Origin: a virus
Reading direction: 5' to 3' (one strand)
IMG/VR virus record: IMGVR_UViG_3300042290_000454
Coordinates: 1-47,090 of that record
Length of the DNA stretch: 47,090 nucleotides
Shown here in pieces: positions 1-47,090 of the stretch (the first letter of the stretch is position 1; every line of letters begins with the position of its first letter). The notes beneath the pieces were generated by a model, which was not told the DNA's origin, made no database searches, and saw only the letters and a list, made by a program, of their open reading frames with translations. The position numbers and the translations under genes were made by a program.

Positions 1-2
1 AC

Positions 3-377
3 TTAACACCTGAGCGCTGGGGCAACTATCAAAGATTCCTGTACCAGGACAAAGGACTGCTTGGGCTTGGTGTCTTAAAAGGAACGATGGAGAATCTGGA
101 GGGTAATCCAGAGGTTCGTCTTCTTGGGTTCCCTGCCAACATCCCAATGGCTGGTGGTTTTGTTGGCGGCACACTCGCAGCAAAAGCAGCGTTATCCCAA
201 AAGACTCCAGTTAATACACCTAACCGTCCAGCACGCCGCCTTGCTGGTGGCTTTGCTGCTGCAGTTGGTGGTTCCATTGGCGGTGTGTTACTTGGCAATG
301 CAGTTAATGAGGTTATTGCAATGGGCAATCGTCCCGCTTACCCATCTACCAATACTTACGATCAGAATATAAGCTGA
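3..377 (+). CDS. Gly/Ala-rich small virion-type protein, 5' end cut off
   Basis: The frame is open from the first bases of the window to a TGA at 375-377, so the real start lies upstream; an internal ATG at 87 is probably not the start because sensible coding (RWGNYQRFLYQDKGLLGLG) precedes it. The visible 124 residues hold two Gly/Ala-rich hydrophobic stretches (about residues 52-64 and 80-100), which could be membrane-interacting or glycine-zipper segments. I do not recognise the family. It heads a run of small proteins of similar composition leading to the terminase, and the protein at 10020 has a similar make-up, so a minor virion or internal capsid role is an inference from context only. 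Confidence 0.6.
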   Translation, partial: LTPERWGNYQRFLYQDKGLLGLGVLKGTMENLEGNPEVRLLGFPANIPMAGGFVGGTLAAKAALSQKTPVNTPNRPARRLAGGFAAAVGGSIGGVLLGNAVNEVIAMGNRPAYPSTNTYDQNIS

Positions 378-412
378 TAAAATTAAGGTAATAAATAAGT
401 TATAAAGCTTAC

Positions 413-1177
413 ATGGCTAACGAGACCCCGCTGCTTCCGGGAACCGCGGACCCCAGCTTATTTCAAAACCTAATGAATCTTCTTGGTGGGAACCGAGAGC
501 TTCTTGGCAAAGCGGCACGTTACGGTCCCGGTGCCGCTGTTGCCGCAAGTGATCTTGCCCAAGGTGATGTCATGGGTGCAATTGGTGCTGCAGGCGGTGC
601 ATATGCTGCAGGTCAAGCAATGAAAGGTTTTGCTGGCGCAATTCCTGCCGCAGGTCTTCCCGGCATGCTTGCCAAAGGTGCTTTATATGCAGGCGGCAGT
701 CTCCTCGGTTCTAGCATCGGTTCACAACTTGGCTCCGGCGTTGGTGCCCTTGGTAACCAGTTAATTGGTGGCACTCAAGCCGCTGTGGGTGATGCTGCTA
801 GTGCAATTGCAGGTACTCAACGTGAAGCAGGCACCGCTGCTGGTACAGGCAAAGAAGCTGGCCTTGGTGGCATGAGTCAGCAAGAGATTAATAACATCCG
901 CATGCTCAAAGAGATGGGCGTGAACATGCCCGCAGAAGCAGCAGAACGCAGCTTCCAAATCACGAATAAAATGAAGGATCGTGATGTGGGCCGTCAGATG
1001 CAAATGAACCAGCAGCTGGCAGGGTTAACTGCACAGCTCCAGCGTAACCTTGGTGGCATGCAACTCGCAGGTCAGGCAATGTCTGGCGCCACTGGTCTTA
1101 CTTCGCAGATGCTGACTTCTAATCCTTATCAAGCTTCCGTGCTGCAGACCGGCGGCATTCGCGGCCCCATGGGCTGA
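413..1177 (+). CDS. Gly/Ala-rich hydrophobic virion-type protein
   Basis: 254 residues. Residues 40-135 are dominated by Gly, Ala and small hydrophobic residues, with repeated GxxxG-like spacing suited to helix packing or membrane insertion. The C-terminal third (from about residue 150) is a Gln/Met-rich amphipathic segment (MKDRDVGRQMQMNQQLAG) that could form a coiled coil. There is no clear Shine-Dalgarno sequence; the spacer after the preceding gene is AT-rich. It lies in the same + strand series as the packaging genes. No family recognised. A pore-forming or internal virion protein is an inference from composition. Confidence 0.7.
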   Translation: MANETPLLPGTADPSLFQNLMNLLGGNRELLGKAARYGPGAAVAASDLAQGDVMGAIGAAGGAYAAGQAMKGFAGAIPAAGLPGMLAKGALYAGGSLLGSSIGSQLGSGVGALGNQLIGGTQAAVGDAASAIAGTQREAGTAAGTGKEAGLGGMSQQEINNIRMLKEMGVNMPAEAAERSFQITNKMKDRDVGRQMQMNQQLAGLTAQLQRNLGGMQLAGQAMSGATGLTSQMLTSNPYQASVLQTGGIRGPMG

Positions 1178-1190
1178 TAGGAGTTTAATC

Positions 1191-1640
1191 ATGGCCTTTT
1201 CATACTCGGACCCGTCCTTTAAACCTGCTGGTGTATGGAAAGACACCATGGATCAAGCAGAAGCTATTTCTAAAAGCAGTCTTCCGGACGCCGCAAAACA
1301 AGAAGCCTTTAAAGCTTTGTACAGCCCAGACGCTCAATTAATGGGTTTTCTGGGGCCTACCTTGCAACAAGCAGCGTACAACCAAACTCCTGAAGGCAGG
1401 AAGCAACTTCTTCAGCAGCAACTGGAGTTTGATAAAGCTCGTGGTGAGCAGCAAATGAAATATCGTATGACCAACGATATTATCTCCAATATGGGTAAAG
1501 CCGCCTACGCCGCTTTTGGCGGTGGGGGTGTGCCCTATGAATATTTAGGTCAAAGCATGGCCAATATGGGTAACGCTTATTTAGCTGGACGTATGTCTGG
1601 CACTCCTGCAGCCCCTGTTGTTGGACAGCGTTATTTTTAA
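1191..1640 (+). CDS. Small hypothetical virion-type protein
   Basis: 149 residues. The start is well supported by AGGAG about 7 bases before the ATG and only 13 bases after the previous stop. The N-terminal half is mixed polar; residues 55-95 are Gln-rich and helical-looking (RKQLLQQQLEFDKARGEQQM). The C-terminus carries an Ala/Gly/Met-rich stretch resembling the two upstream proteins. Function unknown; co-transcription with its neighbours suggests a minor virion component. Confidence 0.7.
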   Translation: MAFSYSDPSFKPAGVWKDTMDQAEAISKSSLPDAAKQEAFKALYSPDAQLMGFLGPTLQQAAYNQTPEGRKQLLQQQLEFDKARGEQQMKYRMTNDIISNMGKAAYAAFGGGGVPYEYLGQSMANMGNAYLAGRMSGTPAAPVVGQRYF

Positions 1641-1658
1641 GTAAGGTAGAATAACAAT

Positions 1659-2213
1659 ATGGATTGGTCAAACGCAAACTTTGGGTACGACTCAACGGGT
1701 GCATTTAATTCGACCGCTAATAATTTAACTAAAAATCCTCTAAAAGGAGGTGGAGGAGGCATGGCATTTCCATTCATGGCTGCAGCAACACTTGGCAGCA
1801 GCGTCTTGGGCGGTATCTTTGGGGGCCAGCAAGAAGCCAAGAACCGTGAACTGGCGGCCAAGCTTGGAACAATGCAAGCAGAAGCCGCCATGCAGGGCGC
1901 TTTCCGCAATGCACAGATGGGCCAGTGGAATACCACATCCGCTCCTGAATATCAATACGAACTTCAAAAGCGTGCTCGTAATTACGAGAATTTATTTTTT
2001 GAACCGCAAGAGCAGTTCTTAGCTTCTGAAGGAAGAAAGCGCCAGGTACGTGACATGCTTTCCCCTGAAGCACGAGAAGCAAGTGCACGTGATCGAGCCA
2101 ATCAAATGGCTATTACTGCATCTGAGCGACGTGCCGTAACAGACGCAATGTTTGGTGCGCCAGTATTTGCTTCTTCTCGTTATACAAATCCAGCCTGGAT
2201 GCAGACTGCTTAA
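1659..2213 (+). CDS. Small virion-type protein with ambiguous start
   Basis: 184 residues from the ATG at 1659, or 150 from an in-frame ATG at 1761. The later start follows AAAAGGAGGTGGAGGAGGC, a very strong Shine-Dalgarno-like run, but the same bases encode a Lys-Gly5 stretch if translation began upstream. From residue 35 the protein has a short hydrophobic helix (MAAATLGSSVLGGIFGG), then a long charged helical region rich in Ala, Arg and Gln (about 50-150). That pattern, a hydrophobic N-terminus plus amphipathic helix, is common in phage internal or ejection proteins, but the family is not recognised. Confidence 0.65.
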   Translation: MDWSNANFGYDSTGAFNSTANNLTKNPLKGGGGGMAFPFMAAATLGSSVLGGIFGGQQEAKNRELAAKLGTMQAEAAMQGAFRNAQMGQWNTTSAPEYQYELQKRARNYENLFFEPQEQFLASEGRKRQVRDMLSPEAREASARDRANQMAITASERRAVTDAMFGAPVFASSRYTNPAWMQTA

Positions 2214-2238
2214 AATACAATAAAAGGAATTAGGAAAA

Positions 2239-3153
2239 ATGGGTGGCGGTGGCAGAACAAACGTAGAGGCTCCCAAAGAGAGTCCAGAACAACGCGCTTA
2301 TTATGCGCAGCTCGCAAGAGATGTTGAAACTGCACGCCAGAAAAAAAAACGACAGGAACAAGAAGAAGCTACTCGTTTATCTAACTTACGCACTGCAGGT
2401 AAAACAAACCTTGGTACATACTCAGATATTTTCCAAAAACAACTCAGGTCTGGTGCGTTAACTTCTAGTGCTGCAACAGATCAGCTTAAAGATTTCCAGC
2501 AACGGTATGGGCTAGAGGCTGGTGACATTGAACCTCAACTGCAGGCTATTAAACAATACGAACTTGAGCAACTTCCCGCTCAAAGGGAAACGCTTGTTCA
2601 GCGCACATTCCAGGACATCCTGGGGCGCAAAGCATCTGATCAAGAATTAAAAACACGCCTTGGCGAAATTTCCACATCAGGTGGCAAGCTTGATATTGAT
2701 GCAATTGCTACATCACTCAAGGGTAGCGACGAATACAAAGAAAGAGTTGGCAGTAGTTATTTAGAAAATTATTATCGCAGTTACTTTGGTCCCAGTGAAA
2801 AAGTAACCGTCAAAGGAACTGAGGGCGCCCCTGACTGGCAAAAAAGTACAGGACGTTACACAATTTCCACTGGCTCACAGTTTGCTCCAACTCTTGACGA
2901 AGAGACTCAAAAAACAGTTGGGCTTAAGTTTGGAGCAATGCCCGATACCTTTACGGGTAGCGTTGGCGAAATTGAGCAGATGCAGCAGAAGATGCGTCAG
3001 CGAGATGAATTTGCTTACAACTCTGGCCTTACCAAGCTACAAGGCCAGATTGACGCAGACATTCAAAAAATTAAAAACAAAGGTTCCAAAGACGTGGCAG
3101 AGATTTCTTCCAAGACCGGGATTTACGGAAATCTTGTTTCCGGTTTCTGGTGA
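2239..3153 (+). CDS. DUF4214-like virion-type protein
   Basis: 304 residues. Residues 120-175 match the pattern of the DUF4214 domain, seen in adhesins and some phage structural proteins: a helix with RTFQDILGRKASDQELKTRL, a linker, then IATSLKGSDEYKERV. The N-terminus has a Gly run and a strongly basic/glutamate-rich segment (residues 30-50) that probably forms a coiled coil; the C-terminal 60 residues are again helical and charged. AAGGAATTAGG precedes the ATG. The domain does not give a reaction. A structural or protein-interaction role is inferred. Confidence 0.65.
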   Translation: MGGGGRTNVEAPKESPEQRAYYAQLARDVETARQKKKRQEQEEATRLSNLRTAGKTNLGTYSDIFQKQLRSGALTSSAATDQLKDFQQRYGLEAGDIEPQLQAIKQYELEQLPAQRETLVQRTFQDILGRKASDQELKTRLGEISTSGGKLDIDAIATSLKGSDEYKERVGSSYLENYYRSYFGPSEKVTVKGTEGAPDWQKSTGRYTISTGSQFAPTLDEETQKTVGLKFGAMPDTFTGSVGEIEQMQQKMRQRDEFAYNSGLTKLQGQIDADIQKIKNKGSKDVAEISSKTGIYGNLVSGFW

Positions 3154-3166
3154 TACTTGGCCTTGT

Positions 3167-3172
3167 TATAAT
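3167..3172 (+). promoter_or_regulatory. Candidate -10 box TATAAT
   Basis: A perfect TATAAT lies 32 bases before the ATG at 3204 in a short AT-rich gap. No TTGACA-like -35 is present at 16-18 bases upstream. The same arrangement recurs before the genes at 6322, 13869, 29806 and 31314. Confidence 0.4.
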
Positions 3173-3203
3173 TTATTTAGTTACCCAAACGGAGTAGTTA
3201 ACT

Positions 3204-3464
3204 ATGCCAATGTCTAGCGCTCAGTACAATTCGATGCTTGCCCAAATCAATGCCGCTGGTGGTGTTGATGAAGCAACTAAGGCCGAGCAGCGTAAGCGTC
3301 TTTTTGAATCCGCTTTCACCCCTTCTAGCTTTGACATGGGCGAATTTGAGGGTCTTCTCGGCAAGCTTGAGTCCTCTAAAATGAAGCAACAGCGTCAAAA
3401 GTCTGTTGAAGGCCGTCGTGACATTATGACGGGTGGTCTTGCTGGCATGATGAGCAACTTCTGA
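3204..3464 (+). CDS. Small hypothetical protein
   Basis: 86 residues, mixed charged and helical, with a Gly/Met-rich C-terminus (GGLAGMMSNF). GGAG lies 8-9 bases before the ATG. It is bracketed by other small + strand genes and preceded by a candidate promoter, so it may head a transcription unit running into the terminase. No family recognised. Confidence 0.65.
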   Translation: MPMSSAQYNSMLAQINAAGGVDEATKAEQRKRLFESAFTPSSFDMGEFEGLLGKLESSKMKQQRQKSVEGRRDIMTGGLAGMMSNF

Positions 3465-3474
3465 TTTAACTTCA

Positions 3475-3852
3475 ATGACCGACGAAGAACGGCTGCAGTC
3501 TTACCGCGATGCTGCGGGTGCAGCATATGACTACCAACGCAATCGCGGTGAGTATCAGAGTCGTGTCTCTGACATTGATTCCGATTCTTCTTTGGACGCA
3601 GATACTAAATCGCGTCTGAAAAAAGAAGCAGCAGACCGTTTCTATGGTACCGGTCAAGATGAAGCACGTGCTACTTTAGAACTTGGTGCTGAATTTGGCG
3701 AGAAAGCCGCTAAGTACAAAGGAGCTGAAGAACGTGCAACAATCGGAAAAGGGGCAGAAGAAACACGCGCTGGAGCAGAGCAGGCTCAAGAGTTCAAGCA
3801 ACGGGACGAAGAGCGCGATTACCAGCAATCGCAACGCGGTTATAGATTCTGA
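3475..3852 (+). CDS. Glu/Ala/Arg-rich helical protein, possible first half of a two-frame gene
   Basis: 125 residues, almost entirely helix-forming and charged; residues 55-120 are Glu/Ala/Lys/Gln-rich and probably coiled coil. It starts 10 bases after the previous stop. It ends with TTC TGA at 3847-3852, exactly where good coding resumes in the +1 frame. The next reading frame has no orthodox start near its plausible beginning, so this ORF and the next could be one protein made by a +1 shift, or two adjacent genes. Function unknown. Confidence 0.6.
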   Translation: MTDEERLQSYRDAAGAAYDYQRNRGEYQSRVSDIDSDSSLDADTKSRLKKEAADRFYGTGQDEARATLELGAEFGEKAAKYKGAEERATIGKGAEETRAGAEQAQEFKQRDEERDYQQSQRGYRF

Positions 3853-4339
3853 GTTATTTGAAGCCTGGGTCGATAACCTTGACTCGTCGACCCAGGAGTC
3901 ATTCATCTCTTTTGCACGTAACAATTACTCTGTAATTGAGTGTTATTTATACGCCCGTTTCCTTGGGTACACAGGATCTATTTCATCCTGTGATGCTTGG
4001 GTTGCGTGCAACTACCCAAAGCCTGATCACCGCAAAATTCTTCTTACTGAAATTGACGAGATGTTGGAAGACATTCGCAAACTCAGAGAAGACATTGAAA
4101 CATTTCAAATCAAACGTGATGCAGGTGTTGCGCGTATTGCAACAATGCAAAAAGAATTACGTGGAACAATCGCACAGATTGATACGTTTACTTCTACACG
4201 TGACAGAAAGGGTTTGTTAATGGCCGGTGCAGACCGCGCCATTCGTGAACTCATGTGCATCTTCAAAGATGATCCCATTGAAGCTCCTTTGCTTGAAGCA
4301 TCGATGAGTGTGTGGGCAAAGATGCAATTAGACGAATAG
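3734..4339 (+). CDS. Hypothetical protein with no orthodox start near its coding onset
   Basis: Convincing coding runs from about 3850 (residues such as SELFEAWVDNLDSSTQ) to the stop at 4339, with a Cys/Trp-containing folded-looking N-terminal part and a coiled coil (DEMLEDIRKLREDIETF and onward). The nearest canonical start with a ribosome site is GTG 3734, preceded by AAGGAG at 9 bases, but that would put about 38 poor, shadow-like residues at the N-terminus and overlap the upstream gene by 119 bases. Other options are an ATT or ATA start near 3820-3845, or a +1 frameshift from the gene ending at 3852. The boundary given is therefore provisional. Family not recognised. Confidence 0.55.
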   Translation: MQQSEKGQKKHALEQSRLKSSSNGTKSAITSNRNAVIDSELFEAWVDNLDSSTQESFISFARNNYSVIECYLYARFLGYTGSISSCDAWVACNYPKPDHRKILLTEIDEMLEDIRKLREDIETFQIKRDAGVARIATMQKELRGTIAQIDTFTSTRDRKGLLMAGADRAIRELMCIFKDDPIEAPLLEASMSVWAKMQLDE

Positions 4340-4349
4340 TTGCATTAAA
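4334..4349 (+). repeat. 16-base intergenic motif, copy 1
   Basis: GAATAGTTGCATTAAA overlaps the stop of the upstream gene and lies 22 bases before the ATG at 4372. An identical copy is at 25006-25021, just before nblA. Identity over 16 bases in two intergenic sites suggests a shared regulatory element, though chance or common AT-rich composition cannot be excluded. Confidence 0.4.
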
Positions 4350-4371
4350 CTGAACAAAAAGTAATACGAAC

Positions 4372-4569
4372 ATGGGCGCTGGTAGACGTTCTATCCCAAT
4401 CGCTGGTACAACGCCTCCGTACAGGGGCGGACAGTCGCGTCGACCAGAAGATGCCTTCCCGAGCCGGAACGCGTCACAGGGGCCTGGGCAGCCGTCTCGC
4501 GACGTACGTGCACCTCTGGAGCGCAAAGGAATTGATATGGGACCAGGTCGTTCTACCCGTTCGTTTTAA
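4372..4569 (+). CDS. Small basic Gly/Pro/Arg-rich protein
   Basis: 65 residues, very rich in Arg, Gly, Pro and Ser with no hydrophobic core, so probably disordered and able to bind nucleic acid or the capsid interior. The segment is clearly more GC-rich than the flanking small genes. It lies immediately upstream of a Lys-rich peptide gene and the terminase. Function unknown. Confidence 0.5.
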   Translation: MGAGRRSIPIAGTTPPYRGGQSRRPEDAFPSRNASQGPGQPSRDVRAPLERKGIDMGPGRSTRSF

Positions 4570-4574
4570 TTAAC

Positions 4575-4733
4575 ATGAGCAAAGGTAAAATTCCTCCCCA
4601 GTTCCTGGCGCACCTAAAGAAAAAAGAAGCCAAGAACGAAGACGGCACTGAGATGACCGATAAAGAAAAACGTAAAGCTGCCCTTGATAAGGCTCGTAAA
4701 TATCAAGAGCAAAAACGTAAAACCAAAAAGTAG
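4575..4733 (+). CDS. Lys-rich 52-residue peptide
   Basis: ATG at 4575, five bases after the previous stop; TAG at 4731-4733. It starts MSKGKIPPQFLAHLKKKEAK and is about one third Lys/Arg with Glu, predicted helical. It sits directly before the large terminase, where many phages place a small terminase, but it is too short and has no recognisable DNA-binding fold, so that assignment is not made. A DNA- or RNA-binding role is possible from charge alone. Confidence 0.6.
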   Translation: MSKGKIPPQFLAHLKKKEAKNEDGTEMTDKEKRKAALDKARKYQEQKRKTKK

Positions 4734-4754
4734 GTTAGTATTTAATTACTAACC
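4733..4754 (+). promoter_or_regulatory. Perfect hairpin before the terminase gene
   Basis: GGTTAGTA (4733-4740) pairs perfectly with TACTAACC (4747-4754) around a TTTAAT loop. There is no T-run, so it is unlikely to be a rho-independent terminator; it ends 10 bases before the GTG start of the terminase and could affect its translation or mark an RNA processing site. Confidence 0.5.
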
Positions 4755-4764
4755 AGTTAATGCT

Positions 4765-6291
4765 GTGCCTTCTCATCTTCACTTAGCTTATCGACGTAAC
4801 GCTCAAGCTGCAGTTAAGAATCACAAGGTACGCAAACATAAGAACGAAGAGCTGTTACAAAGAGCCCGTGAAGATTTTGGATTCTTTTGTGACTACGTAG
4901 CAGATAAAGCTCCGGCTCCTCACCATAAACAGTGGCATCGTCACTTTGTAACTGGCCAGGATAGTAGCTGCTTGGTTGGAATTGCTGGACCCAATATTGA
5001 TTTACTTGCCCCCAGGGGTAGTGCCAAAAGTACAGTCCTGGGCTTGTTTACGGCATGGGCAATTGGTGTTCACACAACAGCCAAGAAACCCCTGCAGATT
5101 CTTTACCTCTCCTACACGGTTGATATTGCACGTTCCAAGTCTGCAACCATCAAACGGATTATTGACAGCAAGCGATATCAAGAAGTTTTTCCGACAGTCA
5201 AACTGCTCAAGAACGTAACTAGTAATGAGTACTGGTCTATTGACCACAAGTTTGCCGGCATTGATGTTACCGGTGATGAACAATTTACTTTGTGCGCAGC
5301 AGGTCTAAAAGGTTCTGTGACCTCCAAGCGTAGTCACCTGATCTGTATTGATGACCCAACTAAAAGTGCGGCAGACATCTCCAACCCAGACATCAGGAAG
5401 ATGATGGAGGATAACTGGAACGCAGTTATTGCTCCCACGATGTTTGAGGGTGGGCGAGCAATTTGCCTTGGAACCCGATTCCGCCATGATGACATTCACG
5501 CCACCACATTCAACGAACAAAATAACTGGACACAAATTGTTCTTTCCGCAATTCAAGCAAATTCCAAAACAGGTGAAGAAGAATCTTATTGGCCTGAGAT
5601 GTGGTCACTGGATTACTTAAAGGAAAAGAAACGGCAAGCGCCTATTGCCTTTTCGTTCCAGTACATGAACAGGATTGTTCGCCAAAGCGAGCTGTCGCTG
5701 TCTCCTGAACTTTTGATCAAAGCTGAGATTGCAACTGAGTTTGACGCCCTTGGCGTAGGGGTTGATCTATCTGCTGGAACTAAAGAGAAAAATGATTACA
5801 CCGTATTTGTGCTTGGTGGCCGCATTGGTGATTGTATTCACATTATTGATTATCGGCGCATGCGCGTCATGGGCAACCTGGAAAAACTGGATGAATTAAA
5901 AGAACTTCTCAATGACTGGTGCATTGTTGGCCGCGATGAGCAGGGCAATTACTTCCCAACGTATTCAACATGTGATGTATGGTCTGAAGCCGTGCAGTAC
6001 CAGGCATCTTTGGAGGCTGACTTCAAGCGTGTTTGCTTAAATGGCGATGGCCTTTTTAATTTAATTTGGCACCCTGTCAAAGGATTCCGTGCAGACAAAC
6101 TGGCACGTTTCAGAGGCATCATGGGTCTGTTTGAAGACCGTAAAATCATCTTCAACAAATATCGTAATTTCGACACAATGTTCGAAGAGCTTACTAACTT
6201 TGGTGTAAGTGGACACGATGACTGTGTCGATTCGCTCGTCTGGTTGGTTAACGGTCTAGCCAAAAAGAGCAACCTTCAATTTGATTACTAA
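4765..6291 (+). CDS. terL: Large terminase subunit (DNA packaging ATPase/nuclease)
   Basis: 508 residues, usual length for the family. The N-terminal ATPase shows a Walker A-type loop LLAPRGSAKST (residues 80-90) and Walker B LICIDD (192-197). The C-terminal RNase H-like nuclease shows an acidic strand VGVDLSAG (Asp334), a second Asp at 344 and the late acidic cluster GHDDCVDSLVWLV near residue 486, as in TerL nucleases. It would cut concatemeric DNA and pump it into the prohead through the portal encoded at 7294. The start is GTG 4765, just after a hairpin; no strong Shine-Dalgarno is seen. No small terminase was identified. Confidence 0.92.
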   Translation: MPSHLHLAYRRNAQAAVKNHKVRKHKNEELLQRAREDFGFFCDYVADKAPAPHHKQWHRHFVTGQDSSCLVGIAGPNIDLLAPRGSAKSTVLGLFTAWAIGVHTTAKKPLQILYLSYTVDIARSKSATIKRIIDSKRYQEVFPTVKLLKNVTSNEYWSIDHKFAGIDVTGDEQFTLCAAGLKGSVTSKRSHLICIDDPTKSAADISNPDIRKMMEDNWNAVIAPTMFEGGRAICLGTRFRHDDIHATTFNEQNNWTQIVLSAIQANSKTGEEESYWPEMWSLDYLKEKKRQAPIAFSFQYMNRIVRQSELSLSPELLIKAEIATEFDALGVGVDLSAGTKEKNDYTVFVLGGRIGDCIHIIDYRRMRVMGNLEKLDELKELLNDWCIVGRDEQGNYFPTYSTCDVWSEAVQYQASLEADFKRVCLNGDGLFNLIWHPVKGFRADKLARFRGIMGLFEDRKIIFNKYRNFDTMFEELTNFGVSGHDDCVDSLVWLVNGLAKKSNLQFDY

Positions 6292-6294
6292 ACT

Positions 6295-6300
6295 TATAAT
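6295..6300 (+). promoter_or_regulatory. Candidate -10 box TATAAT
   Basis: TATAAT lies 22 bases before the GTG start at 6322. It is followed by TAAAAGAAAA, very like the sequence after the box at 31279. No clear -35 element. Confidence 0.4.
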
Positions 6301-6321
6301 TAAAAGAAAAGCAGCAGTCTT

Positions 6322-6615
6322 GTGGGTCCGGAGTACGTAGCAATTGCATTCACGGCAGTTGTCTCTGCTGTAACAGGCGGCTCCTGGGCTGCAAATAAAA
6401 TTTTATTCAGGGTTCACCAACGCTTGGTTCAGTTGTCAGACGACGTACTAACTCAAGAAAATAAGTTGAATAGATTGCAGGAGCAGATTGGGCGAATGCC
6501 GATGGACTACGTATTAAAAGTAGATTTCTTGCGTGAGATCCAGGAAATGCATGATAACTTTCGACAAATTAACACTAAGCTTGATAAGCTAATGGAAAAG
6601 CTTTTGTCAAAATGA
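6322..6615 (+). CDS. Membrane-anchored coiled-coil protein
   Basis: 97 residues from GTG 6322. Residues 4-28 form one hydrophobic segment (VAIAFTAVVSAVTGG), followed by a long amphipathic heptad-like helix from about residue 30 to the end, rich in Leu, Gln, Lys and Glu. The topology (short N-terminal anchor, coiled coil) resembles small cyanophage proteins found near the portal, and also spanin- or holin-associated proteins; which of these applies cannot be decided. The stop overlaps the next ATG (ATGA), suggesting translational coupling. Confidence 0.7.
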   Translation: MGPEYVAIAFTAVVSAVTGGSWAANKILFRVHQRLVQLSDDVLTQENKLNRLQEQIGRMPMDYVLKVDFLREIQEMHDNFRQINTKLDKLMEKLLSK

Positions 6616-6794
6616 GCTACATTATCGAGGTCCAAGAAGATGAATTTGGCGATCAATTCATCACTCTTCCTGAAGAAATAACCGAAGAGCTTGGTTGGCA
6701 AGAAGGCGATATCCTTGAATGGAACCTAAAAGGGGATGGAATTGTATTGAGTAGACTGAATGAAATAGCTGGTTACGAAGTACTGGAGGATTAA
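6612..6794 (+). CDS. AbrB/MazE-type small DNA-binding protein
   Basis: 60 residues. The segment FITLPEEITEELGWQEGDIL followed by a short hairpin and VLSRL fits the swapped-hairpin SpoVT/AbrB fold, as found in AbrB transition-state regulators and MazE-type antitoxins. Such proteins are dimeric DNA binders. No toxin gene is adjacent, so a transcription-regulator role for late genes is more likely than an antitoxin, but this is inferred. It is coupled by ATGA overlap to the upstream gene and immediately abuts the next ATG. Confidence 0.75.
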   Translation: MSYIIEVQEDEFGDQFITLPEEITEELGWQEGDILEWNLKGDGIVLSRLNEIAGYEVLED

Positions 6795-7148
6795 ATGATT
6801 CGTTATTACAACGGAACTTATGGCAGCTCCCTTGGCAACCAGGCTGGCATGGAGAGTGGCATAGGCATGATTGCCGGCTCTCCTAGTTTTGATATCAACA
6901 AGGGAAGCGGTGCTCTGGGTGGACGTTCTGGAGAACAGCTTAAGCGTTTGTACGAAGGTGGTACGCAGCAGAATCAACAGTTAAATGAAGAACTTCGGCG
7001 ACGCGGTATCATGCCTGGTGCAGGCCCACAGTTACCCCTTGCTTTAGGCGGAACTCCCCCCATGGGCAATGCAGGCTTTTTCCAAGGTCCACAATATGGG
7101 CAGCAAGCAGGTATTCCTGGTGGCTTCCAAAATAAATTTGTTTCTTGA
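6795..7148 (+). CDS. Gly/Gln/Pro-rich small protein upstream of portal
   Basis: 117 residues; Gly-, Gln- and Pro-rich throughout and probably mostly disordered, with one short charged helix (GRSGEQLKRLYEGGTQQNQQ). The ATG follows the previous stop directly, and its own TGA overlaps the next ATG (TGATG). Likely a virion or assembly protein by position. Family unknown. Confidence 0.65.
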   Translation: MIRYYNGTYGSSLGNQAGMESGIGMIAGSPSFDINKGSGALGGRSGEQLKRLYEGGTQQNQQLNEELRRRGIMPGAGPQLPLALGGTPPMGNAGFFQGPQYGQQAGIPGGFQNKFVS

Positions 7149-7294
7149 TGAAAAAGAAAAAACTGGCCAAAGAAGCTCTCAAGCACCCTGAATTGTTTAC
7201 GCCAGGGGAGTTAGCTTACTTTGACCGGTGGTTGTGGCTTAAGAAACAAAAGAAAGCTGCTAAGATCAATACAGATAAAGAGGCTAATACTTAA
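7148..7294 (+). CDS. 48-residue Lys-rich protein before portal
   Basis: ATG at 7148 overlaps the preceding stop, and its TAA at 7292-7294 shares a base with the portal ATG (TAATG), a tight coupling that supports it being real. It starts MKKKKLAKEALKHPELFTPG and continues with an aromatic core (LAYFDRWLWLKKQKK). Function unknown. Confidence 0.7.
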   Translation: MKKKKLAKEALKHPELFTPGELAYFDRWLWLKKQKKAAKINTDKEANT

Positions 7295-9591
7295 TGGCTG
7301 CCGACGCTAAATCAAGGCTCAACGAAATCATTACCGCCTATATCGACAAAGATAGTTCCACTGTCGTCGATACGGGCGTTGTAGCCTCGCATTTGGCGCA
7401 GATGAAATTATTCGGCATCCGCCAGGGTGTTGAGTTCTTCCCCAGCCAGGACAACTTTGGAAATCAACGCAAAGATTTTATCGACCGTGTAATCAAATAC
7501 AACCAAATTGATGCACGCCTCGATTCAATCTGGGATTATTTCCTGTGCGATGGAAAAGGTCTGTTCTACATCAGGCCTACAAAAATTAACTATCGCATCT
7601 ACTACTTCCGTGAGCATGAGTATCGTACGTTCTACAACGTAGACGGTGACCTGGAAGAGGTGGTGATCATCTATAGCTACAAGGTGCGTCGACCGGGTGG
7701 CTTTGGAGCGGAGATTTCGCAAACCAATATTACAGGCAAAGCACTTGGTGACGGCCAGGCTTCAAGGCGTTACATCAGGCTTTCAATCAAGCGCGAAGAA
7801 ATTAAAGAAACTCACGCAGAAGGTGAATTATCTTTTGACATGCCGGACTATGCAGTCTCCGGTAAAACAAAAACGTTAAAAAATACGCTTGGCTTCATTC
7901 CATGCGTCGAGATTTTTAATAATCCCAAAGGTTTTGCTAACGACGGTGTTGGCGAGTTTGATGCGTTGGCCAATCACATCGTCACGCATGACGAAATGGT
8001 TCGCACCATGCGCAAGAACGTTCAGTTCTTTGGTAACCCCACACTGTTGTCGTCTCGTCCCAAGACGGACTTGATTGAGGCCGGTGGTGATTCCACAGTA
8101 CAGCGTCCTTCTATTGCAGCAAACTCTGGCTTCACCAGTCCTGCATCCTTAAGTGCTTCGATGTTCAAGGCTGATCCCGTCAGCCGTGGTGTTGATGGTC
8201 AAATTCGAGTTCCAAGGATTATTGCAAACCTGGAACCAAACGACCGTGTTGGTTACATTGTTCCAGATGCAATCACTGGTGACCAAAACCAATTTGCCCG
8301 TCAGTATCGCGAAGAAATTCGCACTGCACTTGGCGGTGTAGATGAACTGTCGATTTCCGCAGGTGTTACTGCAACGGAATACAAGTCACTGTTTGGCCGT
8401 GTATCGGCAACATCAAAGAAGAAAGCAAATGCAATTTACACGTATGGCATTTGCCGTTGTCTTGAGTTAATTATTTATCAAGAAGAACAACTCTTCCGTC
8501 AATCACTGGCAGCGGCTGCAGGTATTGAAAAGCCAGTCGATCTTCCCTTTGATGCACCAGAAGAAGAAATTGCTGCCTATAGGGAAGCAATGAAAGTCTT
8601 CAATGATCAAGTCAAAGAGATTATGATGGCTTGCGTGGAAACAAAAATGATTCCGCCAGGCGTTCTTGGGTTAATCCCCGATGGTGATGTCACGATGCTT
8701 TGGCGTTGGACAGGGCCTGTGTACGAGGAGACCACTCAGGACACACTTAATAATTCTATTGTGGTTCGCAACCTACAAGAATTAGGTGTTGATAGCATTG
8801 AAGCACTGAAATACCTCTTTCCGTCTAAGACGGATGAGGAGCGGGCCGAGATGTTATCTGGGTTCCCGTTCAGGATGGTGAATGAATTGCAGAATGCTTA
8901 TTCTCAATTCGCCAAATTGGTGGGGGGAATGATGCAGACTCCTCACCCTCAATCACCAGACTTACCGATGGCTGCTGATCCTCGTCTGGATCTGACACCC
9001 TATCTGTATCGAACCTTAGAAGCTTTACAAAAGGAGATGAGTTATGCAGGACGCTACCGTCCAATCGATCCCACAGACGAGCCAAGCACCAGCAGCAGTA
9101 GCTCCAAGCAGCTACGTGATGGCGGCTCCGGCACCCCAGGCGGTACCGGCCAGCTACCAGGCAGCTCCAGCGGCTTATCAGGTGGGTACGAGCTACCCCC
9201 AAGCGGTACCTCAGGCGAGCCCCAGCTACCAATCCGCCCCTATTCAGTACGCCCCCCAATCCCAACCGGCGGAATCGGCGGGGAATCCTTGGGAATCGGC
9301 GTTCAACAAGGTGGTGAATCTGCTGAGCGCACCAGTTCAATCCCCGTTCCAGGGAGCACCCTCGCCGATTCCGACGCAGTATACCCCGGCGAACTACGGA
9401 CAAGTCAGCAGCCCAGCTACGCAACAATCGGCTCCCCAGACTTGGTCGCCCAGCCAGGATTACTCTCCCAGCTCTTCCCAAACCTCTTCGAGTCCCTCAC
9501 TGGAGCAAATCGCGGATTACCTGGGGATGGGGCAGGAAAGCCGCCAAGTAATCGACGCGTTCGGAATCGAGGCTCCCGCCGTACTAAATAA
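7294..9591 (+). CDS. Portal protein with long C-terminal extension
   Basis: 765 residues. Position (two small genes after the terminase region, before scaffold and capsid), length of the folded part (about 585 residues) and composition fit a portal: a mixed alpha/beta N-terminal body, a long helical segment around residues 335-450 (dense Ala/Glu/Lys) and a Trp/Arg-rich strand region (VTMLWRWTGPVYEE). The portal forms the ring through which DNA enters and to which the neck attaches. From about residue 585 the sequence turns into Ser/Gly/Pro/Thr-rich low complexity, and these last 182 codons overlap the next gene in another frame. They could be a real extension or accidental read-through of a frame opened by base composition. 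Confidence 0.8.
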   Translation: MAADAKSRLNEIITAYIDKDSSTVVDTGVVASHLAQMKLFGIRQGVEFFPSQDNFGNQRKDFIDRVIKYNQIDARLDSIWDYFLCDGKGLFYIRPTKINYRIYYFREHEYRTFYNVDGDLEEVVIIYSYKVRRPGGFGAEISQTNITGKALGDGQASRRYIRLSIKREEIKETHAEGELSFDMPDYAVSGKTKTLKNTLGFIPCVEIFNNPKGFANDGVGEFDALANHIVTHDEMVRTMRKNVQFFGNPTLLSSRPKTDLIEAGGDSTVQRPSIAANSGFTSPASLSASMFKADPVSRGVDGQIRVPRIIANLEPNDRVGYIVPDAITGDQNQFARQYREEIRTALGGVDELSISAGVTATEYKSLFGRVSATSKKKANAIYTYGICRCLELIIYQEEQLFRQSLAAAAGIEKPVDLPFDAPEEEIAAYREAMKVFNDQVKEIMMACVETKMIPPGVLGLIPDGDVTMLWRWTGPVYEETTQDTLNNSIVVRNLQELGVDSIEALKYLFPSKTDEERAEMLSGFPFRMVNELQNAYSQFAKLVGGMMQTPHPQSPDLPMAADPRLDLTPYLYRTLEALQKEMSYAGRYRPIDPTDEPSTSSSSSKQLRDGGSGTPGGTGQLPGSSSGLSGGYELPPSGTSGEPQLPIRPYSVRPPIPTGGIGGESLGIGVQQGGESAERTSSIPVPGSTLADSDAVYPGELRTSQQPSYATIGSPDLVAQPGLLSQLFPNLFESLTGANRGLPGDGAGKPPSNRRVRNRGSRRTK

Positions 9592-10015
9592 CTATGCCCT
9601 TCAACTTGAAGGGATGCTTGATAGTGCTGTTGCCTGGGGCGAGCGTGCTCAAAACGTGATCGTTGGTTATGCCAACTTTGCGGTCAACGAGCACCAAGAG
9701 AACCTGGCCTACAACGAGATTCTTACCAATCCCGATGTACTCAGCGACTACACCTTGAAGTTCTTTGGTCCTGAAGGTCCGTACCCCGTGTACGAAAGCG
9801 AAGCAGAACTGGAGACCCGTGGTTATCCCACCACCTCTGCTTATGGCCAAGTTGGTGAGTTCCCCGCTCCTCCTGCTGCCGCTGCTCCCCAGCAACCCGA
9901 AAACTTCTGGGGCAACTTCAGCGAGATCATGAATCGTGATCCCCAGAACGCCTGGCGTGTACTGAACCAAGCTCAGCCTGCCACTGTTGCAAACAAACTG
10001 TTTGTGATGGAGTGA
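9044..10015 (+). CDS. Scaffold-like or virion protein with Pro/Ala/Gln/Ser-rich N-terminus
   Basis: 323 residues from an ATG preceded by AAGGAG at 9 bases, inside the portal frame. Residues 1-150 are low-complexity Pro/Ala/Gln/Ser/Tyr; residues 150-230 are a predicted helical domain (LEQIADYLGMGQESRQVIDA onward); a second Pro/Ala linker precedes a helical C-terminus. Position between portal and major capsid is the classical place of a scaffolding protein, and the helical C-terminus fits. The codon choice (C-ending, few AT-rich codons) matches the highly expressed capsid genes and argues this is the main coding frame in the overlap. Confidence 0.75.
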   Translation: MQDATVQSIPQTSQAPAAVAPSSYVMAAPAPQAVPASYQAAPAAYQVGTSYPQAVPQASPSYQSAPIQYAPQSQPAESAGNPWESAFNKVVNLLSAPVQSPFQGAPSPIPTQYTPANYGQVSSPATQQSAPQTWSPSQDYSPSSSQTSSSPSLEQIADYLGMGQESRQVIDAFGIEAPAVLNNYALQLEGMLDSAVAWGERAQNVIVGYANFAVNEHQENLAYNEILTNPDVLSDYTLKFFGPEGPYPVYESEAELETRGYPTTSAYGQVGEFPAPPAAAAPQQPENFWGNFSEIMNRDPQNAWRVLNQAQPATVANKLFVME

Positions 10016-10019
10016 GGCC

Positions 10020-10511
10020 ATGCCTGTTGCTGGTAAATACGGACAAGTATTAAACGCAGCAGCGAGGAACCCTGCCGGCGCCTTGAAAGCATCTGCTTTA
10101 GGCGCTGGCCTTCTTGGTGCAACAGGCTCTGTTATTGGAAACTTGACAGACAAAGAACAAGGCGAAGGCCCTCTTCGTATTCTTAGCGAAGCAGCAAATG
10201 CCGGAACCCTTGCCGCTATCCCTGGTTTAATGCCTGGTTATGCCGCCGCCGCTCTTGGTACGTTACGGCAACCTGGCATGGCACGTAAAGCTGTAAATGC
10301 CGCAGGTTCTGCAGCGAATGCACGCAAGTCTTTCCAAGGTATTGCCAGGGGAGCCGCACTAGCTACGGCAGCTGTTCCGGCTGCTGCTGGACTTGGTGGC
10401 TTGGTAGGCGGTGGCTACTCTAATTTGTACAACGCCATCGGCATCCCTGGCTTCCAAGCAGGAATTAACCCTGAAGCTGCAAACGGTTCCAGTAATATGC
10501 AGTACGTTTAA
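10020..10511 (+). CDS. Gly/Ala-rich hydrophobic virion-type protein
   Basis: 163 residues with two or three hydrophobic Gly/Ala segments (about 22-42, 58-82 and 110-132), resembling the proteins at 3 and 413 in composition. The ATG is four bases after the previous stop. Probably a minor capsid or membrane-interacting virion component, from position between scaffold-like and capsid genes. Family unknown. Confidence 0.65.
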   Translation: MPVAGKYGQVLNAAARNPAGALKASALGAGLLGATGSVIGNLTDKEQGEGPLRILSEAANAGTLAAIPGLMPGYAAAALGTLRQPGMARKAVNAAGSAANARKSFQGIARGAALATAAVPAAAGLGGLVGGGYSNLYNAIGIPGFQAGINPEAANGSSNMQYV

Positions 10512-10548
10512 TTTTGCGTTCTTAACTAAAAATTAGATCCTGCTAAAA

Positions 10549-10568
10549 TTTGTCTTAGATAAGACAAA
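10549..10568 (+). promoter_or_regulatory. Perfect inverted repeat in the major-capsid leader
   Basis: TTTGTCTTA (10549-10557) and TAAGACAAA (10560-10568) are exact reverse complements separated by GA; a third partial copy, TTGTCTA, follows at 10572-10578. A -10-like TGCTAAAAT lies immediately upstream. The 111-base leader before the GTG start is among the longer gaps in the late region, so an operator, promoter or RNA-stability element for the capsid mRNA is likely. Confidence 0.5.
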
Positions 10569-10622
10569 AACTTGTCTAAATCTTTCACCCACAAGTCCCG
10601 CGACTCTGGAGGATATTAAAAA

Positions 10623-11789
10623 GTGTTTCTTGATACCGATTTCCCAAAAATCTTGGGTGCGGAACTTTACCGTCCCCACCCTGCTTATATTGCCGAGATG
10701 GCAGTGGAGCCCGTGGTTGTTCACGACTTCACCCGCCAGCCCGGTCAAACCGTTCAGTTAGACCGCTACAAGTTCTGGGGTACCCCTGGTACTAAGGACA
10801 GCCGTGAGCGTATTGCCGACCAAACGATCGGTACCGCTAACAGCCGTAACATCACCAAGGAGAAAGTCCTGGTGGTGCTTAAGGAATACACCGGTCCTGC
10901 AGACCCGGGTGATCCTACCCAGCCCTCGACCTTCAAGATTGCTCGTGAAACCCTGATTACCGCCCAGCGTCTGCTGCTGGACACCGGTAACCTGAACATG
11001 TTCCACCAGTCCATCGGTAGCCTGACGCTGCTGGATGACTACCGTCGTTGGCGCGACCGCGTGTTCATTGATGAACTCGCCAAAGCCGAAGCCAATGGTG
11101 CCGCTTCCACCACCCAAGGTGGTTACTACTTCGCTGGTGGCAAGGTCAAGGATTCTTCCGGCCGCATTGCCTACACCTCTACCGAGTATGGCAACGAAGT
11201 TCAACAGTTCCAGGTGCGTACCGACCTGCTGAACGTTGTTAAGGACCTGCGCAAGCGCAACGTTCCTACCTATGCCGATGGTCTGTATCGCTGCATCTGC
11301 GATCCTACCTTCATGATGCACCTGCGTCGTGACCCCGACTTCCGTGAGATTGCCCGTTATGCTGGCAACCCCGGTCAGGGCATGTACATGGGCAACCCCG
11401 GCATGCCCAACAACGCCAGCTTCTACATGGGTCCCCAAGCTGGTCAGGGCTACTTCCTGGCTGGTGAGCCTGTGATGCCGACTGGTGTGCAGTTTGAAGG
11501 TGTCAAGTTCTTCGAGTCGACCAACTTCCCGACCAAGAACGTCAACACTTCTTTCGACGGCACCGGTGGTACCTACGCTTCCAAGGAAGTGGCTCAGGGT
11601 TATTTCTTCGGTCCTCAAGCTATTGGCGTGGGTATCGGCGGCCCGAACGCTCAGGTGCTCATCAACAACAACGATGACTTCAGCCGTTTCATCATCCTGA
11701 TTTGGCAACTGTACGCCGGCTTCGAAATCCTGAACAAGGACTTCGTGACCACCGCGTTCAGCTATGTACAAGACGACGGCACCATCTGA
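10623..11789 (+). CDS. Major capsid protein (candidate, HK97-type)
   Basis: 388 residues, typical for HK97-fold capsid proteins. It starts at GTG 10623 with GGAGG about 10 bases upstream. Evidence is position after the scaffold-like gene, its own leader with a hairpin, and strong codon bias toward C-ending codons (ACC, AAC, GTC, CTG) unlike most neighbours, expected for the most abundant virion protein. The sequence has an N-terminal arm, a central region with RRWRDRVFIDELAKAEANGA (spine-helix-like) and Gly-rich loops near 255-300. I cannot see a delta-domain protease site. Assignment rests on context more than motif. Confidence 0.82.
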   Translation: MFLDTDFPKILGAELYRPHPAYIAEMAVEPVVVHDFTRQPGQTVQLDRYKFWGTPGTKDSRERIADQTIGTANSRNITKEKVLVVLKEYTGPADPGDPTQPSTFKIARETLITAQRLLLDTGNLNMFHQSIGSLTLLDDYRRWRDRVFIDELAKAEANGAASTTQGGYYFAGGKVKDSSGRIAYTSTEYGNEVQQFQVRTDLLNVVKDLRKRNVPTYADGLYRCICDPTFMMHLRRDPDFREIARYAGNPGQGMYMGNPGMPNNASFYMGPQAGQGYFLAGEPVMPTGVQFEGVKFFESTNFPTKNVNTSFDGTGGTYASKEVAQGYFFGPQAIGVGIGGPNAQVLINNNDDFSRFIILIWQLYAGFEILNKDFVTTAFSYVQDDGTI

Positions 11790-11823
11790 TCAATAAACAA
11801 TAACTAAACTATAGGAAAAATAA

Positions 11824-12627
11824 ATGACCTATTTGTCCGCTAAGAAAATCTATCCCGGCAACTGGGCTGAGCCCCTGAACGGCTGGTATAAGAACATTGA
11901 CGCCGATTATGCCGGCACCAATGATGGCTCCAAGGGCGGCCCCACCTCTGTGCTGGCCCTCCCTGGTTACCGCTACTTCCAGCAGCGTGGTTACGTGGCA
12001 GTTACTGCTACCTCTGGCGTTGGCCCTGTTGCTTCTGCTGATGTGATCGTTCCTTCCCCCTACCGGAATGACGACACCCGTACCGACATCACCGGCATGG
12101 TGATCTCTGGTTCCAGCACCCTGCCTGCTTATGTGTATCGCACTGCGATCTCCGTGGCTTCCGGCTGGGGCGATGGCCGCGTTGCTTCCGGTGTGTATGC
12201 CGCTACCGGTAACGTGATCTCGTTCGGTCGCGTGAGCTCCAGCAACCCCACCGCCGCTTCTGGTGTGGGCGAAGGTGTGATTCAGGCCAACCTGACCTCC
12301 ACCGTTTCCGGCACCCAAGCTGGCGAAATCTACTTCGCTGGTGGTACCGCTGGTTATGGCACCAACCCCTTCCTGATTGCTAGTGGCGCTGCTGGTGTGA
12401 CCGCTGGTAACGTCAACTACGCTGCTACTGCATCCACCACCCTCAAGGTGTTTGCTAAGGAAACCGCCAACAGCACCACTACTTCCGGTGGCTTCTACAT
12501 CTCAAGTGGTGATGCAAGCGCTGGCCGCACCGGTTACCTGGTCGTGGAAGTGTGCTACATCCAGCCTGATGAAGCTCCTGGTTACGAAGACATTGACGGC
12601 TACCTGACCGGTCGCACTGTTAGCTGA
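11824..12627 (+). CDS. Second abundant capsid-type protein (decoration or minor capsid)
   Basis: 267 residues, rich in Gly, Ser, Thr, Ala and Val with almost no long helices, suggesting a beta-sandwich as in capsid decoration proteins. It shares the unusual codon bias of the major capsid gene, so high expression is expected. It starts 35 bases after that gene with AGGAAAAATAA before the ATG and is followed by a terminator-like hairpin, so the two capsid genes may be transcribed as a unit. Exact role (decoration, tail tube or vertex) not decidable by sequence alone. Confidence 0.7.
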   Translation: MTYLSAKKIYPGNWAEPLNGWYKNIDADYAGTNDGSKGGPTSVLALPGYRYFQQRGYVAVTATSGVGPVASADVIVPSPYRNDDTRTDITGMVISGSSTLPAYVYRTAISVASGWGDGRVASGVYAATGNVISFGRVSSSNPTAASGVGEGVIQANLTSTVSGTQAGEIYFAGGTAGYGTNPFLIASGAAGVTAGNVNYAATASTTLKVFAKETANSTTTSGGFYISSGDASAGRTGYLVVEVCYIQPDEAPGYEDIDGYLTGRTVS

Positions 12628-12639
12628 TTAATGTAAACT

Positions 12640-12666
12640 AGGACCAGAGATTAATTCCCTGGTCCT
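12640..12666 (+). terminator. Hairpin after the capsid genes, possible attenuating terminator
   Basis: AGGACCAG (12640-12647) pairs with CTGGTCCT (12659-12666) around an 11-base loop. Only one T separates it from the next ATG at 12668, so it lacks a proper T-tract. It may limit read-through or shield the next start, lowering expression of downstream genes relative to the capsid. Confidence 0.5.
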
Positions 12667-12667
12667 T

Positions 12668-13078
12668 ATGTTGTATCAGCACAAAAAAACCGGCGCACGC
12701 GTCAAAGTTGTAAGCGAATGGGATAACGGTGATTGGTTCATGGTCGAAGACCAAGACGGTCGCCTTTATACCGTTTACAAAACAGAGATTGAGCCTGACG
12801 AATCTGCAACTAAAAAAGTTAAGACTCTTCAGGTTAAAGATCGTGCAGCACAAGACGAGCCACGCACCTTCCCTCCCGATACCCGATTAAATGTAAATTC
12901 AGCCACCGCCCAAATGATCGCTGATCACATCAAAGGCATTGGTCTGAAGACTGCTCGGGAAATTAAAGATCTTCAGATGTCTTTATCGGGTGAAAGATTT
13001 AACAGTCTTGAGCAGTTAAAGCAAATTAAACGGGTGGATTGGAATGCTGTAATGGCTGCTGATCTGATTAGGGTTTGA
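12668..13078 (+). CDS. Helix-hairpin-helix (ComEA-like) protein
   Basis: 136 residues. Residues 1-40 form a small beta domain (VKVVSEWDNGDWFMVEDQDG), followed by a charged linker. Residues 75-136 match a ComEA-type HhH repeat: LNVNSATAQMIADHIKGIG, then LKTAREIKDL and the second hairpin with SLEQLKQIKRVDW. HhH motifs bind DNA non-specifically through the backbone. An HhH protein directly after the capsid genes could bind packaged DNA or act at the portal/neck; this is inference. It is followed by a strong terminator. Confidence 0.75.
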   Translation: MLYQHKKTGARVKVVSEWDNGDWFMVEDQDGRLYTVYKTEIEPDESATKKVKTLQVKDRAAQDEPRTFPPDTRLNVNSATAQMIADHIKGIGLKTAREIKDLQMSLSGERFNSLEQLKQIKRVDWNAVMAADLIRV

Positions 13079-13094
13079 TTCTCATCTCAAGTAG

Positions 13095-13119
13095 CCCTCG
13101 GGAAACCGAGGGTTTTCTT
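13095..13119 (+). terminator. Rho-independent terminator
   Basis: CCCTCGG (13095-13101), GAAA tetraloop, CCGAGGG (13106-13112), then TTTTCTT. A textbook intrinsic terminator 17 bases after the HhH gene; it closes the capsid transcription unit. Confidence 0.92.
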
Positions 13120-13135
13120 GTCTTAAAATACAAGC

Positions 13136-13828
13136 ATGGCAAAGATTACGCGGATAGGTCAGCTCGGTTCCTCTGGTGTTTCCAGTGGCCCGCATTTACA
13201 TGCATATGTAAAAAACCTTGTTACTGGCGAGTACGAAAACCCTGAATATCATCGCAGTAAATTTACAGGCGTACGAGTGGGTGCCAACAGGGTGCCTAAG
13301 TACATCACAGATAGCAAAGGGGAATTGATCTTAAACCCTGCAGCAGGTTTAACAAAGACTTCTTCTTGGGGGCCACGTAACACAGGCATCCCTGGCGCAA
13401 GTACATACCATAGGGGTGTTGATTATGGCGGTCAGGAGGGCACGGAGATTTACGTCGAAGGTGATGTCAAGTTCACCCCGCGTCCCAATGCAGGAGGCTA
13501 CGGGAATCTGGCTACCTGGACCACAGGAGACAATAAGTACGAACTTGGTTACGGCCACATGAAAACGCTTGGTGAGGCAACCGATCTCACCAATACAAGC
13601 GTGGCGGCAACTCCTCGTGTTTCATACGAAGAAGCCCAAGGCAAAACAAATGATTTGATTGAAGCTTTTATGCTTGGCACTAATTATCAGCCACGCGAGA
13701 AGAAGCAAACAAGAGAGCCTCAATCATTACTGGGTGCGTTTAAAAGTCAAATATTGGGCGGGATTCTTCAGAACGCAATGAATCCTCTTGCGGGGATCCT
13801 AGATCAGCCCGGTGACACTGTCGCTTGA
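13136..13828 (+). CDS. M23-type metallopeptidase with circularly permuted motif order
   Basis: 230 residues. All the M23 (LytM/lysostaphin) hallmarks are present but in a rotated order. The segment normally at the C-terminal end of the domain, GSSGVSSGPHLHAYV (HLH at residues 20-22), comes first. The normally first motif, YHRGVDYGG (His92, Asp96), comes in the middle, followed by GGYGN (120-124) and GYGH (His141). Zinc ligands His92, Asp96 and His22 plus His141 would then complete one active site. M23 enzymes cut peptide cross-bridges of peptidoglycan; here it is probably a virion-associated lysin. Residues 150-230 are linker and a helix. The gene follows a terminator, with TTAAAATA upstream as a possible -10. 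Confidence 0.78.
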   Translation: MAKITRIGQLGSSGVSSGPHLHAYVKNLVTGEYENPEYHRSKFTGVRVGANRVPKYITDSKGELILNPAAGLTKTSSWGPRNTGIPGASTYHRGVDYGGQEGTEIYVEGDVKFTPRPNAGGYGNLATWTTGDNKYELGYGHMKTLGEATDLTNTSVAATPRVSYEEAQGKTNDLIEAFMLGTNYQPREKKQTREPQSLLGAFKSQILGGILQNAMNPLAGILDQPGDTVA

Positions 13829-13839
13829 TTTGTTGCTTT

Positions 13840-13845
13840 TATAAT
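13840..13845 (+). promoter_or_regulatory. Candidate -10 box TATAAT
   Basis: TATAAT lies 24 bases before the GTG start at 13869, in the 40-base gap after the M23 gene. No clear -35. Confidence 0.4.
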
Positions 13846-13868
13846 AAAAGGTACACTGGAACATAGAA

Positions 13869-14330
13869 GTGCAATTTAGCGACTTCGACAAAAGTAGGAT
13901 TAGGTATCATCTGGGATACTTCACTGTTTCTGTGCCAGCGGGTGATTACGCTCGTCTGGAAGAAGCGATGAATACGGTCCCCGATTCCTACTTCTACGAT
14001 AAAATTGTTATCCAGATTGGGCGTTGCGATACGGCCGAAAAGAAGACAGAGGTTGCATCTTCTCCTTCTACTCGGATTGAAAATATTGTTGGCGACGTTG
14101 ACCGTACCATTCGGTCAAGTAATGCCAAGGAAGCGTTAAAAGTTTGGGACGAGATTTATCTCTACGAAACAAATCGCTTAGCCGGCATTCTTTACGTTCC
14201 CAACTACAAAGATCCGTACCAGGCACGTTACCGTTACGAACGCTCTGGTGCAGAATTTATCCAGGCATTACCTGGACCTGCTGATACGGCAGTTGGTTCC
14301 CGTATTTATTTACATGAGGTTTGGAGGTAA
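13869..14330 (+). CDS. Connector or neck-type structural protein (tentative)
   Basis: 153 residues from GTG 13869. It is a compact mixed alpha/beta protein: an N-terminal helix (FSDFDKSRIRYHLGYFTVSV), a beta strand (DKIVIQIGRCD), a helical middle (EALKVWDEIYLYETNRL) and a Tyr/Arg-rich C-terminal part. Its size and place, a few genes after the capsid, suit a head-tail connector or completion protein, but no family is recognised and this is only positional inference. Confidence 0.7.
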   Translation: MQFSDFDKSRIRYHLGYFTVSVPAGDYARLEEAMNTVPDSYFYDKIVIQIGRCDTAEKKTEVASSPSTRIENIVGDVDRTIRSSNAKEALKVWDEIYLYETNRLAGILYVPNYKDPYQARYRYERSGAEFIQALPGPADTAVGSRIYLHEVWR

Positions 14331-14332
14331 TT

Positions 14333-15301
14333 ATGCCTAGCTTTGCAATGGGCAAAGAACTTGCTGGTTTAGGAGGCGCAATCAATCGTTTTGTTGCTGC
14401 GCCTCTTGCAGGTGCTGCGTTGTTTAACCAGGGGCGCTCAGGTTCCTTGTTGGATAAAACTCTTCGCTCTATTCCTTCTACAAAAAATACAGATGCAGGT
14501 CGTTCTGCCTGGAACGAGTTGCAGTATATGGGAGGACAAATTATGCGAGGGCGCGTTCCTTACACTGCCCCCTCACAGCAAGCACAACAAACCGGCATGT
14601 ATGGTCGCTATGTGCCCCCTTCTGCGCAAGTGCCATTTTCAGGCTCAAGCTCTTCGCCTGCTGCCGAACGTGCTTATCAACAGGAAGTTTCACGTGTTGC
14701 CCAGCTGACCGCACAAGACCCCGAACTTCAGCGTTACGAACAGGCTCGCCAAAAAGCAGTTGCAGCTGGCCCTGGCTCTGAAGCTGAACAATCTGCAGAA
14801 GATATGGGGATGCAGATGTGGGCAAAGGCAAATCCCAAACTCGCAGCAAAAGTCAAGCCTGGTCAATCAGGTTACGATGCTATCCAACGCACCTTAAACG
14901 CTGGTCAGATGGGTGCTCCTGCCGACTTGGGTGCGTTCACTGGCACTGCTCCTGCAGGATTCCTTGGCAACTCTGGGGCTCCGGCGACTAGTAGTTACAC
15001 TGGCGTCACCCCGGTCAACTTAGGCATGGGTGCAATTGGTCCCAATGCGTTGACCAATGCTTACAACATGCAGACCGCAAGCACCTTCAATAAATTCATG
15101 GAGGGGCCGACGTTAAGCAGCCAACCCCTTGGTGCACCTACTGCATCTACTGGTGAAGTTCCTACTTATTCCCAGTTGAGCCAACCTCAATCCTATGGGT
15201 TAGGTCCCATTCCTGGCCAAGAAGAAACTTTTGGTAGCGACGCCTCTCAAAAGTTTGCTAATACGTACGCCAAGAAGCTGCTGAACTTCCAGCCCATTTG
15301 A
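14333..15301 (+). CDS. Hypothetical virion-type protein, Gly/Ala/Pro/Gln-rich
   Basis: 322 residues. The start at 14333 follows GGAGG at 6 bases, which overlaps the previous stop. A hydrophobic N-terminal segment (LGGAINRFVAAPLAGAALF) is followed by a charged helix around residues 105-145 and then a long Gly/Ala/Thr/Pro-rich part with low complexity. The composition resembles the virion-type proteins at 413 and 1659. Function unknown. Confidence 0.65.
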   Translation: MPSFAMGKELAGLGGAINRFVAAPLAGAALFNQGRSGSLLDKTLRSIPSTKNTDAGRSAWNELQYMGGQIMRGRVPYTAPSQQAQQTGMYGRYVPPSAQVPFSGSSSSPAAERAYQQEVSRVAQLTAQDPELQRYEQARQKAVAAGPGSEAEQSAEDMGMQMWAKANPKLAAKVKPGQSGYDAIQRTLNAGQMGAPADLGAFTGTAPAGFLGNSGAPATSSYTGVTPVNLGMGAIGPNALTNAYNMQTASTFNKFMEGPTLSSQPLGAPTASTGEVPTYSQLSQPQSYGLGPIPGQEETFGSDASQKFANTYAKKLLNFQPI

Positions 15302-15387
15302 TTTATCTGGCATTGCATAGCATGTAAGCCCAGCCAACTGGACACAGATCTTTGATCTACGGGGGCCAGTGTTGTTGCTTTAAAACC

Positions 15388-15504
15388 ATGATTCTCTGTC
15401 CCAAGTTTGTTAAACGTACTTTGACCTATTTAGCTACGACCCTTGCGCTGCAAACCGTATTTATTCCTGGTCTCAAAGCAAGTTCAAATTGGGTAGGAGA
15501 ATAA
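15388..15504 (+). CDS. 38-residue peptide with signal-like hydrophobic segment
   Basis: ATG 15388 to TAA 15502-15504. It begins MILCPKFVKRTLTYLATTLA: a basic residue pair followed by about 15 hydrophobic residues and a short polar tail (SSNWVGE), as in a signal peptide or single-span membrane peptide. Its stop codon is part of TAAGGAGAA, the ribosome site of the tail-type lysozyme at 15515. A leader or coupling peptide, or a tiny membrane protein acting with the lysozyme, is possible. Very short, so it could be spurious. Confidence 0.4.
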   Translation: MILCPKFVKRTLTYLATTLALQTVFIPGLKASSNWVGE

Positions 15505-15514
15505 GGAGAACAAT

Positions 15515-16177
15515 ATGTCATTGAATCCCGCCGCCGCTATTGTTGCTCGCAAGTTAAAGCAACAAGGTTATAGCAACGCACAGATTGCAGGCGTCCTTGG
15601 TAATATCTCCCAAGAGTCTGGCTTTAATCCCCGTGTAAACGAGGGTGGCGCTGTTGGCGGGCCTATGGGACGTGGCGGGTATGGGTTAGCACAGTGGACG
15701 GGAAGCCGTCAGACTGACCTTGTTAATTTTGCAAAAAATAGAAAGCTTGACCCAGGTGATGCCGGATTGCAAGCCGACTTTTTATTGCATGAATTACAAG
15801 GACCTGAAAGCCGTGCTGCCGAATCTTTACGCAAAGCACAATCACCTGAGCAAGCTGCTTTAGTTTTTCGTCGCGATTTTGAACGTGCCGGTATCCCCAA
15901 GGATGAGAACCGGATGCGTGCAGCTCGTGATGTACTGCCTAAGCTGCAGACTCTAGAAGGCGGGATTGATTTTGCACCTCCAGCTCTCCCTGGTGAGAAG
16001 CAAAGTGTTGCTTACCGTTTAGCAGCGGCAGGCATTGATCTCACTGGTGGCCAAGAAGAAGATCAAAGCACGACTGCTAATACACTGCTTGAGGCGTTTA
16101 AGCAACAAGTAATTCCCACGATACTTCCGCAAGGTATTATGGGTATTGGTGCAGTCAGTCCGTTCCAGGTGTACTAA
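15515..16177 (+). CDS. Phage tail-type lysozyme
   Basis: 220 residues with AAGGAG about 9 bases before the ATG. Residues 8-130 fit the phage tail lysozyme family: QIAGVLGNISQESGFNPRVN with the expected catalytic-type Glu34, then GGYGLAQWTGSRQTDL, then a helical part QADFLLHELQGPESRAA and AALVFRRDFERAG. Such enzymes open peptidoglycan locally during infection. The C-terminal 70 residues are a Gly/Pro linker and helix. Together with the M23 protein it suggests a virion armed with two cell-wall enzymes. Confidence 0.85.
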   Translation: MSLNPAAAIVARKLKQQGYSNAQIAGVLGNISQESGFNPRVNEGGAVGGPMGRGGYGLAQWTGSRQTDLVNFAKNRKLDPGDAGLQADFLLHELQGPESRAAESLRKAQSPEQAALVFRRDFERAGIPKDENRMRAARDVLPKLQTLEGGIDFAPPALPGEKQSVAYRLAAAGIDLTGGQEEDQSTTANTLLEAFKQQVIPTILPQGIMGIGAVSPFQVY

Positions 16178-16473
16178 TGGACCGTCGAGATTACGTTGGT
16201 AGCGAAGATGTATTACCAGGAGATTACAACCGTTATCTCTCTGGTAAAGACTCTGCCAAGCCTAGCCCCACTCGGGATATTCAATACAGACTTGCCAAGC
16301 TGTACAAGGTAGATGATTTCAATCGTTTAGCTTCTTCCGTTGCTGGGGCACCAAGGTCTGAATCGTTCCAGCGTTTTCTCGCTCTTCAGCAAGATCCTGA
16401 TCTTCTTGCAAGGGCATCGATGAAGATGCCCAATACACCCTTCGGACCGCTGGGTAGTTTTGCTGAAAGCTAA
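16177..16473 (+). CDS. Small hypothetical protein coupled to tail-type lysozyme
   Basis: 98 residues. The ATG shares a base with the TAA of the lysozyme gene (TAATG). Polar and charged, rich in Asp, Arg, Ser and Pro, with a helical core (QYRLAKLYKVDDFNRLASS). No family recognised; co-translation with the lysozyme suggests a shared structural role. Confidence 0.65.
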   Translation: MDRRDYVGSEDVLPGDYNRYLSGKDSAKPSPTRDIQYRLAKLYKVDDFNRLASSVAGAPRSESFQRFLALQQDPDLLARASMKMPNTPFGPLGSFAES

Positions 16474-16540
16474 TTCAGCTAGAATGAGCTTACAGAACAC
16501 AAGCGGCCTAGCACGAAAGGCTGCATACCGGAAGCAGTAA

Positions 16541-17326
16541 ATGTCATCGACATCAACAAATAAACAGCCTTTATTGGTTGATCGCCCGCTTATTGACGTG
16601 GTGCGAGTCACAACGCAAACAGTTGGCAGTGCTGCTACCAACACGTTATTTGTGCAGGGTGGCCAGGCGCCTTCTATTTTGGTTGACATGGACGCAACCT
16701 TAAGCGAAGACAATAGCTCTGGTGGTGTCATTGATTCAATTACCATCACGCGTAATGATTATTACCGTGATGCAGACTATGAAGTCAAGACGGCAACTTC
16801 TGGTACGCCCATTTCTTTGGTCAGCGGCCAGACTGTATTTATTTCACAGACAGGAATCCTGACCGGCGGTGGTGCACCTTTTTCCGGTTATGGTTATTAC
16901 ACCTATACCGGTGCGGCCACGCTGACTGGTATTAATACTGCATTGAATTATTCGGGCGGTACTGCGTCTGGCTTTGCCTATAACGGTATTTCCTATGGTT
17001 ACCAGCAAGCTGTAACCTTTGTGTTTTACCACACGCGTGGTACAACAACTCCCATTCCTGGTTCGGGTGACTACCGCATTTTATTTGCTAAAACGGTCCC
17101 CACAAATACACAGACCGTTGATTGTTCGGATCTGATGCCGCAATTGGCAGTGCCTGCAGTTGCCGCAGGTAATACGACTGGCCTTGGTGAGACTGCTCCC
17201 CTGCGTAACAAAGGCATTTACCTGGAACGTGGCGACCGTATTTACGTTGGTGTGTTCCCTGACGGTCCCAACAGCTCTGGTTATCTTCCAGGGGCTCACG
17301 TTATTGCGCAAGGCGGCTTCTTCTAA
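16541..17326 (+). CDS. Beta-rich structural protein
   Basis: 261 residues, dominated by Gly, Thr, Ser, Val and Tyr with little helix. The N-terminus (RPLIDVVRVTTQTVGSA) and repeated beta-forming segments suggest a beta-sandwich virion protein such as a tail or decoration component. It is preceded by a 67-base gap with TAGAAT at 16489-16494 as a possible -10. The next gene starts four bases after its stop. Family not recognised. Confidence 0.65.
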   Translation: MSSTSTNKQPLLVDRPLIDVVRVTTQTVGSAATNTLFVQGGQAPSILVDMDATLSEDNSSGGVIDSITITRNDYYRDADYEVKTATSGTPISLVSGQTVFISQTGILTGGGAPFSGYGYYTYTGAATLTGINTALNYSGGTASGFAYNGISYGYQQAVTFVFYHTRGTTTPIPGSGDYRILFAKTVPTNTQTVDCSDLMPQLAVPAVAAGNTTGLGETAPLRNKGIYLERGDRIYVGVFPDGPNSSGYLPGAHVIAQGGFF

Positions 17327-17329
17327 GGC

Positions 17330-18892
17330 ATGGCCCCAAAGGGCGGAGATAAGTTCGGATCCTTTGTCAAATCTTTTGACAAGGATCCTTTTCGTTTAAA
17401 ACCTATTACAACTGAATTTTCCTCTGGTTCTGTACCTAACTCATTAAGCGCAATAAACAGAGAATCGGCATGGTCCCGTTGGCGCAGAGGGTATGAAATT
17501 GCCACTGCTTGTTTTTACGACAATGCATATGAGTATCCTTTTAGCTACGTAATTCCTGTACCAGCTGGAACACCTGCTTCCGTTGCAGCAGCACAACCAA
17601 CCATCCCTGGAACCTTCATCGGATTCCCCACTAAGAACAAAGAGTTTGGTATGCACTGGGCAGGGACCCGACTGGCGGGTTCTTTGCGATGCGACAACTT
17701 GATTGACAAGACGACAGGCACCAGGCTTTACATTGAAATGGTGACGGAGGATACCGCGTACTGGTACGTCAAGCTGGCCGGTAACTGGAGCACGAGCAAT
17801 CCACTACCCCCACCGTTCTACGTAGCCCTTCCTGGCGTTCCTAACGGCCTTAGAGCGATCAATGGGGAGATCCTGGAGGACCGCGTAATTAATGTTGGTG
17901 ACCCTCCGATCACCAAAGAAACAATTGATCCGGCAACGCAAAAACGATATGGCTACATCCAAGCTGTCATTGTGGAAACGTATCCGTTCACTGGAATCTT
18001 AAAGCTCCGTAAGTCGGGTTCTGTTGAAGCCACACCTGACGCTGCGTTGATCACACCAGCAACCAAAGGCCCAAGCCCTAATAGATACTTGATAACAGGT
18101 GCACGATACTGTTGCTCTTGCCAAGATTTTACACATCGTGATTACTCGTTCATGAACAATCTTGGCGAAGGGACAAAGCGTATATTTCCAAGAACAAGCA
18201 TTGCTTCCATTAAGCCCGGTCGATACGAAAAAACAAGATTGAATGGAAAGCTAAATAACAATGCAATGACGAGTGCAACTGTTGATAGGAAGATGGATAT
18301 TATTGCGCCGTCAGCACAATATACGGTTCCGCCTGAAGTCAATACAATATCTACTGTGGATCCTGATGCTACCAGAGATTTTGCTGGCGTCTATCGAGAG
18401 TTTGGTGCAACATACTTAAGAAGCACAGCAAATCCGTCTATCCCTGGTTCGAGGGCGGAAGGGATGCCGTCCTACGAAGACTATACTTCGGCCAACGGTC
18501 AGATCACATCAATTACTGACTTTTGGGCACCGTTGTTAGATGAGATGCGTTATTGCAAACACATCTATGCCATGAAGTTTGCAGAAGGTAATTTCCCGCC
18601 AGAGCCGTCTGATTTTCCAGTAGAAGAAGGAAGTATGGCTGCGTGGGAGCAAAGATTGGTTGATCAAACTGAAAACGAACAGAAGGAGTTGATTGCGGCG
18701 GACTTGTCAAGAACATCTTTGTCGATGATGGATGTACCTCCATACAATTGCCAATCACCAATGATGATGCCGATGATGCAGAAACTGTTTAACATTCCCG
18801 CTAACTTTGTCATGATGAGAGGCTTTACAATGTATGACAAAGATGGCACTGCATACAAGCCATCGTTAGGTCAAAATCCTTCTTCATCATGA
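17330..18892 (+). CDS. Large structural protein (tail or base component, tentative)
   Basis: 520 residues, rich in Pro, Tyr and aromatic residues, mixed alpha/beta. A Cys/His-containing segment ARYCCSCQDFTHRDYSFMN at about residues 256-274 could bind a metal. The C-terminus is Met-rich (MMMPMMQK). Position in the late operon and size suggest a tail or adsorption-apparatus component, but no family is recognised. The stop overlaps the next ATG (ATGA). Confidence 0.65.
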   Translation: MAPKGGDKFGSFVKSFDKDPFRLKPITTEFSSGSVPNSLSAINRESAWSRWRRGYEIATACFYDNAYEYPFSYVIPVPAGTPASVAAAQPTIPGTFIGFPTKNKEFGMHWAGTRLAGSLRCDNLIDKTTGTRLYIEMVTEDTAYWYVKLAGNWSTSNPLPPPFYVALPGVPNGLRAINGEILEDRVINVGDPPITKETIDPATQKRYGYIQAVIVETYPFTGILKLRKSGSVEATPDAALITPATKGPSPNRYLITGARYCCSCQDFTHRDYSFMNNLGEGTKRIFPRTSIASIKPGRYEKTRLNGKLNNNAMTSATVDRKMDIIAPSAQYTVPPEVNTISTVDPDATRDFAGVYREFGATYLRSTANPSIPGSRAEGMPSYEDYTSANGQITSITDFWAPLLDEMRYCKHIYAMKFAEGNFPPEPSDFPVEEGSMAAWEQRLVDQTENEQKELIAADLSRTSLSMMDVPPYNCQSPMMMPMMQKLFNIPANFVMMRGFTMYDKDGTAYKPSLGQNPSSS

Positions 18893-19119
18893 CAACGCCA
18901 AACTTTGGAGATGTTGTAGATACAAACTTTATTTACTCACAAGAGCAGGATGATGTTCGTAAATACGGTTTTAGTGAGGTCCAAGTAAGCGGAAGGCCTA
19001 CCATTTATCATGCTGGAGATGTTGTGCACTTACCTTTTGCTTCAGGTGAGATATCAACAATTGAAGCTGTGGGACTAGCTTGGTCTGGTTACGTGAACGG
19101 CATTCCGCCAGAAGAATAG
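18889..19119 (+). CDS. Small hypothetical protein
   Basis: 76 residues, acidic, with a beta-rich centre (SGRPTIYHAGDVVHLPF). Translationally coupled to the large structural protein by ATGA overlap, so probably part of the same structure. It is the last gene before the bidirectional terminator at 19130-19148. Confidence 0.65.
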   Translation: MTTPNFGDVVDTNFIYSQEQDDVRKYGFSEVQVSGRPTIYHAGDVVHLPFASGEISTIEAVGLAWSGYVNGIPPEE

Positions 19120-19129
19120 ATAAAATAAA

Positions 19130-19148
19130 GCCCCGTTCAGGACGGGGC
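19130..19148. terminator. Hairpin terminator between convergent genes
   Basis: GCCCCGT (19130-19136), loop TCAGG, ACGGGGC (19142-19148). Read on the - strand it is followed by TTTATTTTA, a proper T-tract for the antisense gene at 19172-19390. On the + strand it is followed by ATTTGATTA, which is weaker, so it also partly ends the structural operon. Confidence 0.85.
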
Positions 19149-19171
19149 ATTTGATTAACGTTTAATCAGCT

Positions 19172-19390
19172 TCAGACAGCAGTTGGCTGCATCTCAAGTT
19201 TTTTCAGATGCTTGCGCACGGCAGAAACGTTCCAGCGGTAGCTGTCACGTGAACGAGTCTCAGGGAACGCAGCGAAGTGCGGGCCAAGTTTCAGCGTACC
19301 ATTGTCGCGATACTTGAAGAGAGTCTTGCGATCAATGCCGAGGAGTTCTTCCGCTTGCTGAACGGAGACCCAACCGGGATGCTTAGCCAT
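19172..19390 (-). CDS. Helix-turn-helix DNA-binding protein (excisionase/MerR-type)
   Basis: 72 residues, starting MAKHPGWVSVQQAEELLGID; the core VSVQQAEELLGIDRKTLFKYRDNG is a typical HTH with recognition helix around residues 18-28, and the basic tail (AVRKHLKKLEMQP) would add contacts. The first good ATG is at 19390; a TTG six bases earlier is possible. It is the only - strand gene in the first 25.8 kb, with its own sigma70-like promoter and terminator. It probably regulates phage transcription and may be expressed when late genes are off; excisionase activity is unlikely without an integrase. Confidence 0.78.
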   Translation of the reverse strand: MAKHPGWVSVQQAEELLGIDRKTLFKYRDNGTLKLGPHFAAFPETRSRDSYRWNVSAVRKHLKKLEMQPTAV

Positions 19391-19414
19391 GACCAAGGAG
19401 GTGCTTACAGACGT

Positions 19415-19442
19415 AACTTACACCACGTCAAGGGCCTGTCAA
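19415..19442 (-). promoter_or_regulatory. Sigma70-like promoter for the antisense HTH gene
   Basis: On the - strand TTGACA (complement of 19437-19442) is 16 bases from TAAGTT (complement of 19415-19420), 24 bases before the ATG at 19390. This is the best -35 match noticed in the window and contrasts with the -10-only boxes of the late genes. Confidence 0.55.
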
Positions 19443-19525
19443 CAGATTTAAGAAAAATTTTATCTCTTTACTTAAGTGAGAACAAATACAGGTCAAATTA
19501 AAATAGATTAACAGCACAAAAGAGT

Positions 19526-19888
19526 ATGTTCAATTGCGAACAGGAACCCCTCGCCCTGCTCATTGAATTAACTCCGAAGCTAGCCAAGAAACGTTACCGC
19601 CAAGCTATATACGACGCCTGGGACTGTAAATGTGCTTATTGCGAGGCGGATGCCACATCATTAGATCATGTAATTCCCAGGTTTAAATCAGGGTCGAGCA
19701 ACAGAACTAACCTTGTTCCAGCCTGTCGCAGATGCAATACGTCCAAGGCAAGTGCCAAGATGAACGATTGGTTTGAACAGCAAGAATTCTTTACTCAAGC
19801 TAGGATGGATAGAATTAATGCCTGGATCAAACAAGAACCATTTGACGTTTTTGTTTGTGATTTAACCGTGTTTAGGGAAGCTGTTTAA
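19526..19888 (+). CDS. HNH endonuclease
   Basis: 120 residues. The HNH core is clear: CKCAYCEADATSLDHVIPR with a paired Cys motif and DHVIP, then NRTNLVPACRRCNTSK with the Asn and the second zinc-binding Cys pair (residues 35-72). The enzyme would nick or cut DNA using a beta-beta-alpha metal site. It lies between the antisense HTH gene and the largest virion protein, so it could be a free-standing homing endonuclease or a packaging-associated HNH; the former is more likely given several such genes here. Confidence 0.85.
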   Translation: MFNCEQEPLALLIELTPKLAKKRYRQAIYDAWDCKCAYCEADATSLDHVIPRFKSGSSNRTNLVPACRRCNTSKASAKMNDWFEQQEFFTQARMDRINAWIKQEPFDVFVCDLTVFREAV

Positions 19889-19889
19889 G

Positions 19890-22800
19890 ATGCCAATTTC
19901 ATATGATGCAAGCAAAAAACAATGGAGCATTGGCTATGAAAACGAAAAGAATCCAATAGCAAATACTGTATCTATTACTCGTGATGTATGGGTATACGAG
20001 CGTAGTACTCAGCCTGTCGTAATAAAAGGACAAACAACATATCCACTCATTCCCGTGCAAGTTAAACGCACGGCGACTGTTCCCGTTAACGGTGGTTATC
20101 AGGATGTAATTAATGCATTAAATGCAGCAGGTATTCCTAACCCAAAACCATGGGAGGCGGAAAACGCGTTAAAAGAAAAACAATTAATTGCTCGCGGAGA
20201 TAACGATAGAAACACTAAAAAAAACACTGAAGCCCAAAAGGTCAATTCTTTATACAAGGCAATAGATGGTTACGCAAAAGTGGCCAAGCCCGGTGAATAT
20301 TTACAATACAAAGCAACAATTGAGAATTCTGGTGTAGATGAATCAGTTAAGAGAAATGTTAAGGCTGCTTTTGACTCGTTCTACACCACTCAAGTTGTTT
20401 CCCCTTGGGATACAAAAACCGGCTCCAAAGTTCCTTTTGAAGGTTTTGAGAACGTAATTCGTTTTGATTCAAATTATTATGGATCAACTGCCATTGGTAA
20501 AACATCTAAAGAAACATGGGACAAAGCAGCAGCAGAAGGAAACCTTGATATTCTTGGTAGATACCCTAACTATCAAGCTTATTCATATTGGCACTACAGT
20601 AATATTGGTCAAAACGATGCCAAGAAAAAAGGCGAGCGCGATCCAGGTTTCAAGCCTCTTACACCTACCGATGGGTTTGAATATGGCAAGGTAGAAGAAT
20701 CTGTCCCTGGCAAAACAGATGCTGCTCGTCAGTTTGAACGCGATAAAATTGCGACCGATATTCTCGGCTTAAAACAAACAACTGAAGGTTATCAACTTCG
20801 CGACATTGCTAGTCAATACAGAAATCTTGTTACCAGCAACGCACAATTAAAAGATCAATGGAGTACCGCGAAGTCGGAAATTTTATATGCAGAGCGTTTT
20901 CCCAAAGAGGCCAAACAACCTTGGGCACAGCTTTACGAAGCAGTAAAGGAAGCCACTGGGGCCGAGCCAGAGATCCAGTCAGAGGCTGGTTTTGGTGAAC
21001 TGCTGACCAAAGCATATCAACTGGACTCGACCCAGTATCCAGGTGCACAGAAGTTAATTAAAGATATTCAAGCCAATAAAGAAGTAGGAGCGGTTGACAC
21101 AAGGTTATCGGAATACGACACAGCGCTCACTAAGGTTGCGGGCGAAGCTGAAGCTAAGCAAACCGAAAGGGCAGCCGTATTTCAAAAGCAGTTTTTAGAA
21201 GACTCACGCAGGGCTTTGATTGAAGCAAAAAAAGCAGAGCAAAAGTTTGACCTATTAAGTGGCACTTCATTCGGCCAAGAGATTCTTGGTATGCGTGAGA
21301 ATATTGCAAATTCTATTTTGCAAGAATCAGGAGTCGGCGGCATTCTTTCTTTGGGTGGGCAGCAAAAAGATGATCTTGCTCAAAAATTTAACCTGTCACT
21401 GGACACAGGAAAAGTATTTGGAAGCAACAATGGCTTGTTATATAACTGGGAAAAATGGTTCTTTGGTGAGATTGAGAAAAAATATGCGGGTGGCCTAGAC
21501 GTACCGAATGATTACGTCCCTGGTTACCAACGCAATATTGACAATGGTTTTGTCACGAAAGAACAGGTTAAATCCTGGAAACAATATGACGATGCATATG
21601 ATACGTTAAAAAAAGATCCTGGTAATATCAGTGCTCAGCAAAAAGTTAATGCAGCCAATTTACCCAAGAATTACGTTCCAATTAACCAACGTAAAACAAC
21701 AAAACAAGAGTGGATCGATTATGAAGCAGCACGTCGTGCCAAAGGTTGGGTTGATAATGACACGTTAGTCAAGTGGTTGGACTACGATGATGCGCACGAA
21801 ACATTAAACAACCCGGCAGCTACACAACAAGAAAAACAAAAAGCGCAAGAGATTTACAACAAAAAACCAGCGGACTACCTGGAGCCAGGCAAAAGAATTG
21901 ACTCTGATATTCAATTTGCGCAAGACTTTTTTAATGATTATTTGATGCCTAGGTTTAACGCGTCAAAATCAATCAGCGAATTTAGGGATTACATCAATGT
22001 AGACAAAGATAAGCAAAACATTTTTCAAACGGAAGACCGTCTACAAAGTTTAAAAAATGCAGCGGAATCAGCTTCTGTTTCTTGGATGAAGGCGCTTGAC
22101 TCCTTGGGGACAAGTAAGTTTAATTCTGATTATTATTTTGACCCAGGCCAATACTACCTTAAAAAAGGTGTTGGCACGGAAGGAAAAGCTCCGGTGTTGC
22201 TAGGGGATCAGTTTCAAAAAGAATGGGGTAGTACCATTCCCGATCAATACATTAAACAAAAGACTAATATTGCAAATGATTGGGAGAAAGCAAAGGCTGG
22301 GCAAATAACAAAAGATGATAAGGGCAACGACATTAACTGGCAGGCCAAGGCATACTTATATGGTTTTGACGTAAACAACAAAGAAGATTTTGCCAAGTTG
22401 CACTATGAAGTACTAGGACAAGCCAGGCAATACGACTCGGCTCCTGATGTATTCAACCCACGCATTGCGCAGATCTACTTAAAGCAAGTACTGACGCCAT
22501 ACCTTGCCGATAAGTACGCAAAAATTGGAACGGTTTTTGGTCAGTTTGTTAACCCAGAAGAGTTTGCCGATGAGTTTGTAAATAAACTAGACCCGTTAAA
22601 AAATAAAGAACAAACAGAGAAGGTCTTGAAGCTTTATGGCCTGGATCCAAATACAGAAGATCTTACTCAATTAAAGAAGATGATTTCTGATAGCATCCGC
22701 AGCTCGGATGCCCTGGACATTAGAGAACAAATTAAAAAATTAAACCAAGAAAGTGAGACTCCAACGCAAGAGCTTTTGGGAGTTGAATACATTCAACGCG

Positions 22801-23294
22801 CTTCTGACAAAAGAGAAGAAGTTGCAAAAGTGGATGATGCGCTGTTTAATCGTTTTAAATCAGCGGGGTACCAGGGAAACCAAGAAGAGTTTTACAAAGA
22901 TTTCATGCCTGATGCGACTGAAGAAGATAAGAAAATTTTTCAAAATATTTACAGCGGCAAGTCGCCAGTTGATCTTTATTCTTTCAAGCCAACAGGGGAT
23001 CCTTTTGCGGATATTGGACAACTCGAAAGTTTGTCTTCATTTGGAGAAGAGGAAGAGCAAGCGCCCGCAAAAACAACATCAAGTACAACGGCACCTAAAA
23101 GTAAGTACTTCTCTTTTTTCCCAGACGAAGATACGGAAGAAGAGGAAGAACCGAGTTCTCCGGTTAAAATTAAAAGAGGTAGTGATATCCTTTCGGAATT
23201 TAAGTCACGTTTAAACCTTTCTCCCACAGCAGGCAAGACTGGTTCATCTGATTTGTCGAATCCTTTTTCTAATTCTTTCTTTGGTTCCTTCTAA
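19890..23294 (+). CDS. Very large virion-type protein, 1134 residues
   Basis: 1134 residues, the longest gene in the window. It is hydrophilic, rich in Lys, Glu, Asp, Gln and Tyr, with long helical parts (for example residues 400-470) and a strongly acidic Glu/Asp stretch plus Ser/Pro-rich tail after residue 1050. Residues 541-670 contain an imperfect duplication of about 60 residues built on YVPxxQR, W-x2-YDDA-x2-TL and a Lys/Gln-rich helix. No transmembrane segment and no enzyme motif are seen. Length and late-operon position fit a tape-measure or internal ejection protein, but the missing hydrophobic segments are atypical for a tape measure. Confidence 0.75.
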   Translation: MPISYDASKKQWSIGYENEKNPIANTVSITRDVWVYERSTQPVVIKGQTTYPLIPVQVKRTATVPVNGGYQDVINALNAAGIPNPKPWEAENALKEKQLIARGDNDRNTKKNTEAQKVNSLYKAIDGYAKVAKPGEYLQYKATIENSGVDESVKRNVKAAFDSFYTTQVVSPWDTKTGSKVPFEGFENVIRFDSNYYGSTAIGKTSKETWDKAAAEGNLDILGRYPNYQAYSYWHYSNIGQNDAKKKGERDPGFKPLTPTDGFEYGKVEESVPGKTDAARQFERDKIATDILGLKQTTEGYQLRDIASQYRNLVTSNAQLKDQWSTAKSEILYAERFPKEAKQPWAQLYEAVKEATGAEPEIQSEAGFGELLTKAYQLDSTQYPGAQKLIKDIQANKEVGAVDTRLSEYDTALTKVAGEAEAKQTERAAVFQKQFLEDSRRALIEAKKAEQKFDLLSGTSFGQEILGMRENIANSILQESGVGGILSLGGQQKDDLAQKFNLSLDTGKVFGSNNGLLYNWEKWFFGEIEKKYAGGLDVPNDYVPGYQRNIDNGFVTKEQVKSWKQYDDAYDTLKKDPGNISAQQKVNAANLPKNYVPINQRKTTKQEWIDYEAARRAKGWVDNDTLVKWLDYDDAHETLNNPAATQQEKQKAQEIYNKKPADYLEPGKRIDSDIQFAQDFFNDYLMPRFNASKSISEFRDYINVDKDKQNIFQTEDRLQSLKNAAESASVSWMKALDSLGTSKFNSDYYFDPGQYYLKKGVGTEGKAPVLLGDQFQKEWGSTIPDQYIKQKTNIANDWEKAKAGQITKDDKGNDINWQAKAYLYGFDVNNKEDFAKLHYEVLGQARQYDSAPDVFNPRIAQIYLKQVLTPYLADKYAKIGTVFGQFVNPEEFADEFVNKLDPLKNKEQTEKVLKLYGLDPNTEDLTQLKKMISDSIRSSDALDIREQIKKLNQESETPTQELLGVEYIQRASDKREEVAKVDDALFNRFKSAGYQGNQEEFYKDFMPDATEEDKKIFQNIYSGKSPVDLYSFKPTGDPFADIGQLESLSSFGEEEEQAPAKTTSSTTAPKSKYFSFFPDEDTEEEEEPSSPVKIKRGSDILSEFKSRLNLSPTAGKTGSSDLSNPFSNSFFGSF
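21500..21905 (+). repeat. Internal duplication inside the large virion protein
   Basis: Two protein units of roughly 60 residues: the first has VPGYQRNIDNGFV, SWKQYDDAYDTLKKDP and KVNAANLPKNYVP; the second has RRAKGWVDNDTLV, KWLDYDDAHETLNNP and QEIYNKKPADYLEP. Clear at protein level, weaker at DNA level, so an old duplication. Confidence 0.6.
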
Positions 23295-23581
23295 TGGCTG
23301 ATAAACGCAAAAAAGCGGCTAGTGCCGCAAAAAGATTTCAGAAGGATAAGATGGCCTGTAATAAGCCACAACGTGCACCGGCAGGGGATAAGCACAAGTA
23401 CGTGGTAAAAGCGTGCCAAGGGGGCAAGGAAGGTATTGTCCGTTTTGGTGCCAGAGGTTACGAAGATTACACGCAGCACAAGGACGAGGGAAGACGTGCT
23501 AACTTTAAGGCCAGGCACAACTGTTCCGAGAAGAAGGACAAACTGACTCCCGGATGGTGGGCCTGTAATTACAACTGGTGA
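23294..23581 (+). CDS. Small basic protein of a phage-conserved type
   Basis: 95 residues, start overlapping the previous stop (TAATG). Lys/Arg-rich N-terminus (MADKRKKAASAAKRFQKDK), then KYVVKACQGGKEGIVRFGARG, GYEDYTQHKD, NFKARHNC and a final TPGWWACNYNW. This order (VKACxxGKxxxIRFG, FKARH, PGxWAxxxxW) is known from small proteins of unknown function in phages and large viruses. It is likely DNA-binding from charge. Function not known. Confidence 0.75.
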   Translation: MADKRKKAASAAKRFQKDKMACNKPQRAPAGDKHKYVVKACQGGKEGIVRFGARGYEDYTQHKDEGRRANFKARHNCSEKKDKLTPGWWACNYNW

Positions 23582-23586
23582 CAACC

Positions 23587-23709
23587 ATGGCAAAACCAAA
23601 GTCAAGCTCCTCCATTAAAATTGAATCCAAGCCCAAGAAGACGCGGCAAGGGCGTTCTAAAAGTACTAAGCTAAAGCCTGGGCAAAAACGCTATCGTGGC
23701 CAAGGCTAA
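23587..23709 (+). CDS. 40-residue Lys/Arg/Ser-rich peptide
   Basis: ATG 23587, TAA 23707-23709. Starts MAKPKSSSSIKIESKPKKTR and ends with a basic GQKRYRGQG. More than one third basic, protamine-like, probably binds DNA or RNA. It begins five bases after the previous gene and overlaps the start of the next by 14 bases. Too short for family assignment. Confidence 0.55.
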   Translation: MAKPKSSSSIKIESKPKKTRQGRSKSTKLKPGQKRYRGQG

Positions 23710-24301
23710 GAAGTTTTATCACGCCGTTATTGATTTAACGGGCAACGTTTACGGTCGTTTAACCGTTCTTGGTTATAGTCCCAGCGTGAAACACCAGTTA
23801 TCACGCTGGGTTGTTTTATGTGAATGTGGAAAAAAGTTTACAACTTATGGGATGTCGCTGGTCTCTAGTAAAACAAAAAGTTGTGGGTGTTTACAAAAAG
23901 AAAAAGCACAAAAACATGGTAATTACAAGCATCCTTTATATAAAATTTGGACCTCAATAAATTATCGTTGTAGCAACTCAAGCTGCAAAGACTATCCTAA
24001 CTATGGAGGAAGAGGAATAAAAAATTTGTTTGACTCATTTGAAAATTTTTGTGAGTCAATGGGGGCAAGGCCTAGTGGCTATACGGTGGAAAGGTTAGAT
24101 GTAAATGCTCACTACAGCCCCGATAATTGTACGTGGATTCCCAATAAACAACAAGTTCAAAACAGAAGATGCAGCATAACCGAAGAAAAAAAGCAAGAGG
24201 TTATCCGTCTTTCAAAAGAAATAAAAAACAAAGCTACGATAGCCCGTTTAGTGGGGGTGGGACGAACAAGTGTCAATAGGATACTTAAAAATTGTGTATG
24301 A
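23696..24301 (+). CDS. Homing-type HNH endonuclease with C-terminal HTH
   Basis: 201 residues from GTG 23696. Residues 5-65 form a DNA-binding part with CECGKKF and SKTKSCGCLQKEK. Residues 75-160 match the phage HNH homing family: YKIWTSINYRCSN, YPNYGGRGI, VERLDVNAHYSPDNCTWIPN and QVQNRR. Residues 160-201 add a helix-turn-helix (IARLVGVGRTSVNRILKN) resembling resolvase-type recognition helices. It is more AT-rich than its neighbours, as expected for a mobile gene. It probably spreads by cutting alleles lacking it. There is no flanking intron evidence. Confidence 0.85.
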   Translation: MAKAKKFYHAVIDLTGNVYGRLTVLGYSPSVKHQLSRWVVLCECGKKFTTYGMSLVSSKTKSCGCLQKEKAQKHGNYKHPLYKIWTSINYRCSNSSCKDYPNYGGRGIKNLFDSFENFCESMGARPSGYTVERLDVNAHYSPDNCTWIPNKQQVQNRRCSITEEKKQEVIRLSKEIKNKATIARLVGVGRTSVNRILKNCV

Positions 24302-24325
24302 TTGGGGTAATGTTTCGTTGTCCTC

Positions 24326-25000
24326 ATGACCGATTACACGTCTGCAATTAATTTAATTTGCAAGCATGAGGGCTTTAACGAGAAAGCCTACGCTGATCCA
24401 AGCACAGGTGGAGAACCGTACACTATTGGATATGGCACACAGTTTTATCCTGATGGATCTCCAGTGAAACGAGGCCATCTATGCAGCAAAGAAAAGGCGC
24501 TTGAATATTTGTTTCACGAAGTAGATGTTATTGATACACAACTGTCTAAGCTCAATATTGGCATTAGTAATTCTGTTAGGCAAGCTTTGATTTCATTCAT
24601 CCATTCTGTTGGGTGGGAGTCTTTTTTCTACAGTAGCATTGTTGACAACCTGGAACACGAAGACCTACAGGAAGTTACAGAAGAAATGACCAGGTGGGTT
24701 TTTGATGTTGATCATCAAGTTGTTGGCAGTCTTCTTGATAGGCGCCGAGAAGAAACCAATTTGTTGCTTCGGGACACCGATGCATTTATCCAGCCTTGTG
24801 CACAGATTTTGCTGGCGGCATTCCGCGTTTACTCTGGGGCTGCACACGAATTACAAGCTATTAAGCACCTGGAAGAAAGCCTGAATCCTTATGTGCTGTC
24901 CAAGTTTGCAAATGAGTTTAGGGTCAGCGAAAAACCCTGGGACTCTTGCAGTTCTGATGAATACGGCCCCGATGATTTCAACACTGTCTTTGACAGGTAG
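24326..25000 (+). CDS. Phage lysozyme, GH24 family (endolysin)
   Basis: 224 residues. The N-terminal 150 residues match T4-type lysozymes: HEGFNEKAYADPSTGGEPYTIGYGT contains the catalytic triad as Glu15, Asp24 and Thr33 (residues 14-38), with a later SLLDRRREETNLL segment typical of the family. It hydrolyses the glycan strand of peptidoglycan at the end of infection. The extra C-terminal 70 residues are helical and of unknown role. No holin was clearly identified next to it. Confidence 0.9.
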   Translation: MTDYTSAINLICKHEGFNEKAYADPSTGGEPYTIGYGTQFYPDGSPVKRGHLCSKEKALEYLFHEVDVIDTQLSKLNIGISNSVRQALISFIHSVGWESFFYSSIVDNLEHEDLQEVTEEMTRWVFDVDHQVVGSLLDRRREETNLLLRDTDAFIQPCAQILLAAFRVYSGAAHELQAIKHLEESLNPYVLSKFANEFRVSEKPWDSCSSDEYGPDDFNTVFDR

Positions 25001-25005
25001 AATTA

Positions 25006-25021
25006 GAATAGTTGCATTAAA
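25006..25021 (+). repeat. 16-base intergenic motif, copy 2
   Basis: GAATAGTTGCATTAAA, identical to 4334-4349, just upstream of the NblA-like gene. Candidate shared regulatory element. Confidence 0.4.
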
Positions 25022-25024
25022 AAC

Positions 25025-25327
25025 GTGCAAAGCGGAATGGAGCGTTCAGTAGAGCCACGGGAATTTGAACTTCCTCTAGAGCTTCAATTCTCGATGCGCA
25101 AAGCTGAGCTTGCAGCCCAAGAGATGACCTGGGACGACCTGTACGCTGCTCTGCTGAACCTCTACCATCAACGCCTGATGGAGTGGTATGCAGTAAAAGA
25201 GATTATGGCATCTGAAAACATTGACATTGACTTTGATATTCCCACTGATCTAGAGCTAGCAGAACTCGCCGCCGCATGTTTATACGACGACGAGGACGAG
25301 GATGAAGACGATCTTCAGCCATTTTGA
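25025..25327 (+). CDS. nblA: NblA-like phycobilisome degradation adaptor
   Basis: 100 residues from GTG 25025 (or 96 from an ATG at 25037). Residues 14-66 follow the NblA pattern closely: FELPLELQFSMRKAELAAQ, then MTWDDLYAALLNLYHQRLM and YAVKEIMA, i.e. the two-helix NblA hairpin. NblA binds phycobiliproteins and delivers them to the ClpC protease, dismantling the light-harvesting antenna; cyanophage copies are thought to do this during infection. Unusual here is an extra C-terminal tail of about 35 residues ending in a run of Asp/Glu. It follows the GH24 lysozyme in the late operon with an intergenic 16-base motif just before it. Confidence 0.8.
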   Translation: MQSGMERSVEPREFELPLELQFSMRKAELAAQEMTWDDLYAALLNLYHQRLMEWYAVKEIMASENIDIDFDIPTDLELAELAAACLYDDEDEDEDDLQPF

Positions 25328-25336
25328 ATACTTCCG

Positions 25337-25342
25337 TATAAT
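25337..25342 (+). promoter_or_regulatory. Candidate -10 box TATAAT
   Basis: TATAAT, 42 bases before the HNH gene at 25384 and just upstream of an 11-base inverted repeat. No clear -35. Confidence 0.35.
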
Positions 25343-25350
25343 GCATTGAT

Positions 25351-25384
25351 TTTTGCTATAGTGCACTTAGTGTCTATAGCAAAA
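25351..25384 (+). promoter_or_regulatory. 11-base perfect inverted repeat over the HNH start
   Basis: TTTTGCTATAG (25351-25361) and CTATAGCAAAA (25374-25384) are exact reverse complements with a 12-base loop; the last A is the first base of the ATG. In RNA this would bury the translation start; in DNA it could be an autoregulatory operator for the HNH gene. Confidence 0.6.
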
Positions 25385-25821
25385 TGAAACGCTTGAATCC
25401 GGAAACAAATAAGCCGTTCAAGCAGGGAGAGCAAAGAGAAGATGGTTATTATTTTTCGTGTTATCTATTAAACAAAACAGATGGGAAAGGCTACTATTTA
25501 GAGCGTTGGTATTCCCCGGGGACATTTAAGAAATACAAAACCAAAGCAAATGAATTAAATTGTAAAAACAATAAAAAGAAAAGAGAGGAGCGTAAAAAAT
25601 ACATCGATGATTTAAAGCTATCAAGAAAATGCTTTGATTGTGGCTACAATAAACACTCAGAAGCTTTACAGTTTGATCATCTTCCAGGTAAAAGAAAATC
25701 TTTTGCAATCTCAAAAGGAATACTCAAACCTTTAAGTGAAGTTTTAAAAGAAATTGAAAAATGTCAAGTTGTGTGCGCATGTTGCCACGCAATACGCACA
25801 CACAACCGCAGGACTGAATAA
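25384..25821 (+). CDS. HNH endonuclease
   Basis: 145 residues. The C-terminal half carries the nuclease motif: CFDCGYNKHSEALQFDHLPG, then CQVVCACCHAIRTHNRR with the second Cys pair. The N-terminal half is Lys-rich and AT-rich, probably the DNA-binding part. The gene is clearly more AT-rich than its neighbours and has its own promoter-like box and hairpin, consistent with a mobile insertion. Its TAA abuts the stop of the convergent DUF3310 gene. Confidence 0.85.
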   Translation: MKRLNPETNKPFKQGEQREDGYYFSCYLLNKTDGKGYYLERWYSPGTFKKYKTKANELNCKNNKKKREERKKYIDDLKLSRKCFDCGYNKHSEALQFDHLPGKRKSFAISKGILKPLSEVLKEIEKCQVVCACCHAIRTHNRRTE

Positions 25822-26313
25822 TTACTTAGAGTCGTTTATTTCTATTAAACGCTCTAAGTACCATTTGCATTTTTTTAAGTCTTGCACTCCACCTTTGTTT
25901 TTCCATCTCCATAGATATTTGACACAGTTGCCCCTTAGGTATCCTTCGTACTCTTCAGTTGTTAATTGTGCTTCAATAGATACAATGCATTCGACTCCAC
26001 CTGTTTCTGCGTAGTGCGAAGGATGATTCACTAGGTCTTCCTGGAGCACAGGAGTCGTTTCTTTGGTTGCCCAGGGCACTGGGCAGACACCATCCTTGCA
26101 CTCAGTCAAGTCGCTGATTATCGGCGCAAACCACGGCGAAGACGAGACTGTTCCATCAGTTCCTCGTTCGGTGCTCCCAGATCCAGAACTAAGGTCTTGG
26201 GCTTCGGTGCTGCTCCCAGCATCACTCCCTGTTCCATTGTTGGAATATAGCCCGTTGCTCCAGGCCGTCCCCCCTCGAGCGCCAAGTTTGTCCGTTCCCT
26301 TCCGTCCTGACAT
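25822..26313 (-). CDS. DUF3310-containing protein (T7 gp1.7-like)
   Basis: The C-terminal 70 residues are a clear DUF3310 domain: VNHPSHYAETGGVECIVSI, then TTEEYEGYLRGNCVKYLWRW, NKGGVQDLKKCKWYLERLI. The family includes T7 gp1.7, a nucleotide kinase-like protein, and is common in phages near nucleotide metabolism genes, as here. The start is uncertain. ATG 26313 with AGAGGG upstream gives 163 residues, but the first 65 are Ser/Gly/Thr-rich and overlap another gene; TTG 26109, nine bases after that gene ends, would give 95 residues and better sense. Confidence 0.8.
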   Translation of the reverse strand: MSGRKGTDKLGARGGTAWSNGLYSNNGTGSDAGSSTEAQDLSSGSGSTERGTDGTVSSSPWFAPIISDLTECKDGVCPVPWATKETTPVLQEDLVNHPSHYAETGGVECIVSIEAQLTTEEYEGYLRGNCVKYLWRWKNKGGVQDLKKCKWYLERLIEINDSK

Positions 26314-26459
26314 AAGGTCAACCCTCTGTTGTACATATCCATTAAGGGTACATCATTTTTTTGATTGGCGAGAGGTGCGCCAAAATCTTCTTCGCTAAGA
26401 CAACGACAATTCAGTTCGTCTTGGACAAAACTATCTAAAAACCCCGCCGCGCCGTGCAT
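26118..26459 (-). CDS. Hypothetical protein overlapping the DUF3310 frame
   Basis: 113 residues starting MHGAAGFLDSFVQDELNCRC. It has a balanced composition with Pro/Gly turns (NLALEGGRPGATGYIP) and a Leu/Glu/Arg-rich C-terminus, and reads more like real coding than the overlapping Ser/Gly-rich frame. It would precede the DUF3310 gene in a - strand unit. No family recognised. Confidence 0.5.
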   Translation of the reverse strand: MHGAAGFLDSFVQDELNCRCLSEEDFGAPLANQKNDVPLMDMYNRGLTLCQDGRERTNLALEGGRPGATGYIPTMEQGVMLGAAPKPKTLVLDLGAPNEELMEQSRLRRGLRR

Positions 26460-26500
26460 GACTATTAAGTGGCTTGATTTACTGTTTTTATAATATTATC

Positions 26501-26881
26501 ATGGCAAGATTCTTCGACGCTACATACGACCCACGCAACGATTCTGGTACGTCTGGAGCTGAAGTTTCTGACCTAAACCCAGAACAGGCGTACGATACTG
26601 ACCTGCGTCGAGTTGTTTCAGACGCAAGAGCATCTGCAGAAAGTCTTAACGACCCTCAAGATCGGATTGCAAAGTTTCTAAGGGCATCTAAAAGTGCTGG
26701 GAAATTTCAGCAAACACGTATGCTGCAAGATACGACCATGAATGGAAAAACCCCAAGGTCTGAGGCGACCATTGGGGGAGTCACCATTCCAAACCTTGGG
26801 GATCGCATTGGTGAGGCTGGTGGCACCAACTACGCAAGGAAACCAGGACGCAGTGGCGGCACCTTCTACGGTTTTGGTTAG
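26501..26881 (+). CDS. Hypothetical protein inserted between - strand genes
   Basis: 126 residues from ATG 26501; an upstream TTG (26474) would add nonsense residues. Charged and Ser/Gly-rich, probably partly disordered (FFDATYDPRNDSGTSGAEVS at the start, Gly/Arg-rich end). TATAAT sits only seven bases before the ATG, so a transcript from it would be almost leaderless. Its stop overlaps that of the convergent dCTP deaminase by two bases. Function unknown; composition resembles the virion-type proteins of the first region. Confidence 0.6.
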   Translation: MARFFDATYDPRNDSGTSGAEVSDLNPEQAYDTDLRRVVSDARASAESLNDPQDRIAKFLRASKSAGKFQQTRMLQDTTMNGKTPRSEATIGGVTIPNLGDRIGEAGGTNYARKPGRSGGTFYGFG

Positions 26882-27465
26882 ACCTGGCTGTAGACAACCT
26901 CATAGGGTTGGTTCTGGTACTTACCCTTGCGATCTTGGTAGCTCACGTGGCAGGGCTCACCACGATAGAAAAGGAGTTGCGTAATGCCTTCGTTGGCATA
27001 GATGCGATTAAACAGTCCCGTGCAGTTGCTGATTTCAAGGGTTAGGTGCCCTTCCCATGCAGCTTCTGCAGGCGTGATGTTTACCAAGATACCCGACCGG
27101 GCATACGTCGACTTGCCCACCGCAACCACGGTCACATCACGAGGGAGTTTGATGTGTTCCATTGCTACCCCCAGGCAGTAGCCATAGGGTGGAAGCAGGA
27201 AGTATTCACCCTTTTCATCTTCCAGTAATTCGGCCGGCTTTAAGATGTTTTCATCAAAAGCTTTGGGATCGCAATCTCCCGCCTGGATCTTACCAAAAAT
27301 TAAACATTGCTTTGGTGAAAGGCGAATGTCGTAGCCGTAGGAACTGAGACCATAGCTGAGAAGTCGCCTGCCATCTTCTTTGTTGATCAAGCGATCAACG
27401 AAAGGAGAAATCATCTCTTCTTTTTCTGCCAGCTCCTTGATTTCCCAGTCGGCTAGTACGCTCAT
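26878..27465 (-). CDS. dcd: dCTP deaminase
   Basis: 195 residues, the normal length. Conserved segments: SSYGYDIRLSP (residues 41-51), VGKSTYARSGILVNITPAE (116-134) with the substrate-binding Ser and Arg, and WEGHLTLEISN with the catalytic Glu138. It converts dCTP to dUTP, feeding dTMP synthesis, and is trimeric. Cyanophages carry it to raise nucleotide supply. It is the last gene of a - strand unit with the methyltransferase. Whether the enzyme is mono- or bifunctional (dUTPase) cannot be told from the sequence. Confidence 0.93.
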   Translation of the reverse strand: MSVLADWEIKELAEKEEMISPFVDRLINKEDGRRLLSYGLSSYGYDIRLSPKQCLIFGKIQAGDCDPKAFDENILKPAELLEDEKGEYFLLPPYGYCLGVAMEHIKLPRDVTVVAVGKSTYARSGILVNITPAEAAWEGHLTLEISNCTGLFNRIYANEGITQLLFYRGEPCHVSYQDRKGKYQNQPYEVVYSQV

Positions 27466-27497
27466 AAGACCGTTGATTCGATAATCAGTCTACATAA

Positions 27498-28091
27498 TCA
27501 GGTGATGATCCGCCCCTTTTCCGAATAAATGTCAATGAAATTTTGGGTGTAGTCATCCAGGCCATCACTTGGCTGTAGGTAGACAATAAAAGAACTGCAC
27601 GTGTTTTTAGCCTCGACTCGTCCATCTTCAAAGTAATGGCGCCGAAGCATGGGAGTGTTTTTTAAAAAGCAGATGGGAAAATCAAAAATATCTTGTGCAT
27701 AACGAATCATGTCGGGGCAGTTGCCAAAGTAAAGCCCTTGCTTGATCTCGCCCGATAACCACTTGCGTTTTAACGTACGCCACCACAGTGCGTACCCTGA
27801 GATCAAGGTGTGGGATAAACCGCGTGTACGTTTCCATCTCTGGGACTTAATGTCCCAAAAGTACGTGTAGTTTGGCGGGAACACGTAGACATTTCCAAAC
27901 CAGTCCTGCTCATTCAAGCCGTCATCTTCTGGCGTATAGAAGTGTTCAGCATTGACGTAGCTGTTTGCTACAGCAGAACTTGCAGGGTCAAGGTCTATGC
28001 CACCCATTAGCATCTGCGCAGAATTGATTAAATCAGCGCCAGACACCCACTCAAACGTATCAGTGTGAGCGTTACCACGGAAGGATGGCAT
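27498..28091 (-). CDS. Dam-like DNA N6-adenine methyltransferase with altered catalytic motif
   Basis: 197 residues. The family pattern of phage Dam enzymes is visible: GGIDLDPASSAVANSYV (residues 30-46), YTPEDDGLNEQDWFGNVYV (52-70), then the site where the catalytic NPPY/DPPY normally sits. Here it reads FPPN (71-74), so the first residue is Phe rather than Asn/Asp. The C-terminal part (NCPDMIRYAQDIFDFPICF) looks intact. Normally these enzymes methylate adenine to protect phage DNA or alter regulation. This copy may be inactive, changed in substrate, or have shifted its catalytic residue. The start is coupled to the upstream gene by an overlapping base. Confidence 0.75.
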   Translation of the reverse strand: MPSFRGNAHTDTFEWVSGADLINSAQMLMGGIDLDPASSAVANSYVNAEHFYTPEDDGLNEQDWFGNVYVFPPNYTYFWDIKSQRWKRTRGLSHTLISGYALWWRTLKRKWLSGEIKQGLYFGNCPDMIRYAQDIFDFPICFLKNTPMLRRHYFEDGRVEAKNTCSSFIVYLQPSDGLDDYTQNFIDIYSEKGRIIT

Positions 28092-28477
28092 TACTTTTCA
28101 CTCACCTGGCAATAATCAATCTCAAGATAACGCATCCCATCGTTATCGTTAACAAGATATCCAGCTTTCTCCTCCGGATTAATTTTTTGCGCCGCCGCAA
28201 GTATGCGTCTAAACGTTTCTGCGAGGTCACCATTGTCTTCTCGTTCGCAACTTTCTTGTGCTGAATGCAATTCTTTTAGTGTCATAAAGAACATTGACCG
28301 TTCTTTATTGGTGGGCTGGAACACCATGATGCCAGGCCCTTCTGCATCCCATAGTTTGCAGTAGTGTTGCCCCATGTCACCAAGAATTAACTTGATGGTG
28401 GCATCAAGCATTTTGGTTTTAGTCGTATCCAAATCCCCCTGGAGCGCAGAGGCAATTAATTTTTCACGCCTGTTCAT
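28091..28477 (-). CDS. Hypothetical protein in the modification cluster
   Basis: 128 residues, acidic and mixed alpha/beta, with a helical N-terminus (MNRREKLIASALQGDLDTTK) and a beta hairpin at the end (DGMRYLEIDYCQV). Its start overlaps the previous gene by 14 bases and its stop shares a base with the methyltransferase ATG, so the four genes here form one operon. No family recognised. Confidence 0.7.
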   Translation of the reverse strand: MNRREKLIASALQGDLDTTKTKMLDATIKLILGDMGQHYCKLWDAEGPGIMVFQPTNKERSMFFMTLKELHSAQESCEREDNGDLAETFRRILAAAQKINPEEKAGYLVNDNDGMRYLEIDYCQVSEK

Positions 28478-28934
28478 TTTTTAGAAGTCCTTGACGAATC
28501 AGTATTTGTTTCATCTTAGGCAGAGGCTTGTAGATGACGACAAGCTTTCCTAGATTGCCTCGTTTTTTTATGAGTTTTTGATTCTCATCTTTTAGCTTGT
28601 CAAATTCTCCTGCCCGAATTAAGTACTCGGCCACACAACGCAAGCGTCGCTTGAGAGACAAATCTGCTTCTGGAAATTTACCACAGATTGTGTCTGGTGC
28701 CATGTCCGCAAACGCAATACGCAAGCGATTGGCCAGGGTCACATTAAAGTGTGGGTCTTCTTTCTCGAATTCTTTTATGTTGTACAAGTACCGGCGAAGG
28801 GTTTCTGTATCAAAAGAACCTTCGGGAGGCAGGAACATCTCCACTTGATCGGCAAGGCCCTTGGGAAGCAACTCCCTATAGTTTTCAGTGGTAATTAAGT
28901 CAATGGCAATACTATGAAAACGATTATTCGCCAT
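28464..28934 (-). CDS. Hypothetical helical protein
   Basis: 156 residues from ATG 28934, which follows GGGGGAAAG; longer versions would only overlap the upstream HTH gene. Helical and basic, with a Leu/Lys-rich C-terminus (KLVVIYKPLPKMKQIL). The middle has an Arg-rich helix (LSLKRRLRCVAEYLIRAGE). A replication or regulatory role is possible from its neighbours, but no family is recognised. Confidence 0.7.
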   Translation of the reverse strand: MANNRFHSIAIDLITTENYRELLPKGLADQVEMFLPPEGSFDTETLRRYLYNIKEFEKEDPHFNVTLANRLRIAFADMAPDTICGKFPEADLSLKRRLRCVAEYLIRAGEFDKLKDENQKLIKKRGNLGKLVVIYKPLPKMKQILIRQGLLKNEQA

Positions 28935-29376
28935 CTTTCCCCCTAGGTACAGAGCGATCAGGCACATATTTTTGCTTTTCTTCTTGTACATCTTTGTATT
29001 TTGTCCTGGCCCTGAAGGATAAAAGGGAAACCTCGTTGTTTTTGGCAAACGAAGCGATCAGTCTGTTCCACGGGATGCGGATCGTATCTTTTTTCTTGGT
29101 GTCAGGGGAGATGTTGACATAATGAATATTCTGAGTCCAGCCCTTGGATGGATCTTTTTTTCCAATCAAGATCCAATTGCGAATGGTTTGATCTGAAACA
29201 TTAAGCCTCTGAGCGCACTCCTCGGTTGAGATGTACTCATCTGCGTACGCTTCTGGACCAACCTGGTCAGTCTCATTGTTTTTGTACCTACTACTCCACA
29301 TGGCACCCAGGATATTTTTGATGCCTTTGAGTTCGTACGCAACGTCTTCAAGACCTTTGCGAATACCGTATGTCAT
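28924..29376 (-). CDS. Helix-turn-helix DNA-binding protein
   Basis: 150 residues. Residues 48-72 contain an HTH of the excisionase/MerR-like type: YISTEECAQRLNVSDQTIRN followed by WILIG; a winged segment (DTIRIPWNRLIASFAKNN) follows. The N-terminus is a short amphipathic helix, the C-terminus is basic. As first gene of the - strand modification and nucleotide operon, it probably regulates that operon or the divergent + strand fibre genes through the 54-base gap at 29377-29430. Confidence 0.75.
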   Translation of the reverse strand: MTYGIRKGLEDVAYELKGIKNILGAMWSSRYKNNETDQVGPEAYADEYISTEECAQRLNVSDQTIRNWILIGKKDPSKGWTQNIHYVNISPDTKKKDTIRIPWNRLIASFAKNNEVSLLSFRARTKYKDVQEEKQKYVPDRSVPRGKDGE

Positions 29377-29430
29377 AAAGCAGTTTCTTTATTTAGATGC
29401 TAGTCTTTTTTTAGCATTCATGTGTGTTTT

Positions 29431-29754
29431 ATGGAAGAGCAGATTCCCGCCAGCCAGGTTCCGGCTAGTATCCCTTCTGCACCGCAACCTACCCCGCAGG
29501 TTCCTGAAGGTCGTATCAGCCCTCAAGACCTGGAACTAATGAAGGCTCGTGCCAGGGAACTGGCCGTTCAGCAAACCTTGATGCAGCAAACAGTTGCAGC
29601 TCAAGCTCCTCGTGTTGTTTATGTGCGTCGCAACTTTACTGTTGCTGAGCTTATTTTGATTATTGCTTTGTCATGTGGCATTGTCGCAGGCGCTCAAGCC
29701 AGTTGGAACTTTTTGGCAAATGCACTGCCCAGGCTGGAAATTAAGATCAAGTGA
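29431..29754 (+). CDS. Small membrane protein with Pro/Gln-rich N-terminus
   Basis: 107 residues from ATG 29431 (a GTG nine bases earlier is possible). The first 30 residues are Pro/Gln/Ser-rich, then a charged helix (SPQDLELMKARARELAVQQT) and one transmembrane segment near residues 72-94 (AELILIIALSCGIVAGAQA). A single membrane span near the C-terminus next to fibre genes could mean a holin-like or virion membrane-interacting protein; neither is proven. Confidence 0.65.
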   Translation: MEEQIPASQVPASIPSAPQPTPQVPEGRISPQDLELMKARARELAVQQTLMQQTVAAQAPRVVYVRRNFTVAELILIIALSCGIVAGAQASWNFLANALPRLEIKIK

Positions 29755-29771
29755 ATTAAACACACCAGAAC

Positions 29772-29777
29772 TATAAT
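29772..29777 (+). promoter_or_regulatory. Candidate -10 box TATAAT
   Basis: TATAAT lies 29 bases before the GTG start of the fibre gene at 29806. No clear -35. Confidence 0.4.
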
Positions 29778-29805
29778 CTTTATATAAGGGATTTTAGTTT
29801 AATAC

Positions 29806-31272
29806 GTGGCCAATCGTCGTATTTCTGAGCTTTCAGAATTAGCTGGATCAGCTGTAGCGGAGCAGGATTTGCTGACGATGGTCCACGTTGACGAGGTGGA
29901 CCCCGCACTTAAAAACAAGAAAATTACAATTTCTGGTTTCAGGGATTACCTTACAACCAAATACATAACAACCACTGGCGGCACTGTTACAGGCAATGTC
30001 TCGATACTAGGAAATTTAAATGTAACAGGCGCTACCGTTGTTGATACAATTGCAGGCGGTGGCCTTGCGACTTTTAGTGGCGTACTTGTTCAAAACAATT
30101 TAACCACAAGTGGTACGATCAGTGGTCAGACCATTACCGGTCAGGCGCTTCAATCCACAACAATCAATTCGGCAACAGGTACGTTTACCACGGTTACCGG
30201 CGCAACCTCAAATTTTGTAAGCGGCAATTTCAGCACCCGTCTTTCGGGCGCAACAATTACCGGTAATACGTTACAGGCGACATCTGGACAGTTTAATTTT
30301 TTAAGCGGCGCCACTATTACAGGTGGCTTGGTTGAGGGTATCAGTGGTATTTTCGGTACGCTTGTAACGCCCGTCCTGAACGTAAACGGTAATCTGTCCG
30401 TTGCAAGTGGCTTAACCGTTACCGGTCTTGCTCAATTTGCATCTGGCGTACAAGTCACCGGAACATTATCAGGAACAACTGTTACTGGAGCCACGGCACA
30501 GTTTACAAGTGTCACTGGTGTAACCGGAGTATTTACAAGTACGTTATCTGGTGCATCTATTACAGGATCAACTGTTAACGCCACATTAATTACTGGTGTT
30601 TCTGGAACTTTTACGACGCGAGTATCAGGCGCAACCGTTACAGGTAACGTAGGTTCTTTTGGTTCTGTCAGTGGCATTTCCGGTGTATTTTCACAGGTTC
30701 TTTCAGGTGCTGTAATTACTGGAGACGCAGGTCGTTTTGCAGTAATAACTGGCGTGTCCGGTGTTTACACCAATCTTTCGGGGACCACTGTTACTGGCAA
30801 CACGGTATTGGCTACCAGTGTTACAGGTGTTTCCGGTGTATTTACCAGCCGCATATCGGGTACAACCGTTACTGGTACCAATGCATCATTTACGAATATT
30901 ACAGGTGTCTCTGGTGTATTCACTGCACAAATTTCAGGAACCACAATTACAGGTGTCAGTGGAGCATTTACCTCTTTAACAGGTGTAACCGTTGTAGGCA
31001 CCACACTTGTCAGCGGTTTGACAGTTAGCGGCAACACTGTTGCTGGAACAGTTGGTACGTTTATTTCGTTAACGGGCACCACGTTTACATCCACTACTGG
31101 CAGCATCACGACCCTCACTGGCACGACGGTTTCTGCAACAACTGGACTTTTTCAAACGATAAGTGGTGTCAGTGGGGTGTTTGCATCAGGATTAACGTTC
31201 AGTGGTCAAACAGTTGCCACTCAACCATATGCAGACAACGCTTCAATTGTGTTTGCCATTGCCCTAGGCTGA
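29806..31272 (+). CDS. Repeat-rich tail fibre or spike protein
   Basis: 488 residues from GTG 29806. The N-terminus (RISELSELAGSAVAEQDLLT and NKKITISGFRDYL) has the anchor pattern seen at the start of cyanophage fibre proteins. Residues 60-470 are tandem imperfect repeats of roughly 25 residues built on TGVSGVFT and SGTTVTGN, made almost only of Thr, Ser, Gly, Val and Ala, predicted to form a triple-stranded beta fibre. It would take part in host recognition. The C-terminus is short and has no visible chaperone domain. Confidence 0.8.
   Translation: MANRRISELSELAGSAVAEQDLLTMVHVDEVDPALKNKKITISGFRDYLTTKYITTTGGTVTGNVSILGNLNVTGATVVDTIAGGGLATFSGVLVQNNLTTSGTISGQTITGQALQSTTINSATGTFTTVTGATSNFVSGNFSTRLSGATITGNTLQATSGQFNFLSGATITGGLVEGISGIFGTLVTPVLNVNGNLSVASGLTVTGLAQFASGVQVTGTLSGTTVTGATAQFTSVTGVTGVFTSTLSGASITGSTVNATLITGVSGTFTTRVSGATVTGNVGSFGSVSGISGVFSQVLSGAVITGDAGRFAVITGVSGVYTNLSGTTVTGNTVLATSVTGVSGVFTSRISGTTVTGTNASFTNITGVSGVFTAQISGTTITGVSGAFTSLTGVTVVGTTLVSGLTVSGNTVAGTVGTFISLTGTTFTSTTGSITTLTGTTVSATTGLFQTISGVSGVFASGLTFSGQTVATQPYADNASIVFAIALG
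30130..31010 (+). repeat. Tandem imperfect repeats encoding TGVSGVFT / SGTTVTGN units
   Basis: About ten or more units of roughly 60-80 bases. Recurrent DNA words include GGTGTTTCCGGTGTATTTAC-like segments near 30600, 30825 and 30905. Boundaries are approximate. Confidence 0.7.
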
Positions 31273-31278
31273 AGACCT

Positions 31279-31284
31279 TATAAT
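31279..31284 (+). promoter_or_regulatory. Candidate -10 box TATAAT
   Basis: TATAAT, 30 bases before the ATG at 31314; followed by TAAGAAAA much like the box at 6295. Confidence 0.4.
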
Positions 31285-31313
31285 TAAGAAAACTGTATCG
31301 ATATTGCAAATAA

Positions 31314-31685
31314 ATGGCTCGTTTTATTTCTGTTGTTAGGCGAAGCATTGCTAGCGGTGTCGCGTCTCCGACCGTAATTATTTCTGGAACGTCTAATTCC
31401 AGTGGTGTGCCCGCTGGTACTTACGGAGTAATCCTTAGCATTCTTGCTTCTAATACAACAGCTAATTCTCAGAACGTAACCGTACAGATTATTAAATCTG
31501 GTGGCACCATTACAGGGTCTTTAATTACGTCTGGCACTGTTCCAAACCAATCTTCTCTTGAATTCATGACCGGCAACAAGGTCATTGTTCAGTCTGAAGA
31601 TATTATTCGAGCATATGCTGGGACGGGGTCGTCGGTTGACGTGACTGTTTCTTATATGTTGAACCCTCAAGATAACACGATCTAG
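31314..31685 (+). CDS. Beta-rich small virion protein
   Basis: 123 residues, rich in Ser, Thr, Val, Ile and Gly with alternating beta pattern (PTVIISGTSNSSGVPAGTYG, NVTVQIIKSGGTITG, DVTVSYMLNP). It looks like a single beta-sandwich domain, as in small tail or decoration proteins, and lies between two fibre genes with only two bases to the next. Probably part of the adsorption apparatus. Family not certain. Confidence 0.65.
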   Translation: MARFISVVRRSIASGVASPTVIISGTSNSSGVPAGTYGVILSILASNTTANSQNVTVQIIKSGGTITGSLITSGTVPNQSSLEFMTGNKVIVQSEDIIRAYAGTGSSVDVTVSYMLNPQDNTI

Positions 31686-31687
31686 TC

Positions 31688-33142
31688 ATGCCTTACATTG
31701 GAAATGTCACCACAGATTTTAATGTTGGTACCGACAACATTAATAATGGCGCGGTAACAGGCGAGAAGCTTTCTTTGCCATTTGATTATGACAGCGGAAC
31801 TTTATATTTAGATCCCACTAACAATCGTGTGGGCATTGGCACTACAAGTCCTAACTATATTTTAGATGTTAACGCAATAGGTTTCTCGGTTGGTGCTGCC
31901 TTTGCAACCGATCAAGCTGAAACATGGTTGTTTCTTAAAGATAGTGGAACTACACTTGGTCATGTCCGCATTGGAGTTGCTAGCAATAACATTATTTTCA
32001 GAAACAGTAACACTGAACGCGCCCGCATCGACAGCTCCGGCAGGCTCTTAGTTGGCACGTCTACGAGTACTTCCACAGGACCAGCGCAGGCAGCACTGCA
32101 AGTAGCAAGCACAACCAGAGGTGTTCTTTCCGGAGCTTATTATGGCAATGACGCGCTACCGGCGACAGTAATTTTTGGCAAATCCCGTGGAACTAGCGCT
32201 GGCAGCTTCACCTCCGTTATTGCCGATGATAGTCTGGGTCAAATTATTTTTGCTGGCGCAGACGGAACTGATCTTGTAAGTCAAGCAGCGGCAATAAATT
32301 GCCAAGTAGACGGCACCCCAGGCGCCAACGACATGCCGGGCCGCCTGGTCTTTAGCACCACCGCTGACGGAGCGAGCACCCCGACGGAGCGGATGAGGAT
32401 TGACTCAAGTGGCCGCTTAGGTCTGGGGACTAGTAGCCCTAGCACCTTGCTTCACGTCAATACATTTAACGAAGCAACTGCAATTACAGTAGCCGCATCA
32501 AATGCTACGGGGGGGCAGTTATTACTTGGAATAGGGAATAAAAGCGCGAACACTCAGGCAATTGTTTCGACAGGGAATGGTCTTGACATTGGCACAACAC
32601 TTGGAAACCCAATCACATTTTTTACAAACGGCACGGCAAATGAACGCGCCCGCATCGACGGCTCCGGCAGGCTTTTAGTTGGCACTTCTACTAGCACTAG
32701 TGATGCTCTTTTGCAAATTAGCGGAAATACAAGAACTACTGGCAATTATTACGGAAAAAGATTCTTTGCATCTCTAACAGCCGCAGCTGACGCAGGTACG
32801 GTATCAATAACATTTACGCTTGATGCTACTGCATCCACTTGGGGGATGCGCTTCAATCTATATGTGGACGGGGGATTTAACACGGGGAATCGAAGGGGAA
32901 GCGCGGAGTATGTTTTTTACGCTACGTCCCACGGGACAGGTGATACCATTTCAACTGCACTGTCTCCCACGGGCAATCTAGGGGTGTCTAACGTGCGAAT
33001 TGTCAGTAGGAGTGCAACTTCTCTTGTGGTGGCCTTTGATAAGCTGAGCGGAGCCAATTACGGCTTTGCCGTTGACGGATCTACCACAAATGCATCTCTT
33101 GGTAATTCGTTTGTAAATGCAATTACTGCTTCTCTTGCTTAA
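31688..33142 (+). CDS. Tail fibre-type protein with GIGTTSP-like repeats
   Basis: 484 residues. The N-terminus (MPYIGNVTTDFNVGTDNINN) is an anchor of the cyanophage fibre type. Repeated motifs (VGIGTTSP, ERARIDSSGRLLVGTSTSTS, RLGLGTSSPSTLLHVN) form beta-prism-like units common in fibres ending in S74 domains. This one lacks an S74 domain; its C-terminal 130 residues are a separate beta domain that may bind a receptor. It shares near-identical DNA blocks with the fibre gene at 33496, so the two exchange segments or arose by duplication. Confidence 0.8.
   Translation: MPYIGNVTTDFNVGTDNINNGAVTGEKLSLPFDYDSGTLYLDPTNNRVGIGTTSPNYILDVNAIGFSVGAAFATDQAETWLFLKDSGTTLGHVRIGVASNNIIFRNSNTERARIDSSGRLLVGTSTSTSTGPAQAALQVASTTRGVLSGAYYGNDALPATVIFGKSRGTSAGSFTSVIADDSLGQIIFAGADGTDLVSQAAAINCQVDGTPGANDMPGRLVFSTTADGASTPTERMRIDSSGRLGLGTSSPSTLLHVNTFNEATAITVAASNATGGQLLLGIGNKSANTQAIVSTGNGLDIGTTLGNPITFFTNGTANERARIDGSGRLLVGTSTSTSDALLQISGNTRTTGNYYGKRFFASLTAAADAGTVSITFTLDATASTWGMRFNLYVDGGFNTGNRRGSAEYVFYATSHGTGDTISTALSPTGNLGVSNVRIVSRSATSLVVAFDKLSGANYGFAVDGSTTNASLGNSFVNAITASLA
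32015..32064 (+). repeat. 50-base fibre repeat block A, copy 1 of 3
   Basis: Begins GAACGCGCCCGCATCGACAG. Near-identical copies at 32642-32691 (same gene) and 34894-34943 (the S74 fibre gene); it encodes ERARID(S/G)SGRLLVGTST. Most differences are single bases, so the copies are recent or kept alike by recombination. Confidence 0.85.
32417..32439 (+). repeat. 23-base fibre repeat block B, copy 1 of 2
   Basis: Starts TTAGGTCTGGGGACTAGT; identical over 23 bases to 34432-34454 in the next fibre gene; encodes LGLGTSSP. Confidence 0.85.
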
Positions 33143-33206
33143 TTGCGAGATGTAGCAGGGTAGCGAGTTTGCACCTTTTGCTCCTGGCCACAGTTTTCTT
33201 GACACC

Positions 33207-33395
33207 ATGACCGAAGACTTTTATTACGAGCCAAGCAAAAGCGTTTATCAGCACTACGCTTGGACGAATAATGGCGAAGTACGACTGTGCAACGATTCTG
33301 ATGGGGAATACGAGCAGGTATTCGCCAATCGAGAGGAGTTTCAATGTTTTGTTGATCACCTGATGGCAGTGGCTGATGAAGCCTGGCCGAACTGA
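33207..33395 (+). CDS. Small acidic protein between fibre genes
   Basis: 62 residues, acidic and aromatic (DFYYEPSKSVYQHYAWTNNG), with a C-terminal helix (REEFQCFVDHLMAVADEAWP). It follows a 64-base gap after the fibre gene. No family recognised; its role is unknown. Confidence 0.6.
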   Translation: MTEDFYYEPSKSVYQHYAWTNNGEVRLCNDSDGEYEQVFANREEFQCFVDHLMAVADEAWPN

Positions 33396-33466
33396 TCAGT
33401 CCTACTCACTACTGTTTATTGTTGAAGTAAAAATAACGTTTGTTGAAACCGAATAAAGTAAAATAA

Positions 33467-33485
33467 GAACATAAGATTTATGTTC
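33467..33485 (+). promoter_or_regulatory. 8-base inverted repeat before the S74 fibre gene
   Basis: GAACATAA (33467-33474) and TTATGTTC (33478-33485) pair perfectly around GAT, ending 10 bases before the ATG at 33496. There is no T-run, so it is a possible operator or mRNA 5' structure rather than a terminator. The 100-base gap also holds AT-rich promoter-like sequence. Confidence 0.5.
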
Positions 33486-33495
33486 CGTAATAAAA

Positions 33496-36234
33496 ATGTC
33501 TTATATTGGGCAGCAGCCGGTTGTTGGACGTTACATCCTCCTGGACCAGATCTCCGGAGGATTTAATGGAACCGCAACCGGCTTTACAATGGCAGCCGGT
33601 GGTCAAGGCGTTCTTCCAGGCCTGGCGCAAAACGTACTACTATCCCTTGGCGGTGTCATTCAGCAGCCCGGTGTTGACTATTTAATCTCTGGTTCTGGCC
33701 TCACATTTACAACTGCACCTGTCGCTGGCACAACATTTTTTGCCACCGTATTGGGTGACATGCAGGCGGTGGGCACTCCAAGTGATGGCACAGTTTTACC
33801 TGCATCTATTGCAAGTTCTGGTACGTTTGTATTCCCAAATGTCACCACTACTGGGACAACATTAATTGCATCAGGTACTGCAGGGGCTCCATCTTTAGCG
33901 GTAATTGGGGATGTCAATACAGGTCTTTATTCCCCAGGTGCTGATCAGTTATCTATAGCCACAAATGGTACAGAACGTTTACGTTTAGATTCGACCGGAC
34001 AATTAGAAGCTGTATCATTGGGCAGTGCTGCAGCTCCAACATATAGCTGGACCACAGACCCAGATACAGGAGTATACTCTCCTGGTGCAAACCAAGTAGC
34101 CATCTCAACTAATGGCACGGGGCGGTTGTTTGTTGATGCGAGTGGGCGGATTGGCATCGGCCAATCTGCCATATCTTCCCCACTAGATGATTTACATATT
34201 TCATCTGCGGAGCCCGGCTTTATCCTGGAAGAAACAGACGCAGGAACCGACGAGAAAAGGTGGCGCATTAGAGCAGAGGGATCAATTCTGCGGTTTGAAG
34301 GCGTCAACGATGCGTTTAACGCAACAACTGCATGGTTAAACGTCACACGCACCACTGGCGCACGCACTGTTGACAACATTGCGTTTAGCACTGGCACCAC
34401 CGAGCGCATGCGCCTGGACTCCAGTGGCAGATTAGGTCTGGGGACTAGTAGCCCGCAGCGCCTTCTTACCCTTACCAGTGACGGATCCATACATCAAATT
34501 GCTTTTAATGACAGCGACCTTGGTGCTTCGGGGGCGTGGTGGCTAACCGGCAACGTAAATGGTGTTTATAAGATAACCCAATCAACTAACGCGGTTGGAT
34601 CACTTACAAGCCTTGAGGATCGCTTGGTTATTGACTCCTCAGGCCGCGTAGGGATTGGCACTACTACGCCTGCTGGAAGACTTCATCTTTCTGATGGCAG
34701 CAGTGGTCAGGCTACTGTCAATAGCTTTGCGAACACTCTAGTTGTAGAAGATAACGCATCCAATGGCATTTCAATTCTTACTCCTAGCACAACAACAGGA
34801 AGCATATTTTTTGGCGATGAAGCAGACAACTTTGTTGGAGGCATTCGTTACGACCACACTGATAACAGCTTTCAGCTTTACGCAAATGACAGCGAACGCG
34901 CCCGCATCGACAGCTCCGGCAGATTGTTAGTTGGCAAGTCTACTGCAACTGGGGCAGCAATTTTTCAAGTACAAACACCTACTACGCTTTCTACGACGAA
35001 TGATGAAGGTGTAGAATTTACAAACACTTCTGCTAAGGTGTATCCCACTACGGCAAACTTTGGTGTTACCGCAGGCTTAAGCCAAAACATTGAGTTAAGT
35101 ACAGCTCAAGTAATAGACACTGTAACTCCTGGTGGATTTAACTTTGTTTATGGCATTCAAAATGTACTAACAAAATCTGCGGGAAACACGCAAGACATTG
35201 AGCGATTATACTTTAATGGTTTTAATCAAACTTTTACTTGGGCGGACGCCAATACTTGCAAGCAGTATTTATCATTTACAGATATTTTTAATTACTCTGG
35301 TTATAATGCCAACTCTCGCACATCGTCAAGCTTTGCTGCAAACACCGTAAGCCTAAATGCCCCTGATACACGAACGCAAACAATTGCAAATATTACTTCT
35401 AACAGTTTAAGAGTCGCGCCGGCAGGTACATCTACAGTAGCTATCACAAGTTGGGCAAGTCAAAGTCCAGGATTGTTACTTTTAAGTGCTTCTACTGGCA
35501 CCAAGACATGCACTCTGACTGATGCTGTTTTCTATGACACTAGCACTATTTGGGGAACCAGTGTTACTACTGGGACATTAGCTGCCACAATTACAAATTT
35601 ATTCGGGCTTCGTTTACGTCCACCTGCAAGTACCACCGGATTAACAATTACAAACAACTGGGGGCTGTATCAAGAATGGTCCTTGGCTAAAAACTGGTTT
35701 GCAGGGGCATCCAATCAATACCCCAACATCACCACAACAGCGTCTGGTGCTAATGCCTTTCTTGATAGCGCTAATTCAAACAGGCTCTACCGTTCAACCT
35801 CATCATTAACCTACAAGCGTGATGTTGAAGACCTTGACAGTAACCTTGCTGATCAGATCCTCAACCTACGTCCTGTCTGGTATCGTTCCAAATGTGATTC
35901 TGATTGCCAAGATTGGTCTTGGTACGGTTTAATTGCCGAAGAAGTAGCCGAGATTGATCCTCGTTTTGTTCATTACGGTTACCAAGAGGATGCCTATGAA
36001 TTTATTGATGTAACAGAAACCGTTGAGTTGCCGTTAAGCGACCCAAGGCGGAAAGAGGGTATTGAAACGGAAGAGATTACCCGCCAAGAACGTCAATTAA
36101 AAGCAGATGCACAACAAGTTCCGAATGGTGTTGCTTATGAACGCCTGGTAGTGCCACTGCTGGACATCATTAAACGTCAGAAGAGTCAGCTTGAATTAAT
36201 TGAAGCACGCTTGGCGGCTCTTGAAGCCCGTTAG
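33496..36234 (+). CDS. Large tail fibre/spike with C-terminal S74 chaperone domain
   Basis: 912 residues. The N-terminus (SYIGQQPVVGRYILLDQISG) is an anchor type frequent in cyanophage fibres. The middle repeats units such as DVNTGLYSPGADQLSIATNG, DPDTGVYSPGANQVAI and RLGLGTSSP. The last 150 residues form a peptidase S74 intramolecular chaperone: SLTYKRDVEDLDSNLADQIL, LRPVWYRSK, WYGLIAEEVAEIDP and a C-terminal coiled coil (LDIIKRQKSQLELIEARLAA). S74 domains drive trimerisation and then cut themselves off with a Ser-Lys pair near the start of the domain. Probably the main receptor-binding fibre. Confidence 0.88.
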   Translation: MSYIGQQPVVGRYILLDQISGGFNGTATGFTMAAGGQGVLPGLAQNVLLSLGGVIQQPGVDYLISGSGLTFTTAPVAGTTFFATVLGDMQAVGTPSDGTVLPASIASSGTFVFPNVTTTGTTLIASGTAGAPSLAVIGDVNTGLYSPGADQLSIATNGTERLRLDSTGQLEAVSLGSAAAPTYSWTTDPDTGVYSPGANQVAISTNGTGRLFVDASGRIGIGQSAISSPLDDLHISSAEPGFILEETDAGTDEKRWRIRAEGSILRFEGVNDAFNATTAWLNVTRTTGARTVDNIAFSTGTTERMRLDSSGRLGLGTSSPQRLLTLTSDGSIHQIAFNDSDLGASGAWWLTGNVNGVYKITQSTNAVGSLTSLEDRLVIDSSGRVGIGTTTPAGRLHLSDGSSGQATVNSFANTLVVEDNASNGISILTPSTTTGSIFFGDEADNFVGGIRYDHTDNSFQLYANDSERARIDSSGRLLVGKSTATGAAIFQVQTPTTLSTTNDEGVEFTNTSAKVYPTTANFGVTAGLSQNIELSTAQVIDTVTPGGFNFVYGIQNVLTKSAGNTQDIERLYFNGFNQTFTWADANTCKQYLSFTDIFNYSGYNANSRTSSSFAANTVSLNAPDTRTQTIANITSNSLRVAPAGTSTVAITSWASQSPGLLLLSASTGTKTCTLTDAVFYDTSTIWGTSVTTGTLAATITNLFGLRLRPPASTTGLTITNNWGLYQEWSLAKNWFAGASNQYPNITTTASGANAFLDSANSNRLYRSTSSLTYKRDVEDLDSNLADQILNLRPVWYRSKCDSDCQDWSWYGLIAEEVAEIDPRFVHYGYQEDAYEFIDVTETVELPLSDPRRKEGIETEEITRQERQLKADAQQVPNGVAYERLVVPLLDIIKRQKSQLELIEARLAALEAR

Positions 36235-36281
36235 ACCTGCTCATTAATTGCTCACTGGTAAAATAAAAAAAACTATTTGTT

Positions 36282-36605
36282 ATGGCTAACACTGTTTGGG
36301 ATATTACCAACATGGAACGTCATCTTCCCGATGGCGAAACTTGTCCTGATGGCGCCATCTACACTATTCACTGGACTGCATCCCTGGAAGAAGACGGCGA
36401 AACAGCAGGTGCATACGGCAGCATCGGCCTTGGCGATCCCGACCCCGACTCCTTCGTTCCTTTTGACCAACTGACTAAAGAAGAAGTTGTTGGTTGGGTG
36501 CTGTCGGCACTTGGTGTTGATCAGGTTGTTTCTATTGAAGAGGCACTGCACAACCAAATTCAGCAAAAACTTCATCCCACTTCTGCGCCTGGTGTTCCTT
36601 GGTGA
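36282..36605 (+). CDS. DUF7936-type conserved phage protein
   Basis: 107 residues. The order VWDITNMERHLPDGE, IHWTASLEEDGETAG, YGSIGL, FVPFDQLTKEEVVGWV and a final GVPW is typical of a small protein family common in cyanophages (DUF7936-type), placed near tail genes. Its function is not established; a tail-assembly role is suggested by position. It is preceded by AT-rich sequence with TAAAATAAA. Confidence 0.78.
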   Translation: MANTVWDITNMERHLPDGETCPDGAIYTIHWTASLEEDGETAGAYGSIGLGDPDPDSFVPFDQLTKEEVVGWVLSALGVDQVVSIEEALHNQIQQKLHPTSAPGVPW

Positions 36606-36640
36606 TTACTTGCTATACTTTTTAAAGTCACTTGTTTAAC

Positions 36641-36817
36641 ATGGCTTGCAAAAAGTCTGAGCTTGTCTCTGCAATTAATTCCTTTGGTTCTGCCCGTGCT
36701 ACCGGCGATGGCAACCTCATTGCTTTTGCCGGTAACTTGATTGGCCAACTCTTAGATACCCTTGAGTTTGAGCCCGAAACTCCGGAAGAAACCACTGAAA
36801 CTGAAGTTGTAGAGTGA
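36641..36817 (+). CDS. Small acidic-tailed protein
   Basis: 58 residues from ATG 36641. A helical N-terminal part (ACKKSELVSAINSFGSARAT) leads to an acidic tail (EFEPETPEETTETEVVE). The gene is compact and codon use fits the neighbours. TATACT at 36613-36618 is a possible -10. Function unknown. Confidence 0.6.
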   Translation: MACKKSELVSAINSFGSARATGDGNLIAFAGNLIGQLLDTLEFEPETPEETTETEVVE

Positions 36818-36859
36818 TTTGGTACACCTGATTTAGAGTTAGTAAAAAGCTCTAGGTCG

Positions 36860-37972
36860 ATGTCCATAAAACTTGTTGAAGCGGCTCGGTACTTCAAGGA
36901 ACAGCCACATCAAATTGATGCGTGGAATTGGCTCCAGGCTCAGATACCCTCTGAGACCCTGGAGTCTTTTGCTATCAAATACCGCACAGCGCCAAAACCT
37001 GTGGAAACCTACCCCAATACTTGGGAAGGTGTGATGAAAGCAGGTAAAGACGCTGGTGCAAAATATCCTGAATGCGTTGCTGCTCAATGGGCACTCGAAT
37101 CAAATTGGGGTAAAGACACCTCGGGTACTCATAACTATTACGGGCTTAAGGGATCTGGCACTACGGTCAACACACAAGAATTCATCAATGGTCAATGGGT
37201 AACAATCAAAGCTGGGTTCATTGATTTCCCCGACCTTTACACCTGCACTTGTTACTTAGTTGACCGCTGGTACAAAGACTACGGCACATACAAAGGTGTG
37301 AACCGTGCAACAAGCAGGAACAACTGTGCACAATTATTAGTTACAGAAGGATACGCTACAGATCCTGGCTACAGCACCAAGCTGATCCAGATAATGGATA
37401 AGCAACTTGGCACGCCAGGAGGTAATACCACTGATGCGACAACATCTAAAACACTGTCTGTACCTTACTTTTATCAGCTTGATAATCAGTCTGGTACGGG
37501 ATATCGCGAGTGTTTTTCTTCGAGTTGCGCCATGGTCGCAGCTTATTATAATTTGGTAAAATCGGACGACGAATACAATAAAATTCGTGCTAAGTACGGA
37601 GACACTACCAATAAAGATGCTCAGCTTGCAGCTTTGCGTTCCCTGGGACTCAAGGCGACATTCATTACCAATGGTAATTCTGCCCTACTAGAAAATGAAA
37701 TTCGCAACGGCAGGCCAGTAGCTGTTGGTTGGTTGCACCAGGGGAGTATCAACTACCCAACTGGTGGTGGACATTGGACTTGCTGCATCGGGTTTACACC
37801 AGATACATTTGTACACAACGATCCAAATGGTGAGGCCGATATGTTAAACGGTGGGTACGTCAGTAATTCTGCTGCACGTGGCAAAGGTGTGAAGTACAGC
37901 AAAAAAAACTGGTTGCGCCGCTGGGAATGCGACGGCAATAATACAGGTTGGGCAATTCTTGTATCAAAGTGA
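36860..37972 (+). CDS. Two-domain cell-wall hydrolase: glucosaminidase plus C39-like peptidase
   Basis: 370 residues. Residues 50-185 are an endo-beta-N-acetylglucosaminidase domain (FlgJ-like): YPECVAAQWALESNWGKDTS with catalytic-type Glu80, then HNYYGLKG and FIDFPDLYTCTCYLVDRWYK. Residues 198-370 are a papain-like C39-type peptidase: VPYFYQLDN, ECFSSSCAMVAAYY with likely nucleophile Cys218, GGHWTCCIGF with His305 and VHNDPNG (Asn320/Asp321). One protein could thus cut both glycan and peptide bonds of peptidoglycan. It adds to the lysozymes at 15515 and 24326 and the M23 protein. Either an endolysin or a virion lysin. Confidence 0.85.
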   Translation: MSIKLVEAARYFKEQPHQIDAWNWLQAQIPSETLESFAIKYRTAPKPVETYPNTWEGVMKAGKDAGAKYPECVAAQWALESNWGKDTSGTHNYYGLKGSGTTVNTQEFINGQWVTIKAGFIDFPDLYTCTCYLVDRWYKDYGTYKGVNRATSRNNCAQLLVTEGYATDPGYSTKLIQIMDKQLGTPGGNTTDATTSKTLSVPYFYQLDNQSGTGYRECFSSSCAMVAAYYNLVKSDDEYNKIRAKYGDTTNKDAQLAALRSLGLKATFITNGNSALLENEIRNGRPVAVGWLHQGSINYPTGGGHWTCCIGFTPDTFVHNDPNGEADMLNGGYVSNSAARGKGVKYSKKNWLRRWECDGNNTGWAILVSK

Positions 37973-38130
37973 AACGTAATAAAGATTTAAAGATTCGCGT
38001 CAATATCTGCTGGGAGGTTGGCGACGAAAAAAAGTGCGCAACCCTCAGCAAAGAAGAGGCTTACGCAACAAGAAAATGGGTTGAAGACAACGATGGCGTT
38101 GTGTTCTGGAGTCAGGTCTTACCTGATTGA
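37969..38130 (+). CDS. Small protein coupled to the hydrolase
   Basis: 53 residues from GTG 37969, whose last two bases begin the hydrolase stop (GTGA), so translation is probably coupled. Basic N-terminus (MKRNKDLKIRVNICWEVGDE) and Trp-containing C-terminus. Its TGA directly abuts the TCA stop of the convergent gene, forming TGATCA. Function unknown. Confidence 0.65.
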   Translation: MKRNKDLKIRVNICWEVGDEKKCATLSKEEAYATRKWVEDNDGVVFWSQVLPD

Positions 38131-38295
38131 TCAGCGCTGTTTGGCACGGCCAATCACCAGGCCACCAATTTCAATTAGGCGGTAAACTTTACGCAAGAAC
38201 TGATCGTCTCGCGGGGTCGGAGTCAACGCGCAAATAGCAGAACACGCCGCATGAATGGCAAGAGCCACTTCAAGGTACTGGTTAAGGTGTGCCAT
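38131..38295 (-). CDS. 54-residue small protein with hydrophobic N-terminal helix
   Basis: ATG at 38295, stop at 38131. It starts MAHLNQYLEVALAIHAACSA, then LTPTPRDDQFLRKVYRLIEI and a final GGLVIGRAKQR. The two hydrophobic stretches (about 8-22 and 38-48) with a conserved-looking TPTPRDDQF turn resemble a family of small cyanophage proteins; a membrane role, possibly holin-like, is conceivable but not shown. Confidence 0.65.
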   Translation of the reverse strand: MAHLNQYLEVALAIHAACSAICALTPTPRDDQFLRKVYRLIEIGGLVIGRAKQR

Positions 38296-38323
38296 GGGGT
38301 TATCGTGTTTCTTTTATTCTAAT

Positions 38324-38746
38324 TTAGTTACTGTATAAAAAGTATTTGAATTCATCATTGATTACCCAGTCTTTGTCCTCATGTTTTGTAAACCATTTCT
38401 TCCAAACTTGAAATTGTTTTTCTGGCAAAGCTGATTCACATCTCAAGCAAAGGGAATCCCCAGGAGGTAATTCACCAATCCATTGACGCACTTGACGAAT
38501 AGCCAAGGCTTGTGTCCTGGGACCAAGTTTACCTGTTAACTTTGAACTTAAACGATTTACTGAACGTTTTTTTCTTTGCTGCAACCAGTCGTTAATTTGT
38601 TTTTTTGATTTGCCTACCGCTAGGCTTGCAAGCCAAACACAATTATTTTGTGTGCGCATCCAAGGTATTAACCGCAGTTTTAAAACCATGCCTTGCGGCA
38701 GAGCAATTGTTTTAATTTTTTTGTTTCGGCGTAGCCTTAAGCTCAT
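38324..38746 (-). CDS. Basic hypothetical protein
   Basis: 140 residues, strongly basic (LRLRRNKKIKTIALPQG; QINDWLQQRKKRSVNRL), with a Cys pair (LCLRCESALP) in the second half. Possibly nucleic-acid binding. AT-rich gene, unlike the fibre genes. It follows a 44-residue gene in the same - strand run. No family recognised. Confidence 0.65.
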   Translation of the reverse strand: MSLRLRRNKKIKTIALPQGMVLKLRLIPWMRTQNNCVWLASLAVGKSKKQINDWLQQRKKRSVNRLSSKLTGKLGPRTQALAIRQVRQWIGELPPGDSLCLRCESALPEKQFQVWKKWFTKHEDKDWVINDEFKYFLYSN

Positions 38747-38755
38747 TGTTAGTAA

Positions 38756-38890
38756 TCAGTCTTCGTAAACTCGACACTCTGGAGCCCAAGGATTTAGTTC
38801 ACAGTAAACTTCAAAGTTTGTTTTTTGCTTTTCTGTTTTCTTTTTGGGTTTTGCAAATAAACCTACCAGCCAGCGATAAAAGGTGGTCAT
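38756..38890 (-). CDS. 44-residue peptide, membrane-like N-terminus
   Basis: ATG 38890 overlaps the stop of the upstream gene (ATGA), supporting the start. MTTFYRWLVGLFAKPKKKTE is a short amphipathic or membrane-associating helix followed by Lys residues; the end reads VYCELNPWAPECRVYED with two Cys that could form a disulphide. Function unknown. Confidence 0.65.
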   Translation of the reverse strand: MTTFYRWLVGLFAKPKKKTEKQKTNFEVYCELNPWAPECRVYED

Positions 38891-39642
38891 GGTTTTGTTG
38901 TCAAAGGAATAAGAACTTCTGGGAAGGGGGCGTAGTCTTGTCGTTCTCTGCGCCAGGCAGTTTGCCATTCTGTCAAAGAGTGCTCATGGTCTTCAGCACC
39001 GGTGTAATTTGGCGTTGTGTCAATAAGAATAAAGCTTTCTTCGGTGGTATCTTCATAGAGTAATCGACTGTAGTCTTCCAGGAGTAAAACTGGTGTTGGA
39101 TCCGCAACTTCTATTACAATAGCAACGGCATAATCGAGTGGTTCATTTCGAGTACTTGAAACACATAAAAGATACTCGCCAATTCCCAATGGGTAGTAGC
39201 GGTCATCGCCTTTATCCAGACGGCGTGGGTCGTAAAAATTGTATAGATCTGATTGAGCATTCATAACGTGCCCAACATAAGGATAAAATAAGCTCCCGTC
39301 AGTAGATACTGCTACACTATCAGCATCAAAAACACTGCGCCCTTCAATTGGGTACATGTTTAAATCAAAAGCAGATACCTGAATATACTTGGGACGCGGT
39401 GGACCCTTGGCAATAATTAGCCAAGCGGGTGTATCAAGTTTTATTTTGAACCAATGATTCATGGTTCCACCGCCAAAACCTCCGTTGGAATATTGATTTG
39501 TATCAGCACGACCAACAACTTTATTTTCTGGTCCTAATGATCCACGTAGTTCCCTCAACGACGTTTCGCTAAAAGCGCCGAGAAACAAAGGGTTTTCTTT
39601 TGTGCGTTGGCGTTGAGAAGAGCTATTTGAATAACGGGACAT
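38887..39642 (-). CDS. Beta-rich hypothetical protein, possible structural
   Basis: 251 residues. After a polar N-terminus, residues 60-180 alternate beta strands (MNHWFKIKLDTPAWLIIAKG, YLLCVSSTRNEPLDYAVAIV) with aromatic-rich loops (SLFYPYVGHVM, DDRYYPLGIGEY). The overall pattern suggests a beta-sandwich domain, such as an adhesin or pre-peptidase-like fold; the C-terminal 60 residues are Glu/Tyr-rich. Position on the - strand away from the main structural genes makes its role unclear. Confidence 0.65.
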   Translation of the reverse strand: MSRYSNSSSQRQRTKENPLFLGAFSETSLRELRGSLGPENKVVGRADTNQYSNGGFGGGTMNHWFKIKLDTPAWLIIAKGPPRPKYIQVSAFDLNMYPIEGRSVFDADSVAVSTDGSLFYPYVGHVMNAQSDLYNFYDPRRLDKGDDRYYPLGIGEYLLCVSSTRNEPLDYAVAIVIEVADPTPVLLLEDYSRLLYEDTTEESFILIDTTPNYTGAEDHEHSLTEWQTAWRRERQDYAPFPEVLIPLTTKP

Positions 39643-39669
39643 TATTTGCTTATTGCCTTAATTTCTATT

Positions 39670-40323
39670 TTACTCTTGAGTTTCTTTTAGCAACTCTGGC
39701 TTGGTAATTGAGAACTTGTATTGCCGTTTAAGAAACGTTCCAAGGGTTCCCGCTTCTTGTTGTTGTGCATAGAACACAAGCTTGTTGGCTTTAAACTCTG
39801 ATTCAAAAGGTGCAATTACTTGAGGTGGTGTTGTGCGATTAAAGCTGGACACCATATGCAAGGGGTTAAAGCATTGTTTGTTTCCACATGTTCGCGTGAC
39901 GCTAAGGGTACCAACGTCACCCCAGGCGCATTGATAAATTGCTTTGTGCAGTGTCACATTTTCGGCAGCTTGCTTGCTATAAGCAGCTCGATAAGAGGGC
40001 ATGCATACACGCCTAGGTTCTTTATTGGTTGATTTTTTGGGCAGCCAACAGTCTTTGGTATCACCTATCTCAATTGAGTCCCAGATTGTGGCGTACTTGT
40101 GCTTGTAGCGAGCATCAAGGTAATTGAGGTCAAATCCACAGATGTTTGAAACAATCTTATGGACGCACTCATAGCACCAATGTTGGTCTTGTTTGCGAAC
40201 AGTGTGACCATGTGCGCAGGGATAACCAACGTAGTAGCCAGCTTGCTCCAGGTCATCCTCTGAAAGTTTGGTTAAGTCTCCTAAGTATTGAAAGGAGACA
40301 ACCGCTTCAATTACCTTCGCCAT
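39670..40323 (-). CDS. HNH-type homing endonuclease-like protein
   Basis: 217 residues from ATG 40323, overlapping the end of the upstream gene by 17 bases. It carries a putative zinc-binding N-terminal part (YPCAHGHTVRKQDQHWCYEC) and a nuclease-like C-terminal core: TLHKAIYQCAWGDVG, then TRTCGNKQCFNPLHM, the C-x4-CxNPxH signature of His-Me-finger homing enzymes. The Cys/His spacing suggests one or two zinc sites. Probably a free-standing homing nuclease; activity is inferred from the motif. Confidence 0.75.
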   Translation of the reverse strand: MAKVIEAVVSFQYLGDLTKLSEDDLEQAGYYVGYPCAHGHTVRKQDQHWCYECVHKIVSNICGFDLNYLDARYKHKYATIWDSIEIGDTKDCWLPKKSTNKEPRRVCMPSYRAAYSKQAAENVTLHKAIYQCAWGDVGTLSVTRTCGNKQCFNPLHMVSSFNRTTPPQVIAPFESEFKANKLVFYAQQQEAGTLGTFLKRQYKFSITKPELLKETQE

Positions 40324-40705
40324 TTTCAGGATTGGTGTTGGGGTTGAAATCTGAACGCACTGTGCGTGGCTTAGCTGCTTTGGGCTTTTTCCTGGCAAAA
40401 AGATGAAGAAGTTTCCGATTGTCCTTCTCCGGATTGTCATCACCATGAATGACATCCATGTTGCCGGGGTCCTTGCCCGTGCGTAGGTAGTACACGATGC
40501 GGTGGGCGTGGAACTGGTCGCCATTCATGCGAATGACGTAGTACTGACCGGTGCTGTTCCACTTGCCAGCCATGTCACCAGCCTTGTGTCGGCCTGTTGT
40601 TTCCCTCCATTCCAAGGCACTGGGGTACTTGAGGGACAACTTGAGCTTGGCTCTGAGGTACCAGAGGGGTAGGAGAGGTTTGTACGCCCTTGGCATGGAC
40701 TCCAT
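40307..40705 (-). CDS. HNH-like endonuclease, start uncertain
   Basis: About 132 residues from ATG 40705; TTG 40747 and ATG 40696 (preceded by GGAG) are alternatives. The core FHAHRIVYYLRTGKDPGNMD VIHGDDNPEKDNRKLL resembles the HNH_3 pattern (H-R-hydrophobic ... vDHiDGdpxNNrxxNL), with Ile-His-Gly-Asp in place of the usual DHIDG. It lies directly next to another HNH-type gene and to the repeat-rich non-coding region. A mobile nuclease pair is likely. Confidence 0.65.
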   Translation of the reverse strand: MESMPRAYKPLLPLWYLRAKLKLSLKYPSALEWRETTGRHKAGDMAGKWNSTGQYYVIRMNGDQFHAHRIVYYLRTGKDPGNMDVIHGDDNPEKDNRKLLHLFARKKPKAAKPRTVRSDFNPNTNPENGEGN

Positions 40706-40747
40706 AATCGGATAACCAATCATACATGCCACTGATAGGGGCGTCAA

Positions 40748-41101
40748 GCAGGGGGTTGGTGGGTGGAAAAACCGACTATACCCCTATTTTATCTTTTATA
40801 TAACCAGGATTACATTTTGGTCCATTTTGTAATGGTGCTCTGCCTGAGTGCCTTGTATAATCGGAATCTCATCCCTGTCTCAGATCTGTCTCACTAAGCA
40901 GGTACAATCGGAAAACATTACACTTTTGCCCAAAATGTAATGCTGGCCATATAAGGGTTAGAACGGGGGTATAGTCGGAAAAACCACCCACCCTTCGCCC
41001 ACCAAACGCCTCTTATTCGTACTCATTCCGCATAAGACGCTGCACCCCTGGTACAAACCAACTACCTTTCTTCTGTTTAGCAGTCTCACGACCCAATAAA
41101 A
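40748..41101. other. Non-coding, repeat-rich region; candidate replication origin
   Basis: The longest gene-free stretch in the window (354 bases). No credible ORF, tRNA or ribosomal RNA is seen. It contains large nested inverted repeats around a centre near 40875, a 12-base motif ATTACATTTTGG in several orientations, a repeated TATAATCGG-like word and two CTGTCTCA copies 11 bases apart. It lies just downstream of the replication operon. Iterated and symmetric repeats are typical of replication origins and of partition or packaging sites; a small mobile element with terminal inverted repeats is the main alternative. Confidence 0.6.
40758..40992. repeat. Outer and inner inverted repeat pairs
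   Basis: Outer pair: 40758-40784 and 40966-40992, 27 bases each; GGTGGGTGG and CCGACTATACCCC on the left match the complement on the right exactly, only the central five A's are not inverted. Inner pair: 40798-40822 and 40928-40952, about 25 bases with few mismatches, including a perfect ATTACATTTTGG (40809-40820) / CCAAAATGTAAT (40930-40941). A further local hairpin is CCATTTTGTAATGG (40822-40835). Direct repeats: CTGTCTCA at 40875 and 40886; TATAATCGGAA at 40856, TACAATCGGAA at 40903 and TATAGTCGGAA at 40970. Confidence 0.85.
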
Positions 41102-41123
41102 AGCCCCCGCTGGTGCAGGGGCT
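41102..41123 (-). terminator. Rho-independent terminator of the replication operon
   Basis: On the - strand AGCCCC-T-GC, loop ACCA, GC-G-GGGGCT with one mismatch, followed by TTTTTATT. It lies 20 bases after the glycosyltransferase stop. Confidence 0.9.
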
Positions 41124-41143
41124 CTTGTCTCACCAATATCAAT

Positions 41144-42418
41144 TCACGTGCCCAGGCGTTTCTTCTTGCGTTTGCTGCGGGGCGTGATTTCTGCCGGAGG
41201 CTGTGCTTCCGTCACATCATGAGCAGCGCCGTAGGAGCCGTCTAGTACCTCCTGGAACAGCCCCGCAAACTGAGGTGCGATGTTGTCCCAGTCGTAGTAG
41301 GGAGAGGTGGCACGCTCGTAGCAGAGGCGTGCAGTCTCATCAAGCTTCTCACGGTTCTCATAGAAATCCGTCAAGATTTCGGCAAGGTGATCAGAGGAGG
41401 GGCAGGGCATTTCCCGTGCGTAGTTCGTATCCACATCAACGTGGTCACAACGGATCAGGCGGCCAGCACCCTCGAAGATCTCTTTAGTACTGGTATGGTC
41501 AGGCACCACCTGAGCAACACGGCAGCCCGCATGCTCATGGTTGACCAACCCATGGCCCTCACCCTTGCAAGTGTTGACGCCTACATCGGCTGCGTTGTAG
41601 ATCGCATTCAGGAAATCCACCTCTACATTCGGCGGTCCTTCAGATTGCGCAGTAAGGATGATGCGTCCGTTGGGATCTAGACCCTCCCGACCCATTGCCC
41701 TAGCGAACATCGGCATCAAGTCCCAGCCTTGATCTTTGAGTCCCATGTGTAGATACAGTTGCGTATCCGGCTTGTCCTTTGCAAACTTGGCAAAAGCTTC
41801 AACCGTAATATCGATCCGTTTGCGGAACTGGTTGCGGTTACCGTTGAACACCACAAAGATGTCATCCGACAGACCCAGACGCTTACGGGCCTCACTCTTA
41901 TCCATGGGATAAAACTGACCCTTGGTAACGCCGTGAGGAATTACAGCGATGGGCTTTTGGTAGCCAGCAGCCACCACCTCTTTTGCGCCAAATTCCGTAT
42001 AACAGATAGACGCATCCCAATCATTCATGGTGTCAAGGATGCACCCAGTCCAGCCGTAGCTGTCCATGGGGTAGTAGCCAACAAACTTGAAGGCTCCAGT
42101 CTTATGGATGTCCTGGATCTGACGATACAATTCATTCAGAATCCACAGATCATTCATGATGAAGATGAGATCCGGCTTCTCTTTCTCCACAATCTCTCGA
42201 ATGCGTTGCTCACCAAAAGGTGCCGTCTGGTGCCGATTAGACGAGGGATAAATCAGGTACTTATCACAGAGCGGGTGCGGGTCACCCCACCAGTTATTAC
42301 CGAGCACTACAACTTCATACTCATCACAGATGCGCTCAAGCACATTTTCCGTGACGCGAGCAAACCCGGTCTTGGCGATGATGTCACCCGACCAAAGCAA
42401 CTTAGGTTTTTTAGTCAT
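41144..42418 (-). CDS. Glycosyltransferase, GT-B fold (GT4-like)
   Basis: 424 residues. N-terminal Rossmann-like domain begins PKLLWSGDIIAKTGFARVTE with a Gly-rich loop; the linker has IAVIPHGVTKGQFYP, the typical iPnGvd.. motif at the start of the C-terminal domain; then FVVFNGNRNQFRKRIDI and GVNTCKGEGHGLVNHEHAG, the family's E-x7-E nucleotide-sugar site. It transfers a sugar from a nucleotide donor, possibly to phage DNA bases, virion proteins or host surface glycans; which one is not visible. It is the last gene of the replication operon, with a basic tail (SKRKKKR), and ends at a terminator. Confidence 0.88.
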   Translation of the reverse strand: MTKKPKLLWSGDIIAKTGFARVTENVLERICDEYEVVVLGNNWWGDPHPLCDKYLIYPSSNRHQTAPFGEQRIREIVEKEKPDLIFIMNDLWILNELYRQIQDIHKTGAFKFVGYYPMDSYGWTGCILDTMNDWDASICYTEFGAKEVVAAGYQKPIAVIPHGVTKGQFYPMDKSEARKRLGLSDDIFVVFNGNRNQFRKRIDITVEAFAKFAKDKPDTQLYLHMGLKDQGWDLMPMFARAMGREGLDPNGRIILTAQSEGPPNVEVDFLNAIYNAADVGVNTCKGEGHGLVNHEHAGCRVAQVVPDHTSTKEIFEGAGRLIRCDHVDVDTNYAREMPCPSSDHLAEILTDFYENREKLDETARLCYERATSPYYDWDNIAPQFAGLFQEVLDGSYGAAHDVTEAQPPAEITPRSKRKKKRLGT

Positions 42419-42441
42419 TTAATAGAGAACGTCTTGATCAA

Positions 42442-42801
42442 CTATACAGAAACACAAGGAGTTGTTGATCGCACTAATTCTTTTTGTTCGGCTATTTCTG
42501 CTTTGAGTTTTGTTTTTAAAAACTCAGCTGCTCGATGCGTTTGCGTTGTGTCACCACAGGTATACAAATCGATGGCACAGTATCCAATCTCTGGCCATGT
42601 ATGGATACTTGCGTGAGATTCTGCTAGTAGTGCAAGCAGCGTCACGCCTTGCGGCTCAAATTTTTCACCAATGATCCGTAGGATATTGGCTTTAGCCATA
42701 ACAAGAGAAGCCTCAAGCAATCGCTGAAGCTCCTCGTAGTCATTCAAAACCTCTGGGTCACACCCATAGAGATCTAAGATTAAGTGGCGACCGTTACTCA
42801 C
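42442..42801 (-). CDS. speD: S-adenosylmethionine decarboxylase proenzyme
   Basis: 119 residues, the usual bacterial class 1B length. GRHLILDLYGCDPEVLN opens the domain, and LAESHASIHTWPE contains the self-cleavage site between Glu61 and Ser62, the Ser becoming the pyruvoyl group; His67 and Cys82 (DLYTCGD) are the expected catalytic residues. It makes decarboxylated SAM for spermidine synthesis. Cyanophages commonly carry it as an auxiliary metabolic gene. The GTG start overlaps the primase-helicase stop (GTGA), indicating co-translation with replication genes. Confidence 0.93.
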   Translation of the reverse strand: MSNGRHLILDLYGCDPEVLNDYEELQRLLEASLVMAKANILRIIGEKFEPQGVTLLALLAESHASIHTWPEIGYCAIDLYTCGDTTQTHRAAEFLKTKLKAEIAEQKELVRSTTPCVSV

Positions 42802-45425
42802 ATTTCTTCTGCAGCAACTTCCATTGTCTCATTAGTAGGTACATCTAGGGTAGATCCGTAGAAATCCCGATACTTTTCACGGTCGGAAGACACTTCCACA
42901 ATCGACGGGTAAGCGTCATATTTTTGATTGGACTCCCGTACGGCGGCATTAAATACCCGCATGCCCTTTGTATTCTTGGTGGCATAGACATTTAGCTTGA
43001 GCTGGTGCTTGCAGATGTCAAGGAACAGGGGTTCAAATCGGCCACGTGACATGATACCAACGTTGCAGCTACGGCAGAACTCTGCATAACTTGCATACAT
43101 CCACTGGTTCCAGTTCATGTACGCACCTGAGCTTCCACCAGGCAACGGCTTACAGAAACCAACAGGAGCAGATGCACCTGGGTCAAATACAACCTTGTGA
43201 TCCAGCCAATCCAACAGTGGGTTGGAACGCAGGCTTTGCTGCTTCTCATACCGCTGGAAGAAATCAACTTTCTTGCCGGTCTCCATCAGGTATGTCCGCA
43301 TTTCTTCTGCAGACATATCCAATAACCAGTTCACCAGACCAGGCAGCATAGGTGCAAACACACCCTGGGGCATACCCTTGGCATCAAACTTGATCAGTTC
43401 TTTTTGCTCTGCTTGTCCACCTTCAAATGGACGATCAAACGGAACAGTGAGACGGCGACGAGCAAGGCCAGAAGTGTAGTCAGTGGACTGAATAGCTTCG
43501 TTGGCCGTGATCATGACGACCCCATGGTACTGGAAGGGATCTTGACTTTCCGTCTGATACTTACGTTCAGAACGGATCCAGTCATTACCAGTGATGGCCT
43601 TTAGTTTTGATACCGACCCACCCCAACGGTCTGCATCCTGGAACAGTAGCAGCTTTTTACCCATGTAGCTAGCTGCCTCAAACCTGTTTTTTTCCAGATT
43701 TTCAAAGTCTGTTGAGTAGGTATTCTGCTTACCGACCAATGCCACGGCAAGGTTTGCGTAGGTGGATTTACCCGACTTACCTGGACCCACAATCTCAATA
43801 AACTTCTGGATCTCGTAGCAGCCCAGGAGTGTGGCCCGCAACCATGCACGTAGAACCTGAGCACGTTGCCAGCTACCGTGTTGAGTGTGCTTCAGCCAGA
43901 TAACAATTTCTTCACAAGTGGCAGATGCGTCATAGTTGTACGGCATCTGTTGAATCATGTGAAGCTCCCTATCAAAAGGAAGTAGTTCACGTGTATCAAT
44001 ATTCAGGACACCATTGGTGAACAAGAGGTACTCACCGCCTTCATACCAATTGTCAAATGCCAGCTCAGCCTGCAGCTGAGCAAAGACATCATTCATAAGG
44101 TTTGTACTGAACCCCTTGGGAAGGAAGTCACCCAACTCTTTGAGCTTGCCCCTTATATCACCAAGCACGTCGATCTTGGTCAGCGGCGACCAAAGGCCTT
44201 TCTTTTTGTCCTTCTCATATAAGAAGAACTGACCATGGGGTTGACTGTACAGCAGATTGCCCCTATACATTTGTAGCAATACATCCGTGACCTTGTCCGA
44301 TGAAGGGTTCCGTCCTTTGGAGTCTTCTCCTTCTTTGTTTACCTGTGTTGCCGGCACACGCTTCGTCTTCTTTTCAAAAACAGGCGCCTGCTCTAATGTG
44401 GTTCCCTGACTCATCTCTAGATCCTGTTCTAATTCTTCCAGCAATTTCGACACATGTTCTAATGTCGCATCATCGACATTCATCGCCCTGTGATCCTGAG
44501 GCGGCTGCCAACCGTTCTCCTTCGCAATGTGAACAAGAGAACCAATCCCACGACCACCACCACGACTGAACGACAGCCAGCGACGGTGACACTCACCTTC
44601 CTTGTACTTCTCCGATTGCTTGGACCAGTTATCCCATTCATCTAACAGGGATTCATCCAGCGAATGAAGCGACTGACCGACTGTGATCCAAATGTCGTAG
44701 TCATCAGTTGCTTCCGGAGGCAGTGCCCACATTGCTTCCCTTGCCAGCTGCATGTCCCGATCAAGATCGATCTGAACATTGACTGCAAAACTTGGGCCAA
44801 CAAGCCGAGTAGTTTCCTTGGCAGGAACCCCTTGCTTTACGTTCTTGTTGATAATGGCATTCAGCAGCCATTCCGGAAACTCAGGCAGTTCCTGGACCCA
44901 CTCAAAACCACAGTCTTCACCTGTGAAGTAACCATCGGTCTCAGGGTGCAGACCCATTAGCACACCCTGATGCCGCTTCCAAAGAATCTCAAGTTTTTCT
45001 TTGTTCTCTTCCCCGTGCCAGGTGTATTTGTTCCTGACAAAATGCTTGTGTTTCTCTCGGTCTAGCCGATACAGTTTCCGCTCACGACCAATTTTTCCGC
45101 TGAAGATACTCAGCGTTGGGGGCAGTGCTTCATTAAGAGGCAGGCCAGAGATTTGTTCAATAAGTGGATAGATGCTCGGTCCATCAACATCAACCCAGAC
45201 CAGGCCATAAGGATAGTTGTAGACAGGGCCGCCAAGTAAACCGACAGCTTTGCATTTGCCGGTAAGGATTTCCTCCTCAATTTCCTGTGCACTAAATGGC
45301 TTGTTCTGCCAACCTGATACATATGGATCCTTGTTTGCGCCAAGCGGCGTGAGCGGCCAATCCTTGGGGATGTAGTCAAGACGTACCTCGCCGGGTTTCA
45401 GGGTCAATTGTTGTTTGCTTGTCAT
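42798..45425 (-). CDS. Primase-helicase: prim-pol, PriCT and D5/SF3 helicase
   Basis: 875 residues. Residues 15-200 form a prim-pol-type primase with metal motif WVDVDG (Asp79, Asp81); about 220-305 resembles the PriCT_1 linker (YDIWITVGQSLHSL and WLSFSRGGGRG); about 375-520 resembles D5_N. The helicase is SF3: Walker A GPGKSGKST (547-555), Walker B LLLFQDAD (592-599), sensor MITANE (638-643) and an arginine-rich GLARRRLTVPFDRPF. It would start and drive DNA replication. Combined with no visible DNA polymerase in the window, a prim-pol able to extend primers may matter. Central gene of the replication operon, coupled on both sides. Confidence 0.92.
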   Translation of the reverse strand: MTSKQQLTLKPGEVRLDYIPKDWPLTPLGANKDPYVSGWQNKPFSAQEIEEEILTGKCKAVGLLGGPVYNYPYGLVWVDVDGPSIYPLIEQISGLPLNEALPPTLSIFSGKIGRERKLYRLDREKHKHFVRNKYTWHGEENKEKLEILWKRHQGVLMGLHPETDGYFTGEDCGFEWVQELPEFPEWLLNAIINKNVKQGVPAKETTRLVGPSFAVNVQIDLDRDMQLAREAMWALPPEATDDYDIWITVGQSLHSLDESLLDEWDNWSKQSEKYKEGECHRRWLSFSRGGGRGIGSLVHIAKENGWQPPQDHRAMNVDDATLEHVSKLLEELEQDLEMSQGTTLEQAPVFEKKTKRVPATQVNKEGEDSKGRNPSSDKVTDVLLQMYRGNLLYSQPHGQFFLYEKDKKKGLWSPLTKIDVLGDIRGKLKELGDFLPKGFSTNLMNDVFAQLQAELAFDNWYEGGEYLLFTNGVLNIDTRELLPFDRELHMIQQMPYNYDASATCEEIVIWLKHTQHGSWQRAQVLRAWLRATLLGCYEIQKFIEIVGPGKSGKSTYANLAVALVGKQNTYSTDFENLEKNRFEAASYMGKKLLLFQDADRWGGSVSKLKAITGNDWIRSERKYQTESQDPFQYHGVVMITANEAIQSTDYTSGLARRRLTVPFDRPFEGGQAEQKELIKFDAKGMPQGVFAPMLPGLVNWLLDMSAEEMRTYLMETGKKVDFFQRYEKQQSLRSNPLLDWLDHKVVFDPGASAPVGFCKPLPGGSSGAYMNWNQWMYASYAEFCRSCNVGIMSRGRFEPLFLDICKHQLKLNVYATKNTKGMRVFNAAVRESNQKYDAYPSIVEVSSDREKYRDFYGSTLDVPTNETMEVAAEEM

Positions 45426-45607
45426 GCTTCCGTTTGCTGCTTGATCTCCACTTTAAAGTCCCGCTCGGGAAATACCGCGTCCTTCACCAACGTATACGCA
45501 TGAAGATGCATGTAAGTAGGCAAGAGAAAACAATCCCCATCCATCGCATTCATCATGCGATTTTGGAGTGCGTTCATCCACTCGCCTACGGAAACCGGGA
45601 TTTCCAT
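45422..45607 (-). CDS. Small protein coupled to primase-helicase
   Basis: 61 residues; stop overlaps the primase-helicase ATG (ATGA). MEIPVSVGEWMNALQNRMMN then a His/Tyr-rich middle (LPTYMHLHAYTLV) and basic/acidic end. Probably a replication accessory by context. No family recognised. Confidence 0.65.
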   Translation of the reverse strand: MEIPVSVGEWMNALQNRMMNAMDGDCFLLPTYMHLHAYTLVKDAVFPERDFKVEIKQQTEA

Positions 45608-45681
45608 AGGAGGCTTGACTTGTGTGTCTTCTTATCCTACGGCCGCCAATCCAGGAGGGCCATCAAGATTTTGTTAAATCA

Positions 45682-45864
45682 CTAAGTCTTACTGGACTCA
45701 TACGAAAAATTCCACGGGTTTTTTTCATCGACTTCATCCCATTCGTCCATCAGTCTGTTGTAAACATCTACAGGATCCTGCCTAGTCTTAATGCAAGACG
45801 AAGTTGCGACAGACCAGGCAATACGCTTGCGTCTTTCCATGGGATCATCAGTATTCCAGGGCAT
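45682..45864 (-). CDS. Small Trp/Asp-rich protein
   Basis: 60 residues starting three bases after the nuclease stop. Charged, aromatic-rich (MPWNTDDPMERRKRIAWSVA; VDVYNRLMDEWDEVDEKNPW). The 74-base gap after it holds nothing recognisable. Function unknown, likely replication-associated by operon position. Confidence 0.65.
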   Translation of the reverse strand: MPWNTDDPMERRKRIAWSVATSSCIKTRQDPVDVYNRLMDEWDEVDEKNPWNFSYESSKT

Positions 45865-45867
45865 GGC

Positions 45868-46722
45868 TCAAATCAAATCAGGATCATAAACATTGCAGCG
45901 TTCGATCTGGCTGTAGTACTCAGCTACGACTGCCAGCCAGTCACCCCTTAACGAATCCAAAAACTTCCTGGAGATCTTGAAGACTTGAGTGCGGACAGGC
46001 GTGGACACCAAGATGGCTGCCTGCTGGACCCGCATCCCAAGAGTCTGCTCAATACCAAGATCGTACGCAGCAAGTTGCTTGCACGTCTTTTTAAATTTCA
46101 TGTGCCCACCGAGGATATCGCGCCACTCCATCGACCCCTTCTCCAGGTCCTTGGGCCACTTGCGACTGTAGGGTTTGACACTGGTCTTAAGGTCGGCAAG
46201 CGTCAGTTTGTTCCCTACAACACCAATGATGTCAGGCGAACCAACCCAAGCCCTGCCCTCATCATCATGTGCCCACACCCTGCCGATACCATCGTCTGAT
46301 AGTGTGAATTGATGTTTGTCGAGCAGGGGCGTCTCAGCCCATAACACCTCGTCAAACTGATCGAGGATCCCTGGCATACCAGACCAAAAATCCTGGTAGT
46401 CAGGTGGGATTTCAGGGTTCTTATCCCCTTTCAGGTAGCACTCCATGCCATAGTGGATAGCTGTACCACGTTCGGCAGCAGCTTCTTTTACGCCTGGATT
46501 GTTCTTACTCCACATCTCCAGCTTCCGTTTGTTTGCTTCGGATGCTGTCTCTGAAATTATTGTTGTGACCGATGGCGCCGGCCCAGTTACAAACGGGGTA
46601 TGGTAATGTCGCTTTCCGTTAATTGTAATACGGGCGGGGCGGCTGTTCAGCTCCCGCATCAACTCTGGTTGCTCTTGATATTTCAGCGACCATGGATCGC
46701 TTGACTCAATTCTAGCAACCAT
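45868..46722 (-). CDS. PD-(D/E)XK nuclease (Cas4/RecB-like exonuclease)
   Basis: 284 residues. Motifs in order: RGTAIHYGMECYL (motif I His90), VGSPDIIGVVGNKLTLADLKT with Asp164, Asp177 and Lys179 (motifs II and III), and KKTCKQLAAYDLG (Gln216, motif IV). This matches the RecB/Cas4-type nucleases that many phages use for recombination or host DNA degradation. First gene of the - strand replication operon; the divergent gap to 46775 should hold promoters for both sides. Confidence 0.88.
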   Translation of the reverse strand: MVARIESSDPWSLKYQEQPELMRELNSRPARITINGKRHYHTPFVTGPAPSVTTIISETASEANKRKLEMWSKNNPGVKEAAAERGTAIHYGMECYLKGDKNPEIPPDYQDFWSGMPGILDQFDEVLWAETPLLDKHQFTLSDDGIGRVWAHDDEGRAWVGSPDIIGVVGNKLTLADLKTSVKPYSRKWPKDLEKGSMEWRDILGGHMKFKKTCKQLAAYDLGIEQTLGMRVQQAAILVSTPVRTQVFKISRKFLDSLRGDWLAVVAEYYSQIERCNVYDPDLI

Positions 46723-46774
46723 TGAAGGTTTTGTATATTGCTGTTATCCTAACGTATATGCCTAGTAATTGACG

Positions 46775-46879
46775 ATGGAAAACCAAAGGCGAACAATTAT
46801 GTGGCTGATTGCCGCTATTGTTCTTGTCGTAGGTCTTGACGCCTACCTGTTTGCTGCCGAAGTTTTTAGAAACCAATGA
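46775..46879 (+). CDS. 34-residue single-span membrane peptide
   Basis: ATG 46775, TGA 46877-46879. MENQRRTIMWLIAAIVLVVG then LDAYLFAAEVFRNQ: a short basic N-terminus, one transmembrane helix of about 20 residues and a polar end, the size and shape of small photosystem or cytochrome b6f subunits, although it matches none I can name. Its stop overlaps the hli ATG (ATGA), so the two are co-translated, which suggests a photosynthetic membrane role. Inferred from context. Confidence 0.6.
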   Translation: MENQRRTIMWLIAAIVLVVGLDAYLFAAEVFRNQ

Positions 46880-47090
46880 ACAAAGCAGTGCTTTGGATCC
46901 AAGGTTGGTACAACTGCCTGTCCTGGATCGTCCAAGAAATTGTCAGCCGCTACTGCCCAGACTTAAACATTGCAACCTTGCCGACCCACCCTGAGGATTA
47001 CCTCTGGTACGCCGAGCGTTTTAATGGTCGCGCCGCCATGCTTGCCGTAATTTTTATCCTGCAATGGGAGTTTGTAACCCACAAATCCAT
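46876..47090 (+). CDS. hli: High-light-inducible protein, 3' end cut off
   Basis: At least 71 residues, running off the window. The chlorophyll-binding motif is clear: YAERFNGRAAMLAVIFILQW (residues 45-64), matching ExxNGRxAM of the Hli/Scp family, followed by the Glu of the helix. It binds chlorophyll and carotenoid in the thylakoid membrane and protects photosystem II during infection. The N-terminal 40 residues (WIQGWYNCLSWIVQEIVSRY) are longer than in most Hlips. Cyanophages frequently carry hli. Confidence 0.88.
   Translation, partial: MNKAVLWIQGWYNCLSWIVQEIVSRYCPDLNIATLPTHPEDYLWYAERFNGRAAMLAVIFILQWEFVTHKS

Follow-up and report, generated by a model that had tools for sequence, protein, structure and literature searches.

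A probable circularly permuted M23 peptidase encoded in a phage virion-gene cluster

Introduction

We report a cyanophage gene (ORF 13136-13828, plus strand) that probably encodes a circularly permuted M23/LytM metallopeptidase, working as a virion-associated peptidoglycan endopeptidase. It lies in the 47,090-nt stretch of viral DNA analysed here (IMG/VR record IMGVR_UViG_3300042290_000454, hereafter the window). Zinc geometry, activity, location in the virion and docking through the C-terminal tail are inferred parts of this reading. Few cell-wall enzymes are as well studied as the M23/LytM peptidases; in ordinary members HxxxD is followed by YxH and then by GxHLH, and annotation pipelines assume this single motif order. 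A literature search for permuted M23 or LytM domains returned no description, within an incomplete coverage that left most subscription papers outside.

Precedent comes from circularly permuted NlpC/P60 domains (YaeF-like, LRAT-like; Anantharaman and Aravind 2003, cited in PMC6403190). These are domains of the peptidoglycan-hydrolase type with a swapped order of catalytic residues, but they adopt a cysteine peptidase fold that is unrelated to the M23 zinc fold. If the present reading holds, the M23 fold tolerates new termini in the loop between the YxH and IGxxG strands, partial M23 matches in phage tail proteins are accounted for, and a natural scaffold with different ends becomes available for studies of the M23 domain.

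Motif order and profile matches

ORF calling together with PF01551 places the gene at 13136..13828 (+), an ATG ORF encoding 230 aa plus stop. Along the protein, SSGPHLHAYV (residues 16-25, GPHLH at 18-22) is followed by HRGVD (92-96) and finally by GYGHM (138-142, GYGH at 138-141), with GPHLH, HRGVD and GYGH present in a single copy each. A sequence-only reading of this DNA had given the swapped order with its coordinates and residue numbers, all of which were reproduced when ORF and translation were re-read; its claim that each motif occurs once also held, as a six-frame M23 search of the window left no tandem repeat.

The M23 old C-terminal half comprises residues 4-40 (IGQLGSSGVSSGPHLHAYV...NPE; 13145..13255, +; PF01551 positions 58-89) and contains the HLH motif (13193..13201, +), in which H20 is predicted from conservation to be a catalytic histidine and H22 the third zinc ligand. 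Residues 41-70 (13256..13345, +), delimited from the alignment and the AF2 model, form the new connection from the old C-terminus to the old N-terminus, and G49 and P54 within it are conserved in the alignment of relatives. The old N-terminal half follows at residues 71-146 (TSSWGPR...HRGVD...GYGHM; 13346..13573, +; PF01551 positions 2-55), with the predicted zinc ligands H92 and D96 in HRGVD (13409..13423, +) and the predicted catalytic H141 in GYGH (13547..13558, +), both motif assignments resting on invariance in 49/49 diverse relatives. The chain ends in a C-terminal tail (residues 158-230; 13607..13825, +) with two predicted helices, which is also found in relatives carrying another, peptidase-like module.

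We regard as already refuted the explanation that a frameshift, an assembly error or a wrong start masks a domain of normal order. Upstream of the ATG at 13136 there are just three open codons before a stop, a layout shared with close relatives, and no upstream half is missing. The isolate S-EIV1 and numerous independent contigs show the same order as well, and the canonical M23 profile gave no significant match to a second M23 piece elsewhere in the window in any of the six frames. Homologues that had lost an upstream half would have overturned the permuted reading, as proposed beforehand; none appeared, all family relatives being permuted and the close ones sharing the start. A GC-rich hairpin with a T-run lies between the previous gene and ORF 13136-13828, an arrangement kept in close relatives. 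A tandem M23 duplication with both copies retained is likewise ruled out, since every element is single-copy.

Two separate stretches of the protein are recognised by PF01551 (profile length 96; hmmscan E 1.6e-7, 31.8 bits at a cut-off of 28.7). At the DNA level, profile positions 2-55 fall on 13406-13570 and positions 58-89 on 13121-13216, two complementary segments without overlap and in swapped order. Against the stop-to-stop frame, the canonical M23 profile matched residues 69-148 with E 1.9e-20 and residues 8-39 with E 2.2e-5, and each half was also recognised on its own, the old N-half with 117 bits and the old C-half with 50.4 bits (E 9e-10).

Circular permutation was tested by comparing a canonical M23 profile (73 sequences) with a profile of the permuted family, given either as a single copy or in tandem. 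With a single copy, the alignment of canonical M23 was confined to the old N-half (119.2 bits), while with the tandem copy the alignment ran unbroken across the join over 132 columns (163.4 bits). Column-shuffling of the second copy in 100 trials gave a mean of 118.7 bits (sd 1.4, max 127.9), and duplicating the profile of the canonical family as a control brought no gain (429 -> 422). The protein meets the sequence-based membership criteria of M23, namely profile coverage of both halves, HxxxD (H92, D96) and HxH (H20-L-H22), but not the canonical order HxxxD, YxH, HxH, since HxH comes first. It thus fits M23 in all sequence criteria tested except motif order and is classed as a circularly permuted variant, with closure of the fold and activity inferred.

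Like the established M23/LytM enzymes (PF01551; LytM, lysostaphin, ShyA, MepM), the protein contains HxxxD, YxH-type and GxHxH motifs and covers profile positions 2-55 and 58-89, each once. The difference lies in the swapped halves, in the termini positioned between the YxH and IGxxG strands and in a bridge of ~45 residues. Canonical M23 domains of the cyanomyoviruses S-RIM44 and S-H9-2 closely resemble the protein in the old N-terminal half (e.g. SPFGARNTGIPGASTNHLGVDY), but their motifs run in normal order within proteins of ~725-760 aa, encoded upstream of the baseplate hub gene.

Predicted structure

An AF2 model of the domain (residues 1-157, 49 sequences) yielded one compact and confident domain with a mean pLDDT of 92.9 and a pTM of 0.86. 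The check by AlphaFold that had been proposed from the sequence, in which halves lying far apart would have spoken against permutation, gave this single domain; together with the tandem-profile test and the conservation described below, it supports the initial interpretation as a permuted M23 domain. A first, full-length model (28 sequences, pLDDT 70.8) was weak in the tail and in the second half and was superseded by the domain model. Strands are predicted at residues 4-11, 20-27, 73-76, 95-98, 104-108, 112-116, 124-129 and 135-145. Between the old termini, a bridge of ~45 residues (about 26-72) features a helix (36-43) and short strands (46-48, 56-58, 64-66). The sequence-only reading had assigned a connector to residues 25-85; that it joins the old termini stands, whereas its extent is now refined to about 26-72 and its nature to a structured element, no mere floppy spacer.

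We propose a fold in which the chain would start in the loop separating the old YxH and IGxxG strands and run through the HLH strand, with the structured bridge at about residues 26-72 reconnecting the old termini and the catalytic module ending past the YxH strand, at about residue 146. Folded in this manner, the chain would give an ordinary M23 sheet in which H92, D96 and H22 hold the zinc ion and H20 and H141 are catalytic. That these five residues meet at one zinc site is inferred from their conservation and from their equivalence in sequence to the known motifs.

Sequence order alone cannot distinguish such intramolecular closure from domain swapping, in which the HLH piece would complete the sheet of a neighbouring subunit in a dimer or ring with otherwise normal M23 sites, and oligomeric states are frequent among virion proteins. 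We nevertheless give swapping only a slim chance: the single chain is predicted to be compact and confident (the pTM given above), the bridge between the old termini is conserved and structured, and the same order occurs embedded mid-way in long tape-measure proteins.

A search of a viral structure library with the domain model returned a 1191-aa protein, aligned over 157 columns (TM 0.73, probability 1.00), and a virion protein of S-TIM5 (probability 1.00), full-domain matches which show that the query model works. Entries named M23 or endopeptidase in the same library were aligned over ~90 columns only, as expected when a permuted fold is compared to a normal one by an order-dependent aligner. 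Foldseek searches of the PDB with both AF2 models returned no significant M23 structure, a point against the present reading that we attribute, without proof, to the order dependence of its alignment. The four PDB chains for which an alignment was displayed have the two halves in normal order.

Conservation within S-EIV1-like phages

All 141 family ORFs (141/141) collected from S-EIV1-like phage contigs display the permuted order; this number includes repeats, as some contigs were fetched twice. The viral-contig searches cover the clade of the window (L001-L021), the S-EIV1 clade (L025-L068) and intermediate clades (among L072-L148). Among 50 representatives below 90% identity, reaching down to about 30%, every one is permuted. 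The search of metagenomic cyanophage proteins suggested from the sequence alone has recovered the same order across phage contigs. What had been missed is its spread over several phage groups, together with a clade-dependent position 22, occupied by D in the S-EIV1 clade but by H in the window's clade and the intermediate ones.

Synechococcus phage S-EIV1 itself carries a protein annotated as 'peptidase M23 family' (AHV82231) in the same gene slot and with the same permuted order at 30% identity, in which GAHLD, with Asp at the third zinc position, replaces GPHLH, and LLHT replaces GYGHM. A Pfam search of AHV82231 gave no match at all. Throughout this large clade, for example at L024:5890-6636, Asp replaces the third M23 zinc ligand (GAHLDVRV) while the other catalytic residues are invariant. 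At L109:2539-3708, a GDSL/SGNH hydrolase-like N-terminal domain (weak Pfam match, E 0.03) is fused before the permuted M23 domain.

Selection on the gene was assessed against two close relatives, with dN = 0 at dS 0.38-0.45, indicating strong purifying selection on ORF 13136-13828. These values bear on the explanation that a tandem M23 duplication has decayed and left half-domains behind as inactive structural filler. Circular permutations usually arise when a domain is duplicated and the outer halves are then lost, and a zinc histidine is indeed lost in the relative from phage P60. Against decay stand the lack of any variation at H20, H92, D96 and H141 across the 49 diverse sequences aligned, the absence of nonsynonymous change and the presence of each element exactly once, which leave inactive filler highly improbable and a functional permuted enzyme as the preferred reading.

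Permuted order in other phages

The same order is found in the middle of tape-measure proteins of Moraxellaceae siphophages, where GISG...HL(D/H) is followed after ~40 aa by TSxFGxR...HxGxD...LLH. Carriers are Acinetobacter phage R3177, Moraxella phage Mcat19, a Psychrobacter prophage-like locus and viral contigs. The permuted profile matched R3177, Mcat19, L229, L241 and L218 with E of about 1e-12 to 1e-14 and the standalone protein L243 with E 5e-17, and it gave a weak score for L236. Among these tape measures with permuted M23 domains (L218 from 3585 on, in Psychrobacter coccoides, and L229-L242), some contain HLH and others HLD.

In cyanophages, the S-TIM5 virion structural protein AEZ65701 displays GAHLH, HTGVD and LAHL in that order, as judged by reading. 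The virion-cluster proteins of P60 (L257:870-3872) and S-CBP1 (L258:927-3890) end in a permuted M23-like domain, matches that likewise rest on reading, with weak profile scores. Their zinc motifs are altered to HGID in S-CBP1 and to FGVD in P60, where the histidine of HxGxD is lost, so that activity is doubtful in both. Taking the Asp at the third zinc ligand in the S-EIV1 clade into account together with the lost histidine in P60, some relatives may be inactive.

The cellular M23 genes examined and the phages S-RIM44, S-H9-2 and Vibrio phage Yong show canonical order. Yong had been considered, along with ctEw122, as a permuted candidate, and both were rejected on account of their canonical order. 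Cellular loci that were fetched are canonical wherever the order is readable, with the exception of L218, the prophage-like tape measure from Psychrobacter, which was recognised by reading the sequences. A tree neither demonstrated nor rejected a single origin (AU p 0.29). We put forward only tentatively, and with slightly more doubt than conviction, that permuted M23 domains make up a class of phage virion peptidases that is widespread but has gone unrecognised and that arose by more than one permutation event, spanning S-EIV1-like phages, S-TIM5, T7-like cyanopodoviruses and Moraxellaceae tape measures, with an H/D/D (HLD) zinc site in many of them.

Gene context and C-terminal tail

The window encodes TerL at 4765-6291 and the major head protein at 10623-11789, and ORF 13136-13828 sits in the virion-gene cluster near a Phage_lysozyme2 tail lysozyme (15515..16177, +; PF18013 E 6.4e-36), a probable partner enzyme with a weakly similar C-terminal tail. 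The peptidase and this lysozyme probably act together to open the peptidoglycan locally during infection, a role that is inferred.

It should be noted that the PHROGs profiles matching the protein are mostly named endolysin, and no virion proteomics is at hand, so the permuted M23 enzyme could instead serve in lysis, for exit from the cell, rather than acting from the virion during entry. We regard this as unlikely, given the position among virion genes near the tail lysozyme, the other lytic genes in the window (Phage_lysozyme, starting at 24326, and Glucosaminidase with Peptidase_C39, at 36860) and the relatives in other phages, which belong to tape-measure or virion proteins. An entry enzyme carried in the virion remains the preferred reading.

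In S-EIV1 and others, neighbouring muralytic genes encode tails with detectable similarity to the C-terminal tail of the peptidase; the similarity is weak in the window, where the tail profile scored 13.9 bits against the product of 15515-16177 (reversed: 1.0). A common C-terminal tail on cell-wall enzymes suggests a tag for docking to the virion, a role inferred for the helical tail, which would probably attach the enzyme. At L022 (4581-5234), L063, L065 and L066, in both clades, the whole catalytic module is swapped for another while the C-terminal tail is the same. This exchange supports a modular design, with an exchangeable wall-cutting module on a common tail. The replacement module carries GYHPxGxAIDVRDW...GHDTHVHLAL (H-x6-D...HxH); neither Pfam nor PHROGs nor the PDB provided a family for it, and by its motif only it would be M15-like.

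Muralytic genes with C-terminal tails resembling that of the peptidase lie a few genes downstream of the peptidase at 15515-16177 in the window, at L024:8239-8898, and from L092:5452 and L100:5225 on. Further along the window, the gene at 36860-37972 fuses the Glucosaminidase domain to a C39-like papain-fold peptidase (Peptidase_C39, phrog_10051) and is probably a lysis or tail enzyme.
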